From Thermococcus indicus (lineage in GTDB: Archaea > Methanobacteriota_B > Thermococci > Thermococcales > Thermococcaceae): DNA of 64,000 nucleotides. Below are positions 1 to 64,000 of this stretch, piece by piece. Below the pieces are notes generated by a model. It ran no database searches. It saw only the letters and a program-made list of their open reading frames with translations, and was not told the origin of the DNA. How positions within the stretch are numbered: the stretch's first letter is position 1; every line of letters starts with the position of its first letter. Made by a program: the position numbers and the translations under genes. The stretch lies in contig NZ_CP040846.1 of NCBI RefSeq assembly GCF_006274605.1, positions 868,001 through 932,000 on the forward strand. Direction: 5' to 3'.

Positions 1-31
1 GACCCGGGTTCGAATCCCGGCGGCCCCACCA
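1..31 (+). tRNA. 3' end of a tRNA gene (cut by window edge)
   Basis: The T arm is visible: CCGGG (4-8), loop TTCGAAT (9-15), CCCGG (16-20). It is followed by the 3' acceptor strand CGGCCCC (21-27), discriminator A28 and an encoded CCA (29-31). The 5' strand should therefore be GGGGCCG. The anticodon lies outside the window, so the amino acid cannot be named. Confidence 0.9.
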
Positions 32-34
32 TAA

Positions 35-594
35 GAAACTTTGCCTGCGCAAAGTTTCATCAAAGTTGGTGATTCCTTTTGTGGTGGTAGTTTTTGAGTT
101 GGGGTTTCTCTTCGAGTCTCCTCTTTGAATGAGTGAATCCTTCTCGATGGTTCCTTTTTGCGGGTTCAAATCTTTTTGCGCTCCTTTGGAGCGCGATTCT
201 AAGTAGAACCCACATGGAAAATGCTTCAGTTCCTTGGATTCAACCCCAAGGGATTAGTTTAAATTTGAAACCCCTCACAAGAAAGCCCCAAAGAGGAATC
301 ACAAACTTTTGGTGAAGCTTTTTCCAAAAGCTTCCTTCGCAAGCGCTGGCGGAAAATAAGGTGCCTTTTTGTGATATTGCAGATTCTGAAGTGGGTTTCT
401 ACTCAACTGTTCTTTTGGGAGTGTTTCACTCTTCAAACGGCGTCCAAAGGACGCCAATAATAAAGTTGGAACTGTTTGAGGGTCTGTATTTAGTGTTAAA
501 CCCTTCTAAAGCTGCTTTTGAGTAGTGCACGACTGATTTTTGTCCCTTTGGATGAGAAAGAATTCTTTGGTCAAACTTTGCTTTGCAAAGTTTG
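35..594. repeat. gene-free stretch carrying a series of short perfect hairpins
   Basis: About 650 bases between the tRNA end and the first gene hold no convincing gene. A 60-codon frame at 133-315 has no ribosome site and no recognisable protein. Instead there are perfect inverted repeats, mostly with 3-nt loops: 35-44/49-58 (GAAACTTTGC, loop CTGC), 178-184/188-194 (GCGCTCC, loop TTT), 314-322/326-334 (GAAGCTTTT, loop TCC), 419-423/427-431 (GAGTG, loop TTT), 439-445/449-455 (GGCGTCC, loop AAA), and 572-581/585-594 (CAAACTTTGC, loop TTT). The first and last hairpins share the arm AAACTTTGC. The stretch is AT-richer than the following genes. Function is unknown; it may be a relic of an element integrated next to the tRNA. 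Confidence 0.6.
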
Positions 595-645
595 CTCGCC
601 TGCGCGACGTCGGGCTCTGCTCTGGTGTGAACTGAGATGATAAGG

Positions 646-653
646 TTTATAAG
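646..653 (+). promoter_or_regulatory. box A (TATA) promoter for the 686 gene
   Basis: TTTATAAG lies about 35-40 nt before the GTG start at 686, the normal spacing for an archaeal TBP site. A purine-rich GTGAGGCGAG follows as ribosome binding site. Confidence 0.55.
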
Positions 654-685
654 ACAACGTCCCAACCCAACGTGAGGCGAGACCG

Positions 686-973
686 GTGGGGCGGGAGATA
701 ACCGAGGAAAAGCTCCAGAAGTACTTTAGAATCACCGAAGAGGCTTTAAAAACCCTTGAAATAGCCGTCCACGAGAAGAGCCTTCTTAGGGGCGTCGCGG
801 AGGATTTTCTGACGATGGCGAGGAGCTATTTCAACGACGCCAGGTACTACTACGAGAGGGGCGACTACGTGACGGCTTTCGCGGCACTCAACTACGCGCA
901 TGGTTTTATCGACGCCGGCGTGAGGCTTGGCGTTTTCAGGGGAGAGGATGACAGACTTTTTGCCTTCGGCTGA
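686..973 (+). CDS. DUF357 family protein
   Basis: This is a small (95 aa) all-helical soluble protein. Residues 1-30 form one amphipathic helix, and residues 35-80 form a pair of helices rich in Tyr and Ala ([20 protein letters not shown]), the pattern of the archaeal DUF357 family, whose function is unknown. It begins with GTG at 686 behind a box A at 646. It is followed after ten bases by the UPF0212 gene at 984 and probably shares its transcript. The pairing with another small unknown archaeal family suggests a joint role, but nothing in the sequence says which. Family assignment is from memory of the pattern. Confidence 0.75.
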
Positions 974-983
974 GGTGAGAGCC

Positions 984-1364
984 ATGGGAGACTACGTCGT
1001 CGTTTTGGAGGCACCCATAATCGTGAGGGACGTCGAGACCAGCGAGGACGCGATAAACGTTGCGGTTTCCAAGGTCGCCAAGGCGCTCAATAAGGAGAAG
1101 CTTGATTTCGTGAGGGTTGAAATAGGCTACTCCCAGTGCCCCGTCTGCGGGGCCCACTTTGAGAGTGCCTTCGTCATTGGCTCGGTGGGTCTCGTGGGGA
1201 TGTACCTCACGATTAAGGTGTACAACGCCCAGACCATCGAGCACGCCGAGAGGATAGCCAAGGCCGTCATCGGCAAGGCCCTCAAGAAGGTTCCCCTCAA
1301 GGTCTATGAGATAAGGGAGCTGACCGAGGAGGACGAGGGGGACGGCGTGGAGCTTGGGGAGTGA
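984..1364 (+). CDS. UPF0212 (DUF555) family protein
   Basis: The protein is about 126 aa, starting MGDYVVVLEAPIIV. It resembles the archaeal DUF555/UPF0212 family, an alpha-beta protein of unknown function. One CPVC pair (about residue 53) could bind metal with a partner, but no second pair is present. The frame is open further upstream (from 927), yet the ATG at 984 is preferred. It has GAGGTGAG a few bases before it, it lies just after the stop of the DUF357 gene, and the product length then fits the family. The C terminus is strongly acidic. It probably forms an operon with the gene at 686. Confidence 0.75.
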   Translation: MGDYVVVLEAPIIVRDVETSEDAINVAVSKVAKALNKEKLDFVRVEIGYSQCPVCGAHFESAFVIGSVGLVGMYLTIKVYNAQTIEHAERIAKAVIGKALKKVPLKVYEIRELTEEDEGDGVELGE

Positions 1365-2267
1365 TCAGGTTTCTCCCTCAATTTCCTCTTCTGGAATCGT
1401 CTCCACGTACACCCACAGTGCGCCCAGGCTGTTTATCACGTACCTCACCGCCCCGAGGGGGAGCAGGATGAGCAGCGTCAGCGCCCCCATGTAGTATTCG
1501 TACTGGAGAACCAGAAAGACGTCCACAATCGAGAGGCCCAGCCCCAGGGTGAAGTAACCGCCGGGGTTGGCCCTGGCGACGCGCCATATCTCCCCCACGA
1601 CCCCCACGTTCCCCGTGAAGTAGTACGCCGGGACGACGAGCGCGAAGGTAGGTGTGGCCAGTATCCCGGCTACGAAGGAGCCGAATGGGCCGAAGATCGC
1701 TATGGGAATCGCCAGTAGAACCAGTGCAATTAGAACGACCACGAACGTCAGGAGTTCCGCGGCAACCAGGGCAGGCAAAGCTTTCAATCCAGCCTTTATG
1801 GATTCTAGGGCCCTCTTCTCCTCTCTAGCCAGCTCCACAGCTGCGTCCACGAGAGCGTAGCCAAAGGACAGATTTGTCAGGAACGCCCACACTGCAAAGA
1901 TGACCATCAGGGGGAGTTTTTCCCTCATCTCGCTCGATGCACGGAGGTACTCCCAGTACGTGTCCCTGTAGACGCTCATTCCGCAGCAGCTAACGGTCGG
2001 CTCGCTGGGGCGATAGTAGGTATCGTCGCATTTCATTCCATGGCTCCCGAAGAAGTCGGGGTTGGAGTTGAAAACCGAGTGACAGGTTATGGCGTCGTTC
2101 TCCTTTTCCATCAGCCTCAGTATCTCCTTTACCCTCCCGTAGCTCTCCATGAACCCGCTCATCAGAGGGAACGGGAGGGCGTAGGTTACGAGCAGGGCCA
2201 CGATGAGCAGACCCACGAACTTCTTACTTCTGAGCGTCTTGTCGACTTCTATACTGGGAGTCTCCAT
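1365..2267 (-). CDS. polytopic membrane protein, related to the one at 3981
   Basis: This 300-aa integral membrane protein of unknown function has a hydrophobic segment near residues 18-36. An extracytoplasmic loop follows (about 45-110) with five cysteines (TCHS, MKCDD, SCCG) that could form disulfides. Five or so membrane segments come after residue 115. The segment around GLKALPALVAAELL matches the corresponding part of the 3981-4871 protein (GLKHLPGVVVIELI), so the two genes on either side of pyrG look like paralogues. A minus-strand box A (revcomp of CTATTTAAGC, 2298-2307) sits about 30-40 nt before the ATG, so the transcript may be nearly leaderless. The 3' end abuts the stop of the UPF0212 gene. 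Confidence 0.6.
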   Translation of the reverse strand: METPSIEVDKTLRSKKFVGLLIVALLVTYALPFPLMSGFMESYGRVKEILRLMEKENDAITCHSVFNSNPDFFGSHGMKCDDTYYRPSEPTVSCCGMSVYRDTYWEYLRASSEMREKLPLMVIFAVWAFLTNLSFGYALVDAAVELAREEKRALESIKAGLKALPALVAAELLTFVVVLIALVLLAIPIAIFGPFGSFVAGILATPTFALVVPAYYFTGNVGVVGEIWRVARANPGGYFTLGLGLSIVDVFLVLQYEYYMGALTLLILLPLGAVRYVINSLGALWVYVETIPEEEIEGET

Positions 2268-2289
2268 ATTACATCATGTGGTGGTGTGA

Positions 2290-4871
<2,582 letters not shown>

Positions 4872-4936
4872 TCCACCACCCGCTGGAGTAATGGGGGAGG
4901 GGCCTTTTAAATTTTTTGAGCCGGCGAGCCAGAAAA

Positions 4937-4946
4937 GCTTATAAAC
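4937..4946 (+). promoter_or_regulatory. box A promoter for rps8e
   Basis: GCTTATAAAC, preceded by an A-rich BRE-like AGAAAA, lies about 60 nt before the S8e start. The gap allows a short leader holding the GAGGTGAG ribosome site. Confidence 0.5.
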
Positions 4947-5006
4947 GAACCTCCGAAAGTGGCGATAGGTTGTAAACGAGAATATCAATCTCATGAGGTG
5001 AGAAGA

Positions 5007-5399
5007 ATGGCTATCTGGCAGGGAAGATCACTCAAGAAGCCTTCGGGCGGAAGGATTATCCTCGCTAGGAAGAAGAGGAAGAGGGAGCTCGGAAGGGAGC
5101 CTGCTTTCACCAAGGTCGGCGAGGACAGGGAAAAGAAGAAGATAATCAGGACCTACGGCGGAAACAGGAAGGTCAGGCTCATCGAGGCCCTCTACGCCAA
5201 CGTCTTCGACGGCGGAAAGGGCAAGAAGGTCAAGATACTCAACGTCGTCGAGAACCCGGCCAACAGGCAGTACGTCAGGAGAAACATAATCACCAAGGGC
5301 GCTATCGTCGAGACCGAGGCCGGCAGGGCCATAGTCACCAGCAGGCCCGGCCAGGACGGCGTCGTCAACGCGGTTCTCATCAAGGAGGAGAGCGCCTGA
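5007..5399 (+). CDS. rps8e: 30S ribosomal protein S8e
   Basis: A component of the archaeal small ribosomal subunit, binding rRNA. The product is 130 aa and begins [15 protein letters not shown], the family's invariant N terminus. A Lys/Arg-rich stretch ([13 protein letters not shown]) and the conserved [14 protein letters not shown] follow. A frame upstream of this start exists, but the ATG at 5007 follows GAGGTGAG with good spacing and gives the standard length. The 3' end faces the AlbA-domain regulator gene, with a ~72-bp repeat between them. Confidence 0.96.
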
Positions 5400-5420
5400 A
5401 TTCTTTTCTCCTTTTAGTGT

Positions 5421-5492
5421 TATCGTTAAGTACCGTCAACCTGAAAACTTTACGCTACCGTTAACTTTTCTGGCTTTACGATGGTTAACGAT
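5421..5492. repeat. left copy of a ~72-bp direct repeat flanking the regulator gene
   Basis: Aligned to the copy at 6784-6856, roughly 66 of 72 positions match, with one single-base gap. Each copy is bounded by an imperfect inverted repeat of about 15 bases (TA[T/C]CGTTAAGTACCG at one end, CG[G/A]T[A/G]GTTAACG at the other). This left copy overlaps the last codons and the stop of the gene at 5485. Confidence 0.9.
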
Positions 5493-6774
5493 GAACCATC
5501 TCGTACCTCCTCTGCGCACCTCTGCCTATGGCTCTTGCAAGGCCCAGGGCTTCGAGCTTTTCAAGCCTCTTTAACACGGCGGGCTTTGAGAGGCCAACGT
5601 ACTCCGCTATCTCTCCGCTCCTCCTCGGGACTGTCAGGAACTCAAGGATTTTCCTGTCAGTATCATCCAAAAGCTCGCCGGTTTTCTTCTTGAAGACCAC
5701 TTCAAAGCGGTTCGCACTGTTCTTAAACTCTACTTCCACGAGGCCGTGCTTCTTGCACTCCTCACGGATCAGTCTCAGACCGTAGCCGTACTTTTCGATG
5801 TAGCCCGCATCGTACATAAGTCCGCAGAGGTTCGGGTTCCTCGGCACGTGTTCGGGGTCTTCGAGATCCACTCCAGGCATCAGGCCCCCGGGGTTTCTTA
5901 TTACAAGCCTATCGGGATGAATGAAAATCCTGACGTCCGCGGGGATTGCGTAGTTCCTGTGGGCGAAGGCGTTTATTATCGCCTCCCTAACGGCCCTTAT
6001 GGGATACTCGGGCAGTTTGGTTCTCTTCGTTCCCATCACCACTTCTATCGTGCTGAACTGGGAAAGGAGCTCCGCGTACATCTCATCTATAACCTTCCAT
6101 ACCGGCCCCCTGAATTCCTTGCTCCACAGGGGTCTCTCTCCGTCCATTCTGACGATCCTGCCACCCGCGTGCGGTATGAACTCCTCGACATCGGTGAAAA
6201 ACAGTACCCCTGCATTCGTCAGCTTGTTCCCTTTAATCGCCTTTGCACTCCTACGGTAACGGTTCCAGTCTTCCTTCGGGATACGTCTGCCTCGCGCTCT
6301 CTCCACCGCCGAGAAAAACCACTCAACGTATTCTTCCTTCATCTCCGACAGCTCTGCCGCCGGGAACTCATCCCAGGTAACCGCCCCCAGCTCGGCTGAA
6401 AGCATGAGAATCTCCTGGATTGAAAGGGGCCTTATCCCGGGGCCTATCCTGATGTAGGCAACTCCACCTATGGAGCAGAGGTTCCGGGACTTTGGAACCT
6501 CTATGACAAGAACGTTTCTGCCACCAAGCTCAAGCACGTGGGTTTTTACCTGCAGAGGAGGGGTGACGTTCTGGAGTGAGGAGGATATCGTTTCCCTGGC
6601 CTTTTTGATGTCACATCCCAAAACATTGCCCTCGTCGCTCACACCTATCAGAATGTAGCCTCCGTCGGCGTTTGCCATGGCGCATATCTCTCTGGCGATT
6701 TCAGGCGTTGCCCTGCGTTTGAACTCTATCCTCTCATTCTCTCCCTGGCGAATGAGTGCCAGAAGTTCGTTCAC
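5485..6774 (-). CDS. AlbA_2 (Schlafen-like) domain ATPase / transcriptional regulator
   Basis: The N-terminal 130 residues are an AlbA_2 (divergent Schlafen-type) domain: ENERIEFKRRATPEIAREI, then ANADGGYILIGVSDEGNVLG, then RIGPGIRPLSIQEI. The middle (about 260-350) looks like a GHKL-type ATP-binding fold (REAIINAFAHRNY, RNPGGLMPGVD, YGYGLRLIREEC). The C terminus (about 368-425) is a winged helix (DRKILEFL...SGEIAEYVGLSKPAVLKRLEKLEALGL). Such proteins are usually transcriptional regulators, and some members belong to defence loci. The start is a GTG at 6774. A box A (CTTTTATA on the minus strand, about 6855-6862) lies at the far edge of the right repeat copy, so that repeat occupies the transcript start or leader and could be an autoregulatory operator. 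The gene stands alone between two direct repeats. Confidence 0.8.
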   Translation of the reverse strand: MNELLALIRQGENERIEFKRRATPEIAREICAMANADGGYILIGVSDEGNVLGCDIKKARETISSSLQNVTPPLQVKTHVLELGGRNVLVIEVPKSRNLCSIGGVAYIRIGPGIRPLSIQEILMLSAELGAVTWDEFPAAELSEMKEEYVEWFFSAVERARGRRIPKEDWNRYRRSAKAIKGNKLTNAGVLFFTDVEEFIPHAGGRIVRMDGERPLWSKEFRGPVWKVIDEMYAELLSQFSTIEVVMGTKRTKLPEYPIRAVREAIINAFAHRNYAIPADVRIFIHPDRLVIRNPGGLMPGVDLEDPEHVPRNPNLCGLMYDAGYIEKYGYGLRLIREECKKHGLVEVEFKNSANRFEVVFKKKTGELLDDTDRKILEFLTVPRRSGEIAEYVGLSKPAVLKRLEKLEALGLARAIGRGAQRRYEMVHR

Positions 6775-6783
6775 GTCCCTGAT

Positions 6784-6856
6784 TACCGTTAAGTACCGTC
6801 AACCCTGAAAACTTTACGCTGCCGTTAACTTTTCTGGCTTTACGGTAGTTAACGGT
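6784..6856. repeat. right copy of the ~72-bp direct repeat, upstream of the regulator start
   Basis: It starts TACCGTTAAGTACCG and ends CGGTAGTTAACGGT, which are nearly reverse complements of each other. It contains a further TTAAC/GTTAA half site in the middle. It lies 10 bases before the GTG of the regulator and just inside its box A. The position suits a repressor site, and the palindromic ends suit a dimeric DNA-binding protein. Confidence 0.9.
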
Positions 6857-6871
6857 ATAAAAGAAGCGCGG

Positions 6872-7951
6872 TCAGAGCTCCAGCTCGTCCCTGTACTTCC
6901 TCAGCTCCCTCTCCATTATCCTCCTAGCCTGCTCCTCGACCATCGGTTTAACGAGCTCTATAACGCGCTCCTTCAGCTCGTCGAGTCCCTCACCGTTGAG
7001 CGCCGAGATTCTGAGGGGTTCGAGGCCTTTGGCCCTGACGAACTCCTCGACGGCCTTGATTTTCTCCTCATCGGCTATGTCCACCTTGTTGAGGACGACG
7101 ATGAAGGGGAACTCCCCGAACTCGGCGTAGATTTCCTCGAACAGATGGGTCTGCTCTTCAATTGGATAACCGCAGTACTCGCTGGGGTCGAAGATGTAGA
7201 CGATGACCTTTCCGAGGTGCTTTAAAGCGAGGATGGCCTGCCTCTCGACCTCGTTCCTCTCGCTCAGGGGTCTATCAAGCAGCCCGGGAGTGTCTATGAC
7301 CTGGTATTTCAGGTAGTGCTCCTCGAACTGGCCAACGTTTATGCCCTTCGTTGTGAAGGGGTAGCTGGCGACCTCGGGTCTGGCGTTCGTCAGAACCCTG
7401 AGGAGCGTGCTCTTGCCGACGTTGGGATGGCCGGCTATCACGACCGTCGGAAGGTTGAGATCAACGACCGGGAGGTCTTTGAGGACGTTTCTGGCCTGGT
7501 TGAGGTACTCGAGGTCATCTGCTATATCCCTGATGACGTCGGCGACGCGGCCGTAGAACTGCCTTCGGAGCCTTGACATCTCGTCCGGGTCGCGCGAGTA
7601 TCGTATCTTCTCGACGTAGCGCTGTTCGAGGTTTCTAATGGTTTTTATGGCCCAGTTCACGTGGGCCAGGGAGCGGTGGAACTGGTCGCGGTCAACGAGC
7701 GTATCGACCAGCTCCCTGTAGAACGGGGGAAGTTCTGAAACCCCCGGTGTCCTGTCCAGCAGTTTCCTCAGGTTGTCGCGGATGACGTTGGAGATCGTTC
7801 TGATTCTCAGCTCCTCCCTCTGCCTGGCCTTGGCCCTGGGGCCGCCCTTGGGGGTGAGGGCCGAGGCCGCCTTCTCCGCCCTCCTGAAGGCCTTGTCAAT
7901 AATCTCGTCAGCGGTAAGCACCGTCGGCATCTTTTCAAAGGGGTTCTTCAT
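6872..7951 (-). CDS. NOG1-family GTPase
   Basis: A ribosome-associated GTPase of the OBG/NOG1 class; the eukaryotic homologue acts in large-subunit assembly. Residues 1-165 are the helical N-terminal NOG1 domain. The G domain follows with G1 GHPNVGKST, a switch with SYPFTTKGINVG, G3 DTPGLLDRP, G4 NKVD and G5 ISALNGEG. A helical C-terminal tail (EEQARRIMERELRKY) closes the 359-aa protein. The ATG at 7951 is chosen because GAGGTGAG stands four bases before it; a GTG lies nine bases further up. The gene stands alone, in the same direction as its neighbours. Confidence 0.93.
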   Translation of the reverse strand: MKNPFEKMPTVLTADEIIDKAFRRAEKAASALTPKGGPRAKARQREELRIRTISNVIRDNLRKLLDRTPGVSELPPFYRELVDTLVDRDQFHRSLAHVNWAIKTIRNLEQRYVEKIRYSRDPDEMSRLRRQFYGRVADVIRDIADDLEYLNQARNVLKDLPVVDLNLPTVVIAGHPNVGKSTLLRVLTNARPEVASYPFTTKGINVGQFEEHYLKYQVIDTPGLLDRPLSERNEVERQAILALKHLGKVIVYIFDPSEYCGYPIEEQTHLFEEIYAEFGEFPFIVVLNKVDIADEEKIKAVEEFVRAKGLEPLRISALNGEGLDELKERVIELVKPMVEEQARRIMERELRKYRDELEL

Positions 7952-8020
7952 CTCTCTCACCTCTCCTCTTCTCTTTTCTCTCGCGGTGCTTAGCTTTTCG
8001 GCCGGGTATTTAAAGGTTCG

Positions 8021-8827
8021 CTAAAGTTCGATGACCCTGCCGACGTGGAGGGGTTCAATCCTCTCGCCCAGCCCCGCCTTCAGGAATGCATACTCGTCCA
8101 GCCCCGTGCAGTGGCCGGCGTAGAGCCTTTCGGCGTCGATTTCCTCGACGACTTCATTGAGAAGCTCTTTTTTGGCGCCCCTCAGGTGGAGTCCCCCTAT
8201 CAACGCCCTGACCGGCTTCCCAAGAACGTCCTCCGCGTGCCACGCTATGTTCAGAACCCCGGAGTGACCGCAGCCGGTGACGACGGCGACCCCGTCTCCC
8301 AGGTCGATGATCAGAGTGATATCATCGGGGACCGGGTCTCTGATGAGGCGGCCGTTCTCCTCAACGTAGCCGACGGCCCTGTCCCACGTGCGCCGCGGTA
8401 TTTCCCCGGAACTCCAGAGTCCCGGCGCAAACTCGAAGGGCTCTTCTTTCAGGATGAACTCGGCCCCGAGCCCCTCAAGCTCCCCCCTGTCAAAGGGGAT
8501 CCCTATATCCCTCCTGTGGGGTTTCACTGCCACCCTGAGCCGGAAGATTCCCGGGTGGGCGATAACCCTCACCGGCTCCTCCCGCGCATTTAAAAACGCC
8601 TTCAGTCCGCCGGTATGGTCGTAGTGCCCGTGGGTTATAAAGACGAAGTCTATTTCCCCGGGATCGATTCCAAGCTCGGCCATGTTGCCGAGGAGCACCT
8701 CCCCGTCGGTTCCTGTGTCGATGAGCACCCTCCTGCCCCTGTGCTCCAGGAGGGCGGAGAATCCGTGCCCGCCCAGGAGGCCCTTCACGAACCCGGCATG
8801 GTTCTCGTAGATCACGGTCAGCCTCAT
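8021..8827 (-). CDS. metallo-beta-lactamase-fold hydrolase, possibly pterin-RFA-P synthase type
   Basis: The 268-aa protein has the metal-binding motif THGHYDHTGG (about residues 65-74), an early Asp-rich strand (VLIDTGTDGEVL) and a later VVTGCGHSGVLN and GGLHLRGA. This is the subgroup that includes the enzyme joining 7,8-dihydropterin to RFA-P in methanogens (annotated EC 2.5.1.105). The sequence cannot distinguish that activity from a generic hydrolase. Other genes of a possible modified-pterin route occur at 43147 and 45810. The gene diverges from the UppP-like gene at 8883. Confidence 0.75.
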   Translation of the reverse strand: MRLTVIYENHAGFVKGLLGGHGFSALLEHRGRRVLIDTGTDGEVLLGNMAELGIDPGEIDFVFITHGHYDHTGGLKAFLNAREEPVRVIAHPGIFRLRVAVKPHRRDIGIPFDRGELEGLGAEFILKEEPFEFAPGLWSSGEIPRRTWDRAVGYVEENGRLIRDPVPDDITLIIDLGDGVAVVTGCGHSGVLNIAWHAEDVLGKPVRALIGGLHLRGAKKELLNEVVEEIDAERLYAGHCTGLDEYAFLKAGLGERIEPLHVGRVIEL

Positions 8828-8882
8828 CCGAATCCCTCGAAAAGTTTATGTTTTAGGCCGTTTAAATTCTTCTGTGGTTGCC

Positions 8883-9698
8883 ATGATATCGCCCGTGGAC
8901 TACGTTGCACCGCTGATTTCCGGGATGATAATCGCGCTTGGCTCCTGGCTCCCGGTCGGTCCGGAGGGTCACTCCTTCACGGCCCTTCTGGGGGTTATTG
9001 CACCCTCGTACGGGGATTATCTCGTCCCCTCATATCTGGGTGTGACGTTCGCTGTCCTCTTCTATTTCAGGGAGCTGATAGCGCTCGGCTCCCAAAATGC
9101 AATTAAGAGACGTCTTGATTCGGACACGATGTACTTAATCTACGCCTCCGCCTTCACCCTGGTGGTGGGGTACCCCGTCCTGAGGACGGTTTCCGACGCA
9201 GTGGGGCCCGGTGCCTCCGACCTGATAAACGCGATCGCAGGCCTCGGGATGATCCTGGTGGGTCTCCTGGCCGGTACGCGCGTTCGGGCACCCCTCGAAG
9301 GGATCGAAAGCAGCATCCGGGAGAAAAAGGATGAGGCCACCCTGGTGGATGCGGTGGTATCGGGACTGGCCCAGGGCGTCGCCCTAATAGGGGGGCTCTC
9401 GAGGAGCGGCTTTGTTCTCCTCGGTCTTGTGTGCACAGGGATGGACGTAAAGCGGGCCCTTGAGCTGAGCTTCCTGGTAGCCCCTGCATATCTGGTCCTG
9501 AAGCTCGCTTTCATGGGAGGATGGGATCCGGAGCTTCCCGTTGCGCTGCTCTTCACCGCGTTCCTGGCGGCGTTCGTGGTGAGCTTTGTGACGATGAAGC
9601 TCCTCCTCAAACTTGCCGGCGCGGTGGGGAGGCGGATGTTCCTCGTGTCCTTCGGTTTAATCGCAATCGTGGTCTACCTGATGGGGGTGGTCATGTGA
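8883..9698 (+). CDS. UppP/BacA-like polyprenyl-diphosphate phosphatase
   Basis: This polytopic membrane protein of about 271 aa has two motifs in the positions expected for undecaprenyl-diphosphate phosphatase: IIALGSWLPVGPEGHSF near the N terminus and GVALIGGLSRSG about two-thirds along. Bacterial UppP has E/QxxxE in the first motif; here the acidic residues are replaced (ALGSW), so the activity may differ. In archaea the substrate would be a dolichol-type lipid used in glycan transfer. GTG at 8874 is an alternative start. The stop overlaps the GTG of the next gene (ATGTGA), so translation is probably coupled to the nucleotidyltransferase. Confidence 0.7.
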   Translation: MISPVDYVAPLISGMIIALGSWLPVGPEGHSFTALLGVIAPSYGDYLVPSYLGVTFAVLFYFRELIALGSQNAIKRRLDSDTMYLIYASAFTLVVGYPVLRTVSDAVGPGASDLINAIAGLGMILVGLLAGTRVRAPLEGIESSIREKKDEATLVDAVVSGLAQGVALIGGLSRSGFVLLGLVCTGMDVKRALELSFLVAPAYLVLKLAFMGGWDPELPVALLFTAFLAAFVVSFVTMKLLLKLAGAVGRRMFLVSFGLIAIVVYLMGVVM

Positions 9699-10954
9699 AG
9701 GCTGTTGTTCTCGCCGCGGGAAAGGGTGAAAGGCTCAGGCCGCTGACGGATGACAGGCCCAAGGTCATACTCAAGGTGGCCAACAGACCTATAATCGGTT
9801 ACGTCCTTGAGAACCTCGACCCTTTCGTGGATGAGTTCATCATCGTTGTTCGCTACGAGAAGGAGAAGCTGATCAAGGCCCTGGGAGATGAGTTCAACGG
9901 CAAGCCAATAACCTACGTCGAGCAGCTGCCCGGCGAGGGGACTGCCAAGGCAATAGAGTCCGCCCGGGAGCACGTCGGGGAAGAGGAGTTCATAGTGGCC
10001 AACGGCGACATTTACTTCGAGATCGAGGGTGTAAAGGATCTCATAGGGGCCTTCAGGAGGGAAAAGGCCGACGCGGCCATTCTGGTTAAAGAGTTCGATG
10101 ACCTCAGTCACTTTGGCAAGATTGAGGTCGAGGGGAGCCTCGTTTCCGGTGTGAAGGAGAAACCCGGGAAGGTTTCGGGCTACGCCAACCTCGGCGTTTA
10201 CATATTCAGGCCCGAGGTCTTTGAGTTCATCGGGAAAACCCCCGTGAGCAAGCGCGGTGAGTACGAGATAACGGACACCCTCAACCTCATGATAGGGGCG
10301 GGCAGAAGGGTGGCATATGCGGTTTACTCCGGCTACTGGAACGACATAGGCAGGCCCTGGAACCTCCTTGAGCTCAACGAATACCTCCTGAGGAATAAAC
10401 TGCGGCACGAAATACGGGGTATAGTGGAGGAAGGGGCCACGATAGTCCCGCCGGTTGAAATTGGGGAGGGCACAGTCGTCCGGAGCGGGGCGTACATCGT
10501 GGGTCCGGTTAAGATAGGAAGGAACTCCAGAATTGGACCCAACTGCTTCATACGGCCCGCCACCAGCATAGGGGACGGCTGTCACGTGGGCAACGCGGTG
10601 GAGGTCAAGAACTCCATAATAATGGACAGCAGCAACGCACCCCACCTCAACTACGTCGGTGACTCGATAATCGGGGAGAACACCAACCTGGGTGCCGGGA
10701 CGATAACCGCGAACCTCAGGCACGACAGGGGCAACGTGAAGGTTGAGGTTAAGGGCAAGCTCGAGGACAGCGGCAGGCACAAGCTCGGCGCGATAATCGG
10801 CCACAACGTCAAGGTGGGCATAAACGTCAGCATCTACCCTGGAAGGAAGATAGGGAGCAACTCTTTTATTGGTCCGGGTGTGATAGTTGATAGAAACGTG
10901 CCACCCGGGCACATTGTCACCGTGAAGCAGGAGAAAACGGTGATGATGAGATGA
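9695..10954 (+). CDS. bifunctional sugar-1-phosphate nucleotidylyltransferase / acetyltransferase (GlmU-like)
   Basis: The 419-aa protein has two parts. Residues 1-230 are a nucleotidyltransferase with AVVLAAGKGERLRPLT, the substrate loop VANGDIYFE and NDIGRPWNLLELNEYLL. Residues about 250-419 are a left-handed beta-helix with hexapeptide repeats (IGEGTVV, IGRNSRIGPN, IGENTNLGAGT, IGHNVKVGINVSIYPG). This is the archaeal GlmU-type enzyme that makes NDP-N-acetyl sugars for glycan synthesis. The real start is the GTG at 9695 inside an open frame beginning at 9521. It overlaps the UppP-like stop by 4 bases. The ATGA at the 3' end overlaps the DUF835 gene, giving a three-gene operon. Confidence 0.88.
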   Translation: MKAVVLAAGKGERLRPLTDDRPKVILKVANRPIIGYVLENLDPFVDEFIIVVRYEKEKLIKALGDEFNGKPITYVEQLPGEGTAKAIESAREHVGEEEFIVANGDIYFEIEGVKDLIGAFRREKADAAILVKEFDDLSHFGKIEVEGSLVSGVKEKPGKVSGYANLGVYIFRPEVFEFIGKTPVSKRGEYEITDTLNLMIGAGRRVAYAVYSGYWNDIGRPWNLLELNEYLLRNKLRHEIRGIVEEGATIVPPVEIGEGTVVRSGAYIVGPVKIGRNSRIGPNCFIRPATSIGDGCHVGNAVEVKNSIIMDSSNAPHLNYVGDSIIGENTNLGAGTITANLRHDRGNVKVEVKGKLEDSGRHKLGAIIGHNVKVGINVSIYPGRKIGSNSFIGPGVIVDRNVPPGHIVTVKQEKTVMMR

Positions 10955-12054
10955 ACGCTGAGTCATTGGTTCCCTACCTCAACTTTATTTCGAGGTGGGT
11001 TCTCTTCGCGGCCGTTTTTTATAAGGCCTACCGGACCCGGGAAAAAGGATGGGTCTTGCTAACGGCCGCGTTTTTCATAGATGCCCTCGACGTTGAGAGT
11101 TACATCCTTGAGCCGCTGGGAATTACGATGCATCCCGATGCCTACGCAATCGCCGCCAAGATTCCGAACTTCATCATAGCATTTCTGGTGGTTTGGGGGG
11201 CGGTTCATTTAAAACACGGGGAGAGCAAACTCAAGCATGTGGTTTACATCTCCCTGTTCGCGGTGGTCTCATACATATGGCTCCTCCTGCTGGCCACGGA
11301 TATCCTAGACGATCCAACAACGCGGGCCATCCTTCCGTCCCTCGCATTCGGCGGTGCTCTCATCTACGTTGGTAACGTGCTGAGGAAATACGTTGTGTCA
11401 CACCACTGGGTCGAGATGATGTTCCCGTGGGGGTTGATACTTCTCGGGGCGCTCAACCTGACATACCCCGTGACTAGGTTCATCAGCTGGTTCGCGCCTA
11501 TCGGCTTCTTTATGGGTGCGGTGTTCAGGCTAATGGCCGCCATAGGGGCAACGAAATTTGTGTTCTACCCTCTGACTCCAGTGGTACCCTCCACCGACGT
11601 GAAAATACCTCCCGGGGCGTATCTCTTCCCAACACGGGAGGACGTGGTTCACAGATTCGGGACAGTGTGGGATAAACCGGGCGTCATACTCATAACCCGT
11701 GAGGACGTGGGGATGCTCAAAGAAAGCATCCACCCCAACACGCTGGTGTTCTGGATAACCCGCGCGAAGGAAGGTAAGCTGGAGGAGTCCCCGACAATCT
11801 ACGCCATGGGTCCGACGAAGATAGATATCCTGACCGATCTCATAACCCGTGCCGTCGGTCAGGGCTACAGTCTGGTTTATATCGATGCCTTTGAGTATCT
11901 GATGCTTGAAAATGGATTCGAGAATACCGTTAAGTTCCTGCTTAACGTTAAGGACCGGGTAGTCAGCTCTGAGGGCACCATCATACTGGTCGCCAACCTT
12001 AATACCCTGGAACCGCGCCAGAGAAGGATACTTGAGAGGGAATTCAGTCACTGA
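10951..12054 (+). CDS. membrane protein with C-terminal DUF835 domain
   Basis: The first half (about residues 10-205) carries six or seven membrane segments. The second half is soluble and matches the archaeal DUF835 pattern: KPGVILITREDVGML, NTLVFWITRAKEG and SLVYIDAFEYLMLENGFE, ending in a helix with TLEPRQRRILEREF. DUF835 is common in Thermococcales membrane proteins and is thought to be a sensor or signalling module; its partner is unknown. The start overlaps the GlmU-like stop (ATGA), so it is the third gene of the operon from 8883. Linkage to envelope genes suggests a role in the same process, which is inference. Confidence 0.75.
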   Translation: MNAESLVPYLNFISRWVLFAAVFYKAYRTREKGWVLLTAAFFIDALDVESYILEPLGITMHPDAYAIAAKIPNFIIAFLVVWGAVHLKHGESKLKHVVYISLFAVVSYIWLLLLATDILDDPTTRAILPSLAFGGALIYVGNVLRKYVVSHHWVEMMFPWGLILLGALNLTYPVTRFISWFAPIGFFMGAVFRLMAAIGATKFVFYPLTPVVPSTDVKIPPGAYLFPTREDVVHRFGTVWDKPGVILITREDVGMLKESIHPNTLVFWITRAKEGKLEESPTIYAMGPTKIDILTDLITRAVGQGYSLVYIDAFEYLMLENGFENTVKFLLNVKDRVVSSEGTIILVANLNTLEPRQRRILEREFSH

Positions 12055-12110
12055 CTCCCCTTCCCATGGGGCACTCCCGGGAGAAAAGACGATGAAAAGC
12101 TGGAGTGAAA

Positions 12111-13286
12111 TCACTCCAGTCCCAATTTTTCGATGAACCTCTTGTAGTAGCGGGTGTCGTGCTCCAGCTCGGCCTTCTGGAGCAGCTGCCTCTCGATGGC
12201 CCTCAGCGCGTCGTGAACGGCCTGTATGGCGCCCCAGGTTTCGCCGGTGGCTATGAAAACTCCCCTGTCAGTGACCACACGCATCCTGGCCTGGTAAAGG
12301 TGCACGCCGCGGAATTTCTCGTTGAAGCGCCTTATGTAGAGGTAGATTATGCCCTCCTGGCCCAGAAGGTCCTCGTAGCCGTCAACGAAGCGCCTGACGT
12401 CCTCTATGATGCGCTCCCTCGTGAAGTCGCTGAGTATCTCCGCATCACCGCCCAGCTGGAGGTAGAAGCGGGCCTCTTTCTCAACCATCCTCGATATCGG
12501 CAGGAGCAGGTCCTTTACAGTCAGGACACCCACAACCTTGTTGTTATCATCGACGATGACGAGGCCGTCGATGGCGTTCTCCATCATCGTTGCTACGGCC
12601 TCCTTGACTCTGGCTTCCGGCCTGGCGGTTATAACGCCCCTTATCATGACGTCGCGGAGCTGCATGCTGAACGGGGGAATCTTCTCACCGGCCACCTCAC
12701 CGTACTGGGACTTGAAGCGGGGCTTGATGAACCTTATGATGAGGTCGTGGAGGGTTACGAGCCCTTCGAGCTTTCCAGCCTCGTTTACTATCGGAATCCT
12801 TGATATGGCGTGGTCGCGCATCGTTGCCAGGGCCTTGGCCACCGTGTCGTCCGGTTTCAGGGTTATGACGTCTTTGGTCATGAACTCCTCAGTTTTCTTC
12901 TTTCCAAACTCTCCCTCGGCGACCCTCTTGAGAAGCTCTATATCGCTTATAACACCTATGATTTCAGCCTTGCTCTCCCCAACCGGAAGGGAGCGGAGAT
13001 CAACCTCCATCATGAGCTTGGCAGCCTTGCTGAGATCCTCATCCGGTTTGATGACCGGGGCGGGCTTGTAAACATCCTTAACCTTGGCCTTGGTGGGGTC
13101 CCACTTGAGGTGGGAGCGTATAATAAGGTCCTGCGTCAGGACTCCTTTGTACAGGTTTCCGTCGAAGACCAGAATAAGGTCGGGGTCTTCCTTCTCAAAA
13201 ATTCCGATCGCCTCAGAAAGCGGGGCGGCGATGTCGATTTTCTGGAACCTGTCGGTCATAACTTCCTGCACAAGAATACCGACCAT
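12111..13286 (-). CDS. four-CBS-domain protein with a C-terminal HPF/RaiA-like domain
   Basis: The 391-aa protein has four CBS domains (about 5-60, 70-125, 130-195, 210-265), seen from repeats of the type VQEVMTDRFQKIDIAAPLSE and DLIIRSHL. The C-terminal part (about 290-380) resembles ribosome hibernation factors: two beta strands (ARMRVVTDRGVFIATGE) followed by WGAIQAVHDALRAIERQL. CBS domains usually bind adenine nucleotides, so this could be an energy-sensing ribosome-binding protein. That link is inference. The ATG at 13286 follows GGAGGTGAC; an upstream ATG at 13340 is in frame but lacks such a site. A minus-strand box A (TTTAAAT) lies near 13325. Confidence 0.8.
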   Translation of the reverse strand: MVGILVQEVMTDRFQKIDIAAPLSEAIGIFEKEDPDLILVFDGNLYKGVLTQDLIIRSHLKWDPTKAKVKDVYKPAPVIKPDEDLSKAAKLMMEVDLRSLPVGESKAEIIGVISDIELLKRVAEGEFGKKKTEEFMTKDVITLKPDDTVAKALATMRDHAISRIPIVNEAGKLEGLVTLHDLIIRFIKPRFKSQYGEVAGEKIPPFSMQLRDVMIRGVITARPEARVKEAVATMMENAIDGLVIVDDNNKVVGVLTVKDLLLPISRMVEKEARFYLQLGGDAEILSDFTRERIIEDVRRFVDGYEDLLGQEGIIYLYIRRFNEKFRGVHLYQARMRVVTDRGVFIATGETWGAIQAVHDALRAIERQLLQKAELEHDTRYYKRFIEKLGLE

Positions 13287-13382
13287 GCTGTCACCTCCTT
13301 CGTAATATACTAGGGCGCCGGTCAATTTAAACCTTTTCAACGGGATTTTAGTAACTCCAGCTTAATAAATTTTTCGCGGAAA

Positions 13383-13391
13383 GATTTATAA
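13383..13391 (+). promoter_or_regulatory. box A promoter for tRNA-Ser
   Basis: GATTTATAA, preceded by an A-rich stretch, lies about 26-35 nt before the tRNA 5' end, the expected distance. Confidence 0.55.
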
Positions 13392-13416
13392 AACTCCACC
13401 ATGAACTCTCAACCGC

Positions 13417-13502
13417 GCCGGGGTAGCCTAGCCTGGGAAGGCGCTGGACTCGAGATCCAGTGGGCTCTGCCCACCAGGGTTCAAATCCCTGCCCCGGCGC
13501 CA
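13417..13502 (+). tRNA. tRNA-Ser (CGA anticodon)
   Basis: Acceptor strands are GCCGGGG (13417-13423) and CCCCGGC (13492-13498), with discriminator G and encoded CCA. The anticodon stem CTGGA/TCCAG encloses the loop CTCGAGA with anticodon CGA. A long variable arm (TGGGC TCT GCCCA) is typical of serine tRNAs. No intron is present. Confidence 0.95.
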
Positions 13503-13659
13503 CAACTGCCGAGCCCGATGGGGTCTTGATTCCCCTCTTCTCCAGTCTTACCATCTGCAACGTTCCCCCGGTACTGCGAATATGGAAATGAGACGCTGAT
13601 TCGATGTCCTCGCAAGAAGGGGAGAGGGTAACCAGCCGCAAAATTGGGTGGAAAAGGCC

Positions 13660-14550
<891 letters not shown>

Positions 14551-14642
14551 TTATCACCATAACTGGGGTGAGCACGTGCCCCTTAAACCTTTCCACGGGA
14601 AAACCTTTTATTTGGTGCGAACCCTAACCCTACGGTGGGCCT

Positions 14643-16124
14643 ATGCTGGAACTCGGCAAGCACATCAACATCTCGGACGATCTGTTCGTGGTGAAGAACC
14701 TCATCGGCTCAATCCTTCAGGGCGTGGGCATCGCCTACCTCATTCCTGTGCTGCTGGCGTGGTTCTACCCCGATGAGATTAACTACGTCATCTACTTTGC
14801 CCTTCCGGGCACGTTCTGTGTGCTCTTCGGTGCCTGGCTGGCGAGGCATATGGGTAAAATTGAGGACGTCAACCTCCGGCAGGCGATGGTTTCGGCCGCG
14901 TTCACCTGGCTTTTTGCCTCCGCAATAAGCGTCGTACCCTTCATGGCCATAGCCAAGATGTCGTTCATCGACTCCTACTTCGAGAGCATGAGCGCGTGGA
15001 CGGGTACGGGCCTCACCATGATGACCAATCTGGAGGGCTATCCCCATATCCTCCTCTTCTGGCGTGCCTGGATGCAGTGGCTCGGTGGAATCGGTATAGT
15101 TCTTGTCGCCCTGACCGTCCTCATACGCCCCGGGGTGGCCGCCGCGAGGCTCTACCGGGCCGAGGCCAGGAGCGAAAGAATCCTCCCCAACCTGGTCAAC
15201 ACGTCCAAGGTCATCTTCCAGATATATTTCGTTCTGACCGTTGTGGGCGTTTACCTGTACTACATCAACGGCATGCCGCTCTTCGATGCGGTTACCCACT
15301 CCATGACCGGCCTGGGGACTGGCGGTATGAGCACCCACGACCTCAGCATCGGCTACTTCAACAGCACGTCCATCGAAGCGGTCACGATATTCCTGATGAT
15401 AATGGGTGCCGTCAACTTCACGGTTCATTACAGGATGTTCGTCAGCAAGCACCTGAAGCCCTTCTTTGAGGACATCCAGGTCAGGTACATGTTCATTTTC
15501 CTCGTCCCCGCGGTGGCGATTACCGCTTACAGCCTCATCCAGGTGGGCGACAACGTGGGCGATTCCCTCCGCCAGGCGGTTTTTCACTCGGTTTCAGCCA
15601 TAACCTGTACCGGATTCGGAATCGCTGACCTGCGCAGGTACCCCGAGCTCGGCAAGTTCATAATCGGAATCCTCATGGTCATAGGTGGTGGTGCTGGAAG
15701 CACCGCGGGAGGTATAAAGCTCATCCGCGTCACGCTGATGTACGAGAGTCTCAAATGGACGATTCAACAGGCCATACTCCCCAGGGGAGCCATCATAAAG
15801 CGCAAGGTCGGTAACTATCTGTTCACCGAGGAGGATATTCAGGAGGTCATGAGCTTCACGATAACCTACATTGCCCTGCTCCTCTTCGGGACCGTTTACA
15901 CGATGCTCCGCATGGGAACCAGCCTCGTGGATTCCTTCTTCGAGGTGGCCTCCGCCCAGGGCAACGTCGGGCTGAGCGTGGGGATAACCTCAACGTACAT
16001 GCCCGTCGATATGAAGGTGCTCCTCATCCTCCACATGTGGATAGGGAGGCTCGAGATATTCTCCACCCTGGTGTTCATTATAAGCACGTTCTTCCTCGTC
16101 CCGAGGGTGGTGAGGGGCAGATGA
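14643..16124 (+). CDS. trkH: TrkH family potassium uptake protein
   Basis: A 493-aa membrane channel for K+ with four repeated pore units; the selectivity loops are visible as SAWTGTGLTMM, SMTGLGTGGMS, SAITCTGFGIADL and ASAQGNVGLSVG. Each filter carries the central Gly typical of Trk/Ktr channels. Such channels normally need a TrkA/KtrA-type nucleotide-binding partner, which is not in the window. The stop overlaps the ATG of an ABC-type ATPase (ATGA). That is an unusual partner and may mean only a shared transcript. Confidence 0.93.
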   Translation: MLELGKHINISDDLFVVKNLIGSILQGVGIAYLIPVLLAWFYPDEINYVIYFALPGTFCVLFGAWLARHMGKIEDVNLRQAMVSAAFTWLFASAISVVPFMAIAKMSFIDSYFESMSAWTGTGLTMMTNLEGYPHILLFWRAWMQWLGGIGIVLVALTVLIRPGVAAARLYRAEARSERILPNLVNTSKVIFQIYFVLTVVGVYLYYINGMPLFDAVTHSMTGLGTGGMSTHDLSIGYFNSTSIEAVTIFLMIMGAVNFTVHYRMFVSKHLKPFFEDIQVRYMFIFLVPAVAITAYSLIQVGDNVGDSLRQAVFHSVSAITCTGFGIADLRRYPELGKFIIGILMVIGGGAGSTAGGIKLIRVTLMYESLKWTIQQAILPRGAIIKRKVGNYLFTEEDIQEVMSFTITYIALLLFGTVYTMLRMGTSLVDSFFEVASAQGNVGLSVGITSTYMPVDMKVLLILHMWIGRLEIFSTLVFIISTFFLVPRVVRGR

Positions 16125-16978
16125 ACGTAATCAGTGTTGAGGGCCTTGGCTTCAGGTACCGTCGGGCGGAGAGGCATTCCCTGAAGGACGTCAGCTTCAC
16201 GGTAAAGCGGGGGGAGCTCCTCGGGATAATCGGCCCGAGCGGGAGCGGAAAGTCCACCCTCTGCCTCACCCTCAACGGAATAATTCCCAACTCTATAAAG
16301 GGGGAGTTCGAGGGCGATGTGGTTATTACCGACCCAAGGACGGGGGAGGAGTACAACACGAAGGAAACCCCCGTCCCAACGCTTTCCGCGGTCGTCGGTC
16401 TCGTCCTCCAGAACCCCGAGAGCCAGCTCTTCAACATGACCGTGGAGGAGATAGCCTTCGGTCTGGAGAACCTGGGACTCGAGCGGAATGAGATACTAAG
16501 AAGGCTCCGGTGGGCCCTTGAGGTCACCGGCCTGAGAGGCCTTGAGGGGGAGTTCCCACCGAACCTGAGCGGCGGTCAGCAGCAGAGGCTCGCTATAGCG
16601 GCCGTTCTTGCGATGGAGCCGTCGATAATAGTCCTCGACGAGCCGACGAGCCAGCTTGACCCCGTGGGGAGGAGGGAGGTCCTGGGCCTTGTGTCGCTTC
16701 TCAACAGGGAGCACGGTATAACCGTCGTCCTCGTGGAGCATCATACCGACTACATTCTTCGCTACGCAGACAGGGTTATAGTCATGGACCGCGGTGAGAT
16801 AGTCCTGCAGGGGACCCCCGAGGAGGTGGCGGAGGAGGTTGATACCCTCAGAAAGCTCGGGGTGAAGCTTCCGCCGGCCCTTGAGATCTCCCACGAGCTG
16901 AAGAGAAGGGGTGTTATCGATGAAACCGTCCTCACTCCGGAGGCTTTCCTTCGCCTGATAGGACGCTCATCAGACTGA
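16121..16978 (+). CDS. ECF/cobalt-type ABC transporter ATPase (EcfA/CbiO-like)
   Basis: The 285-aa ATPase has Walker A GPSGSGKST, the loop LNGIIPNSIKGEF typical of energy-coupling-factor ATPases, Q-loop LQNPESQLFNMTVEEIAFG, signature LSGGQQQRLA, Walker B IIVLDEPTSQLD and switch His in VEHHTDY. ECF transporters need a second ATPase, a T component and a substrate-binding S protein. None is adjacent, since the next gene is on the other strand. Coupling to TrkH by an ATGA overlap is seen but its meaning is unknown. An open frame continues upstream inside trkH and is not coding. Confidence 0.85.
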   Translation: MNVISVEGLGFRYRRAERHSLKDVSFTVKRGELLGIIGPSGSGKSTLCLTLNGIIPNSIKGEFEGDVVITDPRTGEEYNTKETPVPTLSAVVGLVLQNPESQLFNMTVEEIAFGLENLGLERNEILRRLRWALEVTGLRGLEGEFPPNLSGGQQQRLAIAAVLAMEPSIIVLDEPTSQLDPVGRREVLGLVSLLNREHGITVVLVEHHTDYILRYADRVIVMDRGEIVLQGTPEEVAEEVDTLRKLGVKLPPALEISHELKRRGVIDETVLTPEAFLRLIGRSSD

Positions 16979-17750
16979 CGGAGGTACCTTCGAGTCTGTG
17001 TTTTAAGTCGTAGAGCTTCATGTTCACCTCAAACCTCGCGTGCGGGTCGTCTATCTTCTCCGCCACCTTAAACGCTACCTCCAGTATTTTCTTGGCGTCC
17101 TCCCTGTTTCTATCCGCCTCTATCAGGGCTATGGAGTAAAGCGCCATGGCTTTGTGAAACGGGTGTGTTATGTGCTTTAGAACCCGCGTTGCCTTTTCCA
17201 GGTCTCCTTCCCGGTACAGCTTTTCTGCCAGCTGGACCAGAACAACGTCGAGCTTTTCAGGGTCCTTGACGAGATTCATCGCATAGCCCGCTTTGTCAAG
17301 GAGGCCATGATTCACGAGCCCGAGTATTATCTCCTTTAGTATGTTTGTGCTGTTTATCGCGAGGTCTATGGCGGCTTTAAGTGTCAGGTCCCCACTGAAA
17401 TCATCGTTGATCCTGTAAAATGCGATGGCGATGTCCGCCATCAAAACGGCACGGTGCAGGGGGTTTAGTATAGTGTTCACCAGGAGGGTCAGTTCCTTGA
17501 TCTTGGATCTGACCTCGGCCTCCGACGCGTTTCCGGAGAGGTTGTCTTTTGAGAGGATTTCGCGAAGCACCATCCTTAGGGCCAGGAAGAGATTGTGCTC
17601 CTTGTTTATATCCCTGAGAAGGAGTATGGCCTGGTCTATATTGCCCTCCTTTAAAGAGTCCTCGATTTCATCAAGTATCTCCAGGTCTGATTTTTTATTC
17701 TCCTTGCCCCCAAGGGACCCGAAGAACTCGTCGAGTTTGCTTACGCTCAT
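16932..17750 (-). CDS. helical-repeat protein of unknown function
   Basis: A 272-aa soluble protein made almost entirely of helices, with TPR/HEAT-like units (LLRDINKEHNLFLALRMVLREI, RVLKHITHPFHKAMALYSIALIEA, EKIDDPHARFEVNMKLYDL). I do not recognise a family. Its ATG overlaps the TGA that would end the CYTH gene if that gene's single-base frameshift were repaired (GAATGAGCG). It was therefore probably the second gene of that operon. The 3' end overlaps the convergent ATPase gene by 47 bases. Confidence 0.55.
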   Translation of the reverse strand: MSVSKLDEFFGSLGGKENKKSDLEILDEIEDSLKEGNIDQAILLLRDINKEHNLFLALRMVLREILSKDNLSGNASEAEVRSKIKELTLLVNTILNPLHRAVLMADIAIAFYRINDDFSGDLTLKAAIDLAINSTNILKEIILGLVNHGLLDKAGYAMNLVKDPEKLDVVLVQLAEKLYREGDLEKATRVLKHITHPFHKAMALYSIALIEADRNREDAKKILEVAFKVAEKIDDPHARFEVNMKLYDLKHRLEGTSVSLMSVLSGEGKPPE

Positions 17751-18282
17751 TCTTTCCCCCCGAGCAACAATTCCAGGTACGACCTTCTCTCGAGCTTGGT
17801 TACCCCTATCGAATTTAGTATCCCCTGAGCTTCTTCACCGCGGGTTCTATCTCCTCCTCGCTCTCCACTAGGGTCTCCACTTCCACGAACTTGCCAAGTC
17901 CCTCCACGTTGTCCAGGGTGATCACCACTCCCTTGTCGTAGTAGTACTTCTCCCGCACCTTTACAACGGTCAGGACCTCATGGAAACCCAGGGAGTTCAG
18001 TATTCGTTCATGCTCATCGGGGTCGGTTATCGGTACCTCTATCTCCCGGCGGGTTTTTGACTCCCCGTCAAGTTTGGGACCTTTGTACGTCAGAAATGCC
18101 TCAAAATGCCCGTTAAATTTTTTCACCCGTATCCTCAGTGCCTCATCAGTTTCGCTGAAGTCCCTGCAGGGGTGCGAGAAATACGTGTCCTCATGATACT
18201 CCCGCCTCATGAGCTTGAACTTTTCACGAACCCTGTTGAAAATGCCATCGTCGGCGTACCCCTTAAGTTCAACTTCTATCAT
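17747..18282 (-). pseudogene. CYTH-domain (CyaB/thiamine-triphosphatase-like) gene with a one-base frameshift near its 3' end
   Basis: The continuous frame (18282-17815, 155 aa) starts MIEVELKGYA, with the ExExK-type motif of CYTH phosphatases, and continues with Arg/Lys/Glu-rich strands (ALRIRVKKF, TRREIEVPI, VVITLDNVEGLGKFVEVE). It then stops abruptly after KKLRGY. In the next frame, directly after AGGGG at 17821-17825, it would go on ILNSIGVTKLERRSYLELLL and end at the TGA at 17747. That is the usual CYTH C terminus, and the TGA overlaps the next gene's ATG. One extra G in the G4 run restores the full 178-aa protein. Either a real mutation or an assembly error would explain this. These enzymes hydrolyse triphosphates or make cAMP; the substrate here is unknown. 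Confidence 0.75.
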
Positions 18283-18506
18283 CGTGGTGCCTCCGTGGCA
18301 GTTCTCTGAATCGCTGTTGTATTATCAATATCAAATTTAACCCCCAATAAAATAAACTTTTTCCTTGGAACGCGCCGAGAACGTTGTATAAATTCCAATG
18401 AATTAAAAGCACAGGAAAATTAGAAAAAGTCTCCGATCACCGGAGAGCAACCCATAACTCCCAGGTTGTTCCGGTGTGTTAAGCTGATCGCTATTTAGCA
18501 GGTACC

Positions 18507-19544
18507 TCACGGAGTGAGGTCCATCTCGCGAAGCTCCTCGAGGAAGTGCTTCGCGAACTCGATGGTTTTGTCTATGTCCCTCAGGTCGGCCGTCTCGACC
18601 TGGCTGTGCATGTAGCGTATCGGTATGCTGAGGACGGCCGTTGCAACGCCCTCCCGGTTGATCTGCATTATGTTGGCGTCCGTCCCGGTCGGCCTCGGGC
18701 TGGCCTCGACCTGGAGCTCTATGCCGTACTTCTTGGCAACCTCATCGGCGAAGGCGCGAACCTTGGGGTTGATGTTCGGGCCGACGTCCATGACCGGGCC
18801 GCCGCCGAGCTTTGGCACGATTTTGCCCTTGTCGCCGACCTGCTTGGCGAAGGTGACGTCCATCGCTATGCCTATCTCCGGGTCGATGGCGTAGCTGGCA
18901 ACCCTGGCACCCCTCAGGCCAACCTCCTCCTGGACGGAGGCAACGAAGTAGATATCAGCCTCGTGGTTCTCAACCCTTCTGGCGGCCTCTATCATGGCGT
19001 AGAGGCAGACGCGGTCATCGAGATACGGTGTGGCAATCCTGTTCTCGTTGAGCTGAACGAAGGCCGGAGCGAACTCGCCGACGGTTCCAACGCGGAAGCC
19101 CATCTCCTCGGCTTCCTCCCTGCTATCGGCACCAACGTCCACAACGATGGTGTCCCAGTCGGCGGCCTTCTTCCTGTCCTCCGGCTTCTGGAGGTGGGGC
19201 GGTATGTGGCCGACGACTCCAAAGCGCTCGCCCTTCTCGGTGAAGAACCTTATCCTCTGGGCGACGAGGGTTCTGGGGTCGACTCCTCCAACGGGAACGA
19301 CGTGGAGGTAGCCCTCCTTGTCTATGTGGTTGACCATGACGCCTATCTTGTCCATATGCGCAGCAATCATCACCCTCGGCCCGTTGCCCTTCTTGTGGGC
19401 GATGACGTTGCCGAGCTTGTCAACGTGTATCTCGTCCACGTGGTCCTTCAGGGCCTCAAAAACGACGTCCCTTATTCCAAGGAACTCGTAGCCAGAAACT
19501 CCCGGCGCCTCCACCACTTTCCTGAGCAGCTCAATGTCCACCAT
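18507..19544 (-). CDS. M42 family metallopeptidase (TET-type aminopeptidase)
   Basis: A 345-aa cobalt/zinc aminopeptidase of the family that forms large tetrahedral complexes in Pyrococcus. Metal and catalytic residues stand in [14 protein letters not shown] (His, Asp), [11 protein letters not shown] (Asp), [11 protein letters not shown] (Glu-Glu), IAMDVTFA (Asp) and [11 protein letters not shown] (His). A variable insertion ([15 protein letters not shown]) is the region that caps the active site in relatives. It degrades peptides in the cytoplasm. It stands alone; 224 bases upstream of the CYTH gene's 3' side hold no gene. Confidence 0.92.
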
Positions 19545-19617
19545 GGCTTTCGCCTCCTTTAGATTTCCATCTGAATGTGTTCGGCCGGCTTAATAAGGTT
19601 TACGAAAGAAAAGGGAT

Positions 19618-21168
19618 TCAGCCGAGGATGACCTGCAGGTAGGCCTCCTCCTCCGGCTCCAGATGCTCTATCTCCCATACAACCCTCCCGTCTTCTATTT
19701 TAGCCCTGCCCTTCGTTGCCCTGACCTCCACTGCGTTGACGCTCCTCTCGAACCTGAAGTTATCAACGCCATTCAGCCTGGGCGCCTTCACCTTGACGAA
19801 GTAGTATCTGTCGAGGGTCTCCTCCAGAATCGTTGGCCTGAAGAATGCCATGTACGAACTTCCTGCCAGAATCACACCTGCAATCAGAAGTATAGCCGCC
19901 AGCGGGCCGTAGTCCCTCGGAGGCTTTGATGGGATGGTGGTCGTGGGTGGTTGGGGTGTGGTGGTCGTTGGGCTCGAGCTGGACGTTGTGGTCGGCGCGG
20001 AAGGCTTTTCCGGTTCGGCAACTTTGAGATTGGCGGACGTGCCCAGATACCTGCTGCTCGTGGCCCGAATCATGATCGTTCCATACCCGGTGATTTCTAG
20101 GTTAACCACCGCGATTCCGGATGCGTCGGTTACCCTGTAATCCGTCCCCTTCGGCCCAACGGCCACGACGGTTACATTGGCTAGTGGATTGCCTTTCGTG
20201 TCGGTGACTGTGACTAAGATTCTGGTTTTATTCTGGAAGAGGGTCATCTGCAGGGAGTTCACATTGACAGTAGTGTGGGCTATTCTCCCATCCAGATTCA
20301 GGGTTATTCGATAAGTTCCGGGGGTGGATACTGCGTAAATCACCCTGCCGTTTTCATCGGTCGTGAGCACCGTACCGTTGATGCTGACGGGGATTCCCCT
20401 CACACCCTTTCCATCCTCCCCATAAACCTCCACGTTTATTGAACCGTCCCTGTAAAACGCCCGGTAGGTGAGGTTCCTCTGGTATACAATGAACGTCTTG
20501 GAAACCTCTTTGAAAACTCCGCTAAAGTTTGCCCACAGGGTCAGGGTGTATTCCCCGATTCCAGGCTTTGGAAGGAGTATCTCCTGCTCCCACGGGTCGT
20601 CTGGCCTGATGTACGTCACCAGGCTGACGTTCTTAATTACATGCCCGTTGTGGCTCAGGTGGTACCCGATCCTTCCGGTCAGCACGCCGTTCGCCCCTGT
20701 AACGGCCTTAAGTTTCAGCGGAACATCATGACCGTATATGTACCTCTCCTCGGAGATGACGTACAGGGAATAGTCCACCACGAGCCTGACTTTAACCTCG
20801 ATTGGAGCCTCGCTGTACGTGTTTCCCGTCCTCGCTACCAGCTTCAGGGTGTACCTCCCGGTGTCCGCGTTCAGTATCTTCACGGAGAGCGTGTCCTGGT
20901 AAGTCTGGTTCGGTTCTATAGGCTCTCTGATGACCTTGCTCTGGTAGAGGAATCCTTCGGCGGGCCCGGTGATGTAAACGCTGACGTTTTCGAGGGTCTG
21001 GTTCCCGAGGTTCTCCAGCCTGAAGGGGATTATTATGGTGTCCCCTGGAACCCCGGAGAAATCGCTGTTCAGCGGCACGATTACGAGGGGCGACTGGGCG
21101 CTTGTGGGAGGCAGAAACGGAAGCATCGCGGTGAGCAGGATTATAATCAGGACTCCCCTAAGTTTCAC
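19618..21168 (-). CDS. surface-anchored protein with CARDB/Ig-like repeats
   Basis: The 516-aa protein has a signal peptide (residues 1-24, ending PTSA). Three to four beta-sandwich repeats follow, of the kind seen in CARDB or Big-type domains (NSDFSGVPGDTIIIPFRLENLGN, VPLKLKAVTGANGVLTG, VYGEDGKGVRGIPVSINGT, VTDTKGNPLANVTVVAVG). Then comes a Thr/Ser/Pro linker (about 393-418), one membrane helix (about 423-445) and a 70-residue cytoplasmic domain (RYYFVKVKAPRLNGVDNF). Several NxT/S sites suit glycosylation. The GTG start lies inside the last codons of hjc (11-base overlap). The C-terminal cytoplasmic domain is unrecognised. Confidence 0.7.
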   Translation of the reverse strand: MKLRGVLIIILLTAMLPFLPPTSAQSPLVIVPLNSDFSGVPGDTIIIPFRLENLGNQTLENVSVYITGPAEGFLYQSKVIREPIEPNQTYQDTLSVKILNADTGRYTLKLVARTGNTYSEAPIEVKVRLVVDYSLYVISEERYIYGHDVPLKLKAVTGANGVLTGRIGYHLSHNGHVIKNVSLVTYIRPDDPWEQEILLPKPGIGEYTLTLWANFSGVFKEVSKTFIVYQRNLTYRAFYRDGSINVEVYGEDGKGVRGIPVSINGTVLTTDENGRVIYAVSTPGTYRITLNLDGRIAHTTVNVNSLQMTLFQNKTRILVTVTDTKGNPLANVTVVAVGPKGTDYRVTDASGIAVVNLEITGYGTIMIRATSSRYLGTSANLKVAEPEKPSAPTTTSSSSPTTTTPQPPTTTIPSKPPRDYGPLAAILLIAGVILAGSSYMAFFRPTILEETLDRYYFVKVKAPRLNGVDNFRFERSVNAVEVRATKGRAKIEDGRVVWEIEHLEPEEEAYLQVILG

Positions 21169-21559
21169 GTTCTATCACCCCTTCGAGGGACCTCTGTCTT
21201 CCGATGACTTCATCGAAGGTGAGGTAATTCTTTGTTTGAAGGCTCACCTTATAGTTCTTGCCCCCTTTCTCCAGGTTTGCCGGGTAGAAGAACCTCCAGC
21301 CGTTGTTGATGAACTTGACCGCTATGACTGCCCTTCCCCCGAACCGCTCGGCAAAGGAGGTCAGCTTTCTGTAGTCCTCCTCGCTGAAGTAGAGCCTGTC
21401 GTCGTGGGTACTCTTGACCTCTATGCAGAGGTAGAGTTTCCCATTTCCGGCTATGATGTCAACCTTCTTGCTCCCCGCGGAGCGCACCACCGCGAAACCT
21501 GCCTTCTCGAGCATCTTTATGAGTTCCCTCTCCGCGCTCGCTCCCCTTCTGTACCTCAT
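21158..21559 (-). CDS. hjc: Holliday junction resolvase Hjc
   Basis: A 133-aa structure-specific nuclease that cuts four-way DNA junctions as a dimer. It shows the restriction-endonuclease-like core: RYRRGASAERELIKML (Glu), AGSKKVDIIAG (Asp), YLCIEVKST (ExK), then the helix SEEDYRKLTSFAERFGGRAV. The ATG at 21559 gives the RYRRGxxxE N terminus usual for Hjc; an ATG six codons upstream is the alternative. A minus-strand box A (CTTATAAACC) lies at about 21591-21600. It overlaps the following surface-protein gene by 11 bases. Confidence 0.93.
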   Translation of the reverse strand: MRYRRGASAERELIKMLEKAGFAVVRSAGSKKVDIIAGNGKLYLCIEVKSTHDDRLYFSEEDYRKLTSFAERFGGRAVIAVKFINNGWRFFYPANLEKGGKNYKVSLQTKNYLTFDEVIGRQRSLEGVIERET

Positions 21560-21629
21560 TGCACTCCCTCGAACCATCTTGCCCGGTTAGGTTTATAAGT
21601 TATGTCGAGGAGTAAAGCCGGTGATGCTT

Positions 21630-22154
21630 ATGGCGATTTACGAACTCGATGGAAAGAGGCCTAAAATTCATGAGACCGCATTCGTCGATGAGAGTGCCTC
21701 CGTCATAGGAGACGTCGTCCTTGAGGAGAAGACCAGCGTCTGGCCGAGCGCTGTTCTGAGGGGAGACATAGAGCAGATTTACATCGGCTGCTGCTCCAAC
21801 GTCCAGGACAACGTCAGCATACACACCTCCCACGGCCAGCCGACGATAATCGGAAAGTACGTCACCATCGGCCACAACGCCGTCGTGCACGGTGCCGAGG
21901 TGGGAGACTACACCATCATAGGAATGGGGGCAATAGTCCTTGACGGCGCCAAGATAGGCAAGCACGTCGTCATAGGCGCCGGTGCCCTCGTCCCGCCCGG
22001 CAAGAAGATACCCGACTACAGCCTCGTCGTCGGCGTTCCAGGAAAGGTCGTTAGGCAGCTCAGCGAAGAGGAGATCGAGTGGACGAAGAAGAACGCCGAG
22101 ATATACATGGAACTGGCGGAGAAGCACCTCGGGTCAAGGAAGAAGATCGAGTGA
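21630..22154 (+). CDS. gamma-carbonic anhydrase-like hexapeptide protein
   Basis: This 174-aa left-handed beta-helix protein has repeats such as IGDVVLEEKTSVWPSAVLRGD, IGCCSNVQDNVSIHTSHG, IGHNAVVHGAEVGDY and IGMGAIVLDGAKIG. His residues in HTSHGQ, GHNAVVHG and NAVVH match the zinc ligands of gamma-class carbonic anhydrases, so metal binding is likely; activity is not certain. The ATG at 21630 follows GGTGATG; a GTG nine bases earlier is possible. Six bases separate it from uppS, suggesting co-transcription. Confidence 0.85.
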   Translation: MAIYELDGKRPKIHETAFVDESASVIGDVVLEEKTSVWPSAVLRGDIEQIYIGCCSNVQDNVSIHTSHGQPTIIGKYVTIGHNAVVHGAEVGDYTIIGMGAIVLDGAKIGKHVVIGAGALVPPGKKIPDYSLVVGVPGKVVRQLSEEEIEWTKKNAEIYMELAEKHLGSRKKIE

Positions 22155-22160
22155 TGCCCG

Positions 22161-22955
22161 ATGCTTTCCCGTCTTCTTTCCCACGTTCCCCACATCATTT
22201 TCAAGCCCGCCTACGACATGTACGAGGACTACCTCCTCGAGCGGGTTAAGGGGGGCCGCATACCCAACCACGTGGCCATAATAATGGATGGAAACAGGCG
22301 CTGGGCCAGGAAGCTCGAGAAGCCGCCATGGTACGGCCACCTTTTCGGCTCCCAGAAGCTCGAGGAGATACTCGAGTGGTGCCGTGAGCTGGGTATAAGG
22401 ACGCTCACAGTTTACGCATTCTCCACCGAGAACTTCAAGAGAACTCCCGATGAAGTGAACGCCCTCATGGGGCTCTTTGAAGAGAAGTTCAAGGAACTCC
22501 TCACCGACGAGAGGGTGCACAAGTACGGCATCCGGGTTAACGTCCTGGGCAGGAGGGAACTCCTACCTGAGAACGTCAGGAAAGCCGCGGAGGAGGCGGA
22601 GAGGGCCACCAGAAAGTACTCCAACTACACGCTGAACATAGCCCTCGCCTACGGGGGAAGGAGCGAGATAGCCGATGCGGTTAAGGACATCGTGAGGGAC
22701 GCTCTGGCGGGAAAGATAAAGCCGGAGGACGTCGATGAGGAGCTCATAAAGGAGTACCTCTATTATCCGAACATGTCCGACCCCGACATCGTCATAAGAA
22801 CCGGTGGAGAGGAGAGGATAAGCAACTTCCTCCTGTATCAAATCGCCTACAGTGAACTGTTCTTCGTCGATGTGTACTTCCCGGAGTTCAGGAAGATTGA
22901 CTTCCTCAGAATAATACGCGAGTATCAAAAGCGCCAGAGGCGCTTTGGGAGGTAG
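22161..22955 (+). CDS. uppS: cis-polyprenyl diphosphate synthase (UppS family)
   Basis: It condenses isopentenyl diphosphate units in cis to make the long polyprenyl (dolichol-type) lipid that carries glycans. The 264-aa protein has the family motifs HVAIIMDGNRRWARK (catalytic Asp and substrate-binding Arg), GSQKLEEILEWCRELG, TVYAFSTENFKR, and near the C terminus PDIVIRTGGEERISNFLLYQ and YSELFFVDVYFPEF. It fits functionally with the UppP-like (8883) and membrane glycosyltransferase (28067) genes, though these are not adjacent. Confidence 0.95.
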   Translation: MLSRLLSHVPHIIFKPAYDMYEDYLLERVKGGRIPNHVAIIMDGNRRWARKLEKPPWYGHLFGSQKLEEILEWCRELGIRTLTVYAFSTENFKRTPDEVNALMGLFEEKFKELLTDERVHKYGIRVNVLGRRELLPENVRKAAEEAERATRKYSNYTLNIALAYGGRSEIADAVKDIVRDALAGKIKPEDVDEELIKEYLYYPNMSDPDIVIRTGGEERISNFLLYQIAYSELFFVDVYFPEFRKIDFLRIIREYQKRQRRFGR

Positions 22956-23055
22956 CTTTTCTCCATCGGAACCTTTTCCTCCCTGAACGACCCTTTTTAA
23001 AATTTTCCGCTAAAGCTTATTAACGTTGGCTTCGAGTTCTCCACGGTGGTGACTA

Positions 23056-23736
23056 ATGGAGTACGGTGAACTGAGCCCAAGGATAAAGAGGGTCTACGCT
23101 CAGGTGAGATACCTGGATGATTATCACTGGGAAATATCCGGCGACAAGATAGTGGGTATCCACAAGAAGAGCAACGTCAGGGTTACAATAGACGTCGCGG
23201 ACAACAAGGAGCACGCGGAGAAGCTGGCCGAGGGAGAGGGGGTTGGAATACGGATAATAGCGGTTCCGGACAAGAGCGTGTTCTACGTCCACAACGGGGC
23301 GTTCATTCTCACCTACCGCTACATAAAGGCGACCCTTGCAGATATCAACGACCACATCGTATGGAGCGGCTTCAAGGTCGTTGAGGACAACGGCAGCTTA
23401 ATCCAGGAGGACCTCTACGAGTACCTCGGAGGCGTCCTCATCAACCACATCAAGAACAACATGCTCGCCGGCCAGGACTACGTCTTCTGGCAGTTCTACA
23501 GGTGTGAAGCGTGCGGAAAGTACGTCGATGTCGAGAGCCTCGAGAGGCACCTGAAGGGGCACGGCATAAAGCACCACGAGAAGAGCGAGGAGCGCTACGA
23601 GGTCTTTGAGATAAACTTCAGGGACGGCAGGGTCTACGACAAGTACGGTAAGGAGGTCCCCCTGAAGGAGTTCAGCGAGGAGGCCAGGGACTTCCTGGAT
23701 GAGATCCTCGCGGGAACACCCCCGGAGGGTAGATAA
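23056..23736 (+). CDS. protein with a single C2H2-type zinc finger
   Basis: This 226-aa soluble archaeal protein has a recognisable zinc-binding unit at about residues 151-176 ([25 protein letters not shown]): a Cys pair followed by His residues. The N-terminal 140 residues form alternating strands and helices ([52 protein letters not shown]). The function is not recognised; RNA or DNA binding would be a guess. The GGTGGTGA ribosome site stands just before ATG. The stop overlaps the start of the next gene (TAATG). Confidence 0.6.
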
Positions 23737-24491
23737 TGGACGGGCCCCTCGATATTTTCCCTTCCTCCATTCTTCACAGATCCACCGTCGCTGTCATATA
23801 TGACGCCTACTCATCCGCGTGGCAGATGCTGTTCCTTCTCCTCCGTGAGGCCATGGAAAATGAATATTTTGCTGTGATTTCAAACTATAGCGTCCCCCTT
23901 AGGAGTCTCATCAGCAGGTTTCAGAGCGTTGGCGTCGACGCAGAGGACGCCCTTATCGACGATAAACTGGCCATCATCGATGTTTTCGGCTCCCGCTACT
24001 CCCCTCTCCGTCCGAAGATAAGGAACGTTTTCTACCTTGACAGAGTTGAACCGGAGACCATAAACCCCAAGGTGGACATGATATACTGCGGCCCGCTCAG
24101 GGAAAGATTGAAATCTGACCGGGCCGTAAGGATGGTTTATACCCTTGACGGTGCTGCCATGATGCTTGGAGAGGAGCAGACCCTGAAGCTGTTGAATCAA
24201 ACCATAGCCCACAAAAGCGTTCGCTTCCCGGAGTCTTCTCTGTTCCTGGCACTGAATGCCGATATGGTATCGAGGAGGTTCGCGGCGTGGGTTTCAAACG
24301 TCAGTGACTACGTGATTCTTGCAAAATCCTGGATACGGGAGGACCATGTCAAGGAACTCCTGTACTTCATAAAAGCCCCCTATGCTGACTTTGAGCCGGG
24401 CGTTTATTCACTGAGGGTAAGTGCAGGGAAGAAAAAAATAACACTTGAGAGGCTATCAGCCCCTGAACCTGGGTCTTCTGCTGAGGAGTAG
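23736..24491 (+). CDS. uncharacterised protein with a RecA/KaiC-like outline but no P-loop
   Basis: The 251-aa protein has alternating strands and helices with hydrophobic strands such as [31 protein letters not shown] and NVFYLDR, the spacing seen in degenerate RecA-fold proteins of Thermococcales (the DUF257 group is one possibility). No GxxxxGKS/T is present where a Walker A would be. It is coupled to the zinc-finger gene by a TAATG overlap. Its 3' end overlaps thrS on the other strand by 36 bases. Function is unknown. Confidence 0.55.
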
Positions 24492-26336
24492 CGGCAGGGG
24501 CCTCGGCCTGTACGGGAAGCCCTCGACCTGACCCTTTATCTCTTTGATGAGATCCTCGAGCTGCATCTCGACCTGCCTTCCGTCGCTCCTTCTCCTGACG
24601 GTTACGGTGCCCTGCTCCTTCTCGTTCCTGCCGACGACGATGACGTAGGGAATCCACTCCTTCTCGGCCTTCCTTATCTTCTTGTTGAGCCTGTCGCCGG
24701 TGTCATCGACATCAACGCGGATCCTGGCCCCCTCAAGCTTCCCGGCCACGTAGAGCGCGTAGTCCATGACCTCCTCACTGACCGGGACAACACGGACCTG
24801 TATCGGGCTGAGCCAGAGCGGGAAGGCCGGCTTGGTACCCTTCGCCTGAAGCTTCGCCTGCTTCTCAAGGATGGCGTACATAACGCGCTCAATGGCACCG
24901 CTGGGCGAGCAGTGGAGTATGAGCGGGTGCTCCTCCTTGCCTTCCTCGTTGTAGTAGGTTATGCCGAAGCGCTCGGCGTTCTCGACATCGATCTGGACGG
25001 TGCTCAGAGCCGCAGCCTTGTCGAGGTTGTCCACGAAGTTGAACTCGAACTTGAGTATGAAGTAGAAGAACCTCTGCTTCCACATCTCGATGAGGACCGG
25101 CTTGCCGATTATCCTCGCCAGCTCAACGACGAAGTCCCTGTTCTCCTTCCAGAAGTCCTCGGTGAACCTTATGGCAACCTCGTAGTCGTCCGGGGTGAGG
25201 CCAACACCCCTAAGCACTTCCATGCTGAGCTTGTACTGCTTCTTGAACTCGTCCATGGCCTGTTTCAGGTCCCTCGCAACGGTGTGCATATCGGGCATCG
25301 TGAAGGCCCTGAGCCTCCTGAGGCCTGAAAGCTCGCCGCTCTTCTCGCGCCTGAACGAGTAGCGGGTGAGCTCGTACATCCTGAGCGGCAGGTTGCGGTA
25401 GCTTATCGTGGCGTCCTTCTTTATGAGGAACTGGCCGAAGCAGGCAGCGAAGCGGAGGAAGAACTTCTTGTCGCCGCTCTTGACGACGTACTGCCTCGCC
25501 GGGAAGCGGTTGAGGTACTTCTCGAGCGCCGGGTGCTCGAAGTCGTACATAATCGGGGTCTCGACCTCCATGGCGCCGTACTCTATGACCTTCTCGGTGA
25601 CGTACTGCTCAAGGAGACCCTTTATCAGGCGTCCCTTCGGATAGTAGCGGAGGTTGCCTCCGTCGCTTCCCGGTTCGTAATCAACCAGCTCGTGCTCGAG
25701 CATGAGCCTGACGTGGGGCGGCTCCCTGTCGGCTATCCTGTTCTTGCTTATCTCGTAGTTGGCGAACTTCCTGAGGTTCTCGTGCCCGGTGAAGTCGAAC
25801 TTCTCGACCTCGACCAGCTCACCCTCCGGCGTGAGCACGTACCAGTAGCTCTTCAGCTCCTCCTCCTTCTCAAGGGCTATGTTGCGCTCCTCCTTGCTGA
25901 CGGTCTCGCCGCTCGGCACTATCGTCCTGCTGAGCTCCGCCAGCGGGTGGCCCTTGCAGCTCAGCCTGAAGGCCTTGTAGTAGCCGAAGGGCGCGCGCTT
26001 GACCTCAAAGCCCTCCTGCCTGAGCCTCTCTTCGATCCTCTGGAGAACCTTGAGTGCGACATCTGGCTTTGCCAGTTCGCTGCTCAGGTGGGCGAAGGGA
26101 TAAACGAATATCCTGTCAGCCTTTACCTGTGATGCAACGTCCTTAATCTCAATAACTGCCTTCTCAACGACCTCGTCGGGGTTGGTCTCGTCGGCCTTCT
26201 CAACGCTCATGAAAACCGCCAGAACCTCGTCGAGCCTTCCCTTCTTCTGTTCTTCACTTATCGGCTCCGGGTTCTTAAGGGCCCTGTCTTTGACCTCATA
26301 CTCCAGATAGTCGCTGTGTATCAGAAGCATTCTCAT
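24456..26336 (-). CDS. thrS: threonine--tRNA ligase
   Basis: It charges tRNA-Thr. The archaeal form (626 aa) begins with a D-aminoacyl-tRNA deacylase-like editing domain (residues 1-140, [20 protein letters not shown]). The class II catalytic domain follows (about 200-500), with zinc ligands in FAACFGQF and [14 protein letters not shown] and with [21 protein letters not shown]. An anticodon-binding domain ends it (about 520-610, [17 protein letters not shown]). The ATG at 26336 gives the family start; an upstream in-frame start would add a short Trp-rich stretch not seen in relatives. Confidence 0.96.
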
Positions 26337-26390
26337 TCCTAACCACCACCATAGGCTCAATTGGAATTACTAAAACTTTTTCCCTCGCCC

Positions 26391-26425
26391 TTATAAATCC
26401 TCCCGCATGGCAAAGGCTTAAAAAA
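26391..26425. promoter_or_regulatory. divergent promoters of thrS and csl4
   Basis: TTATAAATCC (26391-26400, read on the minus strand as GGATTTATAA) precedes thrS, and GCTTAAAAAA (26416-26425) precedes csl4. A GGAGGTGG ribosome site stands just before the csl4 ATG. Confidence 0.45.
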
Positions 26426-26456
26426 TCCGGATTTCAACTTTCATGGAGGTGGAAGA

Positions 26457-27047
26457 ATGGACGAAAAGAACGGCGCAAAAAGCGGTGATATCGTTCTTCC
26501 CGGTGACTACCTCGGCGTCATCGAGGAGTACTTCCCAGGAGAAGGGGTTAAGGAAGAGAACGGCGAGCTCTACGCCGTGAGAGCGGGGAAGGTTGTAATC
26601 GACCAGGACAGGATGGAAATCAGCGTTGAACCCGTCACCGACACCCCACCCCTGCCGCAGGTGGGTGACGTGGTCATAGCGAACGTCATAGAGGTCAAGC
26701 CGCAGGCGGCGATAGTCCAGCTCATTAAAATCGAAGGAAGGGAGGATGACAGGGAGATAGCCACCTCGAAGCTCGCCGGAATCCATATATCCCAGGTCAG
26801 GGACGGCTACGTTGAGGGCATGTCCACGGAGTTCAAGGTCGGCGACATCGTGAGGGCCAGGGTTATAGCGAACGAGAAGAGTCCCATACAGCTCTCCACC
26901 AAAGGGCCTGACCTCGGCGTGGTCTATGCCCTCTGCTCCCGCTGCAGGACCCCCCTGGTGAGGCGCGGCGACAGGCTTATCTGCCCGCGCTGCGGAAGCG
27001 TCGAGACGAGGAAGCTCTCCACCCTTTACAGGAAGATGAGGGTGTGA
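26457..27047 (+). CDS. csl4: exosome RNA-binding protein Csl4
   Basis: Csl4 caps the archaeal RNA exosome. The 196-aa protein shows the N-terminal domain (IVLPGDYLGVIEEYFPGEGV), an S1 domain (about 60-150, PQVGDVVIANVIEVKPQAAIVQL, FKVGDIVRARVIA) and a C-terminal zinc ribbon (CSRCRTPLVRRGDRLICPRCG) with four cysteines. It is the first gene of a cluster with DUF2067 and rpoL; only two bases separate it from the next start. Confidence 0.95.
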   Translation: MDEKNGAKSGDIVLPGDYLGVIEEYFPGEGVKEENGELYAVRAGKVVIDQDRMEISVEPVTDTPPLPQVGDVVIANVIEVKPQAAIVQLIKIEGREDDREIATSKLAGIHISQVRDGYVEGMSTEFKVGDIVRARVIANEKSPIQLSTKGPDLGVVYALCSRCRTPLVRRGDRLICPRCGSVETRKLSTLYRKMRV

Positions 27048-27049
27048 GT

Positions 27050-27682
27050 ATGGCGAGGGCTAAGAAGGTAATAACCATCCACGTCCGCGACGACAGGGAG
27101 AAGGAGGAGTTCATGCGGGAGCTTCAGCGTCTCCGCCTTCCGGCGTTCATATACGTCCACGGCAAGCTGAACGACCTGAAGATAAACGTCCAGGGGACGA
27201 AGGAGGACATCCGCGAGGCCATCCGCAGAATAAGGGAGATACACAACCGCGTCAGGGCCAAGCTCTACCCCGACAAACGCGGTCTCTACAGGTACACCAT
27301 AGACGACCTCTTCAGAGAGGCGGGGGCCAGCGTTTCAACCCCCATCCTCGTAAAGACCCTCGAGCTCCTGGGCGAAACCGTTGAGGTGCGGGAGGGGGAG
27401 CTGGTAACGTCCATGCCCTGGGAGGAGCTGGTCTCCCTGACCGGAACCCTCGGTGGATACCTGTCCGACATCTCCCTCCAGACAACGCGGCAGATAAGGG
27501 AGGTCGTCCTGCCCGCCGCCGTTGCCTACGACCTCGATCCCGGGGAGGTAATCGATATCCTCGTAAACCTCGGCGCCGCCGAGTGGAAGGAGGATAAGTT
27601 TAAATACGAACTGGTGAAGAACAAGGAGCAGGCGCTGGAGATGCTGATTAACCACTTGAAGGGTGAGGAAAATGAAGATTGA
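27050..27682 (+). CDS. DUF2067 family protein
   Basis: A 210-aa archaeal protein that usually sits between Csl4 and RpoL genes. The N-terminal part ([24 protein letters not shown]) looks like a small RNA-binding alpha-beta unit. The middle has an ATP-cone-like or winged stretch ([28 protein letters not shown]). Function is unknown; the neighbourhood suggests RNA metabolism. The ATG at 27050 follows GGGTGTGAG. The 3' end overlaps rpoL by 11 bases. Confidence 0.75.
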
Positions 27683-27959
27683 GGTCATCAAGCGTGAGGA
27701 AAACGTCCTTGAGTTCTACCTTGAGGGGGAGGATCACACCTTCGCCAACCTGCTCAACGAGGTGCTCCACGAGAACAAGCACGTGACCTTCGCGGGCTAC
27801 ACCATCGAGCACCCGGTTCTCATGGCGAGGAAGCCCAAGTTCCGCATCGTTACCGACGGCAAGGTTACCCCCGAGAAGGCCCTTGAGGAGGCCGCACAGA
27901 AGGTGTTCGACAGGGCCAGGGCGGTTCTGGATGCCTGGAAGGCCGCTATAGGCGAGTGA
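27672..27959 (+). CDS. rpoL: DNA-directed RNA polymerase subunit L
   Basis: The 95-aa subunit pairs with RpoD in the polymerase assembly platform, like eukaryotic Rpb11. It shows the family core [18 protein letters not shown] and [10 protein letters not shown], followed by a long C-terminal helix. The ATG at 27672 lies within the end of the DUF2067 gene and gives the usual start [13 protein letters not shown]. It is the third gene of the csl4 operon. Confidence 0.96.
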
Positions 27960-28066
27960 CCTTCCTTTTCTCCTTTGATGTGTTCCACGCGGCGATTTCC
28001 GAAACCCTTAAATGTGGAACTCTTCTAACTTCCAGTTGAAATGGATACATTTCGAGGGGTGGAATC

Positions 28067-29383
28067 TTGAGGCACCCTGAGCGAGCCCTTGCCCTCATCC
28101 TACTGGCCGGTCTCACAGTCCGGCTTGCCCTTGCGCCCTATTCGGCCGGAAGCGACCTTGCCCAGTTCTACGGCTTTGCCGGGACGATGCTCGAAAAGAA
28201 GGCCTGCTTCTACGCCTACGCCGATTGGGTCGGCTACTCCGGCAAGGGCTGGCCATACCCCTGGCCCTACGTTTACGGGCCCGTTCTGGCTTACCTGCTG
28301 GCAGGAATCAGATTTCTGGTCGGGGGTGGCGTTGAGTACTTCTGGAGCGGCGGCGTTTACCACGTCTACGTGGACCCCACCTGGGCGTTCTCCGTTAAGC
28401 TGGTATTCATAGCCGCAGACACGGCAACCGCGGTTCTTATCTACCTCCTCCTTCGAAAAAAGGGGGAGTGGGAGGGCGTCATGGGGGGTGCGGTTTACTA
28501 CCTGAATCCAATGGTTATCCACGTTTCAGCTGTTTACGGCATGTTCGACGCCCTGGCCCTGGCCCCGTTCCTTCTTGCCCTGTACCTGGAGGGCAGGAAG
28601 GAGGCCTCCCCCTTCCTCCAGGGCCTTTCCCTTGCGGTTAAGCACACCCTCCTGTTTCCGGCCATCGTTTCTTTGTGGGAATACCTCCTGGACGGAGTTG
28701 GGGGTCTCAAAAGAGCCGCACTTCTCTTTGTCGGAGCCATTGCCCCGTTTCTCCCCATGCTGCTCCTCTGCCCGTCGAGCCTTCAAAAACTTCCCGAGCT
28801 GATGCGGGGGATTGAAGTCGGGTATCCCCTTCCGTTATCGTACAGCATGAACGGCTTCGTCAGCCTAGCCACATACTTTCACGAGGTTTACGGAGTTGAG
28901 ACGCTGATTTTTATCGAGCACTGGTACGTCCCGGCAGGTTTCCTTCTCTTTCTTACCCTTTTGAGACATTCCTTTGAGAGGAACCTGATAGTTTCCGTCT
29001 CGCTTGCCTACGCCACCTTTACTGCAACCTACTGGCGCGTTAATCCCCAGTACCTCCTGCCCCTCGTTGCGTTTCTGGTTCTCCTATCCTTCACCACCGG
29101 TGGCCGGATTGGCCCTGTCTCACTCTTTACCGCCTTCTACGTTGGAATCTGGCCGATCCTCCAGCCGAGCGAGTTCTGGTTTCACGTTCACCTCCGGAAC
29201 CCCAACTGGGCCGTCGTCCGGTTTGTGGGCCACTTTACGATTGGGGTTGGGGGAGACGCTCCATACGTCGCCTATTCCCTCGGCCTGACCCTGCTCCTCT
29301 ACGCCCTCGTCCTGGGGAGCACCTTGCCGTACCTCAAAAACCTTAAAGCCTGGCTCTCGGAGAGGGTTTGGGTGAGAGCTTGA
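28067..29383 (+). CDS. polytopic membrane glycosyltransferase (GT-C type, mannosyltransferase-like)
   Basis: The 438-aa protein has about ten membrane segments. The first extracytoplasmic loop carries the acidic [12 protein letters not shown], and a later one has [12 protein letters not shown], matching the layout of GT-C enzymes that use dolichyl-phosphate sugars (GT39/GT87/PIG-M-like). [21 protein letters not shown] is typical of this group. The start is a TTG at 28067 with GAGGGGTGG before it. The substrate cannot be read. It overlaps the RNase III-like gene. Confidence 0.75.
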
Positions 29384-29766
29384 GGTACGAGAGAAACTTC
29401 ACGGACAAGGGACTTTCAAAGTTCGGGGACTCACTGGTCAACTTCGTCTTCTCACTCGCTTTGAGCGAGTACCTGGGCAGGCCCACCGGGGAGAGGGTCC
29501 CCAACGCGTCTCTCACGATAGCCCTCGAGCTGGCGGGACTTAGGCACGTGATTCCGCCAAGGACCGACAAGCACGGTAAGGGCGACATAGCCGAAGCTAT
29601 TTTCGCCTACGCGTGGCTCGAGGGCAAGATAACTGTGGAGGAAGCCGTCGAGATTTTGAGGGAGAACTTCACCGAGGACGTTACGCACTTCTCAAGAAGA
29701 AAGGAAGCGATAGGGAGGGCCTTCGCGGAGGTTTTTAAGGTAATAGGGGAGAGGTTGGGGCTGTGA
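29368..29766 (+). CDS. small RNase III-like domain protein
   Basis: A 132-aa protein with the helix pattern of an RNase III/Mini-III catalytic domain: [20 protein letters not shown] (with Asp in FGDS), then [12 protein letters not shown], then [19 protein letters not shown] with acidic residues (KGDIAEA) where the second metal site of RNase III lies. It lacks a double-stranded RNA-binding domain. The start is uncertain: TTG at 29368 overlaps the previous gene, TTG at 29380 is the alternative. It ends tail-to-tail with the accessory island. Confidence 0.65.
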
Positions 29767-29872
29767 AGAATTCCCGCCCCGGCCGATAATTTAATCCGTT
29801 AATGGCTACTAAAAAGAGGGTAAAAAACCAGAGGATTTCAAGCACCAGTACACCCCAGTCTCCACTGTCCAT
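29735..29872 (-). CDS. very small membrane protein at the end of the island (possible immunity gene or remnant)
   Basis: The 45-aa protein [20 protein letters not shown]... has one hydrophobic helix (about 7-25) and a short polar tail. Its ATG stands four bases after the TGA of the cassette at 29877, with GGGGGTTGA as ribosome site, exactly the arrangement of the larger membrane proteins next to the other cassettes. It may be a truncated immunity gene, as the other partners have several membrane helices. It overlaps the RNase III-like gene's end on the other strand. Confidence 0.45.
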
Positions 29873-29876
29873 ACGT

Positions 29877-30341
29877 TCAACCCCCAATAATATTATTGTT
29901 AGGCGTTTCTCGATCCTCAAGCAATGTGTGGTAGTGTAATATCCATGCCAGTTCTTTACCTCCTTTAACCGTTACTGTTTCAAGTATTCCGATTATCTCA
30001 GATTTAGCATCGTCGTACGCGCTCTTTATTGTTTTGGCGATCCCGTATGCTTTTCTAGCTTTATCTTCAAAGGTTTGAACATCTACTGGATCACTCAGTT
30101 GAACTACATCTGAGACTCTGAGTCCATCGCTAATCTTGGCGACTATCAGGTATGAATACTTAGTCATCTTGTACCCATAGTTAAGGAGAGGATAGTCAAG
30201 ATAATAGTTTACGAACTCCTTATTTATGTCAATGGTTATCGTTAGATCCTCCTGCATGTTGGTTGGAGTTAGGGTTACTATTTTTAATACTCCCCCACAA
30301 GCCTGCCGTAATGTTAACGTAGATATTATGAGTGCTGGCAC
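29877..30341 (-). CDS. headless C-terminal cassette, type G (putative toxin tip)
   Basis: The frame has 154 codons, of which homology to the other cassettes begins at VTLTPTNMQEDLTITIDINKEF (about residue 22). The shared core continues to SYLIVAKISDGLRVSDVVQL. After that the tip is unique: DVQTFEDKARKAYGIAKTI, an Ala/Lys helix, then VTVKGGKELAWILHYHTLL, ending NNNIIGG. No signal peptide is present and the start codon looks fortuitous, so it is probably an unexpressed donor cassette or a remnant. A small membrane protein follows at once. Confidence 0.6.
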   Translation of the reverse strand: MPALIISTLTLRQACGGVLKIVTLTPTNMQEDLTITIDINKEFVNYYLDYPLLNYGYKMTKYSYLIVAKISDGLRVSDVVQLSDPVDVQTFEDKARKAYGIAKTIKSAYDDAKSEIIGILETVTVKGGKELAWILHYHTLLEDRETPNNNIIGG

Positions 30342-30353
30342 TGTCCACGTTAA

Positions 30354-30986
30354 TTACTTCACAAACCCATCTTTTTTCTCCTTTAATAGTGCCGGAGTCC
30401 TCTTGGTGATGTAGTGGGTCATCACAAACACAGCAAACCCGAAGAGGAATCCCATGCTGAGCACGAGATAGTCTACTTTGTAGACTTGATTTACAAACAC
30501 CCATAAGATTACATACGACGCTATATACTGAAGTTCTAGTTTTTCCCTGAAGGTGTAGAATGCCAAAGACAGGAGTATCAGCCCTATCGCAATGAGGCTC
30601 TTATTTGGTATGCCGAGACACGCTAACAGTGAAAGAGCGAAAACAATGGAATTTGTCTGATTATCCTTAGATCTGTAATACCTCGCTGAGAGTGCTGGAA
30701 TCAATATGATTAAACCTACTAAAATCCAAGAAAAGGGGCTTTTCGTGGCATATGCGAATGGATATAGTCCTAAAATAGGTAATACTGCATGCACGAACAT
30801 TAGATCCTCCTTTTCTCTTGCAAAGCGGTAGCCAATAACAAGGAACGGCAGAGATGCCATCGCAAACAGGGTCCCAGCAGCTATCCCATCTTCTCCACCG
30901 GAGACCGCTACTATTATCTGAAGCGTGGAGATCATTAAAAGTCCGGGAAAAATGAGGGGAAGAGAAACACGCATGTTTACCTCCAT
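30354..30986 (-). CDS. polytopic membrane protein paired with cassette F (putative immunity)
   Basis: The 210-aa protein has about six or seven membrane helices (LPLIFPGLLMISTLQIIVAV, LFAMASLPFLVIGY, FSWILVGLIILIPAL, SIVFALSLLACLG, LIAIGLILLSLAF, YIASYVILWVFV, SMGFLFGFAVFVM) and a basic C-terminal tail. The ATG at 30986 follows the TGA of cassette F by 4 bases, with GGAGGGTGA as ribosome site. No family is recognised, and it is unlike the other membrane partners in sequence. That is expected if each protects against its own tip, which is inference. Confidence 0.55.
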   Translation of the reverse strand: MEVNMRVSLPLIFPGLLMISTLQIIVAVSGGEDGIAAGTLFAMASLPFLVIGYRFAREKEDLMFVHAVLPILGLYPFAYATKSPFSWILVGLIILIPALSARYYRSKDNQTNSIVFALSLLACLGIPNKSLIAIGLILLSLAFYTFREKLELQYIASYVILWVFVNQVYKVDYLVLSMGFLFGFAVFVMTHYITKRTPALLKEKKDGFVK

Positions 30987-30990
30987 ATTA

Positions 30991-31724
30991 TCACCCTCCA
31001 GCTATAGAGTTATTGTCATTTTCTCCTGCTCCCGGATCGCTTATCCCCCAGCAATACTCACCCCACAGGTCCCAGAGGAACGTGCCCAGCGGTTTTACCA
31101 CGTATTCTGTTGTTGCGGCTCCATCAATAAATGTTGCTACGAATGTTAGTGAAAGTGGATTCGAACCTGCAACTGCTGCAACTATTGCACCTCCTGCAAA
31201 GTCCGCGCCTAAGCTAACTGCACTATCCTTCCAAGTTTCTTCTTTCTCTGTAATTGTAATGACATCAGATACAGGATAACTCAGGCCTGTCAAATAAGCT
31301 TCTATAAGATAAGAGGGAGTTTCCAACAGTTTATGAGTATAACCCCAGTGGCCGAAGTAGTAGTTCGCTAGCTCGTCATTTATGTTAATGGTTATTGTCA
31401 GGTCCTCCTGCATGTTGGTTGGAGTTAGGGTCACAGTTTGCTTGTTAACTGTAACGCTGCTTGGCCCGTTCGGCCACACTTTCTTACCCCCAAAATCAAC
31501 CTCCTCCAGGTTCAACGTAACCGTGTCAGCACTCTTCAGCTCAAAGTGCACAGTACAAGTGGTTGAACCGTCCAAGGGAACAACTGTAGGTTTGCATTCC
31601 ATACTTGCTTTAACTGGCCCGTTCTGCTTGACGTTGATTTTTGCACTTGCCAATGTCTTACCCCCAACCTTTAAGTACAGAGTAGTAGCCTGACCGATAT
31701 TGTTGAAATCCGTCCAGTCACTCG
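30991..31724 (-). pseudogene. headless C-terminal cassette, type F (putative toxin tip)
   Basis: Homology to the 34538 cassette starts abruptly at SDWTDFNNIGQATTLYLKVGG (about 31724), out of frame with what precedes it. It continues through ASAKINVKQNG, the beta-sandwich and VTLTPTNMQEDLTITININDEL. The frame has no proper start; a TTG at 31653 is the first candidate. After VSDVITI the tip is unique: SAVSLGADFAGGAIVAAVAG, a glycine-rich hydrophobic stretch, then FLWDLWGEYCWGISDPG, ending NDNNSIAGG. The stop overlaps the ribosome site of the membrane protein at 30354. Probably a stored cassette rather than an expressed gene. Confidence 0.6.
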
Positions 31725-31856
31725 GTGTTTACCAGCAATTACAATTTTACTTAGCAGTGTCCATGCGGATACGTAAGTCATCGCTCCGCTAAGTATGTAG
31801 TCAGCTGTAATTGTCTTTGCATCCATTCTCATCTCGCTCCCGAATGCATCCTTCAT
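31725..31856 (-). pseudogene. fragment of a type-D cassette end, fused out of frame to cassette F
   Basis: MKDAFGSEMRMDAKTITADYILSGAMTYVSAWTLLSKIVIAG matches the C-terminal part of the 32301 protein (KMDAKTVAADYILSGGMAVLD... VTVFG). At about 31724 the sequence switches to the coding sequence of cassette F in another frame, after which the fragment's frame runs on only to 31671. This is a visible recombination junction. Confidence 0.65.
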
Positions 31857-31857
31857 T

Positions 31858-32277
31858 CTAAGTTTTAACCTGTGATTTCTGGCATCTTTCATTTATCCAT
31901 CGGTGTGTGAGCCCCATTAAGCCTGTTGTAAGAGGGAAGAGTGACAAGAAGAATCTTGTGGAATCCTCAACCAGCGGAAGATTTGGCAACCCGCTGAGGG
32001 CAAAATACCCTACGAAAAGGGCAAAAAGCTGTCGGGATTTCCCCTTAGCACCTGAGAGCTTGGTATAGCCGATGATATACTGTATTATCCTGCCTCTGCA
32101 ACTCTGAGAATCTAACTGCCTACCAGTCCAGCAAATCATAATCATAAGCGCGAACGCTACTGCAGAGCCAATTAATGTTCTGATTGCGCTACGTACTCCA
32201 AAGTACCAGGCCTGCAAAAACAAAGATGAAAAAATCAAAGAGCCAAAGACAAACCTAAGACCAGTTCCACTCCTCAT
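31858..32277 (-). CDS. polytopic membrane protein paired with cassette D (putative immunity)
   Basis: The 139-aa protein has three or four membrane helices (FVFGSLIFSSLFLQAWYFGV, LIGSAVAFALMIMICW, LFALFVGYFALSGLP, FFLSLFPLTTGLMGLTH) and basic loops. The ATG at 32277 follows AAAGGGGATGG, 24 bases after the stop of cassette D. No recognised family, and it is not similar to the other partners. Confidence 0.5.
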   Translation of the reverse strand: MRSGTGLRFVFGSLIFSSLFLQAWYFGVRSAIRTLIGSAVAFALMIMICWTGRQLDSQSCRGRIIQYIIGYTKLSGAKGKSRQLFALFVGYFALSGLPNLPLVEDSTRFFLSLFPLTTGLMGLTHRWINERCQKSQVKT

Positions 32278-32300
32278 TTTCCATCCCCTTTACGTGTGTT

Positions 32301-33050
32301 CTAGATAAATGGTTTAATGAACGTGTTCCAGACTATCGGCCACAGGTCTATGCTTAGTTTAATATTAATCATCTTACCAAAGACTGTTACTGTCCCAATA
32401 TTATAGCTTATCATAGTAGCTGGATCAAGAACAGCCATTCCTCCACTGAGTATGTAGTCTGCCGCAACGGTCTTTGCGTCCATTTTCACCTGAATGGTGT
32501 CGTAGATTTCTTCGGAAAAGTGAGTCCAAGTGTTCCCGTCGTAGCTGTACCCGAGGGTGTAGGGTATTTCAACAGTGATGAATTCTCCATCCTTGAGTAC
32601 TACTTCGGTGGCATCTGCGCCGCTTATTGGAACCCACGAGCTAATCTCTAATGGAAGACTGAACTGGACAATTTTAGTGGTTTGTGCTGGAATAGTGAAT
32701 GAATCTGGCTGAATGTTCCACTCTCCCGTGTTCAGACTGCCCGCGGGCACATTCTTCAAATCACCCAAAGAGTAGCTGTTTAGCACTGCGATATCTTTGA
32801 TCCTAACTTCATTTTTAGGATTGGGATTGTGTAAATAAACCCTGCATGACAACGTGGCTCTGTACGCACGATCCTCAAAGTCAAAGTACAAGTCACTGCA
32901 CTCAAAGCCCACTTGTTTGAGTTCTGTTCCGTTCATCAGCTTCACTTCCACCTTCACTTCGCTCCGGTGTTCTTCTCCTTTTCCGTTGGGTTTTCCGTCG
33001 TAATTGTTGATGACATTCTTAACCAGTTTTAGCTTCGCGCGCACTTTCAC
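32301..33050 (-). CDS. headless C-terminal cassette, type D (different tip class)
   Basis: The 249-aa frame begins with NNYDGKPNGKGEEHRSEVKVEVK, nearly identical to residues about 880-905 of the 1122-aa protein. It then leads into a beta-rich region (FECSDLYFDFEDRAYRATLSC, SFTIPAQTTKIVQFSLPLEI). Its end differs from the other cassettes: VKMDAKTVAADYILSGGMAVLDP, then VTVFGKMINIKLSIDLWPIVW, with no Asn-rich or Gly-Gly tail. No signal peptide is present. The start overlaps the upstream membrane-protein gene by 32 bases, so initiation there is doubtful. It is followed by its own membrane protein. Confidence 0.55.
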   Translation of the reverse strand: MKVRAKLKLVKNVINNYDGKPNGKGEEHRSEVKVEVKLMNGTELKQVGFECSDLYFDFEDRAYRATLSCRVYLHNPNPKNEVRIKDIAVLNSYSLGDLKNVPAGSLNTGEWNIQPDSFTIPAQTTKIVQFSLPLEISSWVPISGADATEVVLKDGEFITVEIPYTLGYSYDGNTWTHFSEEIYDTIQVKMDAKTVAADYILSGGMAVLDPATMISYNIGTVTVFGKMINIKLSIDLWPIVWNTFIKPFI

Positions 33051-33561
33051 ACATGCGCCAGAGTTTTTTAACGTCTTCGTAGAGCCACCAGAGCAAGATT
33101 CCGTAGGGTATCGCGAGGAGTGTACGAAAGAGAGCTGCCATTAAAACTGCAGGAAGATGCACAAGGACAATCACTGTTTTTTCTTGGTGGTACACCATAC
33201 GAAAACCGTACCACAGGCCAAACCACAGGAAAATTCCGATGAAGGCTATTGCTCCGTACTTCAGGGGCAACACTGTCAGGATTGGGAGATATCCCAAGGA
33301 GGTAAAGGAGCAGGCGGATTCAACTTCTTTTCTGTTTATTCCTCTCAAAGACCAAGCGAGGCTTAACAGCGAGAGAGACAGCCAGAGCAGGAATACCGCA
33401 ATGAATGCCATAAGATCATTGTGTCCATGACTAACCTTGATGAGATATAGGAGGGATACCACTATAACACCTATTCCAATTATCGATTTGTGGTCTGAGA
33501 TAAGAGCCCCAATCCCAATGATAATCCACAAAATAATGGAAATAAGAAGGAAAACGTCCAC
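33019..33561 (-). CDS. polytopic membrane protein paired with cassette C (putative immunity)
   Basis: The 180-aa protein has five or six membrane helices, starting MDVFLLISIILWIIIGIGALI and including LMAFIAVFLLWLSLSLLSLAW and YGAIAFIGIFLWFGLWYGF. The GTG start at 33561 lies four bases after the TGA of cassette C, whose GGGGGGATGA is the ribosome site. No family is recognised. FIGIFLWFGLWYG faintly recalls FIGIFLWTVGII in the 34033 protein, so some membrane partners may be distantly related. Confidence 0.55.
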   Translation of the reverse strand: MDVFLLISIILWIIIGIGALISDHKSIIGIGVIVVSLLYLIKVSHGHNDLMAFIAVFLLWLSLSLLSLAWSLRGINRKEVESACSFTSLGYLPILTVLPLKYGAIAFIGIFLWFGLWYGFRMVYHQEKTVIVLVHLPAVLMAALFRTLLAIPYGILLWWLYEDVKKLWRMCESAREAKTG

Positions 33562-33564
33562 CCT

Positions 33565-34008
33565 TCATCCCCCCACCACAGCATTATCGTCGTTTTCTTG
33601 TGGGAATCCATTCACACCCCATTCAAATATCCACTGGACCTCTGAGGCGGCTTTTCCGAGCTTTGGAAGACTTGTTAATGCAAATACCGCCCAGCCCACA
33701 GGGTTACTGCCCTCAACAACAAGCTGTGCTGTGGATATTATTTCCCCTGCGGTTGAGCCATAATCTATTGCCTTTTCCGTCCTACTTCTCGTGTCCTTGT
33801 AAATTATTGTTATCACATCTGAAACTGAATAATTCAGTTCACTGAACCTTGCTTCAATTAGGTATGAGTGTCCGTCAAGTTTATCAATGTACGTTCTGTA
33901 AATGGGCTTTCCTAAGTAATAATCAGCCAGTTCGTCGTTTATTGTTATTGTCACGCTTAAATCCTCCTGCATGTTGGTTGGAGTTGTTTCCAACATTAAA
34001 TATACCAA
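33565..34008 (-). CDS. headless C-terminal cassette, type C (putative toxin tip)
   Basis: A 147-codon frame whose homology starts at TPTNMQEDLSVTITINDELADYYLG (about residue 9). The shared core runs to YSVSDVITII. The tip is unique: KAIDYGSTAGEIISTAQLVVEGSNPVGWAVFALTSLPKLG, hydrophobic and Gly/Ala/Ser rich, then QWIFEWGVNG, ending NDDNAVVGG. No signal peptide and no upstream part of the parent protein remain, so it is probably a stored cassette. The partner membrane protein follows directly. Confidence 0.6.
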   Translation of the reverse strand: MVYLMLETTPTNMQEDLSVTITINDELADYYLGKPIYRTYIDKLDGHSYLIEARFSELNYSVSDVITIIYKDTRSRTEKAIDYGSTAGEIISTAQLVVEGSNPVGWAVFALTSLPKLGKAASEVQWIFEWGVNGFPQENDDNAVVGG

Positions 34009-34032
34009 CGATTTGTTAAATATCCTCGCTTA

Positions 34033-34533
34033 TCATTGCACTGTCATCGTTTCCTTTTGATCGTTTATCACTCGCAATAGATTAATGGCACAGTAAATCA
34101 CAAATGAGCAGTAAGCTAATGGAATGAGGGGGTATTCATAAAGATGTACCCATGCAAGTATCACCAGCATTGAGTAATACGCCATGACAACGCTTCTGCT
34201 GAGTTTCCTCTGGAGTATATACGTCAGCAACTCCCCTACCCCAGATAAGATTATGGCTCTAAGGAGGAAGTCAAATAAGCCTGAAGAATAGAATAATGCT
34301 ATGAAAATTACCAATGAAATAAGCGGATAGTTCAGAAGTTTGTCAACTCTGTACCATTTTGGAGTTTTATCTGGCGGTGCTACAAGGATAATCCCCACAG
34401 TCCACAGAAATATCCCGATGAAAGTGTAACCCCACCATTCAGAGTCGTTAACTTTAACCTGATATGCTGAATACAAGATTATTAAAATATTAATGAGGAG
34501 GGAAAACTTAAAGACTCTGGAGGGACTATTCAC
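34033..34533 (-). CDS. polytopic membrane protein paired with cassette B (putative immunity)
   Basis: The 166-aa protein has five membrane helices (FSLLINILIILYSAYQV, YTFIGIFLWTVGIILVA, YPLISLVIFIALFYSSG, MLVILAWVHLYEY, LIPLAYCSFVIYCAINLL). The GTG at 34533 comes a few bases after the TGA of cassette B, whose GGGGTGA doubles as ribosome site. No recognised family. Confidence 0.55.
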   Translation of the reverse strand: MNSPSRVFKFSLLINILIILYSAYQVKVNDSEWWGYTFIGIFLWTVGIILVAPPDKTPKWYRVDKLLNYPLISLVIFIALFYSSGLFDFLLRAIILSGVGELLTYILQRKLSRSVVMAYYSMLVILAWVHLYEYPLIPLAYCSFVIYCAINLLRVINDQKETMTVQ

Positions 34534-34537
34534 ACTA

Positions 34538-35716
34538 TCACCCCGCTATCACGTTATTGTTATCCTCATCTGAAGGAGTCGGTGCTCTCAGCCAGTTTAT
34601 AACATCCCTAGCGGTCAAGGACCATGAAATGAAGTCTAGAACTGGGGTAACTTTGGCTACTACCTTTCCCAATGGTCCGCCTGCCACGGTTTCCAGTTGT
34701 CCTGTATGCTCAGCTACTTTCTGAAGTACGGAATTTGCTATGCCCGCAGCTTTTACTGCCGTTTCGGCATTCTCCCCCACCGATTGGGGATTGCCCGTTA
34801 TTTCAATTATATCACTAACCACAACGTTACCGTTGAATACTGCTCTGATGAGATACGAGTATCCTACAAGCCTATCCTTATACGAGCCTGTGGATAGCCA
34901 TGGACTTTTCTTAAAGTAATAATCCGCTAGCTCATCATCTATGTTGATGGTTACTGTCAAGTCCTCCTGCATGTTGGTTGGAGTTAGGGTTACAGTTTGC
35001 TTGTTGACTGTAACGCTGCTTGGCCCGTTGGGCCATACTTTCTTACCTCCAAAGTCAACCTCCTCCAAGTTCAACGTAATCGTCTCAGCACTCCTCAGCT
35101 CAAAGTGCACAGTACAAGTGGTTGAACCGTCAAGAGGAACAACGGCAGGCTTGCACTCCATGTTTGCTTTAACTGGCCTGTCCTGCTTGACGTTGATTTT
35201 TGCACTTGCCAATGTCTTGCCCCCAACCTTTAAGTACAGAGTAGTATCCTGACCGATATTGCTGAAATCCGTCCAGTCACTCATCGTCTTGCCTGCATAT
35301 ATCTTTAATGCTCCATCTTGGATTACATAACCGCAACCGCTGCACCCGTACTCCGTGTCTTTCTTCGGCCACCACTTTGCTCCTGAATCATCGACCAGCT
35401 CAATGTTGAAGGGTCCATGTGCACAGTTCGGATCCAGGTTGGTGACGGTAATATGGACACTCACGCTATCCCCTGCCTCAACCCACTCTGGATAAACCTC
35501 CAAGTGGCCCTCCAGGGGGACACCGCTCAAACAAGTTGAAGAGGAAGACTTTTCCACACGTATCTTGCCGCTTCTCGAATCCTCCAGTTTTCCATCCTCC
35601 CACACTTCTACCCTCCAGTCATGATTCCCAGCGGTTGCGGTCCACATTAGGGTGACACACTCAAATCCCACCTGCTCCAACTCTGCTCCACTCATCGGCG
35701 TCACTTCCACTGTCAT
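34538..35716 (-). CDS. C-terminal cassette, type B, the longest orphan (putative toxin tip)
   Basis: The 392-aa frame without signal peptide is a visible chimera. MSGAELEQVGFEC resembles the start of the D-type region, then TLMWTATAGNHDWRVEVWEDG is nearly identical at DNA level to 37312-37385 of the full-length gene. A Cys-containing beta domain (GHLEVYPEWVEAGDSVSVHITV) follows, then the shared core ending TPTNMQEDLTVTINIDDEL. The unique tip is AETAVKAAGIANSVLQKVAEHTG, then a Gly-rich stretch and VLDFISWSLTARDVINWL, ending DNNNVIAG. It may be translated in the cytoplasm, or be a donor for recombination into the full-length gene. Confidence 0.65.
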   Translation of the reverse strand: MTVEVTPMSGAELEQVGFECVTLMWTATAGNHDWRVEVWEDGKLEDSRSGKIRVEKSSSSTCLSGVPLEGHLEVYPEWVEAGDSVSVHITVTNLDPNCAHGPFNIELVDDSGAKWWPKKDTEYGCSGCGYVIQDGALKIYAGKTMSDWTDFSNIGQDTTLYLKVGGKTLASAKINVKQDRPVKANMECKPAVVPLDGSTTCTVHFELRSAETITLNLEEVDFGGKKVWPNGPSSVTVNKQTVTLTPTNMQEDLTVTINIDDELADYYFKKSPWLSTGSYKDRLVGYSYLIRAVFNGNVVVSDIIEITGNPQSVGENAETAVKAAGIANSVLQKVAEHTGQLETVAGGPLGKVVAKVTPVLDFISWSLTARDVINWLRAPTPSDEDNNNVIAG

Positions 35717-35801
35717 CTTTCTATAGCGTTCTTTTCCCGCCTCATTTAGTTTCAGTCATAGTCTTTTGAGGAGAGCTTATGCTTTAGCTAACGCCTCTTT
35801 C

Positions 35802-36305
35802 TTAGGCATAAGTTACTAAATCATGTTTCAGTACCAAGTATGTCCATAAACTAAGGAGCGCAAATATCGTGGGTTCTAGAATGCTTTGCGTGATTATAAA
35901 GATTACAAGTGAAGACCCAAGGGATAAGATCAATAATCCACGTCCCAATGATCTACCGATCATTTTGGAAATTGGCACATACATGAGAAATACCACAGTA
36001 AGGTAAATCATGATATCCCTGATAAGAGTTGCTCTTGTTGAATAAGCAAGAAGAGTAGGTAACAGAAAGCCTACTGCAAGCAAGTCATAGATCAAAAGAA
36101 TTTTGGTAAACTCTGCATCTCTATGTGCGCTCCATTTGTGAGTGTAGTGATGAATTTCAAGTCTAATTGCCAGATAAGCTATCAAATATCCAATGACATA
36201 AACCAGCGCCCTAGAGTTCTTATTCAAGAATTCATACATAAAACTAATTAAAATTAAAAATGGAAGATAAAAAGTTAGAATGTTGTGAACTCGAATACTC
36301 TTCAT
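35802..36305 (-). CDS. polytopic membrane protein paired with the full-length protein (putative immunity)
   Basis: The 167-aa protein starts MKSIRVHNILTFYLPFLI. About five membrane helices are visible (LTFYLPFLILISFMYEF, LVYVIGYLIAYLAI, LLIYDLLAVGFLLPTLLAY, IMIYLTVVFLMYV, LLILSLGSSLVIFIITQSIL). The ATG at 36305 is chosen because GGGGTGA, which contains the stop of the 1122-aa gene, lies five bases before it; a GTG at 36314 is the alternative. If the large protein is a secreted toxin, this is the obvious candidate to protect the producer. Confidence 0.6.
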   Translation of the reverse strand: MKSIRVHNILTFYLPFLILISFMYEFLNKNSRALVYVIGYLIAYLAIRLEIHHYTHKWSAHRDAEFTKILLIYDLLAVGFLLPTLLAYSTRATLIRDIMIYLTVVFLMYVPISKMIGRSLGRGLLILSLGSSLVIFIITQSILEPTIFALLSLWTYLVLKHDLVTYA

Positions 36306-36310
36306 GTAGC

Positions 36311-39300
36311 TCACCCCACGAAGTTATCATTGTCAAAATCTCTTGGTTGCTTCCATCCATAGAAATATACATTCTCCGTTATATCTGCTAGCAAGAGCAG
36401 TAGTCCGGCGTATCCGAACAGTCTAGATCCAAAAACCGCCAATTGTCCGGGTCCTGTTGCCTCGGTTGTTATGTACCCTGCCCTTTCGAGTATCTCTGTC
36501 ACTACAAATGTTCCTGAACCGCCGTATTCAACTGCGTCTTTAATCGTGGTGCCATCATTCTTCAGTATCTGGAAGGTAGTGCTTATTGACAGTGCATTCT
36601 CAAAGTGCACCAGTATTTCCCAAGGCTGCTCCGTGGCAAGTTTATTCACATAAGAATGCCACGGGAAGAGGGGATCGATCCCAAAGTAAAACTCTGCAAA
36701 GCTTTCATCTACCGTAATCGTGATGTGAGTCTCGTCATCTGGATCATTCGGAGTCACCCTAAGAGTATCCTTTGACAATGTGACTCCTTTAAACTCGCTT
36801 GGCCAGACTTTTGCTCCCCCAACGTCGATTTCTGATATTCTAACTTGCACCGATTCTTCCGGGTTAGTTCGGAATAAGTATAAAGTGCAGTCAAGGTCGT
36901 CTACATCATTTTCACCCAGTACAACTTCATCATCGCATTCCAACTTCAAATCCGCCTTCCATGATTTCACTTCCACTTTCACTTCGCTCCAGTGTTCTTC
37001 TCCTGCTCCGTTTGGTTCACCATCGTAATTGTCGAGGAAGAGTTTGAACGTGTGAGTGCTGACTCCAGCAATGTTATAAGTGAGCGTTAGTATTGAGTCA
37101 CCGTTAGCATTCACTGGAATCTTGGCTTCAATGCTCCTTATCACTTCCCCATCAACTTCAATGAAGCCTTTAACTGGAATCAGCGACCCATCGTAATTCC
37201 ACGCCTTCACTTGCAAATACACTTCCCCTCCACCCTCAAGCTCAGTCGGGTAAGCGGTTAAAACAACGTTAAACAAATTGCCGGAAGTTCCAGAGACGCT
37301 CAAACTTCCGCTCCTCGAATCCTCCAGTTTTCCATCCTCCCACACTTCTACCCTCCAGTCATGATTCCCTGCGGTTGCGGTCCACACTAAGGTTGTGGTG
37401 CTCTCGCCGTTGCCCCCGATTGAGACGGTTCTGCTGGACTCCTTGACCCCATCAATAAACAGCTTCACATTCAGGGATCTGGACCGGGAGGAGGGGTTTC
37501 TGATACTCACGTCGAATCTCACTCTGTCCCCATCATCCGGATTCCGGGGTGATACATCAACGTCCGATATGACCAGAGTGCCGGTGGTTACTATGACCTT
37601 ATCGCTTGCGCTCTTCGTGTGTCCGTTCCACGAAATGGTCGCCCGTGCCAGATATGTGCCGGAATCAGGATATGCTACGGTTTTGGTGAGTATCGTCTTC
37701 TCGCCATTTGCAGGGATCGTGACGGTACCTGAATAGTTTTTGGGGTCAAATTGGGGGAGAGATACTGTTACTCTGTACTTGACACCGTCCACCGGCAGAC
37801 TATTGCCGTTTTTAACCTTCACCGTATACGTGACGCTCTCTCCCTCAACAATGTTGTGCCTTGATGCGGTAACGATAACATCGACCTTGCTCCAGTCAAT
37901 TGAAGACCCGAGATCGATGGTTTCTGAGTAGCTCCTTGTTATGGTTCTGTCCTGACATTTCCTGGAGAGGGTCTGGCCGTCTTTAAATGATGTTGGTGGG
38001 CTGCTGCATACTGGCCGATAGGTGATTTTTACGTTCCCGGTTATCCGTATACTGCTTCCGGATACCCTAGCTGAGAACTTCCCGCTCCTCCATGTTTCCT
38101 CCTCGTCCGGGCCCAGGTAACTTATGGTTCCTGTGTCAGTTCCCCTGGAGGTTTTGTCTGAAACATTGACCTGGATTTTGCTTACCGAGTTATACTTGGC
38201 TACCATCGAAATTTCGACGTGGTACTTTATCTCACCCGCATCGTTCCTGTCCACCACGACACTGATCCCGTTTATTGAGAGAACTCCGAGAGTATTTTCC
38301 ATATCCAGCGCTTCTTTGATCAGCCATTCGGGCAGGTTCAGGGGTTCTTGGAGATCTGGAGATGCCTTCTCTACTGGCATGGTCTCTTTGGTGTCCAAAC
38401 CGCTCAGGGGTCTGGGCTGGCCAGGTTTAAGGTTGTCGTAACACGATACCCTTTTAGTCTTGTTAGTGCTGTATATCATGTAGACCCCGAGGGACTGCTT
38501 TAACTCCGCCATTTTTTGATTTATGATTTTGTCAATCTCAGGATTGTCGTTACCCCCTTTCTTTGCCTCCAACAGGGCCATGATATTGCTTGACAGCTCA
38601 TATGCTTCGAGGGCAGATGGCCAGTAGTATACTGTATGGGTTGTTATTATCCAGGTCTCTGGACACCGGACTTCTGGAGTTGATTTTACGTCAGCGTCAC
38701 CACTTCTACCGATGTCTTTTATGAGAAAATCATAGACCTTGACTATTTTTGTTTTTTCGATTGTGAATACAATGCCTCCGTTGGGAGTTCTCTTCTCAAC
38801 CCTTGTTATCTCCTGTTCCGGGGATATTAGGCGTGGGTTTATTGGGGGAGATATGTTGAGAGTTATGTTCCGAGGCGGTCTTGGTGTTGGATGGGGAGGC
38901 ATGAATTTTGTATATTTATACTCCTTTGGTTTTATCCTGTCGAGAATCAGTGCGGTTATTAACTCATTCAGTCCGCGGACGCTGCTGTAAAAAGTTTCTA
39001 TGCCCGTCGAATCTCCCGAGTAATTGTAGTAGCTTGCATATGTTTCGATCCACGACCGTTTCAGAACAGGGTTGATCTGAAGGGACGAACCTGCCGTTGA
39101 AGGGGCCTCTTCGATATTTTTCCAATAACCTGTTTTCAAACCCCATGCTCCGTACTCGTTGTATTTGAACGCCACGTCGATGAAGGCCATGGAGAAATCC
39201 TCAAGGAAGGCTGTCATGTTGAAGTCTTCGTTAATCTCACCAGCGTTCTTGGCGATGTAATCTTCCAATGCTTGAATCTGCTCATCAGTCCAGCCTTGGG

Positions 39301-39679
39301 CTTTCAAAGCCTCCACGGTCTCTTGGGGAAGACCGTTCTGGCTGATGTTTTGAGCCATTTCTCTCAGCTCTTCCGCAGTGTAGTACGTCTTTACACCAGA
39401 AGCCTTCAGTTCCTCCATGGCCTGCCAGATTAACGCTGAAATGTTTGCGGCATTCTCGGCACCGAAGCGAGAGTTTTGAATTAGCTCCTTGACAAGAGTC
39501 GTGTTTCCAGTGGCGTTGAGGCGAACCACAAGTTCGGCTTCTCTGTTGAGGATTTCCCAGAATTTCTCGTACGGGTCGTTCTGGGCTTCAACAGTGGTGG
39601 CGTAGGCTGTACTCCCCGCCGCTGCTACTATCGATCCTAGCAGGAGGGTTATCAACAACACTCCTACTGCCTTTCTCAT
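36311..39679 (-). CDS. large secreted CARDB-repeat protein with variable C-terminal tip (putative polymorphic toxin)
   Basis: The 1122-aa protein has a clear signal peptide (residues 1-27, LLITLLLGSIVAAAGSTAYA). Residues about 30-270 are helical; 270-600 are mixed with a Pro-rich spot (PHPTPRPPRN). Beta-sandwich CARDB-like repeats follow at about 600-690 (VEGESVTYTVKVKNGN), 700-790 (VDVSPRNPDDGDRVRFDVSI) and 800-905. A conserved cassette core lies at about 905-1030 (THITITVDESFAEFYFG). The tip (about 1030-1122) is Gly/Leu rich, with FGYAGLLLLLADITENVYFYGW, and ends FDNDNFVG. Box A TTTTAAT lies near 39711-39717 and GGTGA before the ATG. No known toxin domain is recognised. A surface adhesin with variable ends is the main alternative. 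Confidence 0.7.
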   Translation of the reverse strand: MRKAVGVLLITLLLGSIVAAAGSTAYATTVEAQNDPYEKFWEILNREAELVVRLNATGNTTLVKELIQNSRFGAENAANISALIWQAMEELKASGVKTYYTAEELREMAQNISQNGLPQETVEALKAQGWTDEQIQALEDYIAKNAGEINEDFNMTAFLEDFSMAFIDVAFKYNEYGAWGLKTGYWKNIEEAPSTAGSSLQINPVLKRSWIETYASYYNYSGDSTGIETFYSSVRGLNELITALILDRIKPKEYKYTKFMPPHPTPRPPRNITLNISPPINPRLISPEQEITRVEKRTPNGGIVFTIEKTKIVKVYDFLIKDIGRSGDADVKSTPEVRCPETWIITTHTVYYWPSALEAYELSSNIMALLEAKKGGNDNPEIDKIINQKMAELKQSLGVYMIYSTNKTKRVSCYDNLKPGQPRPLSGLDTKETMPVEKASPDLQEPLNLPEWLIKEALDMENTLGVLSINGISVVVDRNDAGEIKYHVEISMVAKYNSVSKIQVNVSDKTSRGTDTGTISYLGPDEEETWRSGKFSARVSGSSIRITGNVKITYRPVCSSPPTSFKDGQTLSRKCQDRTITRSYSETIDLGSSIDWSKVDVIVTASRHNIVEGESVTYTVKVKNGNSLPVDGVKYRVTVSLPQFDPKNYSGTVTIPANGEKTILTKTVAYPDSGTYLARATISWNGHTKSASDKVIVTTGTLVISDVDVSPRNPDDGDRVRFDVSIRNPSSRSRSLNVKLFIDGVKESSRTVSIGGNGESTTTLVWTATAGNHDWRVEVWEDGKLEDSRSGSLSVSGTSGNLFNVVLTAYPTELEGGGEVYLQVKAWNYDGSLIPVKGFIEVDGEVIRSIEAKIPVNANGDSILTLTYNIAGVSTHTFKLFLDNYDGEPNGAGEEHWSEVKVEVKSWKADLKLECDDEVVLGENDVDDLDCTLYLFRTNPEESVQVRISEIDVGGAKVWPSEFKGVTLSKDTLRVTPNDPDDETHITITVDESFAEFYFGIDPLFPWHSYVNKLATEQPWEILVHFENALSISTTFQILKNDGTTIKDAVEYGGSGTFVVTEILERAGYITTEATGPGQLAVFGSRLFGYAGLLLLLADITENVYFYGWKQPRDFDNDNFVG

Positions 39680-39776
39680 TGAAATTTCACCATGACACTA
39701 ATCAAAGTTAGAAATTAAAAGGTTTTTCTATCAACATTTTGCACACCACCAAAAATAGTACACAAAAAATGGAAAA

Positions 39777-40583
39777 TCACAGGCTCGTCAGCAGCTCTAT
39801 CAACCCCTGCTTCGTCGGGACCTTCATGAACTTCTCGGGGTCCTTGACCTTGAGGAGCAGGGGGACGTCGCCAAACAGCTTGAGAACCTTTCCGAATGGT
39901 ATGCTTCCCTCGCCGGGGAGAAGGTGAAGGTCGCCGACACCGTAGGCGAGGGCATCCTCGGGCTCCACCTGGGGGAAGAGCTTTCCGAAGTTGTCGTGTA
40001 TCATGAGGATAATAGTTTTATCAGTTCCGAGCTTGACGTCCTCGAGCAGCTTGTCCGCGTCACCCTGGGCGCTGAGGAAGGCGTGGGCGACGTCGAGGGC
40101 GAAGCCGACGTTTTTCCTGTCCACGTTCTCGACGACGTAGAGCGTGTCCTTGACGCTGAAGGTGTTCTCGAGGGCTATCTTTATCCCGAACGGACCCACC
40201 ATATCCGCAAGCTGCTGGAGGGCCTCTATTTCGAGGTCGAGCCGTCCGGTCCTTCCGCTCTGCATGACGATGACCTTGGCGCCCAGCTTTATCGCGACGT
40301 CGGCGACTGCCCTTGCGACGCGGAAGTGACGGGTGTAGTAGATGTGATCGCGGAGGTTGACGGAGGTGGGCATCCTGACGATGTAGTCGATTCCGACGCC
40401 CCTCAGGGTCGTCTCGATGTTTTTGAGCTTTTTCTCAACAACGACGCCGTTCTTTATGAGGCCGAGCGTGTGGGGGAATATCGAGACGAAGTCGTAGTTC
40501 TTTATCTTGACGTCCGCGAGCACCGACGCGAGGGTCTTGTCCTTCGTGACGAAATGCGGATAGACCGTAATTCCTATCTCCAT
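39777..40583 (-). CDS. sugar phosphate isomerase/epimerase-like TIM-barrel protein
   Basis: The 268-aa protein has the strand pattern of the xylose-isomerase-like/AP-endonuclease 2 superfamily: MEIGITVYP, FVSIFPH, YIVRMPTS, AKVIVMQSG, IKIALENTFS (with metal-ligand Glu), GFALDVAHAF (Asp, His), TIILMIHDNFG (His, Asp) and an end with LLPGEGSIPFG (Glu). The metal ligands needed for activity are present. Substrate is unknown; it could be an isomerase or an endonuclease IV-like repair protein. It sits just beyond the accessory island and is of normal base composition. Confidence 0.75.
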   Translation of the reverse strand: MEIGITVYPHFVTKDKTLASVLADVKIKNYDFVSIFPHTLGLIKNGVVVEKKLKNIETTLRGVGIDYIVRMPTSVNLRDHIYYTRHFRVARAVADVAIKLGAKVIVMQSGRTGRLDLEIEALQQLADMVGPFGIKIALENTFSVKDTLYVVENVDRKNVGFALDVAHAFLSAQGDADKLLEDVKLGTDKTIILMIHDNFGKLFPQVEPEDALAYGVGDLHLLPGEGSIPFGKVLKLFGDVPLLLKVKDPEKFMKVPTKQGLIELLTSL

Positions 40584-40677
40584 GCTACCACCTACAAGAG
40601 AGTGTGCCGCTGGATATAAAAGCTTACCGAGGGACAGGGTTTAAAAGTTCCGGGCGGAACATCTTCCGGGTGAGTGG

Positions 40678-41691
40678 ATGAGGGAAAACATCTGGAAGTA
40701 CATATCCGCGGTTCTCATACTCCTGCTCGCCGCCTCAAGCGTGGCGGTGGTGCTGCTCTACATGCAGAACTCGGAGCTGAAATCTTACACCCCTTCGAAC
40801 GTCTCCCCTGTAGTTGTGGAGACCTCACTGAACGCCACGTGCAACGAAACGGCTTACAGGCTCCAGATAGAAGAGCTCCAGAGGCAGCTCGACTTCATGC
40901 GGGCCCAGCTAAGGGAGAGGAACATGCCCGAAGACAACACGACGATAGCCGTCGTCCCGATATTCGGCCTGATTGACGAGTACACCGCCCTAAGAATCGT
41001 GCCCCTTCTGAGGGACGTTGCCCGGAACGACTCAATCGGCGGCGTTGTTCTATGGATAGAGAGTCCGGGCGGATACGTGGGGCCGGTGAGGGACATCTAC
41101 GCCACGGTTCGGAAGCTCAACCTCATTAAACCCGTGGTCGCCTACACCGGAGGCATGGCGGCATCGGGTGGGTACTACATCGCCGCAGGCGCCGAGAAGA
41201 TAATAGCGGACCCCCTCGCGGAGGTGGGCAGTATCGGCATCATCTACGTCCACTACAACCTCCAGAAGAACTACGAGATGAACGGCATCAAGGTCGATGT
41301 CTTCAAGACCGGCCCATACAAGGACACCGGTGCGGAGTGGCGCGACCTGAGCGAGGAGGAGCGCGAGATGATAGCGGAGAGCATTGACACCTATTTCCAG
41401 GCATTCCTCCAGGCGGTGAGCAGCGGGAGAAACATGCCGCTCAACGAGACCAGGAAGTATGCAACCGGCCAGACCTGGTTCGCCATGAACGTGACCGGCT
41501 CCCTTGTGGATGAAACCGGGGACATCGACCGTGCCCTGAGTATCCTTTCGGAGGAGCTCAACGTCACCAACCCGCGCGTCGTTATATACAGTGGGGACTC
41601 TCCTTCGGATTTTGGTATCTTCGGGAGCACGGCCCTCCTGCTTGATCCGCGCTACGTGAGCGCTTACCTGAAGACCGGCTGGGGTGGTTGA
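40678..41691 (+). CDS. sppA: signal peptide peptidase SppA (S49 family)
   Basis: It cleaves released signal peptides at the membrane. The 337-aa protein has an N-terminal membrane anchor (about 9-28) followed by a helical stretch and the protease domain. The catalytic Ser lies in GGMAASGGYY (about Ser163) and the Lys in GPYKDTG (about Lys215), the Ser-Lys dyad of the single-domain archaeal enzyme. ESPGGYVGPV and ADPLAEVGSIGIIYV are also typical. It is the first gene of an operon with the two genes that follow; the next ATG is one base after its stop. Confidence 0.95.
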   Translation: MRENIWKYISAVLILLLAASSVAVVLLYMQNSELKSYTPSNVSPVVVETSLNATCNETAYRLQIEELQRQLDFMRAQLRERNMPEDNTTIAVVPIFGLIDEYTALRIVPLLRDVARNDSIGGVVLWIESPGGYVGPVRDIYATVRKLNLIKPVVAYTGGMAASGGYYIAAGAEKIIADPLAEVGSIGIIYVHYNLQKNYEMNGIKVDVFKTGPYKDTGAEWRDLSEEEREMIAESIDTYFQAFLQAVSSGRNMPLNETRKYATGQTWFAMNVTGSLVDETGDIDRALSILSEELNVTNPRVVIYSGDSPSDFGIFGSTALLLDPRYVSAYLKTGWGG

Positions 41692-41692
41692 G

Positions 41693-42172
41693 ATGCTCTG
41701 TGAGGAGAAGCTCGAGGTATTTGAAAACGGATTCCTGGATGAGAAGTTCAACCTCAGGGTGGAGTTTTACGGAAAGGACACCAGAAAGCTTCTCCTTGCG
41801 GTGATAAGGGAGCTTTACCTCCCCGATTATGGGGAGGATTATGTCTATCCCTTTGAGTGCGCCAAGGAGTTCTGGGGCATTCACATGGATTCCTCCGAGA
41901 TAGTCGTCGAGGAATTCCGGCCGAGCCCCATCAAGTTCCTCAACCGCAGCGTTCTCAACCGCCTCGAAAAGGCCCTCGAGGAGATCGATGCGCCCCCGGA
42001 GGTTAAAGGTGCCATAGACTTCGAAAAGGCCGAGGTTCACAAGCTCAAGAAAGGTTTATTAGCCCTGGGGAAGAACTTCATACTCGGTGAGGGGGCGTAC
42101 CTCATCGTCTTCAACAAGCCGAGCGCGCGGGAGCTCATACTGAAATACCTGGGGATGCTGGATGGAGCTTGA
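41693..42172 (+). CDS. conserved Thermococcales protein, PH1570-like
   Basis: A 159-aa soluble alpha-beta protein (MLCEEKLEVFENGFLDEKFNLRV...). It resembles proteins annotated as PH1570 family, known from Pyrococcus and of unknown function. No catalytic motif is evident. The ATG at 41693 follows GGGGTGG; an in-frame GTG at 41684 is the alternative. It overlaps the downstream AI-2E-type transporter by 11 bases and follows sppA directly, so the three are probably translated together. Membrane context suggests a peripheral role, which is inference. Confidence 0.6.
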   Translation: MLCEEKLEVFENGFLDEKFNLRVEFYGKDTRKLLLAVIRELYLPDYGEDYVYPFECAKEFWGIHMDSSEIVVEEFRPSPIKFLNRSVLNRLEKALEEIDAPPEVKGAIDFEKAEVHKLKKGLLALGKNFILGEGAYLIVFNKPSARELILKYLGMLDGA

Positions 42173-43157
42173 AGCCGCGGTCTGGATCGCGATATCACTC
42201 GTCGTCCTCTACCTCGTCTGGGAGACGGTTAGCCCTATCCTTTCTCCCCTTATACTCGCGATAACCCTGGCTTACATTCTCTATCCGTTCCACGAGCGCC
42301 TCTCCCGGAAAACCGGAAAGCGTGTTTCTGCTTTCACCATGACAGGTATCCTCACGATCCTGACGTTTCTCTTCATGATCGGCTTTGCCCTCTGGATAAA
42401 CGACGTCAAGCAGTCCCTGGCGTACTACATCGATGCCTTCTTCCGGTGGCTGCTTGGCTTCCACCTTCCCCCCGCAATCTACGAGCTCATCCAGCGCCTC
42501 GCGGAGGATATTCCCAAGCGCTTTGAGGAGTACGTTCTTGGCTATACCTACTCCCTTCCCAAGCTCTCCCTCCAGGCCATCGTGATGGTCTTCGCGTTTT
42601 ACGGGATCCTCGTGAACACCGAGACAATACGGGAGGAAGTTCATGCCCTCCTTCCACAGGACAACAGGGAGCTGGCCCTTAAACTCCTGAACAGCGCTGG
42701 AAGAACCCTCCACAGCCTCCTCCGCGGATGGCTCGCCCTGAGCATACTCAAGGGTGTGGCCATAGCGATAGGTTTCTATCTTTTCGCCATAGCCGACGCC
42801 GGCGGTGCGATAGCGGCCGGCATCTTCACGATAATCTTTGAGCTCCTCCCCGTCCTCGGGGGATGGATAGTCTGGCTGGCCGGGGCAGCCTATCTCTTCG
42901 GCACCGGAGAGGCCCTCGCGGCGGCCGTCTTTGCCCTCTACGGCGCGGTTTTCGTCTCCCCGATGCCGGACTACATCCTCAGGTCCCGCCTGGGCGAGAG
43001 GGAAACCGGTGTAAACGCGCTGATAAGCCTCGTTGGAATCTTCGGGGGTTACATAGCCTTCGGCTTCGTCGGCCTGATAATCGGCCCCGTTGCCCTGTCC
43101 CTCCTCGGAACCCTGGTTGAGGAATGGAAGAAGACGAAAGAAGCGGCTATGGCCTGA
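42162..43157 (+). CDS. AI-2E family transporter
   Basis: The 331-aa membrane protein has seven or eight helices in the pattern of the PerM/AI-2E exporter family: an N-terminal pair (AAVWIAISLVVLYLVWETV, LILAITLAYILYPFHERL), a long amphipathic middle (residues about 90-150), then GWLALSILKGVAIAIGFY, FTIIFELLPVLGGWIVW and the C-terminal pair FGGYIAFGFVGLIIGPV. Bacterial members move signalling molecules or act as Na+/H+ antiporters; the archaeal substrate is unknown. It is the third gene of the sppA operon, and its 3' end overlaps the convergent folP-like gene by 11 bases. Confidence 0.85.
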   Translation: MELEAAVWIAISLVVLYLVWETVSPILSPLILAITLAYILYPFHERLSRKTGKRVSAFTMTGILTILTFLFMIGFALWINDVKQSLAYYIDAFFRWLLGFHLPPAIYELIQRLAEDIPKRFEEYVLGYTYSLPKLSLQAIVMVFAFYGILVNTETIREEVHALLPQDNRELALKLLNSAGRTLHSLLRGWLALSILKGVAIAIGFYLFAIADAGGAIAAGIFTIIFELLPVLGGWIVWLAGAAYLFGTGEALAAAVFALYGAVFVSPMPDYILRSRLGERETGVNALISLVGIFGGYIAFGFVGLIIGPVALSLLGTLVEEWKKTKEAAMA

Positions 43158-43965
43158 ACTTCCTCATGAACGCTGCCATCTTGACGGCATCGAGTGTTTC
43201 CCTGACGTCGTGTGTCCGGATTATGTTTGCTCCGTTGAAGACGGCCACTGCCGTGGCGGCAAGACTCCCCGGGAGCCTCTCCGCGGGGTCTTTTCTGTCA
43301 GTTATTGCCCCGATGAACGACTTTCTGGAGACCCCTATAAGGATGGGCCGTCCGAAAATTTTGAGCATGTTGAGGTTCGTCAGAACCTTTGAGTCCCACT
43401 CGTACCAGGGGGGCCACTCCGGGCGGAGGAAGCCTATGGCCGGGTCCACCGCCACGTCCTCTATACCGTGTCTCTGGGCTACAACGAGGCTCTCCCGGAG
43501 AAGGTCTATCACGGTATGAATCGGGTCGCTGAGGTTCCTCACTTTTCCATGGGCGCAGACTATCACCGGAGCACCGTACTCACCGGCCACTTCCGCCATC
43601 CTCGGGTCGCCCTTCAGACCGGTGACGTCGTTTATCACATTCGCGCCCGCCTTCAGGGCCTCCTCTGCGACTTTTGCGCTGGTGGTGTCTATGCTTATTG
43701 GCACGTCCACGTGGTCGCGGATGGCCTTAACCGCCCATACCGCCCGTCTTACCTCCTCCTCAACGGGAATCTGGGTCTCGAGGTAGGGGGCGGTGGACTT
43801 GGCGCCAATATCTATGAATGCTGCCCCATCCTCAACCATCTTCACCGCGGTCTCGATGAGCCTGTTCTCGTCGTCCCTGACGCTCCCCTTGTAGAAGCTC
43901 TCAGGCGAAACGTTGATGACGCCCATTATCCTGGGCTCACCCAGGTCAATCCCCGCGAACTTCAT
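43147..43965 (-). CDS. folP: dihydropteroate synthase-like protein
   Basis: This 272-aa TIM-barrel protein has the motifs of dihydropteroate synthase: RIMGVINVSPESF (for the usual NVTPDSF), FIDIGAKSTAP, VPISIDTTSAKVAEEAL, GANVINDVTGLKGD, DVAVDPAIGFLRP and the closing IIRTHDV. In archaea lacking folate from p-aminobenzoate these proteins are thought to serve a modified-pterin route. The RFA-P synthase gene at 45810 lies nearby, now separated by a TnpB element. Regulation is not visible. Confidence 0.85.
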   Translation of the reverse strand: MKFAGIDLGEPRIMGVINVSPESFYKGSVRDDENRLIETAVKMVEDGAAFIDIGAKSTAPYLETQIPVEEEVRRAVWAVKAIRDHVDVPISIDTTSAKVAEEALKAGANVINDVTGLKGDPRMAEVAGEYGAPVIVCAHGKVRNLSDPIHTVIDLLRESLVVAQRHGIEDVAVDPAIGFLRPEWPPWYEWDSKVLTNLNMLKIFGRPILIGVSRKSFIGAITDRKDPAERLPGSLAATAVAVFNGANIIRTHDVRETLDAVKMAAFMRKFRP

Positions 43966-44035
43966 GGTTCACACCCAGCTCGAGCTTGATTGCCATGAAT
44001 AAAAAGGTTAGTGTGGCTATGACTTTTCTCTTCTC

Positions 44036-45480
44036 CAAGCCCCGCCCTGTAGGGCGGGGTACAGTATTCTGAAAATCAGCCTTCAAGCAGGAAAGCAACC
44101 TTTTTTAAAGCCCAAAAACCGTACTATACTTTGGAATGAAACGGGCAGTAACGGTAAAACTCCAGCCCTCAGCAAGAGAAAATTCTCTTCGAGTTAGCCC
44201 ACGCCACAGCAATAATCTGGAACAGGCTTAACTACCAGAGGCTCAAACAGTTCAAAGAATTTGGCAAAATAGACTTTTCAACAACTGAAAAAGAGGCCTA
44301 TCACGAGTTCAAAAACTGGATTGGCGGCTCAACAGTTCAACAATTAGCTCGAAAGAATGCAGAAGCGTGGCGAAGTTTCTTCTCACTCAACAAAAAGAAA
44401 AAGAAGAGAGAACTTCCCGAGTGGTTCAAACCAAAACCACCAAAATTCGTCAAAGAAGAGAATGGGTGGAAGCTCTTCATAATTCCCCTCAGGAACGACC
44501 AGTATCGGATTGATGGGAACGTTATTGAATTGAGGAGGCTCGGCAAATTTGGAAAACTCGAAGTTCAGTTTAAGGGGAGAATACACCTGAAGGGCAAGCA
44601 AGGACGCTTGGAAATCACTTACGACCCGGTAAAGCGGAAGTGGTATGCTTACCTAAGCATCACAGTCGGGGAAAAACTTGAGGGTAGAGAATGGGTTAAG
44701 CTTCCGAGAACTCCCAAGGGAAGCCTTTCAGCGGGAATTGACTTGGGTGTAAACAATTTGATGGCCATTTACGTTGAGAATGGGGAAAGCTTCCTCGTGA
44801 ACGGAAGACCGCTGAAGAGCATTGATTTTTACTGGCGGAAGAAGATTGCTGAGTACCAGTCGAAACTCAACAAGTCCGGCTGTAAAAAGAGTAGAAAACT
44901 CAAAAGAATGCATGAGAAGGCGAAACTTCAGGCGAAGCACTACATCAATACTGTCGTTAGACAGACTGTTAAGAAACTCTATTGGAGTTTCCAAAATCGT
45001 CGTGGGTTATCCGAAAGGCATTGCAAGAAACTCCGACAAGGGCAAAAGGCAAAACTTCCTCCTCTCTCACGTCTGGCGGTTTAATTACCTCATCAAACGC
45101 TTAACCGAGGTTGCGGAAGAGTATGGTATTCGAGTTTTGGTTGTTGATGAGGCTTTGACTTCGCAAGTTTGCCCCCTCTGTGGCCAACGCCATGAGAACG
45201 CTCGTTTTGTTAGGGGTTTGTTTAAGTGCCACAGGGAGGGCGTTGTTATGAATGCTGACCTTGTTGGAGCGTTTAACATTTTGAAGAAGGTTTTGGAAAC
45301 CATAACCCCGAATCTGAGCGGTCTTTATGCTCAGAGGAGGGGTAACGGGGGGAAGACCGCCCCAGAGGGGTCGAAGACCCACTTTTTGACGGGTTTGAAT
45401 GAGACCCCTCAAACCTCCCTGCCATTGGCGAGGGGTTAGCTCGTTGGAACCCTCGCCCTTCAGGGTGGGGAGGAGGTCAG
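44036..45480 (+). mobile_element. TnpB-only insertion element 1 (IS200/IS605 group, IS1341 type), decayed
   Basis: The left end is near CAAGCC (44036), with a strong hairpin CCCCGCCCT/AGGGCGGGG (44040-44059). The right end is the hairpin at 45451-45469 followed by GGAGGAGGTCAG ending at 45480. The same ends occur in element 2. No tnpA is present. It holds a tnpB broken by two small deletions. The right end provides the last codons and stop of the small membrane-protein gene at 45460. Confidence 0.85.
44136..45439 (+). pseudogene. tnpB: broken tnpB (two frameshifts)
   Basis: The start MKRAVTVKLQPS matches the intact copy at 48465. Near 44170 four bases are missing relative to that copy (AGCAAGAGAAAAT against AAGGAGCAGGAGAAAAT), and near 44985 five bases are missing (CTCTATTGGAG against a sequence with GATTTGG). 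The reading therefore runs in three frames. Coding traces with RuvC motifs remain: GIDLGVNNLMAIYV in the middle section, and LVVDEALTSQVCPLCGQRH with MNADLVGAFNIL in the last. No functional nuclease is expected. Confidence 0.9.
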
Positions 45481-45720
45481 CGTGGGCAGGATTGGGTCGA
45501 CATTCGGGTCGTTGGAATGCACCGCGGCCGCGAGGAGGCCATTGACTGCGCTGAAGCCGGCCAGGACCGCCTCGTCGGTTACCTTCACCTTGAGCCTGCC
45601 GAGGACGTGGAAGAGGTACAGCTCGGTCACGAGGGGCGCTATGGTTAGTATCCCGATAAGTCCGGTGAATATCATGAGGATGTACAGGGCAATCCCAAGT
45701 GCGTCATCGCCTTCCCCCAT
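45460..45720 (-). CDS. small membrane protein whose 3' end is formed by the insertion element
   Basis: The 86-aa protein MGEGDDALGIALYILMIFTG... has one or two membrane helices (about 8-38) and a conserved-looking tail (VTDEAVLAGFSAVNGLLAAA). The final residues (LTSSPP) and the stop are encoded by the right end of element 1, so the natural C terminus has probably been lost or altered. The ATG at 45720 follows GGTGAT, and a minus-strand box A (CTTTTAAG) lies at about 45752-45759. Function is unknown. The gene faces away from the RFA-P synthase gene. Confidence 0.6.
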   Translation of the reverse strand: MGEGDDALGIALYILMIFTGLIGILTIAPLVTELYLFHVLGRLKVKVTDEAVLAGFSAVNGLLAAAVHSNDPNVDPILPTLTSSPP

Positions 45721-45809
45721 ATTATCACCGTGGGGTGTAATATTGGAGATACTTAAAAGTTTTGCCAACCGTTAAAAATCGATAACCCCAAATCCCCCCG
45801 GTGACGTTC

Positions 45810-46781
45810 ATGCTAATCCGTACTCCGAGGAGGCTTCATCTGGGTCTCATCGATCCATCGGCTACCTTTGGGAGGCGCTTTGGGAGTCTCGGCGTTGCCC
45901 TTGAGGGTGGCTACGAGGTCAGAATCGTCGAGGGCGAGGCCATGGAAGTGATTGCAGATGGAGAAGACAGGGAAACCATCGAGTTCGTCATAAGGAGGAT
46001 GAACTCCGCCTACGAAACGGGGGTTAATTACCTGGTTGAGGTTAGACAGGCTATTCCTAGGCACGTTGGCCTAGGCTCCACCACCCAGCTCAGCCTGGCG
46101 GTCGCGATGGGGATAGCCCGGCTTAACAACCTGAACGTCTCGATTGAGGAGCTGGCGAGGGTTCTCGGGAGGGGGAGGAACGGCGGCGCCGGAATTTACT
46201 CCTTCGCCCACGGTGGATTCGTCATAGACGGCGGCGTTAGGAACGGCATTCCGCCCCTGATATTCCGCCAGGATTTTCCCCCCGAATGGGGCTTTCTCCT
46301 CGTGATTCCAGAACTTAAACCCGGCCTCGACGAGGAGGAGGAAAAGCCCGTGATGGCTGGCGTCGTTGGAAGGGCCGACGTTGCCATGGAGATAAGCCAC
46401 AGAATACTGCTTGGCCTCCTACCTGCTTTAAAGGAGAGGGACGTGAAGACCTTCGGTGAGCACCTCTCCGCGATACAGAGGCTGGTCGGAAAGCACTTCG
46501 AGCCGTACCAGGGCGGGGAGTTCAGGGAGGACGTTAAGCTGATACTCGACTTTCTGGCGGAGAAAACCTACGGCCACGGCCAGAGCTCCTGGGGCCCGAC
46601 TGTCTACGGGCTGATACTCAGGAGTGAATTCCAGAGGCTCAGCGCCGAAGCCCACGACTACCTCCAGGAGCACGGGATAAGGGCGAAGGTCGAGCTCGGC
46701 CTTCCGAACAACACCGGCGCGGAGATAATCGGGGAGAGCGCTTTTCTCGAAAGGTTGATAAGGTCCGTGGAAAAAGAGTAA
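45810..46781 (+). CDS. beta-ribofuranosylaminobenzene 5'-phosphate synthase
   Basis: It joins p-hydroxy- or p-aminobenzoate to PRPP, the first step that sets methanopterin-type cofactors apart from folate. The 323-aa protein has the GHMP-like fold: RTPRRLHLGLIDPSATFGRRFGS, the glycine-rich GLGSTTQLSLAVAMGIARL, GRGRNGGAGIYSFAHGGFVIDGG, and a C-terminal AETYGHG-like site (LAEKTYGHGQSSWGPTVYG). The ATG at 45810 follows GGTGACG. Box A lies near 45770. The gene is close to the dihydropteroate synthase-like gene, which fits a shared pathway. Confidence 0.88.
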   Translation: MLIRTPRRLHLGLIDPSATFGRRFGSLGVALEGGYEVRIVEGEAMEVIADGEDRETIEFVIRRMNSAYETGVNYLVEVRQAIPRHVGLGSTTQLSLAVAMGIARLNNLNVSIEELARVLGRGRNGGAGIYSFAHGGFVIDGGVRNGIPPLIFRQDFPPEWGFLLVIPELKPGLDEEEEKPVMAGVVGRADVAMEISHRILLGLLPALKERDVKTFGEHLSAIQRLVGKHFEPYQGGEFREDVKLILDFLAEKTYGHGQSSWGPTVYGLILRSEFQRLSAEAHDYLQEHGIRAKVELGLPNNTGAEIIGESAFLERLIRSVEKE

Positions 46782-46796
46782 ATAACGGTGACTGTC

Positions 46797-47201
46797 ATGG
46801 AGCCATTGGAGGGGCTTCTAAAGCTCCTGGACAGGTACTTTGGAGAAAATGTAAGGGTCGTGCTCCTATTTGGCTCCAGGACAAGGGGTCTGGCCAGCCC
46901 GGGTTCTGATTACGACATCCTTGTGTTGGTTGAGGGAGATAAATCCGGCGGGAGGGAGTTCTGGAGGGAGCTGTTCAAACTGGAACTTGAGCTGGGAGTT
47001 TCTTTTGATGTGATAATTCTCCGCGAAGAAGAAGTTTCAGCAGATAATCCCCTGCTGTGGGGGATTCTTACAGGATACAGGGTTCTGCGTGGCGAAGAGC
47101 ACTGGGAGCGCATGTTGAAGAGACTTAGGAAGGACATCAGAAAGAGAAAACCCCGCCTCATTGAGGGGGACAAACAATGGCAGATAGCCCAGTTGGTCTA
47201 A
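46797..47201 (+). CDS. minimal nucleotidyltransferase (MNT), antitoxin-type
   Basis: The 134-aa protein has the nucleotidyltransferase signature GSRTRGLASPGSDYDILVL (GSxxxG...DxD) and a further Asp in VSFDVIILREEE, completing the catalytic triad. A basic C-terminal helix (LKRLRKDIRKRKPRL) may contact nucleic acid. It overlaps the HEPN gene that follows by 25 bases. In such pairs the MNT protein usually restrains a HEPN ribonuclease, sometimes by adenylylating it. The ATG at 46797 follows GGTGACTGTC. Confidence 0.85.
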   Translation: MEPLEGLLKLLDRYFGENVRVVLLFGSRTRGLASPGSDYDILVLVEGDKSGGREFWRELFKLELELGVSFDVIILREEEVSADNPLLWGILTGYRVLRGEEHWERMLKRLRKDIRKRKPRLIEGDKQWQIAQLV

Positions 47202-47554
47202 CCCTCCGCCTTGCGGAGGAGCACCCGAACGCTGCCCTCGACGAGATTAACTCGGGTAGATTGAACTTCGCGGTCTTTCACATTCAGCAGGCGATTGAAA
47301 AGAGCCTGAAAGCCCTTCTTCTCTCAAGAAACCTGGACGTTCGCACCCATAAGCTGAGTGCCCTCGTTTCCCTTGCGGGCATTGATCTTGATGATGAGCT
47401 GTTGCTGAGTCTCGCCGAGATTGAAAGGGAGTACACGAGGAGCAGGTATTACACTCCGGGATTCAATCCGCTCACCGACTACCGCATTGAGGACGTTTCC
47501 CGGTGGTATGAAGCAGCTAAAAGAGTATACAGCACGGTGGTGAGCATGCTATGA
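47177..47554 (+). CDS. HEPN domain protein, putative toxin of the MNT pair
   Basis: The 125-aa helical protein has the HEPN pattern AVFHIQQAIEKSLKALLLSR, then THKLSALVSLAGI, and EREYTRSRYYTPG near the C terminus, where HEPN ribonucleases carry the Rx4-6H or RxRYP-like catalytic signature. The classic RxxxxH is not intact here, so nuclease activity is uncertain. It is coupled to the MNT gene by overlap and to the glycosylase gene downstream (4-base ATGA overlap). Confidence 0.82.
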   Translation: MADSPVGLTLRLAEEHPNAALDEINSGRLNFAVFHIQQAIEKSLKALLLSRNLDVRTHKLSALVSLAGIDLDDELLLSLAEIEREYTRSRYYTPGFNPLTDYRIEDVSRWYEAAKRVYSTVVSML

Positions 47555-48342
47555 GCTTGGACCGCTTCATTCAGATAAAGTACAAGGTCGACGATGAAAA
47601 GGTTGGAATTCTCAGGGAGATTCTAAGTGAACTTGGCATCGACTGCGCCGGAACCATCGAGGAGAGGGTTGACCTCCAGTTCGACGCCCTCAGGAACCTC
47701 CACGACAACCTGGGAGACGACGAACTCTTCATCAGGCTGGTCGTTGCGAACTCCCTCGTGAGCTATCAGCTCTCCGCCAGGGGGGAGCAATGGTGGTGGG
47801 AGTTCTCAAGGTACTTTTCAGAAAATCCGCCGGGGGAGAGCATATCGGAGGCATACTCCCGCTTCCTGCCGAACTCCAGGACCAACAGGCGGCTCGTTGC
47901 GGGGAAAATAAAAAGGTTGGAGAGAGTTGAGCCGTTCCTCGATTCCCTGTCGCTGGATGACTTGAGGGACTACTACTTCAACGGCATGGAGCGCCTGCGC
48001 GACGAGCTTGCAAAGGTCCTCGGCTCGAAGAAAAGCGCCAAGACGATAGTCTTCACCGTCAAGATGTTCGGCTACGCGGGCAGGATAGCCTTCGGGGAGT
48101 TCGTGCCCTACCCAATGGCCATTGAGATACCCGACGACGTGAGGATAAACGCCTATACCAAACGCTTCACGAACGAGCCTCCGGTGAGCTTCTGGGGTAG
48201 AATCGCGGAGGGAACTGGAATTCCGCCGCTCCACATAGATTCGATACTCTGGCCCGTTCTGGGAGGAAATGACGAAGTTCTCAGGCGGCTGAGGGAGCAC
48301 TGCACGAAGTGGGAGGACGTCTTGCGGCTGACTGCCCTTTGA
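47551..48342 (+). CDS. archaeal 8-oxoguanine DNA glycosylase/lyase (AGOG)
   Basis: It removes 8-oxoguanine from DNA and nicks the strand. The 263-aa protein fits the AGOG family: a helical protein with VSYQLSARGEQWWWEFSRYF (base pocket), SRTNRRLVAGKIKRL, the catalytic Lys in KSAKTIVFTVKMFGYAGRIA and the catalytic Asp in PMAIEIPDDVRINAYTKR, ending SILWPVLG. The ATG overlaps the HEPN stop, so it shares that transcript; the functional link with the HEPN/MNT pair is probably accidental. Element 2 has inserted just after its stop. Confidence 0.9.
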   Translation: MSLDRFIQIKYKVDDEKVGILREILSELGIDCAGTIEERVDLQFDALRNLHDNLGDDELFIRLVVANSLVSYQLSARGEQWWWEFSRYFSENPPGESISEAYSRFLPNSRTNRRLVAGKIKRLERVEPFLDSLSLDDLRDYYFNGMERLRDELAKVLGSKKSAKTIVFTVKMFGYAGRIAFGEFVPYPMAIEIPDDVRINAYTKRFTNEPPVSFWGRIAEGTGIPPLHIDSILWPVLGGNDEVLRRLREHCTKWEDVLRLTAL

Positions 48343-48464
48343 ATTTTTGACGTTTTCTCTTTTTCAAGCCTCGCCGTTCACGGCGGGGTACGGTGTTCTG
48401 CAAATTAGCCATCAAACAGGAAAGCAATCTTTTTTAAAGCTCAAAAACAGTACCATACTTTGAA

Positions 48465-49772
48465 ATGAAGCGAGAAGTAACGGTTAAACTTCAACCCTCA
48501 AAGGAGCAGGAGAAAATCCTTTTCGAATTAGCTCACGCCACAGCAGTAATCTGGAACAAACTCAATTACCAGAGGCTCAAACAGTTCAACGAATTCGGCA
48601 AAATTGACTTTAATGGAACAGAAAAAGAAGCCTATCACGAGTTCAAAAACTGGATTGGCGGCTCAACAGTTCAACAGTTGGCAAGAAAAAACGCAGAAGC
48701 GTGGCGTTCATTCTTCTCACTCAACAGGAAGAAAAAGAAGGGAGAACTGCCCGAATGGTTCAAGCCGAAACCACCGAAATTCGTTAGAGAAAAGAACGGC
48801 AGAAAATTCTTCATAATTCCCCTCAGAAACGACCAGTATTGGGTCAAGGAAAATATCCTCGAATTGAGAAGACTTGGCAAATTTGGAAAACTCGAAATTC
48901 AGTTCAAGGGAAGAATACACTTGAAGGGCAAGCAAGGGCGGTTGGAGATAACTTTTGACCCCGTTAAGCGGAAATGGTACGCTCACTTGAGTTTTACGGT
49001 AGAGGAAAAACTTGAAGGTGGGGAGTGGATTAAACTCCCGAGGACGCCAAAGGGAAGCCTCTCAGCGGGGATAGACTTGGGAGTGAACAACTTGATGGCC
49101 GTTTACGTTGAGAATGGTGAAAGCTTCCTCGTGAATGGGAGACCATTAAAGAGCATTGACTTCTACTGGCGAAGGAGGATTGCCGAGTACCAGTCAAAAC
49201 TCAACAAGAGTGGAGCTAAAACGGGGAGAAAACTCAAGAGAATGCACGAGAGAGCTAAACTCCAAGCCAAGCACTACATCAACACGGCAGTCAGGCAAAC
49301 GGTGAGAAGGCTTTACGATTTGGGTGTTTCCAGAATAGTTGTTGGTTATCCGAAAGGTATCGCAAGAAACTCTGAGAAGGGCAGTAAGCAGAATTTTATC
49401 CTCTCCCACGTCTGGCGGTTCAATTACGTGATTAAACGCTTAACCGAGGTTGCTGAAGAGTATGGCATTGCTGTTGAAATTGTTGATGAGGCTTTTACTT
49501 CTCAATCCTGCCCTCTCTGCGGCCAACGCCACTCTGACGGGAGGATTTTTAGGGGTTTGTTTAAGTGCCGTAGAGAGGGCGTTGTTATGAATGCTGATTT
49601 AGTTGGTGCTTTCAACATTTTGAAAAAGGCTGTCAAAACCATAACCCCAAATCTGAGTGGTCTTTACGCTCAGAGGAGGGGTAACTGGCCGAAGGCCCGG
49701 CCAGAGGGGCTGAAAAGCCCGCCTTTATTGGGCTTTAGTGAAGCCCCTCAAACCTCCCCGCCTTTAGGTTAA
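48465..49772 (+). CDS. tnpB: RNA-guided nuclease TnpB
   Basis: The 435-aa protein is complete. The N-terminal domain (MKREVTVKLQPSKEQEK... IWNKLNYQRLKQF) is followed by a basic, beta-rich region. The RuvC-like nuclease comes next: Asp204 in GIDLGVNNLMAVYV, Glu342 in VEIVDEAFTSQ, Asp377 in MNADLVGAFNIL. The zinc finger has CPLC (349, 352) and Cys368, but the fourth position is Glu (CRREG) instead of Cys. Proteins of this family use an RNA from the element's right end to cut matching DNA. A box A (TTTTTTAAAG) lies about 30 nt before the ATG. Confidence 0.95.
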   Translation: MKREVTVKLQPSKEQEKILFELAHATAVIWNKLNYQRLKQFNEFGKIDFNGTEKEAYHEFKNWIGGSTVQQLARKNAEAWRSFFSLNRKKKKGELPEWFKPKPPKFVREKNGRKFFIIPLRNDQYWVKENILELRRLGKFGKLEIQFKGRIHLKGKQGRLEITFDPVKRKWYAHLSFTVEEKLEGGEWIKLPRTPKGSLSAGIDLGVNNLMAVYVENGESFLVNGRPLKSIDFYWRRRIAEYQSKLNKSGAKTGRKLKRMHERAKLQAKHYINTAVRQTVRRLYDLGVSRIVVGYPKGIARNSEKGSKQNFILSHVWRFNYVIKRLTEVAEEYGIAVEIVDEAFTSQSCPLCGQRHSDGRIFRGLFKCRREGVVMNADLVGAFNILKKAVKTITPNLSGLYAQRRGNWPKARPEGLKSPPLLGFSEAPQTSPPLG

Positions 49773-49820
49773 GGGGTTCATCGTTGGAACCCCCGCCCTG
49801 AAGGGCGGGGAGGAGGTCAG
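49640..49820 (+). ncRNA. predicted omega RNA scaffold at the right end of element 2
   Basis: In this family the guide RNA overlaps the 3' part of tnpB and ends at the element's right border. Here that part contains GGGGTAAC...CGGCCAG and the terminal hairpin at 49791-49810 followed by GGAGGTCAG. The guide would be the flanking TTGGGCCGACCCAAAGGTTT from 49821. The 5' limit is a guess. The matching part of element 1 ends at 45480 with flank CGTGGGCAGGATTGG. Confidence 0.4.
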
Positions 49821-49837
49821 TTGGGCCGACCCAAAGG

Positions 49838-49878
49838 TTTAAATATTCCGCCGTCAATAACACCTCGAAGTTCGAGGT
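49838..49878 (+). promoter_or_regulatory. box A with a palindrome at the likely transcript start
   Basis: TTTAAATATT (49838-49847) is followed about 20 nt later by the perfect palindrome ACCTCGAA-G-TTCGAGGT (49862-49878), which covers the expected start of transcription. A repressor bound there would block initiation. A second box A (TTTTTATAC, about 49977-49985) lies closer to the ABC permease gene. Confidence 0.45.
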
Positions 49879-49893
49879 ATCGGAGTGAAAGGT

Positions 49894-50037
49894 ATGTCCG
49901 AGGTTCTTATAACTGTCGGTGGAGCGTCGGCCAGCAACCGCAGGGGGGCGCCGTCACTTCAACCCCATAGACAAAATTTTTATACTCCTCCGATTAGTTG
50001 TAGTCGGGTGGACGGCTTCACTCCGGTACCGAAATAA
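49894..50037 (+). CDS. short open frame before the ABC exporter, doubtful
   Basis: A 47-codon frame starts MSEVLITVGGASASN after AGTGAAAGGT and behind the box A and palindrome at 49838-49878. The rest is Pro/Arg/Ser rich and not protein-like, so this may be a leader, a decayed gene start or chance. It ends 13 bases before the permease ATG. Confidence 0.25.
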   Translation: MSEVLITVGGASASNRRGAPSLQPHRQNFYTPPISCSRVDGFTPVPK

Positions 50038-50050
50038 GGAGGTAGGTGTT

Positions 50051-50920
50051 ATGTTTTGGGGATTTCAGCTTGAGTTCAAGCAGAGCCTTCGAACTAAGAA
50101 GCTCTGGGTTATCCTGGGTGTCATGATGCTTCTGTACATACCGGGGTTCTACTTCCAGAAGGCCTCTGGTGAGGGAATAGAAACCGTTCAGCAGGCCGTT
50201 TCGGTTCTCATAGGCAACATCAACGGACTGGGCGGCTTTTTCATCGCCATACTCGCCCTCCTGATGGGGGCCACCGCGATAAACAGCGAGATAGAGAAGG
50301 GAACTCTGCGCGTTGCCATGAGCAAGCCGATAAAGCGGCTGGGCTACATCGGTGGCAAGTTCCTTGCCCACACGGTGGTTGTGCTGATGGCACTCCTTCT
50401 GACGACCCTCGTGGGAATAGTCGGCCTGGCGTGGTTGGGTGCCCCCATGGGGAGTCAGCTCGTCACCGATTCTCTCCTGCTCAACGGTCTGCTGCTCCTG
50501 GCAATGGTACAGCTGATAGCGCTGGGCTACATAATCTCCACCGCCGTGAAGTCTTCCAGCACCGCCCTCGGCGTGGCCCTGGTGATCATGTTCGTGGTCT
50601 TCATGATAATGCCCGCCATAGTTCAGTTCATGGCCGCCAAGGACACCGTACTAAGCGACCACCCCGACTGGGAGGCGTATCAGGAGAAAAGCAAGGAGTA
50701 CAAGACCAGATATCTCTTCTACGTTCCAACGACCCAGATAGACGTCATAGTCAGCGATGCCACAAAGGTTACGGGGGACATAGAGAATCCGCAGATAGAA
50801 TACGTGGGAATAGGGGGTGCCATACGGAAGAATCCCGTTAACCTGGGCATACTCTTCGGACTCACCTTCGTCTACCTCGCCCTGGCCTTCCACCGCTTCC
50901 TCCGCATGGATTTGAGGTGA
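50051..50920 (+). CDS. ABC-2 type transporter permease
   Basis: This 289-aa membrane protein starts MFWGFQLEFKQSLRTKKLW, the amphipathic N terminus usual in ABC-2 permeases. It has six helices: about 20-38, 65-90, 105-140, 150-175, 175-200 and 260-278. GATAINSEIEKGTLRVAMSKPIKRLGYIGGKF is the conserved coupling segment. An extracytoplasmic loop lies at about 205-255. The ATG at 50051 follows GGAGGTAGG; the open frame reaching back to 49919 is not coding. The substrate is unknown. It is followed by its ATPase, with GAGGTGATGGCG between. Confidence 0.88.
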   Translation: MFWGFQLEFKQSLRTKKLWVILGVMMLLYIPGFYFQKASGEGIETVQQAVSVLIGNINGLGGFFIAILALLMGATAINSEIEKGTLRVAMSKPIKRLGYIGGKFLAHTVVVLMALLLTTLVGIVGLAWLGAPMGSQLVTDSLLLNGLLLLAMVQLIALGYIISTAVKSSSTALGVALVIMFVVFMIMPAIVQFMAAKDTVLSDHPDWEAYQEKSKEYKTRYLFYVPTTQIDVIVSDATKVTGDIENPQIEYVGIGGAIRKNPVNLGILFGLTFVYLALAFHRFLRMDLR

Positions 50921-50925
50921 TGGCG

Positions 50926-51843
50926 ATGATAAGGATTGAGAATCTCGTTAAGGTTTACAAAGACGTTCGCGCCCTCGATGGCCTGAACCTTGAGGTTAAG
51001 CCCGGCCAGATATACGGCTTCCTCGGTCCCAACGGCGCCGGAAAGAGCACCACCATCCTCAGCACCCTGGGCCTGATATTCCCGCAGGAGGGGAGGATTC
51101 AGCTCTTCGAGCTTGAGGTTTTTGCCAACGGTAAGTTCGATGAGGGAAGCCTCGTTGAGGCCAAGAAGCGAATAGGCTACATGCCGGAGCACGCCACCCT
51201 CTGGGATTTTCTAACGCCGGAACAGACCCTTGACGTTATTGCCGACGCGTTTGGGATTCCGAGGGCTGAGAAGGAGAGGCGGATTAATGAACTCCTTGAC
51301 CTTGTTGGTTTGAAGGAAGCCAGAAGGAGGAAAGTCGGCAAGTTCTCGAAGGGAATGCGCCAGCGTCTCCTGCTTGCCCAGGCGCTCATCAACGACCCTG
51401 AACTGCTAATCCTCGACGAGCCGATGACTGGTTTGGATCCGCGAGGAATAGCGGAGTTCAAGGACATCATCAGAGAGCAGAAAAAGGCCGGGAAGACGGT
51501 TTTCTTCTCGAGCCACATCCTGGCTCACGTCGAGGAAATATGCGATACCGTCGGTGTAATAGTCAAGGGCAAGCTTCGCGTTGAGGACAACCTCGACAGC
51601 ATCAAGAGGGAGTTCCTGAGGAAGGCAGGCTACACGATCGTGCTTGAGACCAACGTTCCGGTGGACTTTACGGGGGTCGAGTGGAAGGTTACGCCGCTGG
51701 GCGAGAAGAAGTACCGCATAGTGGCACCGGGGGACATAAGAGAGGAGGTTCACGATTTCGTTGCTTCACGCGGCGCCAAGATACTCACAATGCAGGTCAA
51801 AGAGCCGAGCCTTGAGGAGATATTCCTCAAAATGGTGGAGTGA
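50926..51843 (+). CDS. ABC transporter ATPase
   Basis: The 305-aa ATPase of the ABC-2 exporter has Walker A GPNGAGKST, a Q loop in GYMPEHATLWDF, signature FSKGMRQRLLLAQAL, Walker B LLILDEPMTGLDP and switch His in FFSSHILAH. A C-terminal domain of about 85 residues follows (GVEWKVTPLGEKKYRIV), as in drug or lipid exporters of this class. The ATG at 50926 follows GAGGTGATGG; GTG 50917 and ATG 50920 are in-frame alternatives. It works with the permease encoded just before it. Confidence 0.92.
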   Translation: MIRIENLVKVYKDVRALDGLNLEVKPGQIYGFLGPNGAGKSTTILSTLGLIFPQEGRIQLFELEVFANGKFDEGSLVEAKKRIGYMPEHATLWDFLTPEQTLDVIADAFGIPRAEKERRINELLDLVGLKEARRRKVGKFSKGMRQRLLLAQALINDPELLILDEPMTGLDPRGIAEFKDIIREQKKAGKTVFFSSHILAHVEEICDTVGVIVKGKLRVEDNLDSIKREFLRKAGYTIVLETNVPVDFTGVEWKVTPLGEKKYRIVAPGDIREEVHDFVASRGAKILTMQVKEPSLEEIFLKMVE

Positions 51844-51846
51844 GGG

Positions 51847-53112
51847 CTAAAGCCTGGCCCTCTCGAATTCCTCCTTTCTATCCAGGGGCTTGGTTGCATC
51901 TATCCCCCACTTCGCGGTTAGGCTCTTCTCGGCGGAGGGGTCAAGGGAGCTTCCGCGGGCGTTGGGGATGACCACAAGGTCCCTGTCCGCCTGGAAGCGC
52001 GTAGCTATCGCCCACTCGACGTCCCTGTCGTCGTATATGTCCACGTCCTCATCGACAACTACCACGTGCTTCAGGCTTGGATGGCCGGCGAATGCCGCCA
52101 GGATAGCGTTCTTGCCGTCACCGTCGTGCTGTTTGGTTATGCTCACCACCGCGTGGAGCCACATCGCACCGCCCTCGGTCAGCCTTACGCCGTGAACCTT
52201 TGGAACGACCCTCTTAACGCTCGCGTAAATCTGCGGCTCCTTCGGCAGGCCCATCAGCATGTAGTGCTCGTAGCCGCCGGGGAGAAGGGCGTGGAAGATT
52301 GGCTCGTCAACGTGGTGCATGCGCTCGAAGACCACCACCGGCTGCTTCCTCACGTAGTCGTAGGTTCCGGTTATATCCACAAAGGGCCCTTCGTCCGTCA
52401 GTTCGGGAAGTATCTTCGCCTCGAAGACGAAGTCGGTCTCGACGGGAACGGGGATTCCTCCGAGGTCGAAGACTTCGAGGGGCTTTCCGAAGGAGATGCG
52501 GCTCATCGCCGAGGCTATCTCAAGCTCGCTTACGCCGTACGCAACGCTCGTGGCACCGGCGATTAGGAGGTGAACCGGGTTCCCGACGACTATCCTGACG
52601 TCCAACTCTTCTCCCTCCTCTGCCTTTTCCTTCCACATGGCGTAAAGGTGCCTCGGGACGAGTCTTATGGCGGCCCTTTTCTCGTCGATGACCATCATCC
52701 TGTGGAAAGACATGTTGACGAAGCCGTTTTCGTCCTTGGCTATGACCATGGCGGAGGTGAAGTACTGGCCGCCGTCCTGGGGGTAGTACTTTGGAATCGG
52801 AAGCTCGCGGAGCGAAAAGTCTCTGATAGAGTTCGCCATGAAGGGTGCACCGTCAACCGTCCTGTAGGGTTCGGGGTTCTCCATGGCCTTCGTCATCGTG
52901 TGAAGTATCTCCTCCCTCTCGATACCAAGGTACGATGCAATCCTTTCCCTGGTGCTCCAGATGTTGCCCGCGACTTCCCATCCGTCCACGTCTTTGAAGA
53001 GGACGGGTCTGTCGCGGTACTTCAGAAGATAACGCGTTACCTCGAGCTCTTTGCTTACCGGCTCCTTAACAACGACGGCATCATCAAACCGTTCGATGAT
53101 TTCCCTCAGCAT
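51847..53112 (-). CDS. UbiD-family decarboxylase
   Basis: The 421-aa prenyl-FMN-dependent decarboxylase shows the family layout: [60 protein letters not shown], then [16 protein letters not shown]-like ([10 protein letters not shown]) and [33 protein letters not shown]. The Glu/Asp/Arg residues needed for cofactor chemistry lie in these parts. In archaea such a protein decarboxylates anhydromevalonate phosphate in isoprenoid synthesis. hmgA at 60897 is consistent with that, but the assignment is inference. It diverges from the helicase gene and shares one symmetric promoter with it. Confidence 0.85.
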
Positions 53113-53136
53113 TCTATCACCTTAGTTTGGTGTTCC

Positions 53137-53157
53137 AAAAGGCCTATAAAGCCTTTT
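53137..53157. promoter_or_regulatory. symmetric divergent promoter (UbiD-family gene / XPB-like helicase)
   Basis: AAAAGGC (53137-53143) and GCCTTTT (53151-53157) are perfect inverted arms around CTATAAA. The centre reads as a TATA element on both strands. It lies about 33 nt from each start codon (53112 minus, 53180 plus). Confidence 0.55.
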
Positions 53158-53179
53158 TCCAAACTTTCGACGATTGGCC

Positions 53180-54580
53180 ATGCCTACGGTAACCCTCCGC
53201 ATTCCCGATGGCTCCGCACTGGTCCGGATTGAGAAGGCAGATCCACAGGTGTATTTCAAGATCTACGAGCTGCTGAGCTACAAGAGGGACTTTGGCAAAT
53301 GGGAAAAGCCGGAGAGCCTCTACGACCCCTACGAGAAGACGTTTCCCGTTGGGGTTCTTCCGAGGGTCAAGAAGTTCCTCAACTGCAAGGGATACCGCGT
53401 CCGTGTGAAGGACGAGCGGCAGGTTAGGGGTGCCAAGCTGAACTCCACGTGGAACGAGAACTACAGCATGCGCAGGTATCAGGAAAGGGCGGTTAAAAAG
53501 GCCCTCCGGGAGAAAATGGGTGTTCTGGCCCTTCCCGTTGGAAGCGGTAAGACCGTCGTTGGGCTGAGGATAATACACGAGCTTGACCTCCCGGCCCTCA
53601 TAGTGGTCCACACCAAGGAGCTTCTCTACCAGTGGGCGGACAAGGTTCGTGAGGTCCTGGGGGTCGAACCGGGCATCGTCGGGGACAACAAGTGGGACGA
53701 GAAAGACGTCACCATAGCCATGATACAGACCCTCCTGTCGAGGGGTGCCGACAAGCTCCAGAACGAATACGCGATCCTCATGTTCGACGAGTGCCACAGA
53801 ACCTCCGCCGCCGAGAAGTTCTACCAGCTCGGCCTTTCGCTGCCCCAGGTATACCGCTTTGGCCTCTCCGCGACGCCCTGGAGGCGCATACGCGGTGAGG
53901 AGATTAAGATAGAGGCCGTCGTTGGGCCCACCATCTTCGAGGTTCGTGCGGAGGACCTCATAAAGGAAAAGTTCCTTGCGAAGCCGCGCTTTGAAATAAT
54001 CACCTACGAGTCGAGCATGCCATCCTTCAGCGAGCGCTACAAGGAGCTGTACGAGGACATGATAATGAACAACGACGAGAGGAACCGGGCCGTGGCAGAG
54101 AAGGCCGCCGAGCTCGCCCGAAAGGGGCACCGCGTCCTTATCGATGTCAGAAGGATAGAGCACGGCAGGATACTCAGGAAGATGCTTGGCGAGATGGGCG
54201 TGAAGGCGGAGTTCCTGAGCTCAAAGAGCTCCAACCGCTGGGAGATACTTGAGGCGTTTAAGAACGGCGAGATTCCGGTTCTCATCTCGACACTCCTCAA
54301 GGAGGGCGTGGACATACCGGAGATTTCGGCGATAATACTCGCGGGAGGCGGCAAGAGCGATATAATGACGATTCAGACAATAGGGCGCGCCCTGAGGCCG
54401 AAGAAGGGGATGAAGGCCGTCATAGTTGACGTTCAGGACGACGACCCCCTGCTCTTCACCCACTTCATCGAGCGGCAGAAGGCGCTCAAGCAGTACTACG
54501 GTAAATACTACGACAGGGAGATGGACTCAAAGCTCGAGGAGAACATCACCAAAAAGGGCCGCCCTCGTAAGCGCTCTTGA
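53180..54580 (+). CDS. XPB-like DEAD/DEAH-box helicase
   Basis: A 466-aa SF2 helicase of the XPB/Rad25 type. An N-terminal domain (about 1-95, with YKRDFGKWEKPESLYDPYEKTF) resembles the damage-recognition domain. The motifs follow: MRRYQERAV (Q-like), LPVGSGKTVVGL (I), VVHTKELLYQW (Ia), MFDECHR (DECH, II), GLSATPWRR (III), then domain 2 with VLISTLLKEGVDIPEI (V) and QTIGRALRPKKG (VI). Archaeal XPB usually pairs with the nuclease Bax1, which is not adjacent here. The ATG at 53180 is preferred over an in-frame TTG six bases upstream; the transcript may be nearly leaderless. Confidence 0.9.
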   Translation: MPTVTLRIPDGSALVRIEKADPQVYFKIYELLSYKRDFGKWEKPESLYDPYEKTFPVGVLPRVKKFLNCKGYRVRVKDERQVRGAKLNSTWNENYSMRRYQERAVKKALREKMGVLALPVGSGKTVVGLRIIHELDLPALIVVHTKELLYQWADKVREVLGVEPGIVGDNKWDEKDVTIAMIQTLLSRGADKLQNEYAILMFDECHRTSAAEKFYQLGLSLPQVYRFGLSATPWRRIRGEEIKIEAVVGPTIFEVRAEDLIKEKFLAKPRFEIITYESSMPSFSERYKELYEDMIMNNDERNRAVAEKAAELARKGHRVLIDVRRIEHGRILRKMLGEMGVKAEFLSSKSSNRWEILEAFKNGEIPVLISTLLKEGVDIPEISAIILAGGGKSDIMTIQTIGRALRPKKGMKAVIVDVQDDDPLLFTHFIERQKALKQYYGKYYDREMDSKLEENITKKGRPRKRS

Positions 54581-55330
54581 GTAGCGCTCGAACAGGTCAC
54601 GTTTTGCTTTTTTGATCCCCCTTTCATCCACCTGGAACTCCACGTCCGGGTACTCCATGTGCCAGAGGATGAGTCCTTCGGGGGGCGCGGGCGGGACCTT
54701 TTTGTTGTACTCCCCCCCGAGCATCATCTCAACCTCGCGGCTTTCCATCAGCCCGAGGCCGCAGAGCCGGACGGCGTTGACTATCCTCCTCGCCATCTCC
54801 CACAGGAAGCTTTTGCCCTCGATTTCGATGATGTAGTAGCCCTGACGCCCGATGACATCAACCCGTAGGAGCTCTCTGATTGGGTCCCTGCCGGGTTCAA
54901 GCCGGGAGAATGCCGAAAAGTCATGTTCACCAACGAAGAGCGCCGCGCACTCCCTCATGTCATTCTCGTTGAAGCCCTCATCAACCAGGTAGTAGCGGTA
55001 GGTCTTTGACCTCGCCTGGAACCGGGGGTGGAAGTCCTCCGGAACCTCTGCAACCCCGAGAACCCAGAGGTCCCTGAGGTGGTGGTTGAGAACCTCCGCG
55101 CGAACGAGGTCCGGCCTCGCGGCGACGTCAAAGGCCACGACGTTGAAGACCGCTGAAACCCCCCTGTCCGTCCTCGAGGCCCCTTTAAAGTTCGAGCTCT
55201 CGGCGTCCCTTATTATTCCGAGCTTTGATAGAGCCCGTATCAGCTCTCCTTCGACGGTTCTAACGTCGGGCTGCCTCTGAAAGCCATAGAATGCGGTGCC
55301 ATCGTACGCGATTCTAAGTGCGAACCTCAT
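54527..55330 (-). CDS. truA: tRNA pseudouridine synthase A
   Basis: It converts uridines 38-40 of tRNAs to pseudouridine. The 267-aa protein has the start RIAYDGTAFYGFQRQPDVRTVEGEL, the catalytic Asp in GASRTDRGVSA (about residue 54), KTYRYYLVDE, HDFSAFSRLEPGRDPIREL and FLWEMARRIVNAVRLCG. A minus-strand box A (ATTTATAC, about 55354-55361) stands 24-31 nt before the ATG, so the transcript is probably leaderless. The 3' end overlaps the convergent helicase by 54 bases. Confidence 0.94.
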   Translation of the reverse strand: MRFALRIAYDGTAFYGFQRQPDVRTVEGELIRALSKLGIIRDAESSNFKGASRTDRGVSAVFNVVAFDVAARPDLVRAEVLNHHLRDLWVLGVAEVPEDFHPRFQARSKTYRYYLVDEGFNENDMRECAALFVGEHDFSAFSRLEPGRDPIRELLRVDVIGRQGYYIIEIEGKSFLWEMARRIVNAVRLCGLGLMESREVEMMLGGEYNKKVPPAPPEGLILWHMEYPDVEFQVDERGIKKAKRDLFERYSRALTRAALFGDVLLEL

Positions 55331-55493
55331 GGTTGTTGGATGGGGGCGGCGGGTATAAATGTCTTTTCCACGGTGCCGGTTGATACTGCGACGGATTATT
55401 TTGCAAATGTAAACCCCAATTTTGGACGCCGTTCAAGTCGGAGCGGGAAAAATTGATAAACCACATCCCCCAAGTGTACCTGGAGGTGGGAGG

Positions 55494-55589
55494 ATGGATG
55501 CGATAATAGGGATTGAGGTGCTTGAGAACGTGACGAACTTCGAGATAATGTGTGCCCTTCTGGAGAAGAGGATAAAAATTGAGGATTAG
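55494..55589 (+). CDS. 31-residue small protein gene
   Basis: MDAIIGIEVLENVTNF... is a 31-aa frame with a strong ribosome site (GGAGGTGGGAGG directly before ATG) and a possible box A (AAATTGATAAACC, about 55449). The product would be one short amphipathic helix ending CALLEKRIKIED. Its last four bases overlap the pheT stop on the opposite strand. The ribosome site is the main evidence; no family is recognised. Confidence 0.5.
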   Translation: MDAIIGIEVLENVTNFEIMCALLEKRIKIED

Positions 55590-57292
55590 AGGTACGGCGC
55601 CCGATAGAGCGGCTTCAGAAACATTTCAAACGCCGCCACGGGCATTTCTATTCCCCAGTTTTCCAGGACGGCCGGGTGGATCTCCCCGATTATGCCGATC
55701 GGTTTTCCTTCGACGACTATTTTTCCTGCCCTCCCCGGGATGAAGCTCGGGTGATCAACGCCCTCGAGCTCGTATGTGAAGCCGAGGTGGTGCATCACGC
55801 TCTCAAGTATTTCCTTGGCCTCGGTGAAGGTAACGCGCGGGTGGGCGAGGGCAACGGCGACCTTGCTCTCACTGACCGTTTTGGTCTCCCTGCTCTCGTC
55901 TATGAGCGTAGCCTTCCCGACCTCGAAGATTCTCTGCGGGTACTCCTCGTGGGTGTTCTGGCTCAGGAAATCGAGGAGGCTCGGGATGAGCCAGACCCGC
56001 AGGGCGGACCACTTGGGGCTTATGGGGTTCTCTATCTCAACGAGCTCCGCGGGCGGGTGGCTGAAGCGGTCCTCACCGGGTTCGAGCAGCATCTTCCCGT
56101 ACTGGGATTCCCTGTTCGTCAGGTTGAAGGTCATGACCTCCTGGAGGCCGTAGCCGACCATGAGCTCCCTGACGGCGTCCTCGAACTCGATGAACTTGTC
56201 GCCCCTTCCCTGGACGGCCAGCTCCGGCTCCTCCGGTTCCATTTCGTTGTATCCGTAGGCTATGAGCACGTCCTCCAGGACGTCGCGGGCGTGCATTATG
56301 TCGTCGCGGAAGGCCGGATAGCGGAGTCTTGCTCTGCCATCGACGATTTCGACGCTGTACATCATCCTCTCAAGGAGGTCTTTGATATCCCCGTCACTCA
56401 GCTCGAGGCCGGTGAGCCTCTTGATGTAATCGAGCTCGACCTCAAACTCCTTCGGGGTGAGGTCGGGGGTCCTGATCTCGAAGTCCGGGTAGACAACCTT
56501 AACGCTCTTGATCTTCCCTCCGCGCTCCGCTAAAGCCGTTACGACGACGTTGAGGGCGAGCATGACTTTGTTCAAGTCCCAGCCGGTCACGTCGATGAGG
56601 ACGTTTCTCGTCTCCGGGGTCACCCTGCCGGTTATCTCGGAGTTTATAATTGGGGGCATCGAGAGGACTTTGCCCTCGCTGTCAACGAGCAGGGGGTAAT
56701 AGGGTTTGTCCCTGATCAGGTGGCCGTACTCCTTCCCCTTTTCGTGCTTCTCCAGTATCTCCTCGAGCGTCATCTCCTCCTCGAAGCCCAGCGGGACGAA
56801 CTTTTCGGTCTTCTCTGCGGCGCGGTAGTAGATCGGCGGCTTTATCTTGTCGAAGTCGAAGACGCCTATCGCTACCTCTCTCCTCCTCCTTCCGAACGTT
56901 AGGGCGACCTTTTCCTGGAGGTTTATCATCTGCCTGAGTGCCTCCTCGTCGAGGCTGAGACCCTCAACGATGGCGTAGAGACCGTAGGGGCGGATATCCT
57001 TCAGCTTCTCATCAACGTAAACGGTTACACCGCTCTCCTCGACTTCGTATTTCGGAAGGCCCTTTTCAAAGCCGAGCGCCCAGCGGATCTGCCTCGCTAT
57101 TCCCTCGGCGCTCCAGAGGTCGGGCCTGTTGGTGTCCTTTGAGTCCACCTTGAAGTATATCCTGCCGTCCTCCTCCCAGACGTCGTCCAGCTCGCATTTC
57201 GCGTAGAGGAAGAGGTCTTCCCACTCCTCAACGCTGAATTCCTTTCCGACCAGCCTCTCAAGGTCAGCCTTGGAAACATCGAACTTCGGCAT
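55586..57292 (-). CDS. pheT: phenylalanine--tRNA ligase beta subunit
   Basis: With PheS it charges tRNA-Phe as an alpha2-beta2 enzyme. The 568-aa archaeal form starts PKFDVSKADLERLVGKEFS. It has the B3/B4 editing region (SKDTNRPDLWSAEGIARQIRWALG, FGRRRREVAIGVFDFDKI), the B5 domain (FEVELDYIKRLTGLELSDGDI, RLRYPAFRDDIMHARDVLEDVLIAYGYN) and a catalytic-like C-terminal core (MTFNLTNRESQ, ISPKWSALRVWLIPSLLDFL). The ATG at 57292 follows GAGGTGATGCTC. It lies 10 bases after pheS, in one operon. Confidence 0.95.
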   Translation of the reverse strand: MPKFDVSKADLERLVGKEFSVEEWEDLFLYAKCELDDVWEEDGRIYFKVDSKDTNRPDLWSAEGIARQIRWALGFEKGLPKYEVEESGVTVYVDEKLKDIRPYGLYAIVEGLSLDEEALRQMINLQEKVALTFGRRRREVAIGVFDFDKIKPPIYYRAAEKTEKFVPLGFEEEMTLEEILEKHEKGKEYGHLIRDKPYYPLLVDSEGKVLSMPPIINSEITGRVTPETRNVLIDVTGWDLNKVMLALNVVVTALAERGGKIKSVKVVYPDFEIRTPDLTPKEFEVELDYIKRLTGLELSDGDIKDLLERMMYSVEIVDGRARLRYPAFRDDIMHARDVLEDVLIAYGYNEMEPEEPELAVQGRGDKFIEFEDAVRELMVGYGLQEVMTFNLTNRESQYGKMLLEPGEDRFSHPPAELVEIENPISPKWSALRVWLIPSLLDFLSQNTHEEYPQRIFEVGKATLIDESRETKTVSESKVAVALAHPRVTFTEAKEILESVMHHLGFTYELEGVDHPSFIPGRAGKIVVEGKPIGIIGEIHPAVLENWGIEMPVAAFEMFLKPLYRAPYL

Positions 57293-57302
57293 GAGCATCA
57301 CC

Positions 57303-58808
57303 TCACCAGACCAGCCTCGCCTCCCTCAGCCAGCGCAGGTCGTAGCTGAAGAGGTAGCGGATGTCGTCTATTCCGAGTTTGAACATAGCAAGCCTGTCGA
57401 TTCCTATTCCCCAGGCTATGACAGGGACATCAACTCTGAGGGCCTTCGTCATCTCCTCGCGGAAGATTCCGGCACCGCCGAACTCAACCCAGCCGAGCTC
57501 GGGGTGGTAGGCGCTCATCTGGACGCTCGGCTCGGTGAACGGGTAGTAGTCCGGCAGGAACTTGACCTTCTTGGCCCCGGCTATCTCCACCGCGAAGCGC
57601 TTGAGTATCCCGAGGAGGTTCCTGAAGTTCAAATCCTCGCCGACGACGAAGCCATCGACCTGGTTGAACTCTATGAGGTGGGTCCTGTCGAGGACGTCCG
57701 GACGGAAGACGCGCTGAATCGTGAAGTATTTTCCGGGTATCTCAACGCCCCTGGCGAGCTGTCTGCCGCTCAGGGCGGTTCCGTGTGCCCTCGGCATGAG
57801 GAGCATGGCCCTCTCCGGAGACCAGACGTAGCCCCAGCCGCGGGAACCCGTATCGCCGCCGTGCTCGTGGGCGGCCTTGACGCTGGCGACGAGTTCCTCC
57901 ACAGGCAGATGGCCGCTCTTCGGGTATTTGAGCTGGTAGGTATCGGTCCAGTCCCTGGCGGGGTGGTTCTGGGGCTGGAAGAGCGCATCGAAGTTCCAGA
58001 ACTGGGTTTCTATGAGACTCTTGACCGTCATCTCGATGAAGCCCATCTCGATGAGCCTTCTCCTAATTTTGTCGAGGAAGGCCCTGTAGGGCTGCTTCTT
58101 GCCCGGGTAAATCCTCCGAACCGGTGCCGAGATGTTGAAGCGCTTGAACTCGACCTCGCGCCATTTTCCGGACTTTATCAGCTCGGGGGTCAGGTTGGAG
58201 ACCTCCTCCTTCAGCTCAATGCCGCCCTTCACGAGCTCCGCTCCCTCTGGGGTTATCTCGACGAACCTCTCGGTAACGGAATCTTCCTCCGCAATCTTCC
58301 TTCTCTTGAGCTCTTTAACGGGAATGAGTCCCTCAATCTCGCCCAGGGGTACGGTCCCCTTCTCCGTGAGGAGTTTGAGTGCGACATCGACGGGCCTCTC
58401 TTCCGCGTTGAGTCCCTTCTCGGTGATTTCGAGGACTAACTTCCCGTCCTCCTTCCTAACGCTCGCCCAGCCCTCTTTCCTCAGGAGGCCGACGATGGGT
58501 TTAAGCTCATCCTCGCTGAGAACGTCCCCCAGGTCATCCAGGGTTACCTTTTTCCTTTCCTTCAGAACCGCCAGCGCCCTCCACTCTGGGAGACCTATCT
58601 CCGCGTACTTTCTTCCGGTCTCGGTGAGCCTGACAACCCTCTCACTTTTCTCGTGGAGCTTCGCCAGTCCCTTGCTCTGAAGGCCGAGAACCGCTCTCAT
58701 AACAGCGACCTGATCCAGACCGGCCCTTTTGACGAGCTCTTCGAATTTAGTCTTTCCAACTTCGCTGAGCTTTATGAGCGTGAATTTCTCCTGGTAGCTT
58801 AGCTCCAT
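57303..58808 (-). CDS. pheS: phenylalanine--tRNA ligase alpha subunit
   Basis: The 501-aa archaeal/eukaryotic-type alpha subunit has N-terminal winged-helix repeats (residues 1-180, [45 protein letters not shown]). The class II core follows, with motif 2 in [41 protein letters not shown] and motif 3 in [16 protein letters not shown]. It precedes pheT in the same operon. A GGAGGTGGCAC lies just before the ATG. Confidence 0.95.
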
Positions 58809-58879
58809 AGTGCCACCTCCTTGGGGTGAGTTTGAGAGGAGTTACTTAAGAATTGCGGTGAAAGAAAAGGAGAAATGGT

Positions 58880-59932
58880 TCAGCCCTTGTGCGGGAAGAA
58901 GACGACCTTACCGGTCTTGCCGGCCTTCATCAGCTCGAAGGCTTCCTCGAACTTCTCGAAGCCCTTGTACTTGTGGGTGATGACCGGGTCGAGGTTGAGC
59001 CTGCCGCTCTGGATGAGGCTTGAGACCGTGTACCAGGTCTCCCAGAGGTGCCTTCCGGTGATGCCGTGAACCTCGAGGGCCTTGAAGATGATCAGGTTGT
59101 TGAAGTCCACCGTAACGTCCCTCGGGAAGAGGCCGAGAAGCGAGACCCTTCCCCCAGGGGTGGTGGCGGCGAGGCCCTGCTCCAGAGCCTTCGGCGCTCC
59201 GCTGAACTCAAGGAAGACCTCAACGCCGGCGCCGTCGGTTATGTCCATGACCGCCTTGACGGGATCCTCCTCGAAGGGGTTGATGACGTAGTCGGCACCG
59301 ACCTTCTTGGCCAGCTCGCGCCTGAACTCGCTCGGCTCGCTCACGATAACCGGATACGCTCCGGACGCCTTCGCGACGGCGATTCCAAGGAGTCCGAGCG
59401 GGCCGGCACCCGTTATGAGAGTGCTCCTGCCGGCTATTGGCCCAGCCAGAACAGTATCAACGGCGTTGCCGAGCGGCTCCTGGAGCGCCGCGTACTCGGG
59501 GGGCATGCCTTTGGGGTTCTTCCAGGCGTTCTGGGCGGGAACTATGGCATACTCGGCGAAAACACCGTCCATGTCAACGCCGAATATCTTGGTGTTCTGG
59601 CAGACGTGGTAGCGGTTGTGCCTGCAGGCGTAGCACTTTCCGCAGACGATGTGGGTCTCGGCGCTTATGTAGTCGCCGACCTCGAGGGTGTCAACGCCGG
59701 GTCCGACCTCGACCACCTCTCCGGCGACCTCGTGGCCCATTATCTGCGGCGGCTTAATCCTGCTCTGGGCCCACTCGTTCCACTCGTAGATGTGAAGGTC
59801 GGTTCCACAGATGCTGGTGGCGAGAACCTTGATGAGCACTTCGCCCGGCCCCGGCTTGGGAACATCGACTTCAACGAGCTCGGCACCGTAAGCGGGCTTC
59901 GTTTTCATGATAGCCGGCATCTTTTCAGCCAT
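58880..59932 (-). CDS. tdh: L-threonine 3-dehydrogenase
   Basis: It oxidises threonine to 2-amino-3-ketobutyrate with NAD+. The 350-aa zinc alcohol dehydrogenase family member has catalytic-zinc residues in [19 protein letters not shown] and GHEVAGEV, four structural-zinc cysteines in [15 protein letters not shown], and the NAD site [19 protein letters not shown]. The ATG at 59932 follows GGAGATGATTGCC and gives the length usual in Thermococcales; an in-frame ATG nine bases upstream exists. A minus-strand box A (GTTTATAT) lies at about 59978-59987. Confidence 0.96.
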
Positions 59933-60081
59933 GGCAATCATCTCCTTAGCATTTACATGGATATCTGAACGGGGGACGATATAAACCTTTTGTGGCTGTT
60001 CTGAATCGTTTGCCCGTTTGGGGGTTGATTCCTCCAGCAGCCGTCCACTGGGCCTTGGAGTGTCCTCTGCTAAGCGGAAAC

Positions 60082-60089
60082 CTTATAAC
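60082..60089 (+). promoter_or_regulatory. box A promoter for the MinD-like gene
   Basis: CTTATAAC with an upstream GGAAA BRE-like element lies about 45-50 nt before the ATG at 60133. Confidence 0.45.
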
Positions 60090-60132
60090 GGACGCCAACT
60101 ATTCTTTCCGTGGGATTTCGGGGGACTGAGCA

Positions 60133-60876
60133 ATGGCGCTCATTGTTGTCACGGGGAGAGGCGGTGCAGGAAAGACAACAACAACGGCCAACCTAAGCGC
60201 TTACCTAGCCATGAGTGAGTACCGCGTTCTTGCGGTCGATGGTGACCTGTACCTCCCGAACCTAGGGTTTCACTTCGCCCTGGACACCGTCAAGTACACG
60301 GTTCATTCCCTCATGAAGAATCCGGACATTGACCCGGAGTGGGCCGTTTACCGTCACCCCGAAACGGGTGTTCATGTAATGCCCGGGAGTACCCGCCTTC
60401 AGGACGTTCTTGGCATCTCCCCCAGGAGGCTGGTCGAGATACTTGACAGGGTCAAGTACAAGTTTGGGGTTGTTTTTGTGGATTCCCCAACAGGTATACC
60501 CTTCGATACGCTCCCCACCTTTGAGCTGGCCAACTATCAGATTATCGTCGTTGAGATAGAGCGTTCCCCAATATATTCCTTTGAGATAATGGTCAAGAAC
60601 GAAATTGAGAAGCTGAAGGCCCTCGGAGAGAGGTATAACCTCAACATCGGAGTGGTGCTTAACAAAGTCAGGGAGTCCGAGGATGTCGTCGATAAAATAA
60701 TCGAGGTAATTGAAGATGACCTCAACGTGCCCGTTCTTGGATGGATTCCCTTTGATAACGTGGTTCCGGAGTCGATAAACGCGGGTATTCCCGTTCTGAG
60801 GTACGCCCCCAAGAGCGATGCGGCACTTGCGTTTATGGAGACAGGTAAGGTGCTTGAGGAATGGCTGTTCGGGTAA
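60133..60876 (+). CDS. MinD/ParA-type ATPase
   Basis: A 247-aa P-loop ATPase with the deviant Walker A GRGGAGKTTTTANLS (Lys-type ParA/MinD loop, first Lys replaced by Arg), switch I VLAVDGDLYLPNLGF, switch II VFVDSPTGIPFDT and LNKVRESED (base recognition). The C terminus (LAFMETGKVLEEWLFG) could be the amphipathic helix by which MinD proteins touch membranes. Archaeal members position surface structures or act in cell organisation; the role here is unknown. Its end overlaps an open frame of the hmgA region, but the hmgA start lies 20 bases downstream. Confidence 0.85.
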   Translation: MALIVVTGRGGAGKTTTTANLSAYLAMSEYRVLAVDGDLYLPNLGFHFALDTVKYTVHSLMKNPDIDPEWAVYRHPETGVHVMPGSTRLQDVLGISPRRLVEILDRVKYKFGVVFVDSPTGIPFDTLPTFELANYQIIVVEIERSPIYSFEIMVKNEIEKLKALGERYNLNIGVVLNKVRESEDVVDKIIEVIEDDLNVPVLGWIPFDNVVPESINAGIPVLRYAPKSDAALAFMETGKVLEEWLFG

Positions 60877-60896
60877 ATGCTGGTGGAGGGAGTTGG

Positions 60897-62126
60897 ATGG
60901 TGGATTTTGATGAACTCGTTGAGAAAGTGGCCAGCGGGGAGATAAAGCTCCATCAGGTTGAGAAATACACGAACGGCGATAAGAAACTTGCCACTGAAAT
61001 AAGGAGGAAGGCGCTCGAAAAGAAGCTCGACATTAGCCTTGAGAACATAGGACACTACTCGATAGACCCGGAGAGGGTCATAGGAAAGAACATCGAGAAC
61101 ATGATAGGCGTCGTCCAGATACCGATGGGCGTCGCCGGACCGCTGAGAATAAACGGCGAGTACGCGAAGGGCGAATTCTACATCCCTCTCGCCACCACCG
61201 AGGGAGCACTCGTCGCGAGCGTCAACCGCGGCTGTTCTGCTTTGACCGCCGCTGGAGGCGTTAAGACTACGATAATAGACGACAAGATGACCCGCGCGCC
61301 CCTCCTCAAGTGCCCCGACGCGAGGAGGGCGAGGGAAGTTGCCGAGTGGGTCAAGGCCAACATCGACTACCTCCAGGAGAAAGCTGTCAGCAAGGTCACC
61401 AGACACGGGAAGCTGAGGGACGTTAAGCCTTACATCGTCGGCAACAACCTCTACCTCCGCTTCGAGTTCGAGACCGGCGATGCCATGGGCATGAACATGG
61501 TCACCATCTCAAGCGAGGAGATAATGAAGGTCATTGAGGAGGAGTTCCCGGACGTGAGGTACCTTGCCCTCTCGGGCAACCTGTGTGTGGATAAAAAGCC
61601 GAACGCCATGAACTTCATCAACGGCCGCGGGAAGACCGTCATAGCCGAGGCGGTAATCCCGCGCGAGATTGTGGAAAAGAAGCTGAAGACCACACCCGAG
61701 TTGATAGCCGAGGTCAACTACCGCAAGAACCTCGTCGGTTCCGCCCAGGCAGGTTCCTACGGCTTCAACGCTCACTTCGGAAACATAGTCGGTGCCATCT
61801 TCCTAGCCACCGGTCAGGATGAGGCCCAGATCACCGAGGGCTCGCACGGCATAACCCTCGCCGAGGTCACTCCAGAGGGAGACCTCTACATTAGTATTAC
61901 TATGCCGAGCCTCGAGATTGGAACCGTCGGCGGAGGAACGCGCGTTCCGACCCAGAGGGAAGCTCTCTCAATAATGGGCGTCGCCGGCGGTGGAGAGCCA
62001 GCGGGTACGAACGCCAGGAAGTTCGCGGAGATAATAGCCGGTGCCGTCCTCGCTGGGGAACTCTCCCTTCTGGCGGCAATAGCTGCAAAGCACCTGGCGA
62101 AAGCCCACGCCGAGCTGGGGCGTTAG
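60897..62126 (+). CDS. hmgA: hydroxymethylglutaryl-CoA reductase (NADPH)
   Basis: It makes mevalonate, the committed step of archaeal membrane-lipid synthesis. The 409-aa class I enzyme has the catalytic Glu in PLATTEGALVASVNRG, Lys in LCVDKKPNAMNFINGRGK, Asp in ATGQDEAQITEGSHG and His near the C terminus (AAKHLAKAH). The ENMIGVVQIPMGVAGPL dimer/substrate segment is intact. The ATG at 60897 follows GGTGGAGGGAG; the longer frame from 60861 is not used. Convergent overlap of 4 bases with the membrane-protein gene at 62123. Confidence 0.96.
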   Translation: MVDFDELVEKVASGEIKLHQVEKYTNGDKKLATEIRRKALEKKLDISLENIGHYSIDPERVIGKNIENMIGVVQIPMGVAGPLRINGEYAKGEFYIPLATTEGALVASVNRGCSALTAAGGVKTTIIDDKMTRAPLLKCPDARRAREVAEWVKANIDYLQEKAVSKVTRHGKLRDVKPYIVGNNLYLRFEFETGDAMGMNMVTISSEEIMKVIEEEFPDVRYLALSGNLCVDKKPNAMNFINGRGKTVIAEAVIPREIVEKKLKTTPELIAEVNYRKNLVGSAQAGSYGFNAHFGNIVGAIFLATGQDEAQITEGSHGITLAEVTPEGDLYISITMPSLEIGTVGGGTRVPTQREALSIMGVAGGGEPAGTNARKFAEIIAGAVLAGELSLLAAIAAKHLAKAHAELGR

Positions 62127-62776
62127 CTGCTCCTCTTCTTTTCTGCCCTTTTGACCTTGATAACGAAGACCTTTGCGGAAGGTTCCGGGTTCTGGATGAC
62201 CTCGACGCCCTTGATGTAAAGCAGGGAGAACGGGTAGTCAAGGATGATAAAAATGGCCAGGGCCAGAAGGAGCATAAGGGTAGCCTGGCCCCAGTACCCC
62301 TCGATGTTCACTGCGCTTGAAAGCAAAAGGCTCCCAACGAAGCTGATCAGAAAGTTCAACAGGGAGCGGTGTTTGTGTCTGATGCCCCCGATTCTCTTCC
62401 GTCCTATGACATCGAGGAGGGCGCGGAATCCTTCTCTTCTCTTCACGCGAAACGCAAGGACGAACTCCGGGTGGGGAATTTCCTTGAGGCTCACGGGCAC
62501 GTCCGAGGCGGCCAGATAAAAAAGGCGGCCCAGTCCATCGGTTAGCTCTATCACCGTTAGAAACTTTCCGCGGTCGTAGAGGTCCTCCCCCGACGATACC
62601 AACAGGTACGGGTCGGGGTCGGTCAGACGGGTGAATCTCATCCCTATAGATTTGAGGGCCCTCTCCACAGGCCGTGTGCAGTTCGAGAGAATCTCGCATC
62701 TGACGCGCGCGTAGGTGCACCTCTTTCCGTCCATCCAGCCGGAGATGATGCTTTCAACCTTCGCTTTGAGCTCCAT
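62123..62776 (-). CDS. membrane protein of unknown function, paralogue of the 62801 gene
   Basis: The 217-aa protein has a soluble alpha-beta N-terminal part (about 1-130), with RFTRLTDPDPYLLVSSGEDL and VIELTDGLGRLFYLAA, then two membrane helices (about 142-160 and 165-185) and a basic C-terminal tail. The N-terminal motif matches the next gene's (RFIRLVNPDEYTLM, VIEIRNDINRWFYL), so the two arose by duplication. Function is unknown. It lies 24 bases downstream of its relative, in one transcript. Confidence 0.6.
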   Translation of the reverse strand: MELKAKVESIISGWMDGKRCTYARVRCEILSNCTRPVERALKSIGMRFTRLTDPDPYLLVSSGEDLYDRGKFLTVIELTDGLGRLFYLAASDVPVSLKEIPHPEFVLAFRVKRREGFRALLDVIGRKRIGGIRHKHRSLLNFLISFVGSLLLSSAVNIEGYWGQATLMLLLALAIFIILDYPFSLLYIKGVEVIQNPEPSAKVFVIKVKRAEKKRSS

Positions 62777-62800
62777 ACCATCACCCGGCCCTTCCCGTGC

Positions 62801-63319
62801 TCACTTTTTCCTCTTTTTGTAGCCCCTCCGGAACCCCTCTATGAGGCCAGACAGGAGCAGCACAAGGGGCAGGAGACTGTTGATCCACTCCAGCTCGTCG
62901 TTTTTGTAGCCCAGATAGCTCAGGACGAGAAATCCTCCCCAGAGCAGGAGCTGTAGCATCGCGGAGAATTTATCCACGCCGGGCTTCCCGTGTGCGGACC
63001 CCTCAGCTATTTCTCGGAATACCACTTCAAGTGCCTCTTCCTTCCCAATCTCGTACTCGTAAGCCGCTTTGGGCTTTTCCAGGCCATTCACGCCCTTAGT
63101 CAGGTAGAACCATCTGTTGATGTCGTTTCTAATCTCGATCACGTGGGCCTCCTTTGAGGTTCCGAGGATGCTTTTGAAATTCGTCATGAGGGTGTACTCG
63201 TCCGGGTTCACCAGCCGAATGAAGCGGCCGAGCTTTGATTCAACGGCCTTCGCGTAGTTCCCGAGGGGCTCGTCTTTAACCTCGTAGAGGTAGTAGACGA
63301 TTTTGATCCTCTGGCCCAT
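62801..63319 (-). CDS. membrane protein of unknown function, paralogue of the 62123 gene
   Basis: The 172-aa protein starts MGQRIKIVYYLYEVKDEPLG. A soluble domain (about 1-115) is followed by two membrane helices (FSAMLQLLLWGGFLVLSYLGY and INSLLPLVLLLSGLIEGF) and a Lys/Arg-rich tail. The ATG at 63319 is the likeliest start; an in-frame GTG lies nine bases upstream. A minus-strand box A (TTTTTAACC) lies at about 63350-63358. No family recognised. Confidence 0.6.
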   Translation of the reverse strand: MGQRIKIVYYLYEVKDEPLGNYAKAVESKLGRFIRLVNPDEYTLMTNFKSILGTSKEAHVIEIRNDINRWFYLTKGVNGLEKPKAAYEYEIGKEEALEVVFREIAEGSAHGKPGVDKFSAMLQLLLWGGFLVLSYLGYKNDELEWINSLLPLVLLLSGLIEGFRRGYKKRKK

Positions 63320-63362
63320 GCTTCCCACAAAGGGAAGTAAGAAAAGGAGGTTAAAAACTTAA

Positions 63363-63482
63363 CCGTTTCCGCTTCCAGTTGCGTTTGTTGCAACTGGTGC
63401 GGTTGGCTTCCACTCCCGTTCACACTGGGGCCACCGGCCACCTCAAACGGGAGGTCATCAACCTTAAGGCCGAACGGAAACG
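63363..63482. other. strongly foldable intergenic segment, candidate structured RNA
   Basis: Four perfect helices nest within about 120 bases: outer CGTTTCCG (63364-63371)/CGGAAACG (63475-63482); hairpin CCAGTTGC (63375-63382)/GCAACTGG (63390-63397); GGTTG (63401-63405)/CAACC (63459-63463); inside it CTCCCGTT (63413-63420)/AACGGGAG (63446-63453). Together they form a branched fold. The segment is GC-rich and lies between a promoter and a T-rich terminator region. The strand is unknown. Frames of 60-117 codons crossing it have no sign of being genes. Confidence 0.45.
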
Positions 63483-63489
63483 ACCCGCA

Positions 63490-63574
63490 GGACAGAATTA
63501 CACCAAAAACCTCAAAAAACTTACGGTTACAAAAACAAGCAAAAACAACAAAAGAAACCATTAAAAGAACAGCC
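63490..63574 (-). terminator. T-rich terminator region downstream of gatE
   Basis: On the minus strand this reads as a series of T runs (CTTTTAATGGTTTCTTTTG, GTTTTTGCTTGTTTTTG, GTTTTTTGAGGTTTTTGG) directly after the gatE stop. Oligo-T tracts are how archaeal RNA polymerase terminates. Almost no T occurs on the plus strand here. Confidence 0.55.
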
Positions 63575-64000
63575 TCAGCTCAGCTCCCCTATCTTCTTCC
63601 TCACGAGCGAGCTGACGAGCTTTCCGTCCGCCCTTCCGCGGAGCTTCGCCATGGCCCTGCCCATGACCATTCCCATCGCGCCCATTCCCTTGGCTTTGAT
63701 GACTTCGATGTTCGCCTGAACGACCTCGTCTATTATCCTCTCGACCTCTTCTTCGCTGAGGAGGGTGAGGCCCTTCTCCTCCGCGACCTGTTCTGCGGTC
63801 TTCTCAGGATTCTCTGCCAGCTCCTTGAATATCTCCTCGAAGGCTTCCTTGGCTATCTTTCCACCGAGGTACAGGCCAAAGGCTTCTCTGATGTGCTCAT
63901 CGGTGATATTCTCGATGGGTACCTCCTTCTTGAGTCCCTTGAGAACCACCACGAGGATTGAAGCCGCTAAAGAGGGCTTGACTCCCCTGGCTATCAGCTC
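63575..64000 (-). CDS. gatE: Glu-tRNA(Gln) amidotransferase subunit E, C-terminal part (cut by window edge)
   Basis: The frame is open from the window end; a GTG at 63952 is internal. The 141 visible residues match the C-terminal GatB/YqeY-type helical domain: [69 protein letters not shown] and the closing [24 protein letters not shown], the tRNA-binding end of GatB/GatE. With GatD it converts Glu-tRNA(Gln) to Gln-tRNA(Gln) in archaea. The YqeY-only alternative is less likely because the frame continues upstream without a start. Confidence 0.88.

Follow-up and report, generated by a model that had tools for sequence, protein, structure and literature searches.

In Thermococcus indicus, a single gene encoding a Schlafen-type regulator is bracketed by two direct repeats, R1 and R2, which are probably autoregulatory operators duplicated around the gene and between which general recombination would remove it. 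Binding by the 429-aa protein, repression of its own gene and recombination as the route of loss are predicted from the comparison of related genomes. The sequence-only reading of this locus had offered a choice between paired operators for the protein's own winged-helix domain and the ends of a small mobile cassette; both halves of this alternative are best retained together, whereas a transposon does not fit.

The gene and its two repeats

Within the window, i.e. the whole stretch of 64,000 nucleotides analysed, open reading frames and a domain search place the SLFN_AlbA_2/HATPase_c_4/winged-helix gene at 5485-6774 on the reverse strand, with a GTG start and a product of 429 aa, between the convergent gene for the ribosomal protein S8e on the left (5007-5399, forward strand) and a NOG1-type GTPase gene on the right (6872-7960, reverse strand). 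In the encoded protein, Pfam delimits SLFN_AlbA_2 at residues 12-117, HATPase_c_4 at 280-361 and the winged helix at about 369-412, PF04326, PF13749 and HTH families scoring above cut-off. The composition and order of these domains match those of Schlafen/AlbA_2-HATPase-wHTH proteins, namely the COG2865-like combination of Schlafen, a minimal histidine-kinase-like ATPase and wHTH, as in DIP2311 of Corynebacterium diphtheriae (3LMM). The latter is the top solved relative by sequence as well as by predicted fold (a model of moderate confidence, mean pLDDT 70.5), with Schlafen proteins ranking behind. E12 and E17 are invariant in the protein alignment and a candidate third acidic residue, D47, is D, A or N across orthologues; the protein would be expected to depend on ATP. 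The codon at 6778-6780 is AGG in the window genome versus a conserved ATG in orthologues, the frame opening two codons later at GTG 6774, and the gene may thus be weakly expressed or in early decay.

According to PMC12839542, the Schlafen-kinase-wHTH architecture is associated with BREX and related defence loci in at least 1017 taxa, and a defence role would be possible for the present gene by virtue of its family. In contrast to those proteins, it is a lone archaeal gene among housekeeping genes, with no adjoining BREX genes and an RNase activity that is only putative. Its neighbourhood provides no direct support for a defence role; PADLOC retrieved only matches to pAgo-associated domains and CARF/Csa3-type wHTH. 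A viral origin was rejected, as no viral relative of the protein was found and the sole viral pattern match (L220) spans just 20 bases; plasmid and phage relatives fall below 60% identity.

The direct repeats of about 72 bp first reported at 5421-5492 and 6784-6856 proved to be real and correctly placed within 1-2 bases. By repeat alignment and half-site scoring, the downstream copy R1 covers 73 nt (5421-5493) and the upstream copy R2 covers 74 nt (6784-6857), the difference being a single base missing from R1. The two copies are 91% identical end to end and match at 93% over 71 aligned bases in the genome search (E = 9e-24). Near-palindromic ends had been noted for each, and each copy is as a whole an imperfect palindrome (in R2, arms of 35 nt, 83% complementary, with 4 nt between) built on the same dyad of six half-sites. 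As initially described, one copy sits at the gene leader and the other over the last codons: R2 lies directly 5' of the gene start, its last half-site (6787-6792) stopping 6 nt short of the ancestral start-codon position at 6778-6780, and R1 overlaps the 3' end, where one half-site constitutes the last Arg codon (5488-5490) and the TAA stop (5485-5487). Both copies have a half-site score of 35 out of 36, against a mean of 21.6 and a maximum of 26 for 2000 random stretches of the window. The 2.23 Mb genome contains no further copy and, with two copies only, a high-copy repeat or MITE is ruled out.

Spread of the element and states of the S8e-NOG1 site

A profile of the element, run against 115 phylum genomes of which 94 are Thermococcaceae, retrieved it from 42 genomes at E <= 0.001, with one to three copies per genome (two in the window genome). 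Orthologues of the gene occur in 22 of these genomes, each of which has the element; neither gene nor element was found outside the family among the phylum genomes searched. The element stands directly upstream of the gene in 22/22 orthologues, at S8e-NOG1 as well as at several other genomic sites, and, in the junctions compared, 6 nt separate its last half-site from the ATG position (the G029 junction stops just short of this position). Such constancy of position and start-codon spacing, together with the conservation of the half-sites, indicates a part of the gene's control region and not a transposon end, which strengthens the operator half of the original alternative, binding itself being predicted. 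As for the downstream copy, it is present in 13/13 cases at S8e-NOG1, where it encodes the gene's last Arg and stop as CGT TAA, and in 0/9 at other genomic sites, so that two copies are dispensable for function. As regards gene integrity, the orthologue in G055 (L065) is broken by in-frame stops and the one in G001 (L053) is split into two overlapping frames, as a result of either decay or a sequencing error.

Away from S8e-NOG1, the gene adjoins, among other neighbours, an ATPase_2/DUF234 gene in G005, G007 and G011, and a chelatase-like gene in G093. A search for the repeat beside unrelated genes, as initially proposed, was successful: in three genomes it occurs at the 3' end of ATPase_2/DUF234 genes (L134, 3931-4007; L141, 4025-4107; L135, 4058-4130), where it supplies or overlaps the stop codon (ending HYR*) with no trace of the AlbA gene. 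Several other solo copies away from S8e-NOG1 are remnants that lie next to pieces of the AlbA gene (G075, G082, G084).

At S8e-NOG1 itself, the arrangement repeat-gene-repeat is found in 13 genomes and a single repeat without the gene in 15, with the same outer flanks as in close occupied relatives, so that the empty site with one copy, which the sequence-only reading had suggested looking for, does exist. In G058, a spacer of 39 bp contains neither repeat nor gene and is the only repeat-free spacer measured, and the spacers of G030 and G070 look like decayed remnants. The flanks of solo and occupied sites abut the repeat directly with no further duplication, and the comparison of filled with solo sites disclosed no short target-site duplication. 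The NOG1 tree places the solo genomes G039 and G044 among occupied ones; in G039, the left part of the solo repeat resembles the downstream copy and its right edge the upstream copy, a mosaic of the kind expected from a crossover between the two copies. Besides, five genomes (L118, L119, L125, L130, L131) have another gene in this spacer, encoding about 305 aa with a double zinc ribbon, and the spacer seems to be a tolerated insertion site.

The content of the locus does not simply follow its flanks. AlbA proteins from the same locus diverge more than NOG1 between G000 and G031 (73% vs 94% identity) or G047 and G031 (71% vs 95%), G031 and G029 displaying the opposite (98% for the AlbA protein vs 95% for NOG1), and a copy from another site and another genus is closer (G000-G005, 77% for the AlbA protein and 73% for NOG1). 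These mismatches indicate that the S8e-NOG1 locus exchanges its content horizontally, the simplest route for which would be recombination within the repeats or within the conserved genes on either side. That the site was colonised several times independently is not established, since the AU test does not reject monophyly of the S8e-NOG1 genes (p = 0.085). Recent gene conversion between upstream and downstream copies is not supported, since two upstream or two downstream copies from related genomes frequently match each other better than the pair at one locus does. In G093 (L145), a 103-bp direct repeat (80%; 4109-4211 and 5685-5787) stems from the neighbouring chelatase-like gene, part of whose 3' end is duplicated beyond the repeat-plus-gene unit.

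A true mobile cassette, in which the palindromic repeats would be ends for a recombinase acting in trans, in an integron- or MITE-like manner, and the solo copies empty attachment sites, has to be weighed against these data. An integron attC cassette consists of a single gene whose stop lies close to an imperfect palindrome. Imperfect palindromes of 72-83 bp round a single gene, with the stop inside the repeat, recall this organisation, and the cassette would also account for the empty sites with exactly one copy and for the repeats beside unrelated ATPase genes. However, no integrase or cassette array, nor any recombinase in or adjoining the gene, is present in the windows examined, the element is primarily an upstream one and the only copy away from S8e-NOG1, copy numbers are low and several solo copies elsewhere are gene relics. 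A true cassette is therefore unlikely; as neither a recombinase nor a short target-site duplication nor a high copy number was seen, the mobility initially envisaged survives only weakly, in the form of a gene unit lost or exchanged by general recombination.

Architecture and conservation of the element

The element is composed of six CGTWAA (TTWACG) half-sites in three pairs, in the order > > < > < <. Three spacing classes can be distinguished, namely 10-16-10-16-10, 9-16-10-16-9, where both outer spacings shorten together, and a class where the centre is widened from 10 to 19 or 21, i.e. by about one helical turn of DNA. The spacing class tracks the clades of the protein tree and is shared by both copies at one locus, barring single-base differences (G000, G041, G001). 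Upstream and downstream copies are equally intact, with mean half-site scores of 34.5/36 (n = 22) and 34.8 (n = 13), respectively, and all 35 gene-linked copies are intact. Solo copies score lower, at S8e-NOG1 (32.8, n = 15, p = 0.014) as well as elsewhere (32.4, n = 9, p = 0.003), the p-values being indicative rather than strict tests since the element sequences are related by descent. The divergence ratio of half-sites to spacers is 0.21 in upstream copies, 0.30 in downstream copies, 0.40 in solo copies at S8e-NOG1 and 0.61 in solo copies elsewhere; the alignment itself served to define the half-sites, which makes their absolute conservation in part circular but not the comparison of gene-linked with solo copies.

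Solo elements, some of them nearly intact, persist in genomes without a close member of the gene family, which autoregulation alone leaves unexplained unless the gene losses are recent. This persistence in many genomes, as well as the elements at the 3' ends of ATPase genes, would be in line with a binding site or a terminator/insulator for another host factor, into which the gene would have inserted and which it would use secondarily. Such an origin is quite improbable, however, as the element goes with the gene at all sites with a fixed start-codon spacing, its spacing class follows the protein clade, solo copies decay relative to gene-linked ones, and gene and element are both absent from the phylum genomes searched outside the family.

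The palindromes are strong, and Schlafen domains act as RNases in animals and some bacterial systems (PMC12839542). The repeat could act as RNA, forming long hairpins in the leader and at the 3' end of the transcript which the Schlafen-type domain might cleave or bind. Across the dyad, though, pairing reaches 87-91% in the half-sites and remains at shuffle level in the spacers (0.64 vs 0.65; 0.58 vs 0.57), and no covariation of spacer pairs emerged from the comparison with shuffled spacers. With symmetry confined to the half-sites, a protein-bound DNA site is favoured over a selected RNA hairpin. The repeat has no match in Rfam and its centre jumps by about one DNA turn, though the length of a loop could vary too; altogether, a role as RNA has very little likelihood. 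As for a chance duplication of a functionless intergenic element, the drift of solo copies would agree with it but it is barely credible in view of the conserved half-sites, the position fixed in 22 orthologues and the integrity of the gene-linked copies.

Operators as seams of gene loss and exchange

If R1 and R2 are autoregulatory operators, the gene product would most likely bind both through its C-terminal winged helix and, once bound, repress its own promoter, which would be located in or adjoining R2; both copies, possibly bridged by the protein, would be retained as predicted binding sites. Being direct repeats, R1 and R2 would in addition be substrates for general homologous recombination, by which the gene would be deleted and a single operator left to drift. 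The reverse reaction could bring in divergent versions of the gene, and DNA uptake followed by exchange across the conserved flanking genes could likewise import them. In relatives without the gene, a single decaying copy remains as a scar, so that the control sites probably double as seams of gene loss and exchange.

Paralogues at about 33% identity lend support to the operator reading of R1 and R2, as they possess gene-specific half-site arrays, with a spacing of 9-11 bp, spanning their stop codons. Several of these arrays precede a polysaccharide flippase gene, whose first about 70-71 bp recur between units. In the window genome, a tandem pair of AlbA_2-HATPase-wHTH paralogues at about 356.9-359.8 kb of G000:C1 (3640-6960 of L173, G000:C1:353000-365000) is preceded by the apparent 3' end and array of a third paralogue; the arrays across the stops differ there (AAAGGNNTCAT and GAGTCAA), with GATGCAA upstream. 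The winged-helix recognition segment varies with the array, SKPTASREL going with AAAGGNNTCAT, SRQTATRDL with GAGTCAA, SEATATRDL with GCCATCA and SKETAKRDL with GGGTCA, and near-identical bodies may carry different wHTH-array pairs; the physical linkage of wHTH and array accounts for part of their joint variation. Tentatively, Thermococcales Schlafen-wHTH genes might be units with private phased operator arrays over their own end or start, with recognition helices diversifying in step with their arrays, and with the arrays as recombination seams for tandem stacking, swapping and loss. Farther afield, a Thermoplasmata homologue (L067, about 2300-2400; 42% identity, partial) displays inverted TATCGT/ACGATA motifs 5' of a TATA-like stretch, which are possibly its own operator.

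In the literature searched, no description was found of operator-like repeats flanking such a Schlafen-wHTH gene. Autoregulated wHTH regulators with multi-site operators likewise have a dyad operator at the gene's own start, with the difference that, here, a second predicted operator at the 3' end gives the stop codon and solo operators stay after gene loss. Following the passages of PMC3031569 that discuss Nobusato et al. (2000), restriction-modification genes insert with a long, variable target duplication, and the units considered in those passages resemble the present one in being single-gene, without recombinase and with direct repeats of about 70-140 bp. The likeness to such target duplication is found in the 103-bp chelatase-like gene end of G093 and in the duplicated flippase gene start of the paralogues, whereas the S8e-NOG1 repeat is the gene's own predicted operator and not a piece of a target gene, as target duplication in those passages would have it.

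In terms of biology, this locus would show how the control sites of a single gene without a recombinase can mediate both its gain and its loss. It also offers a test bed, namely a Schlafen-type regulator from a hyperthermophile with a defined, though predicted, DNA target and with solo operators in relatives as controls, and the helices and arrays of the paralogues suggest a readable recognition code.
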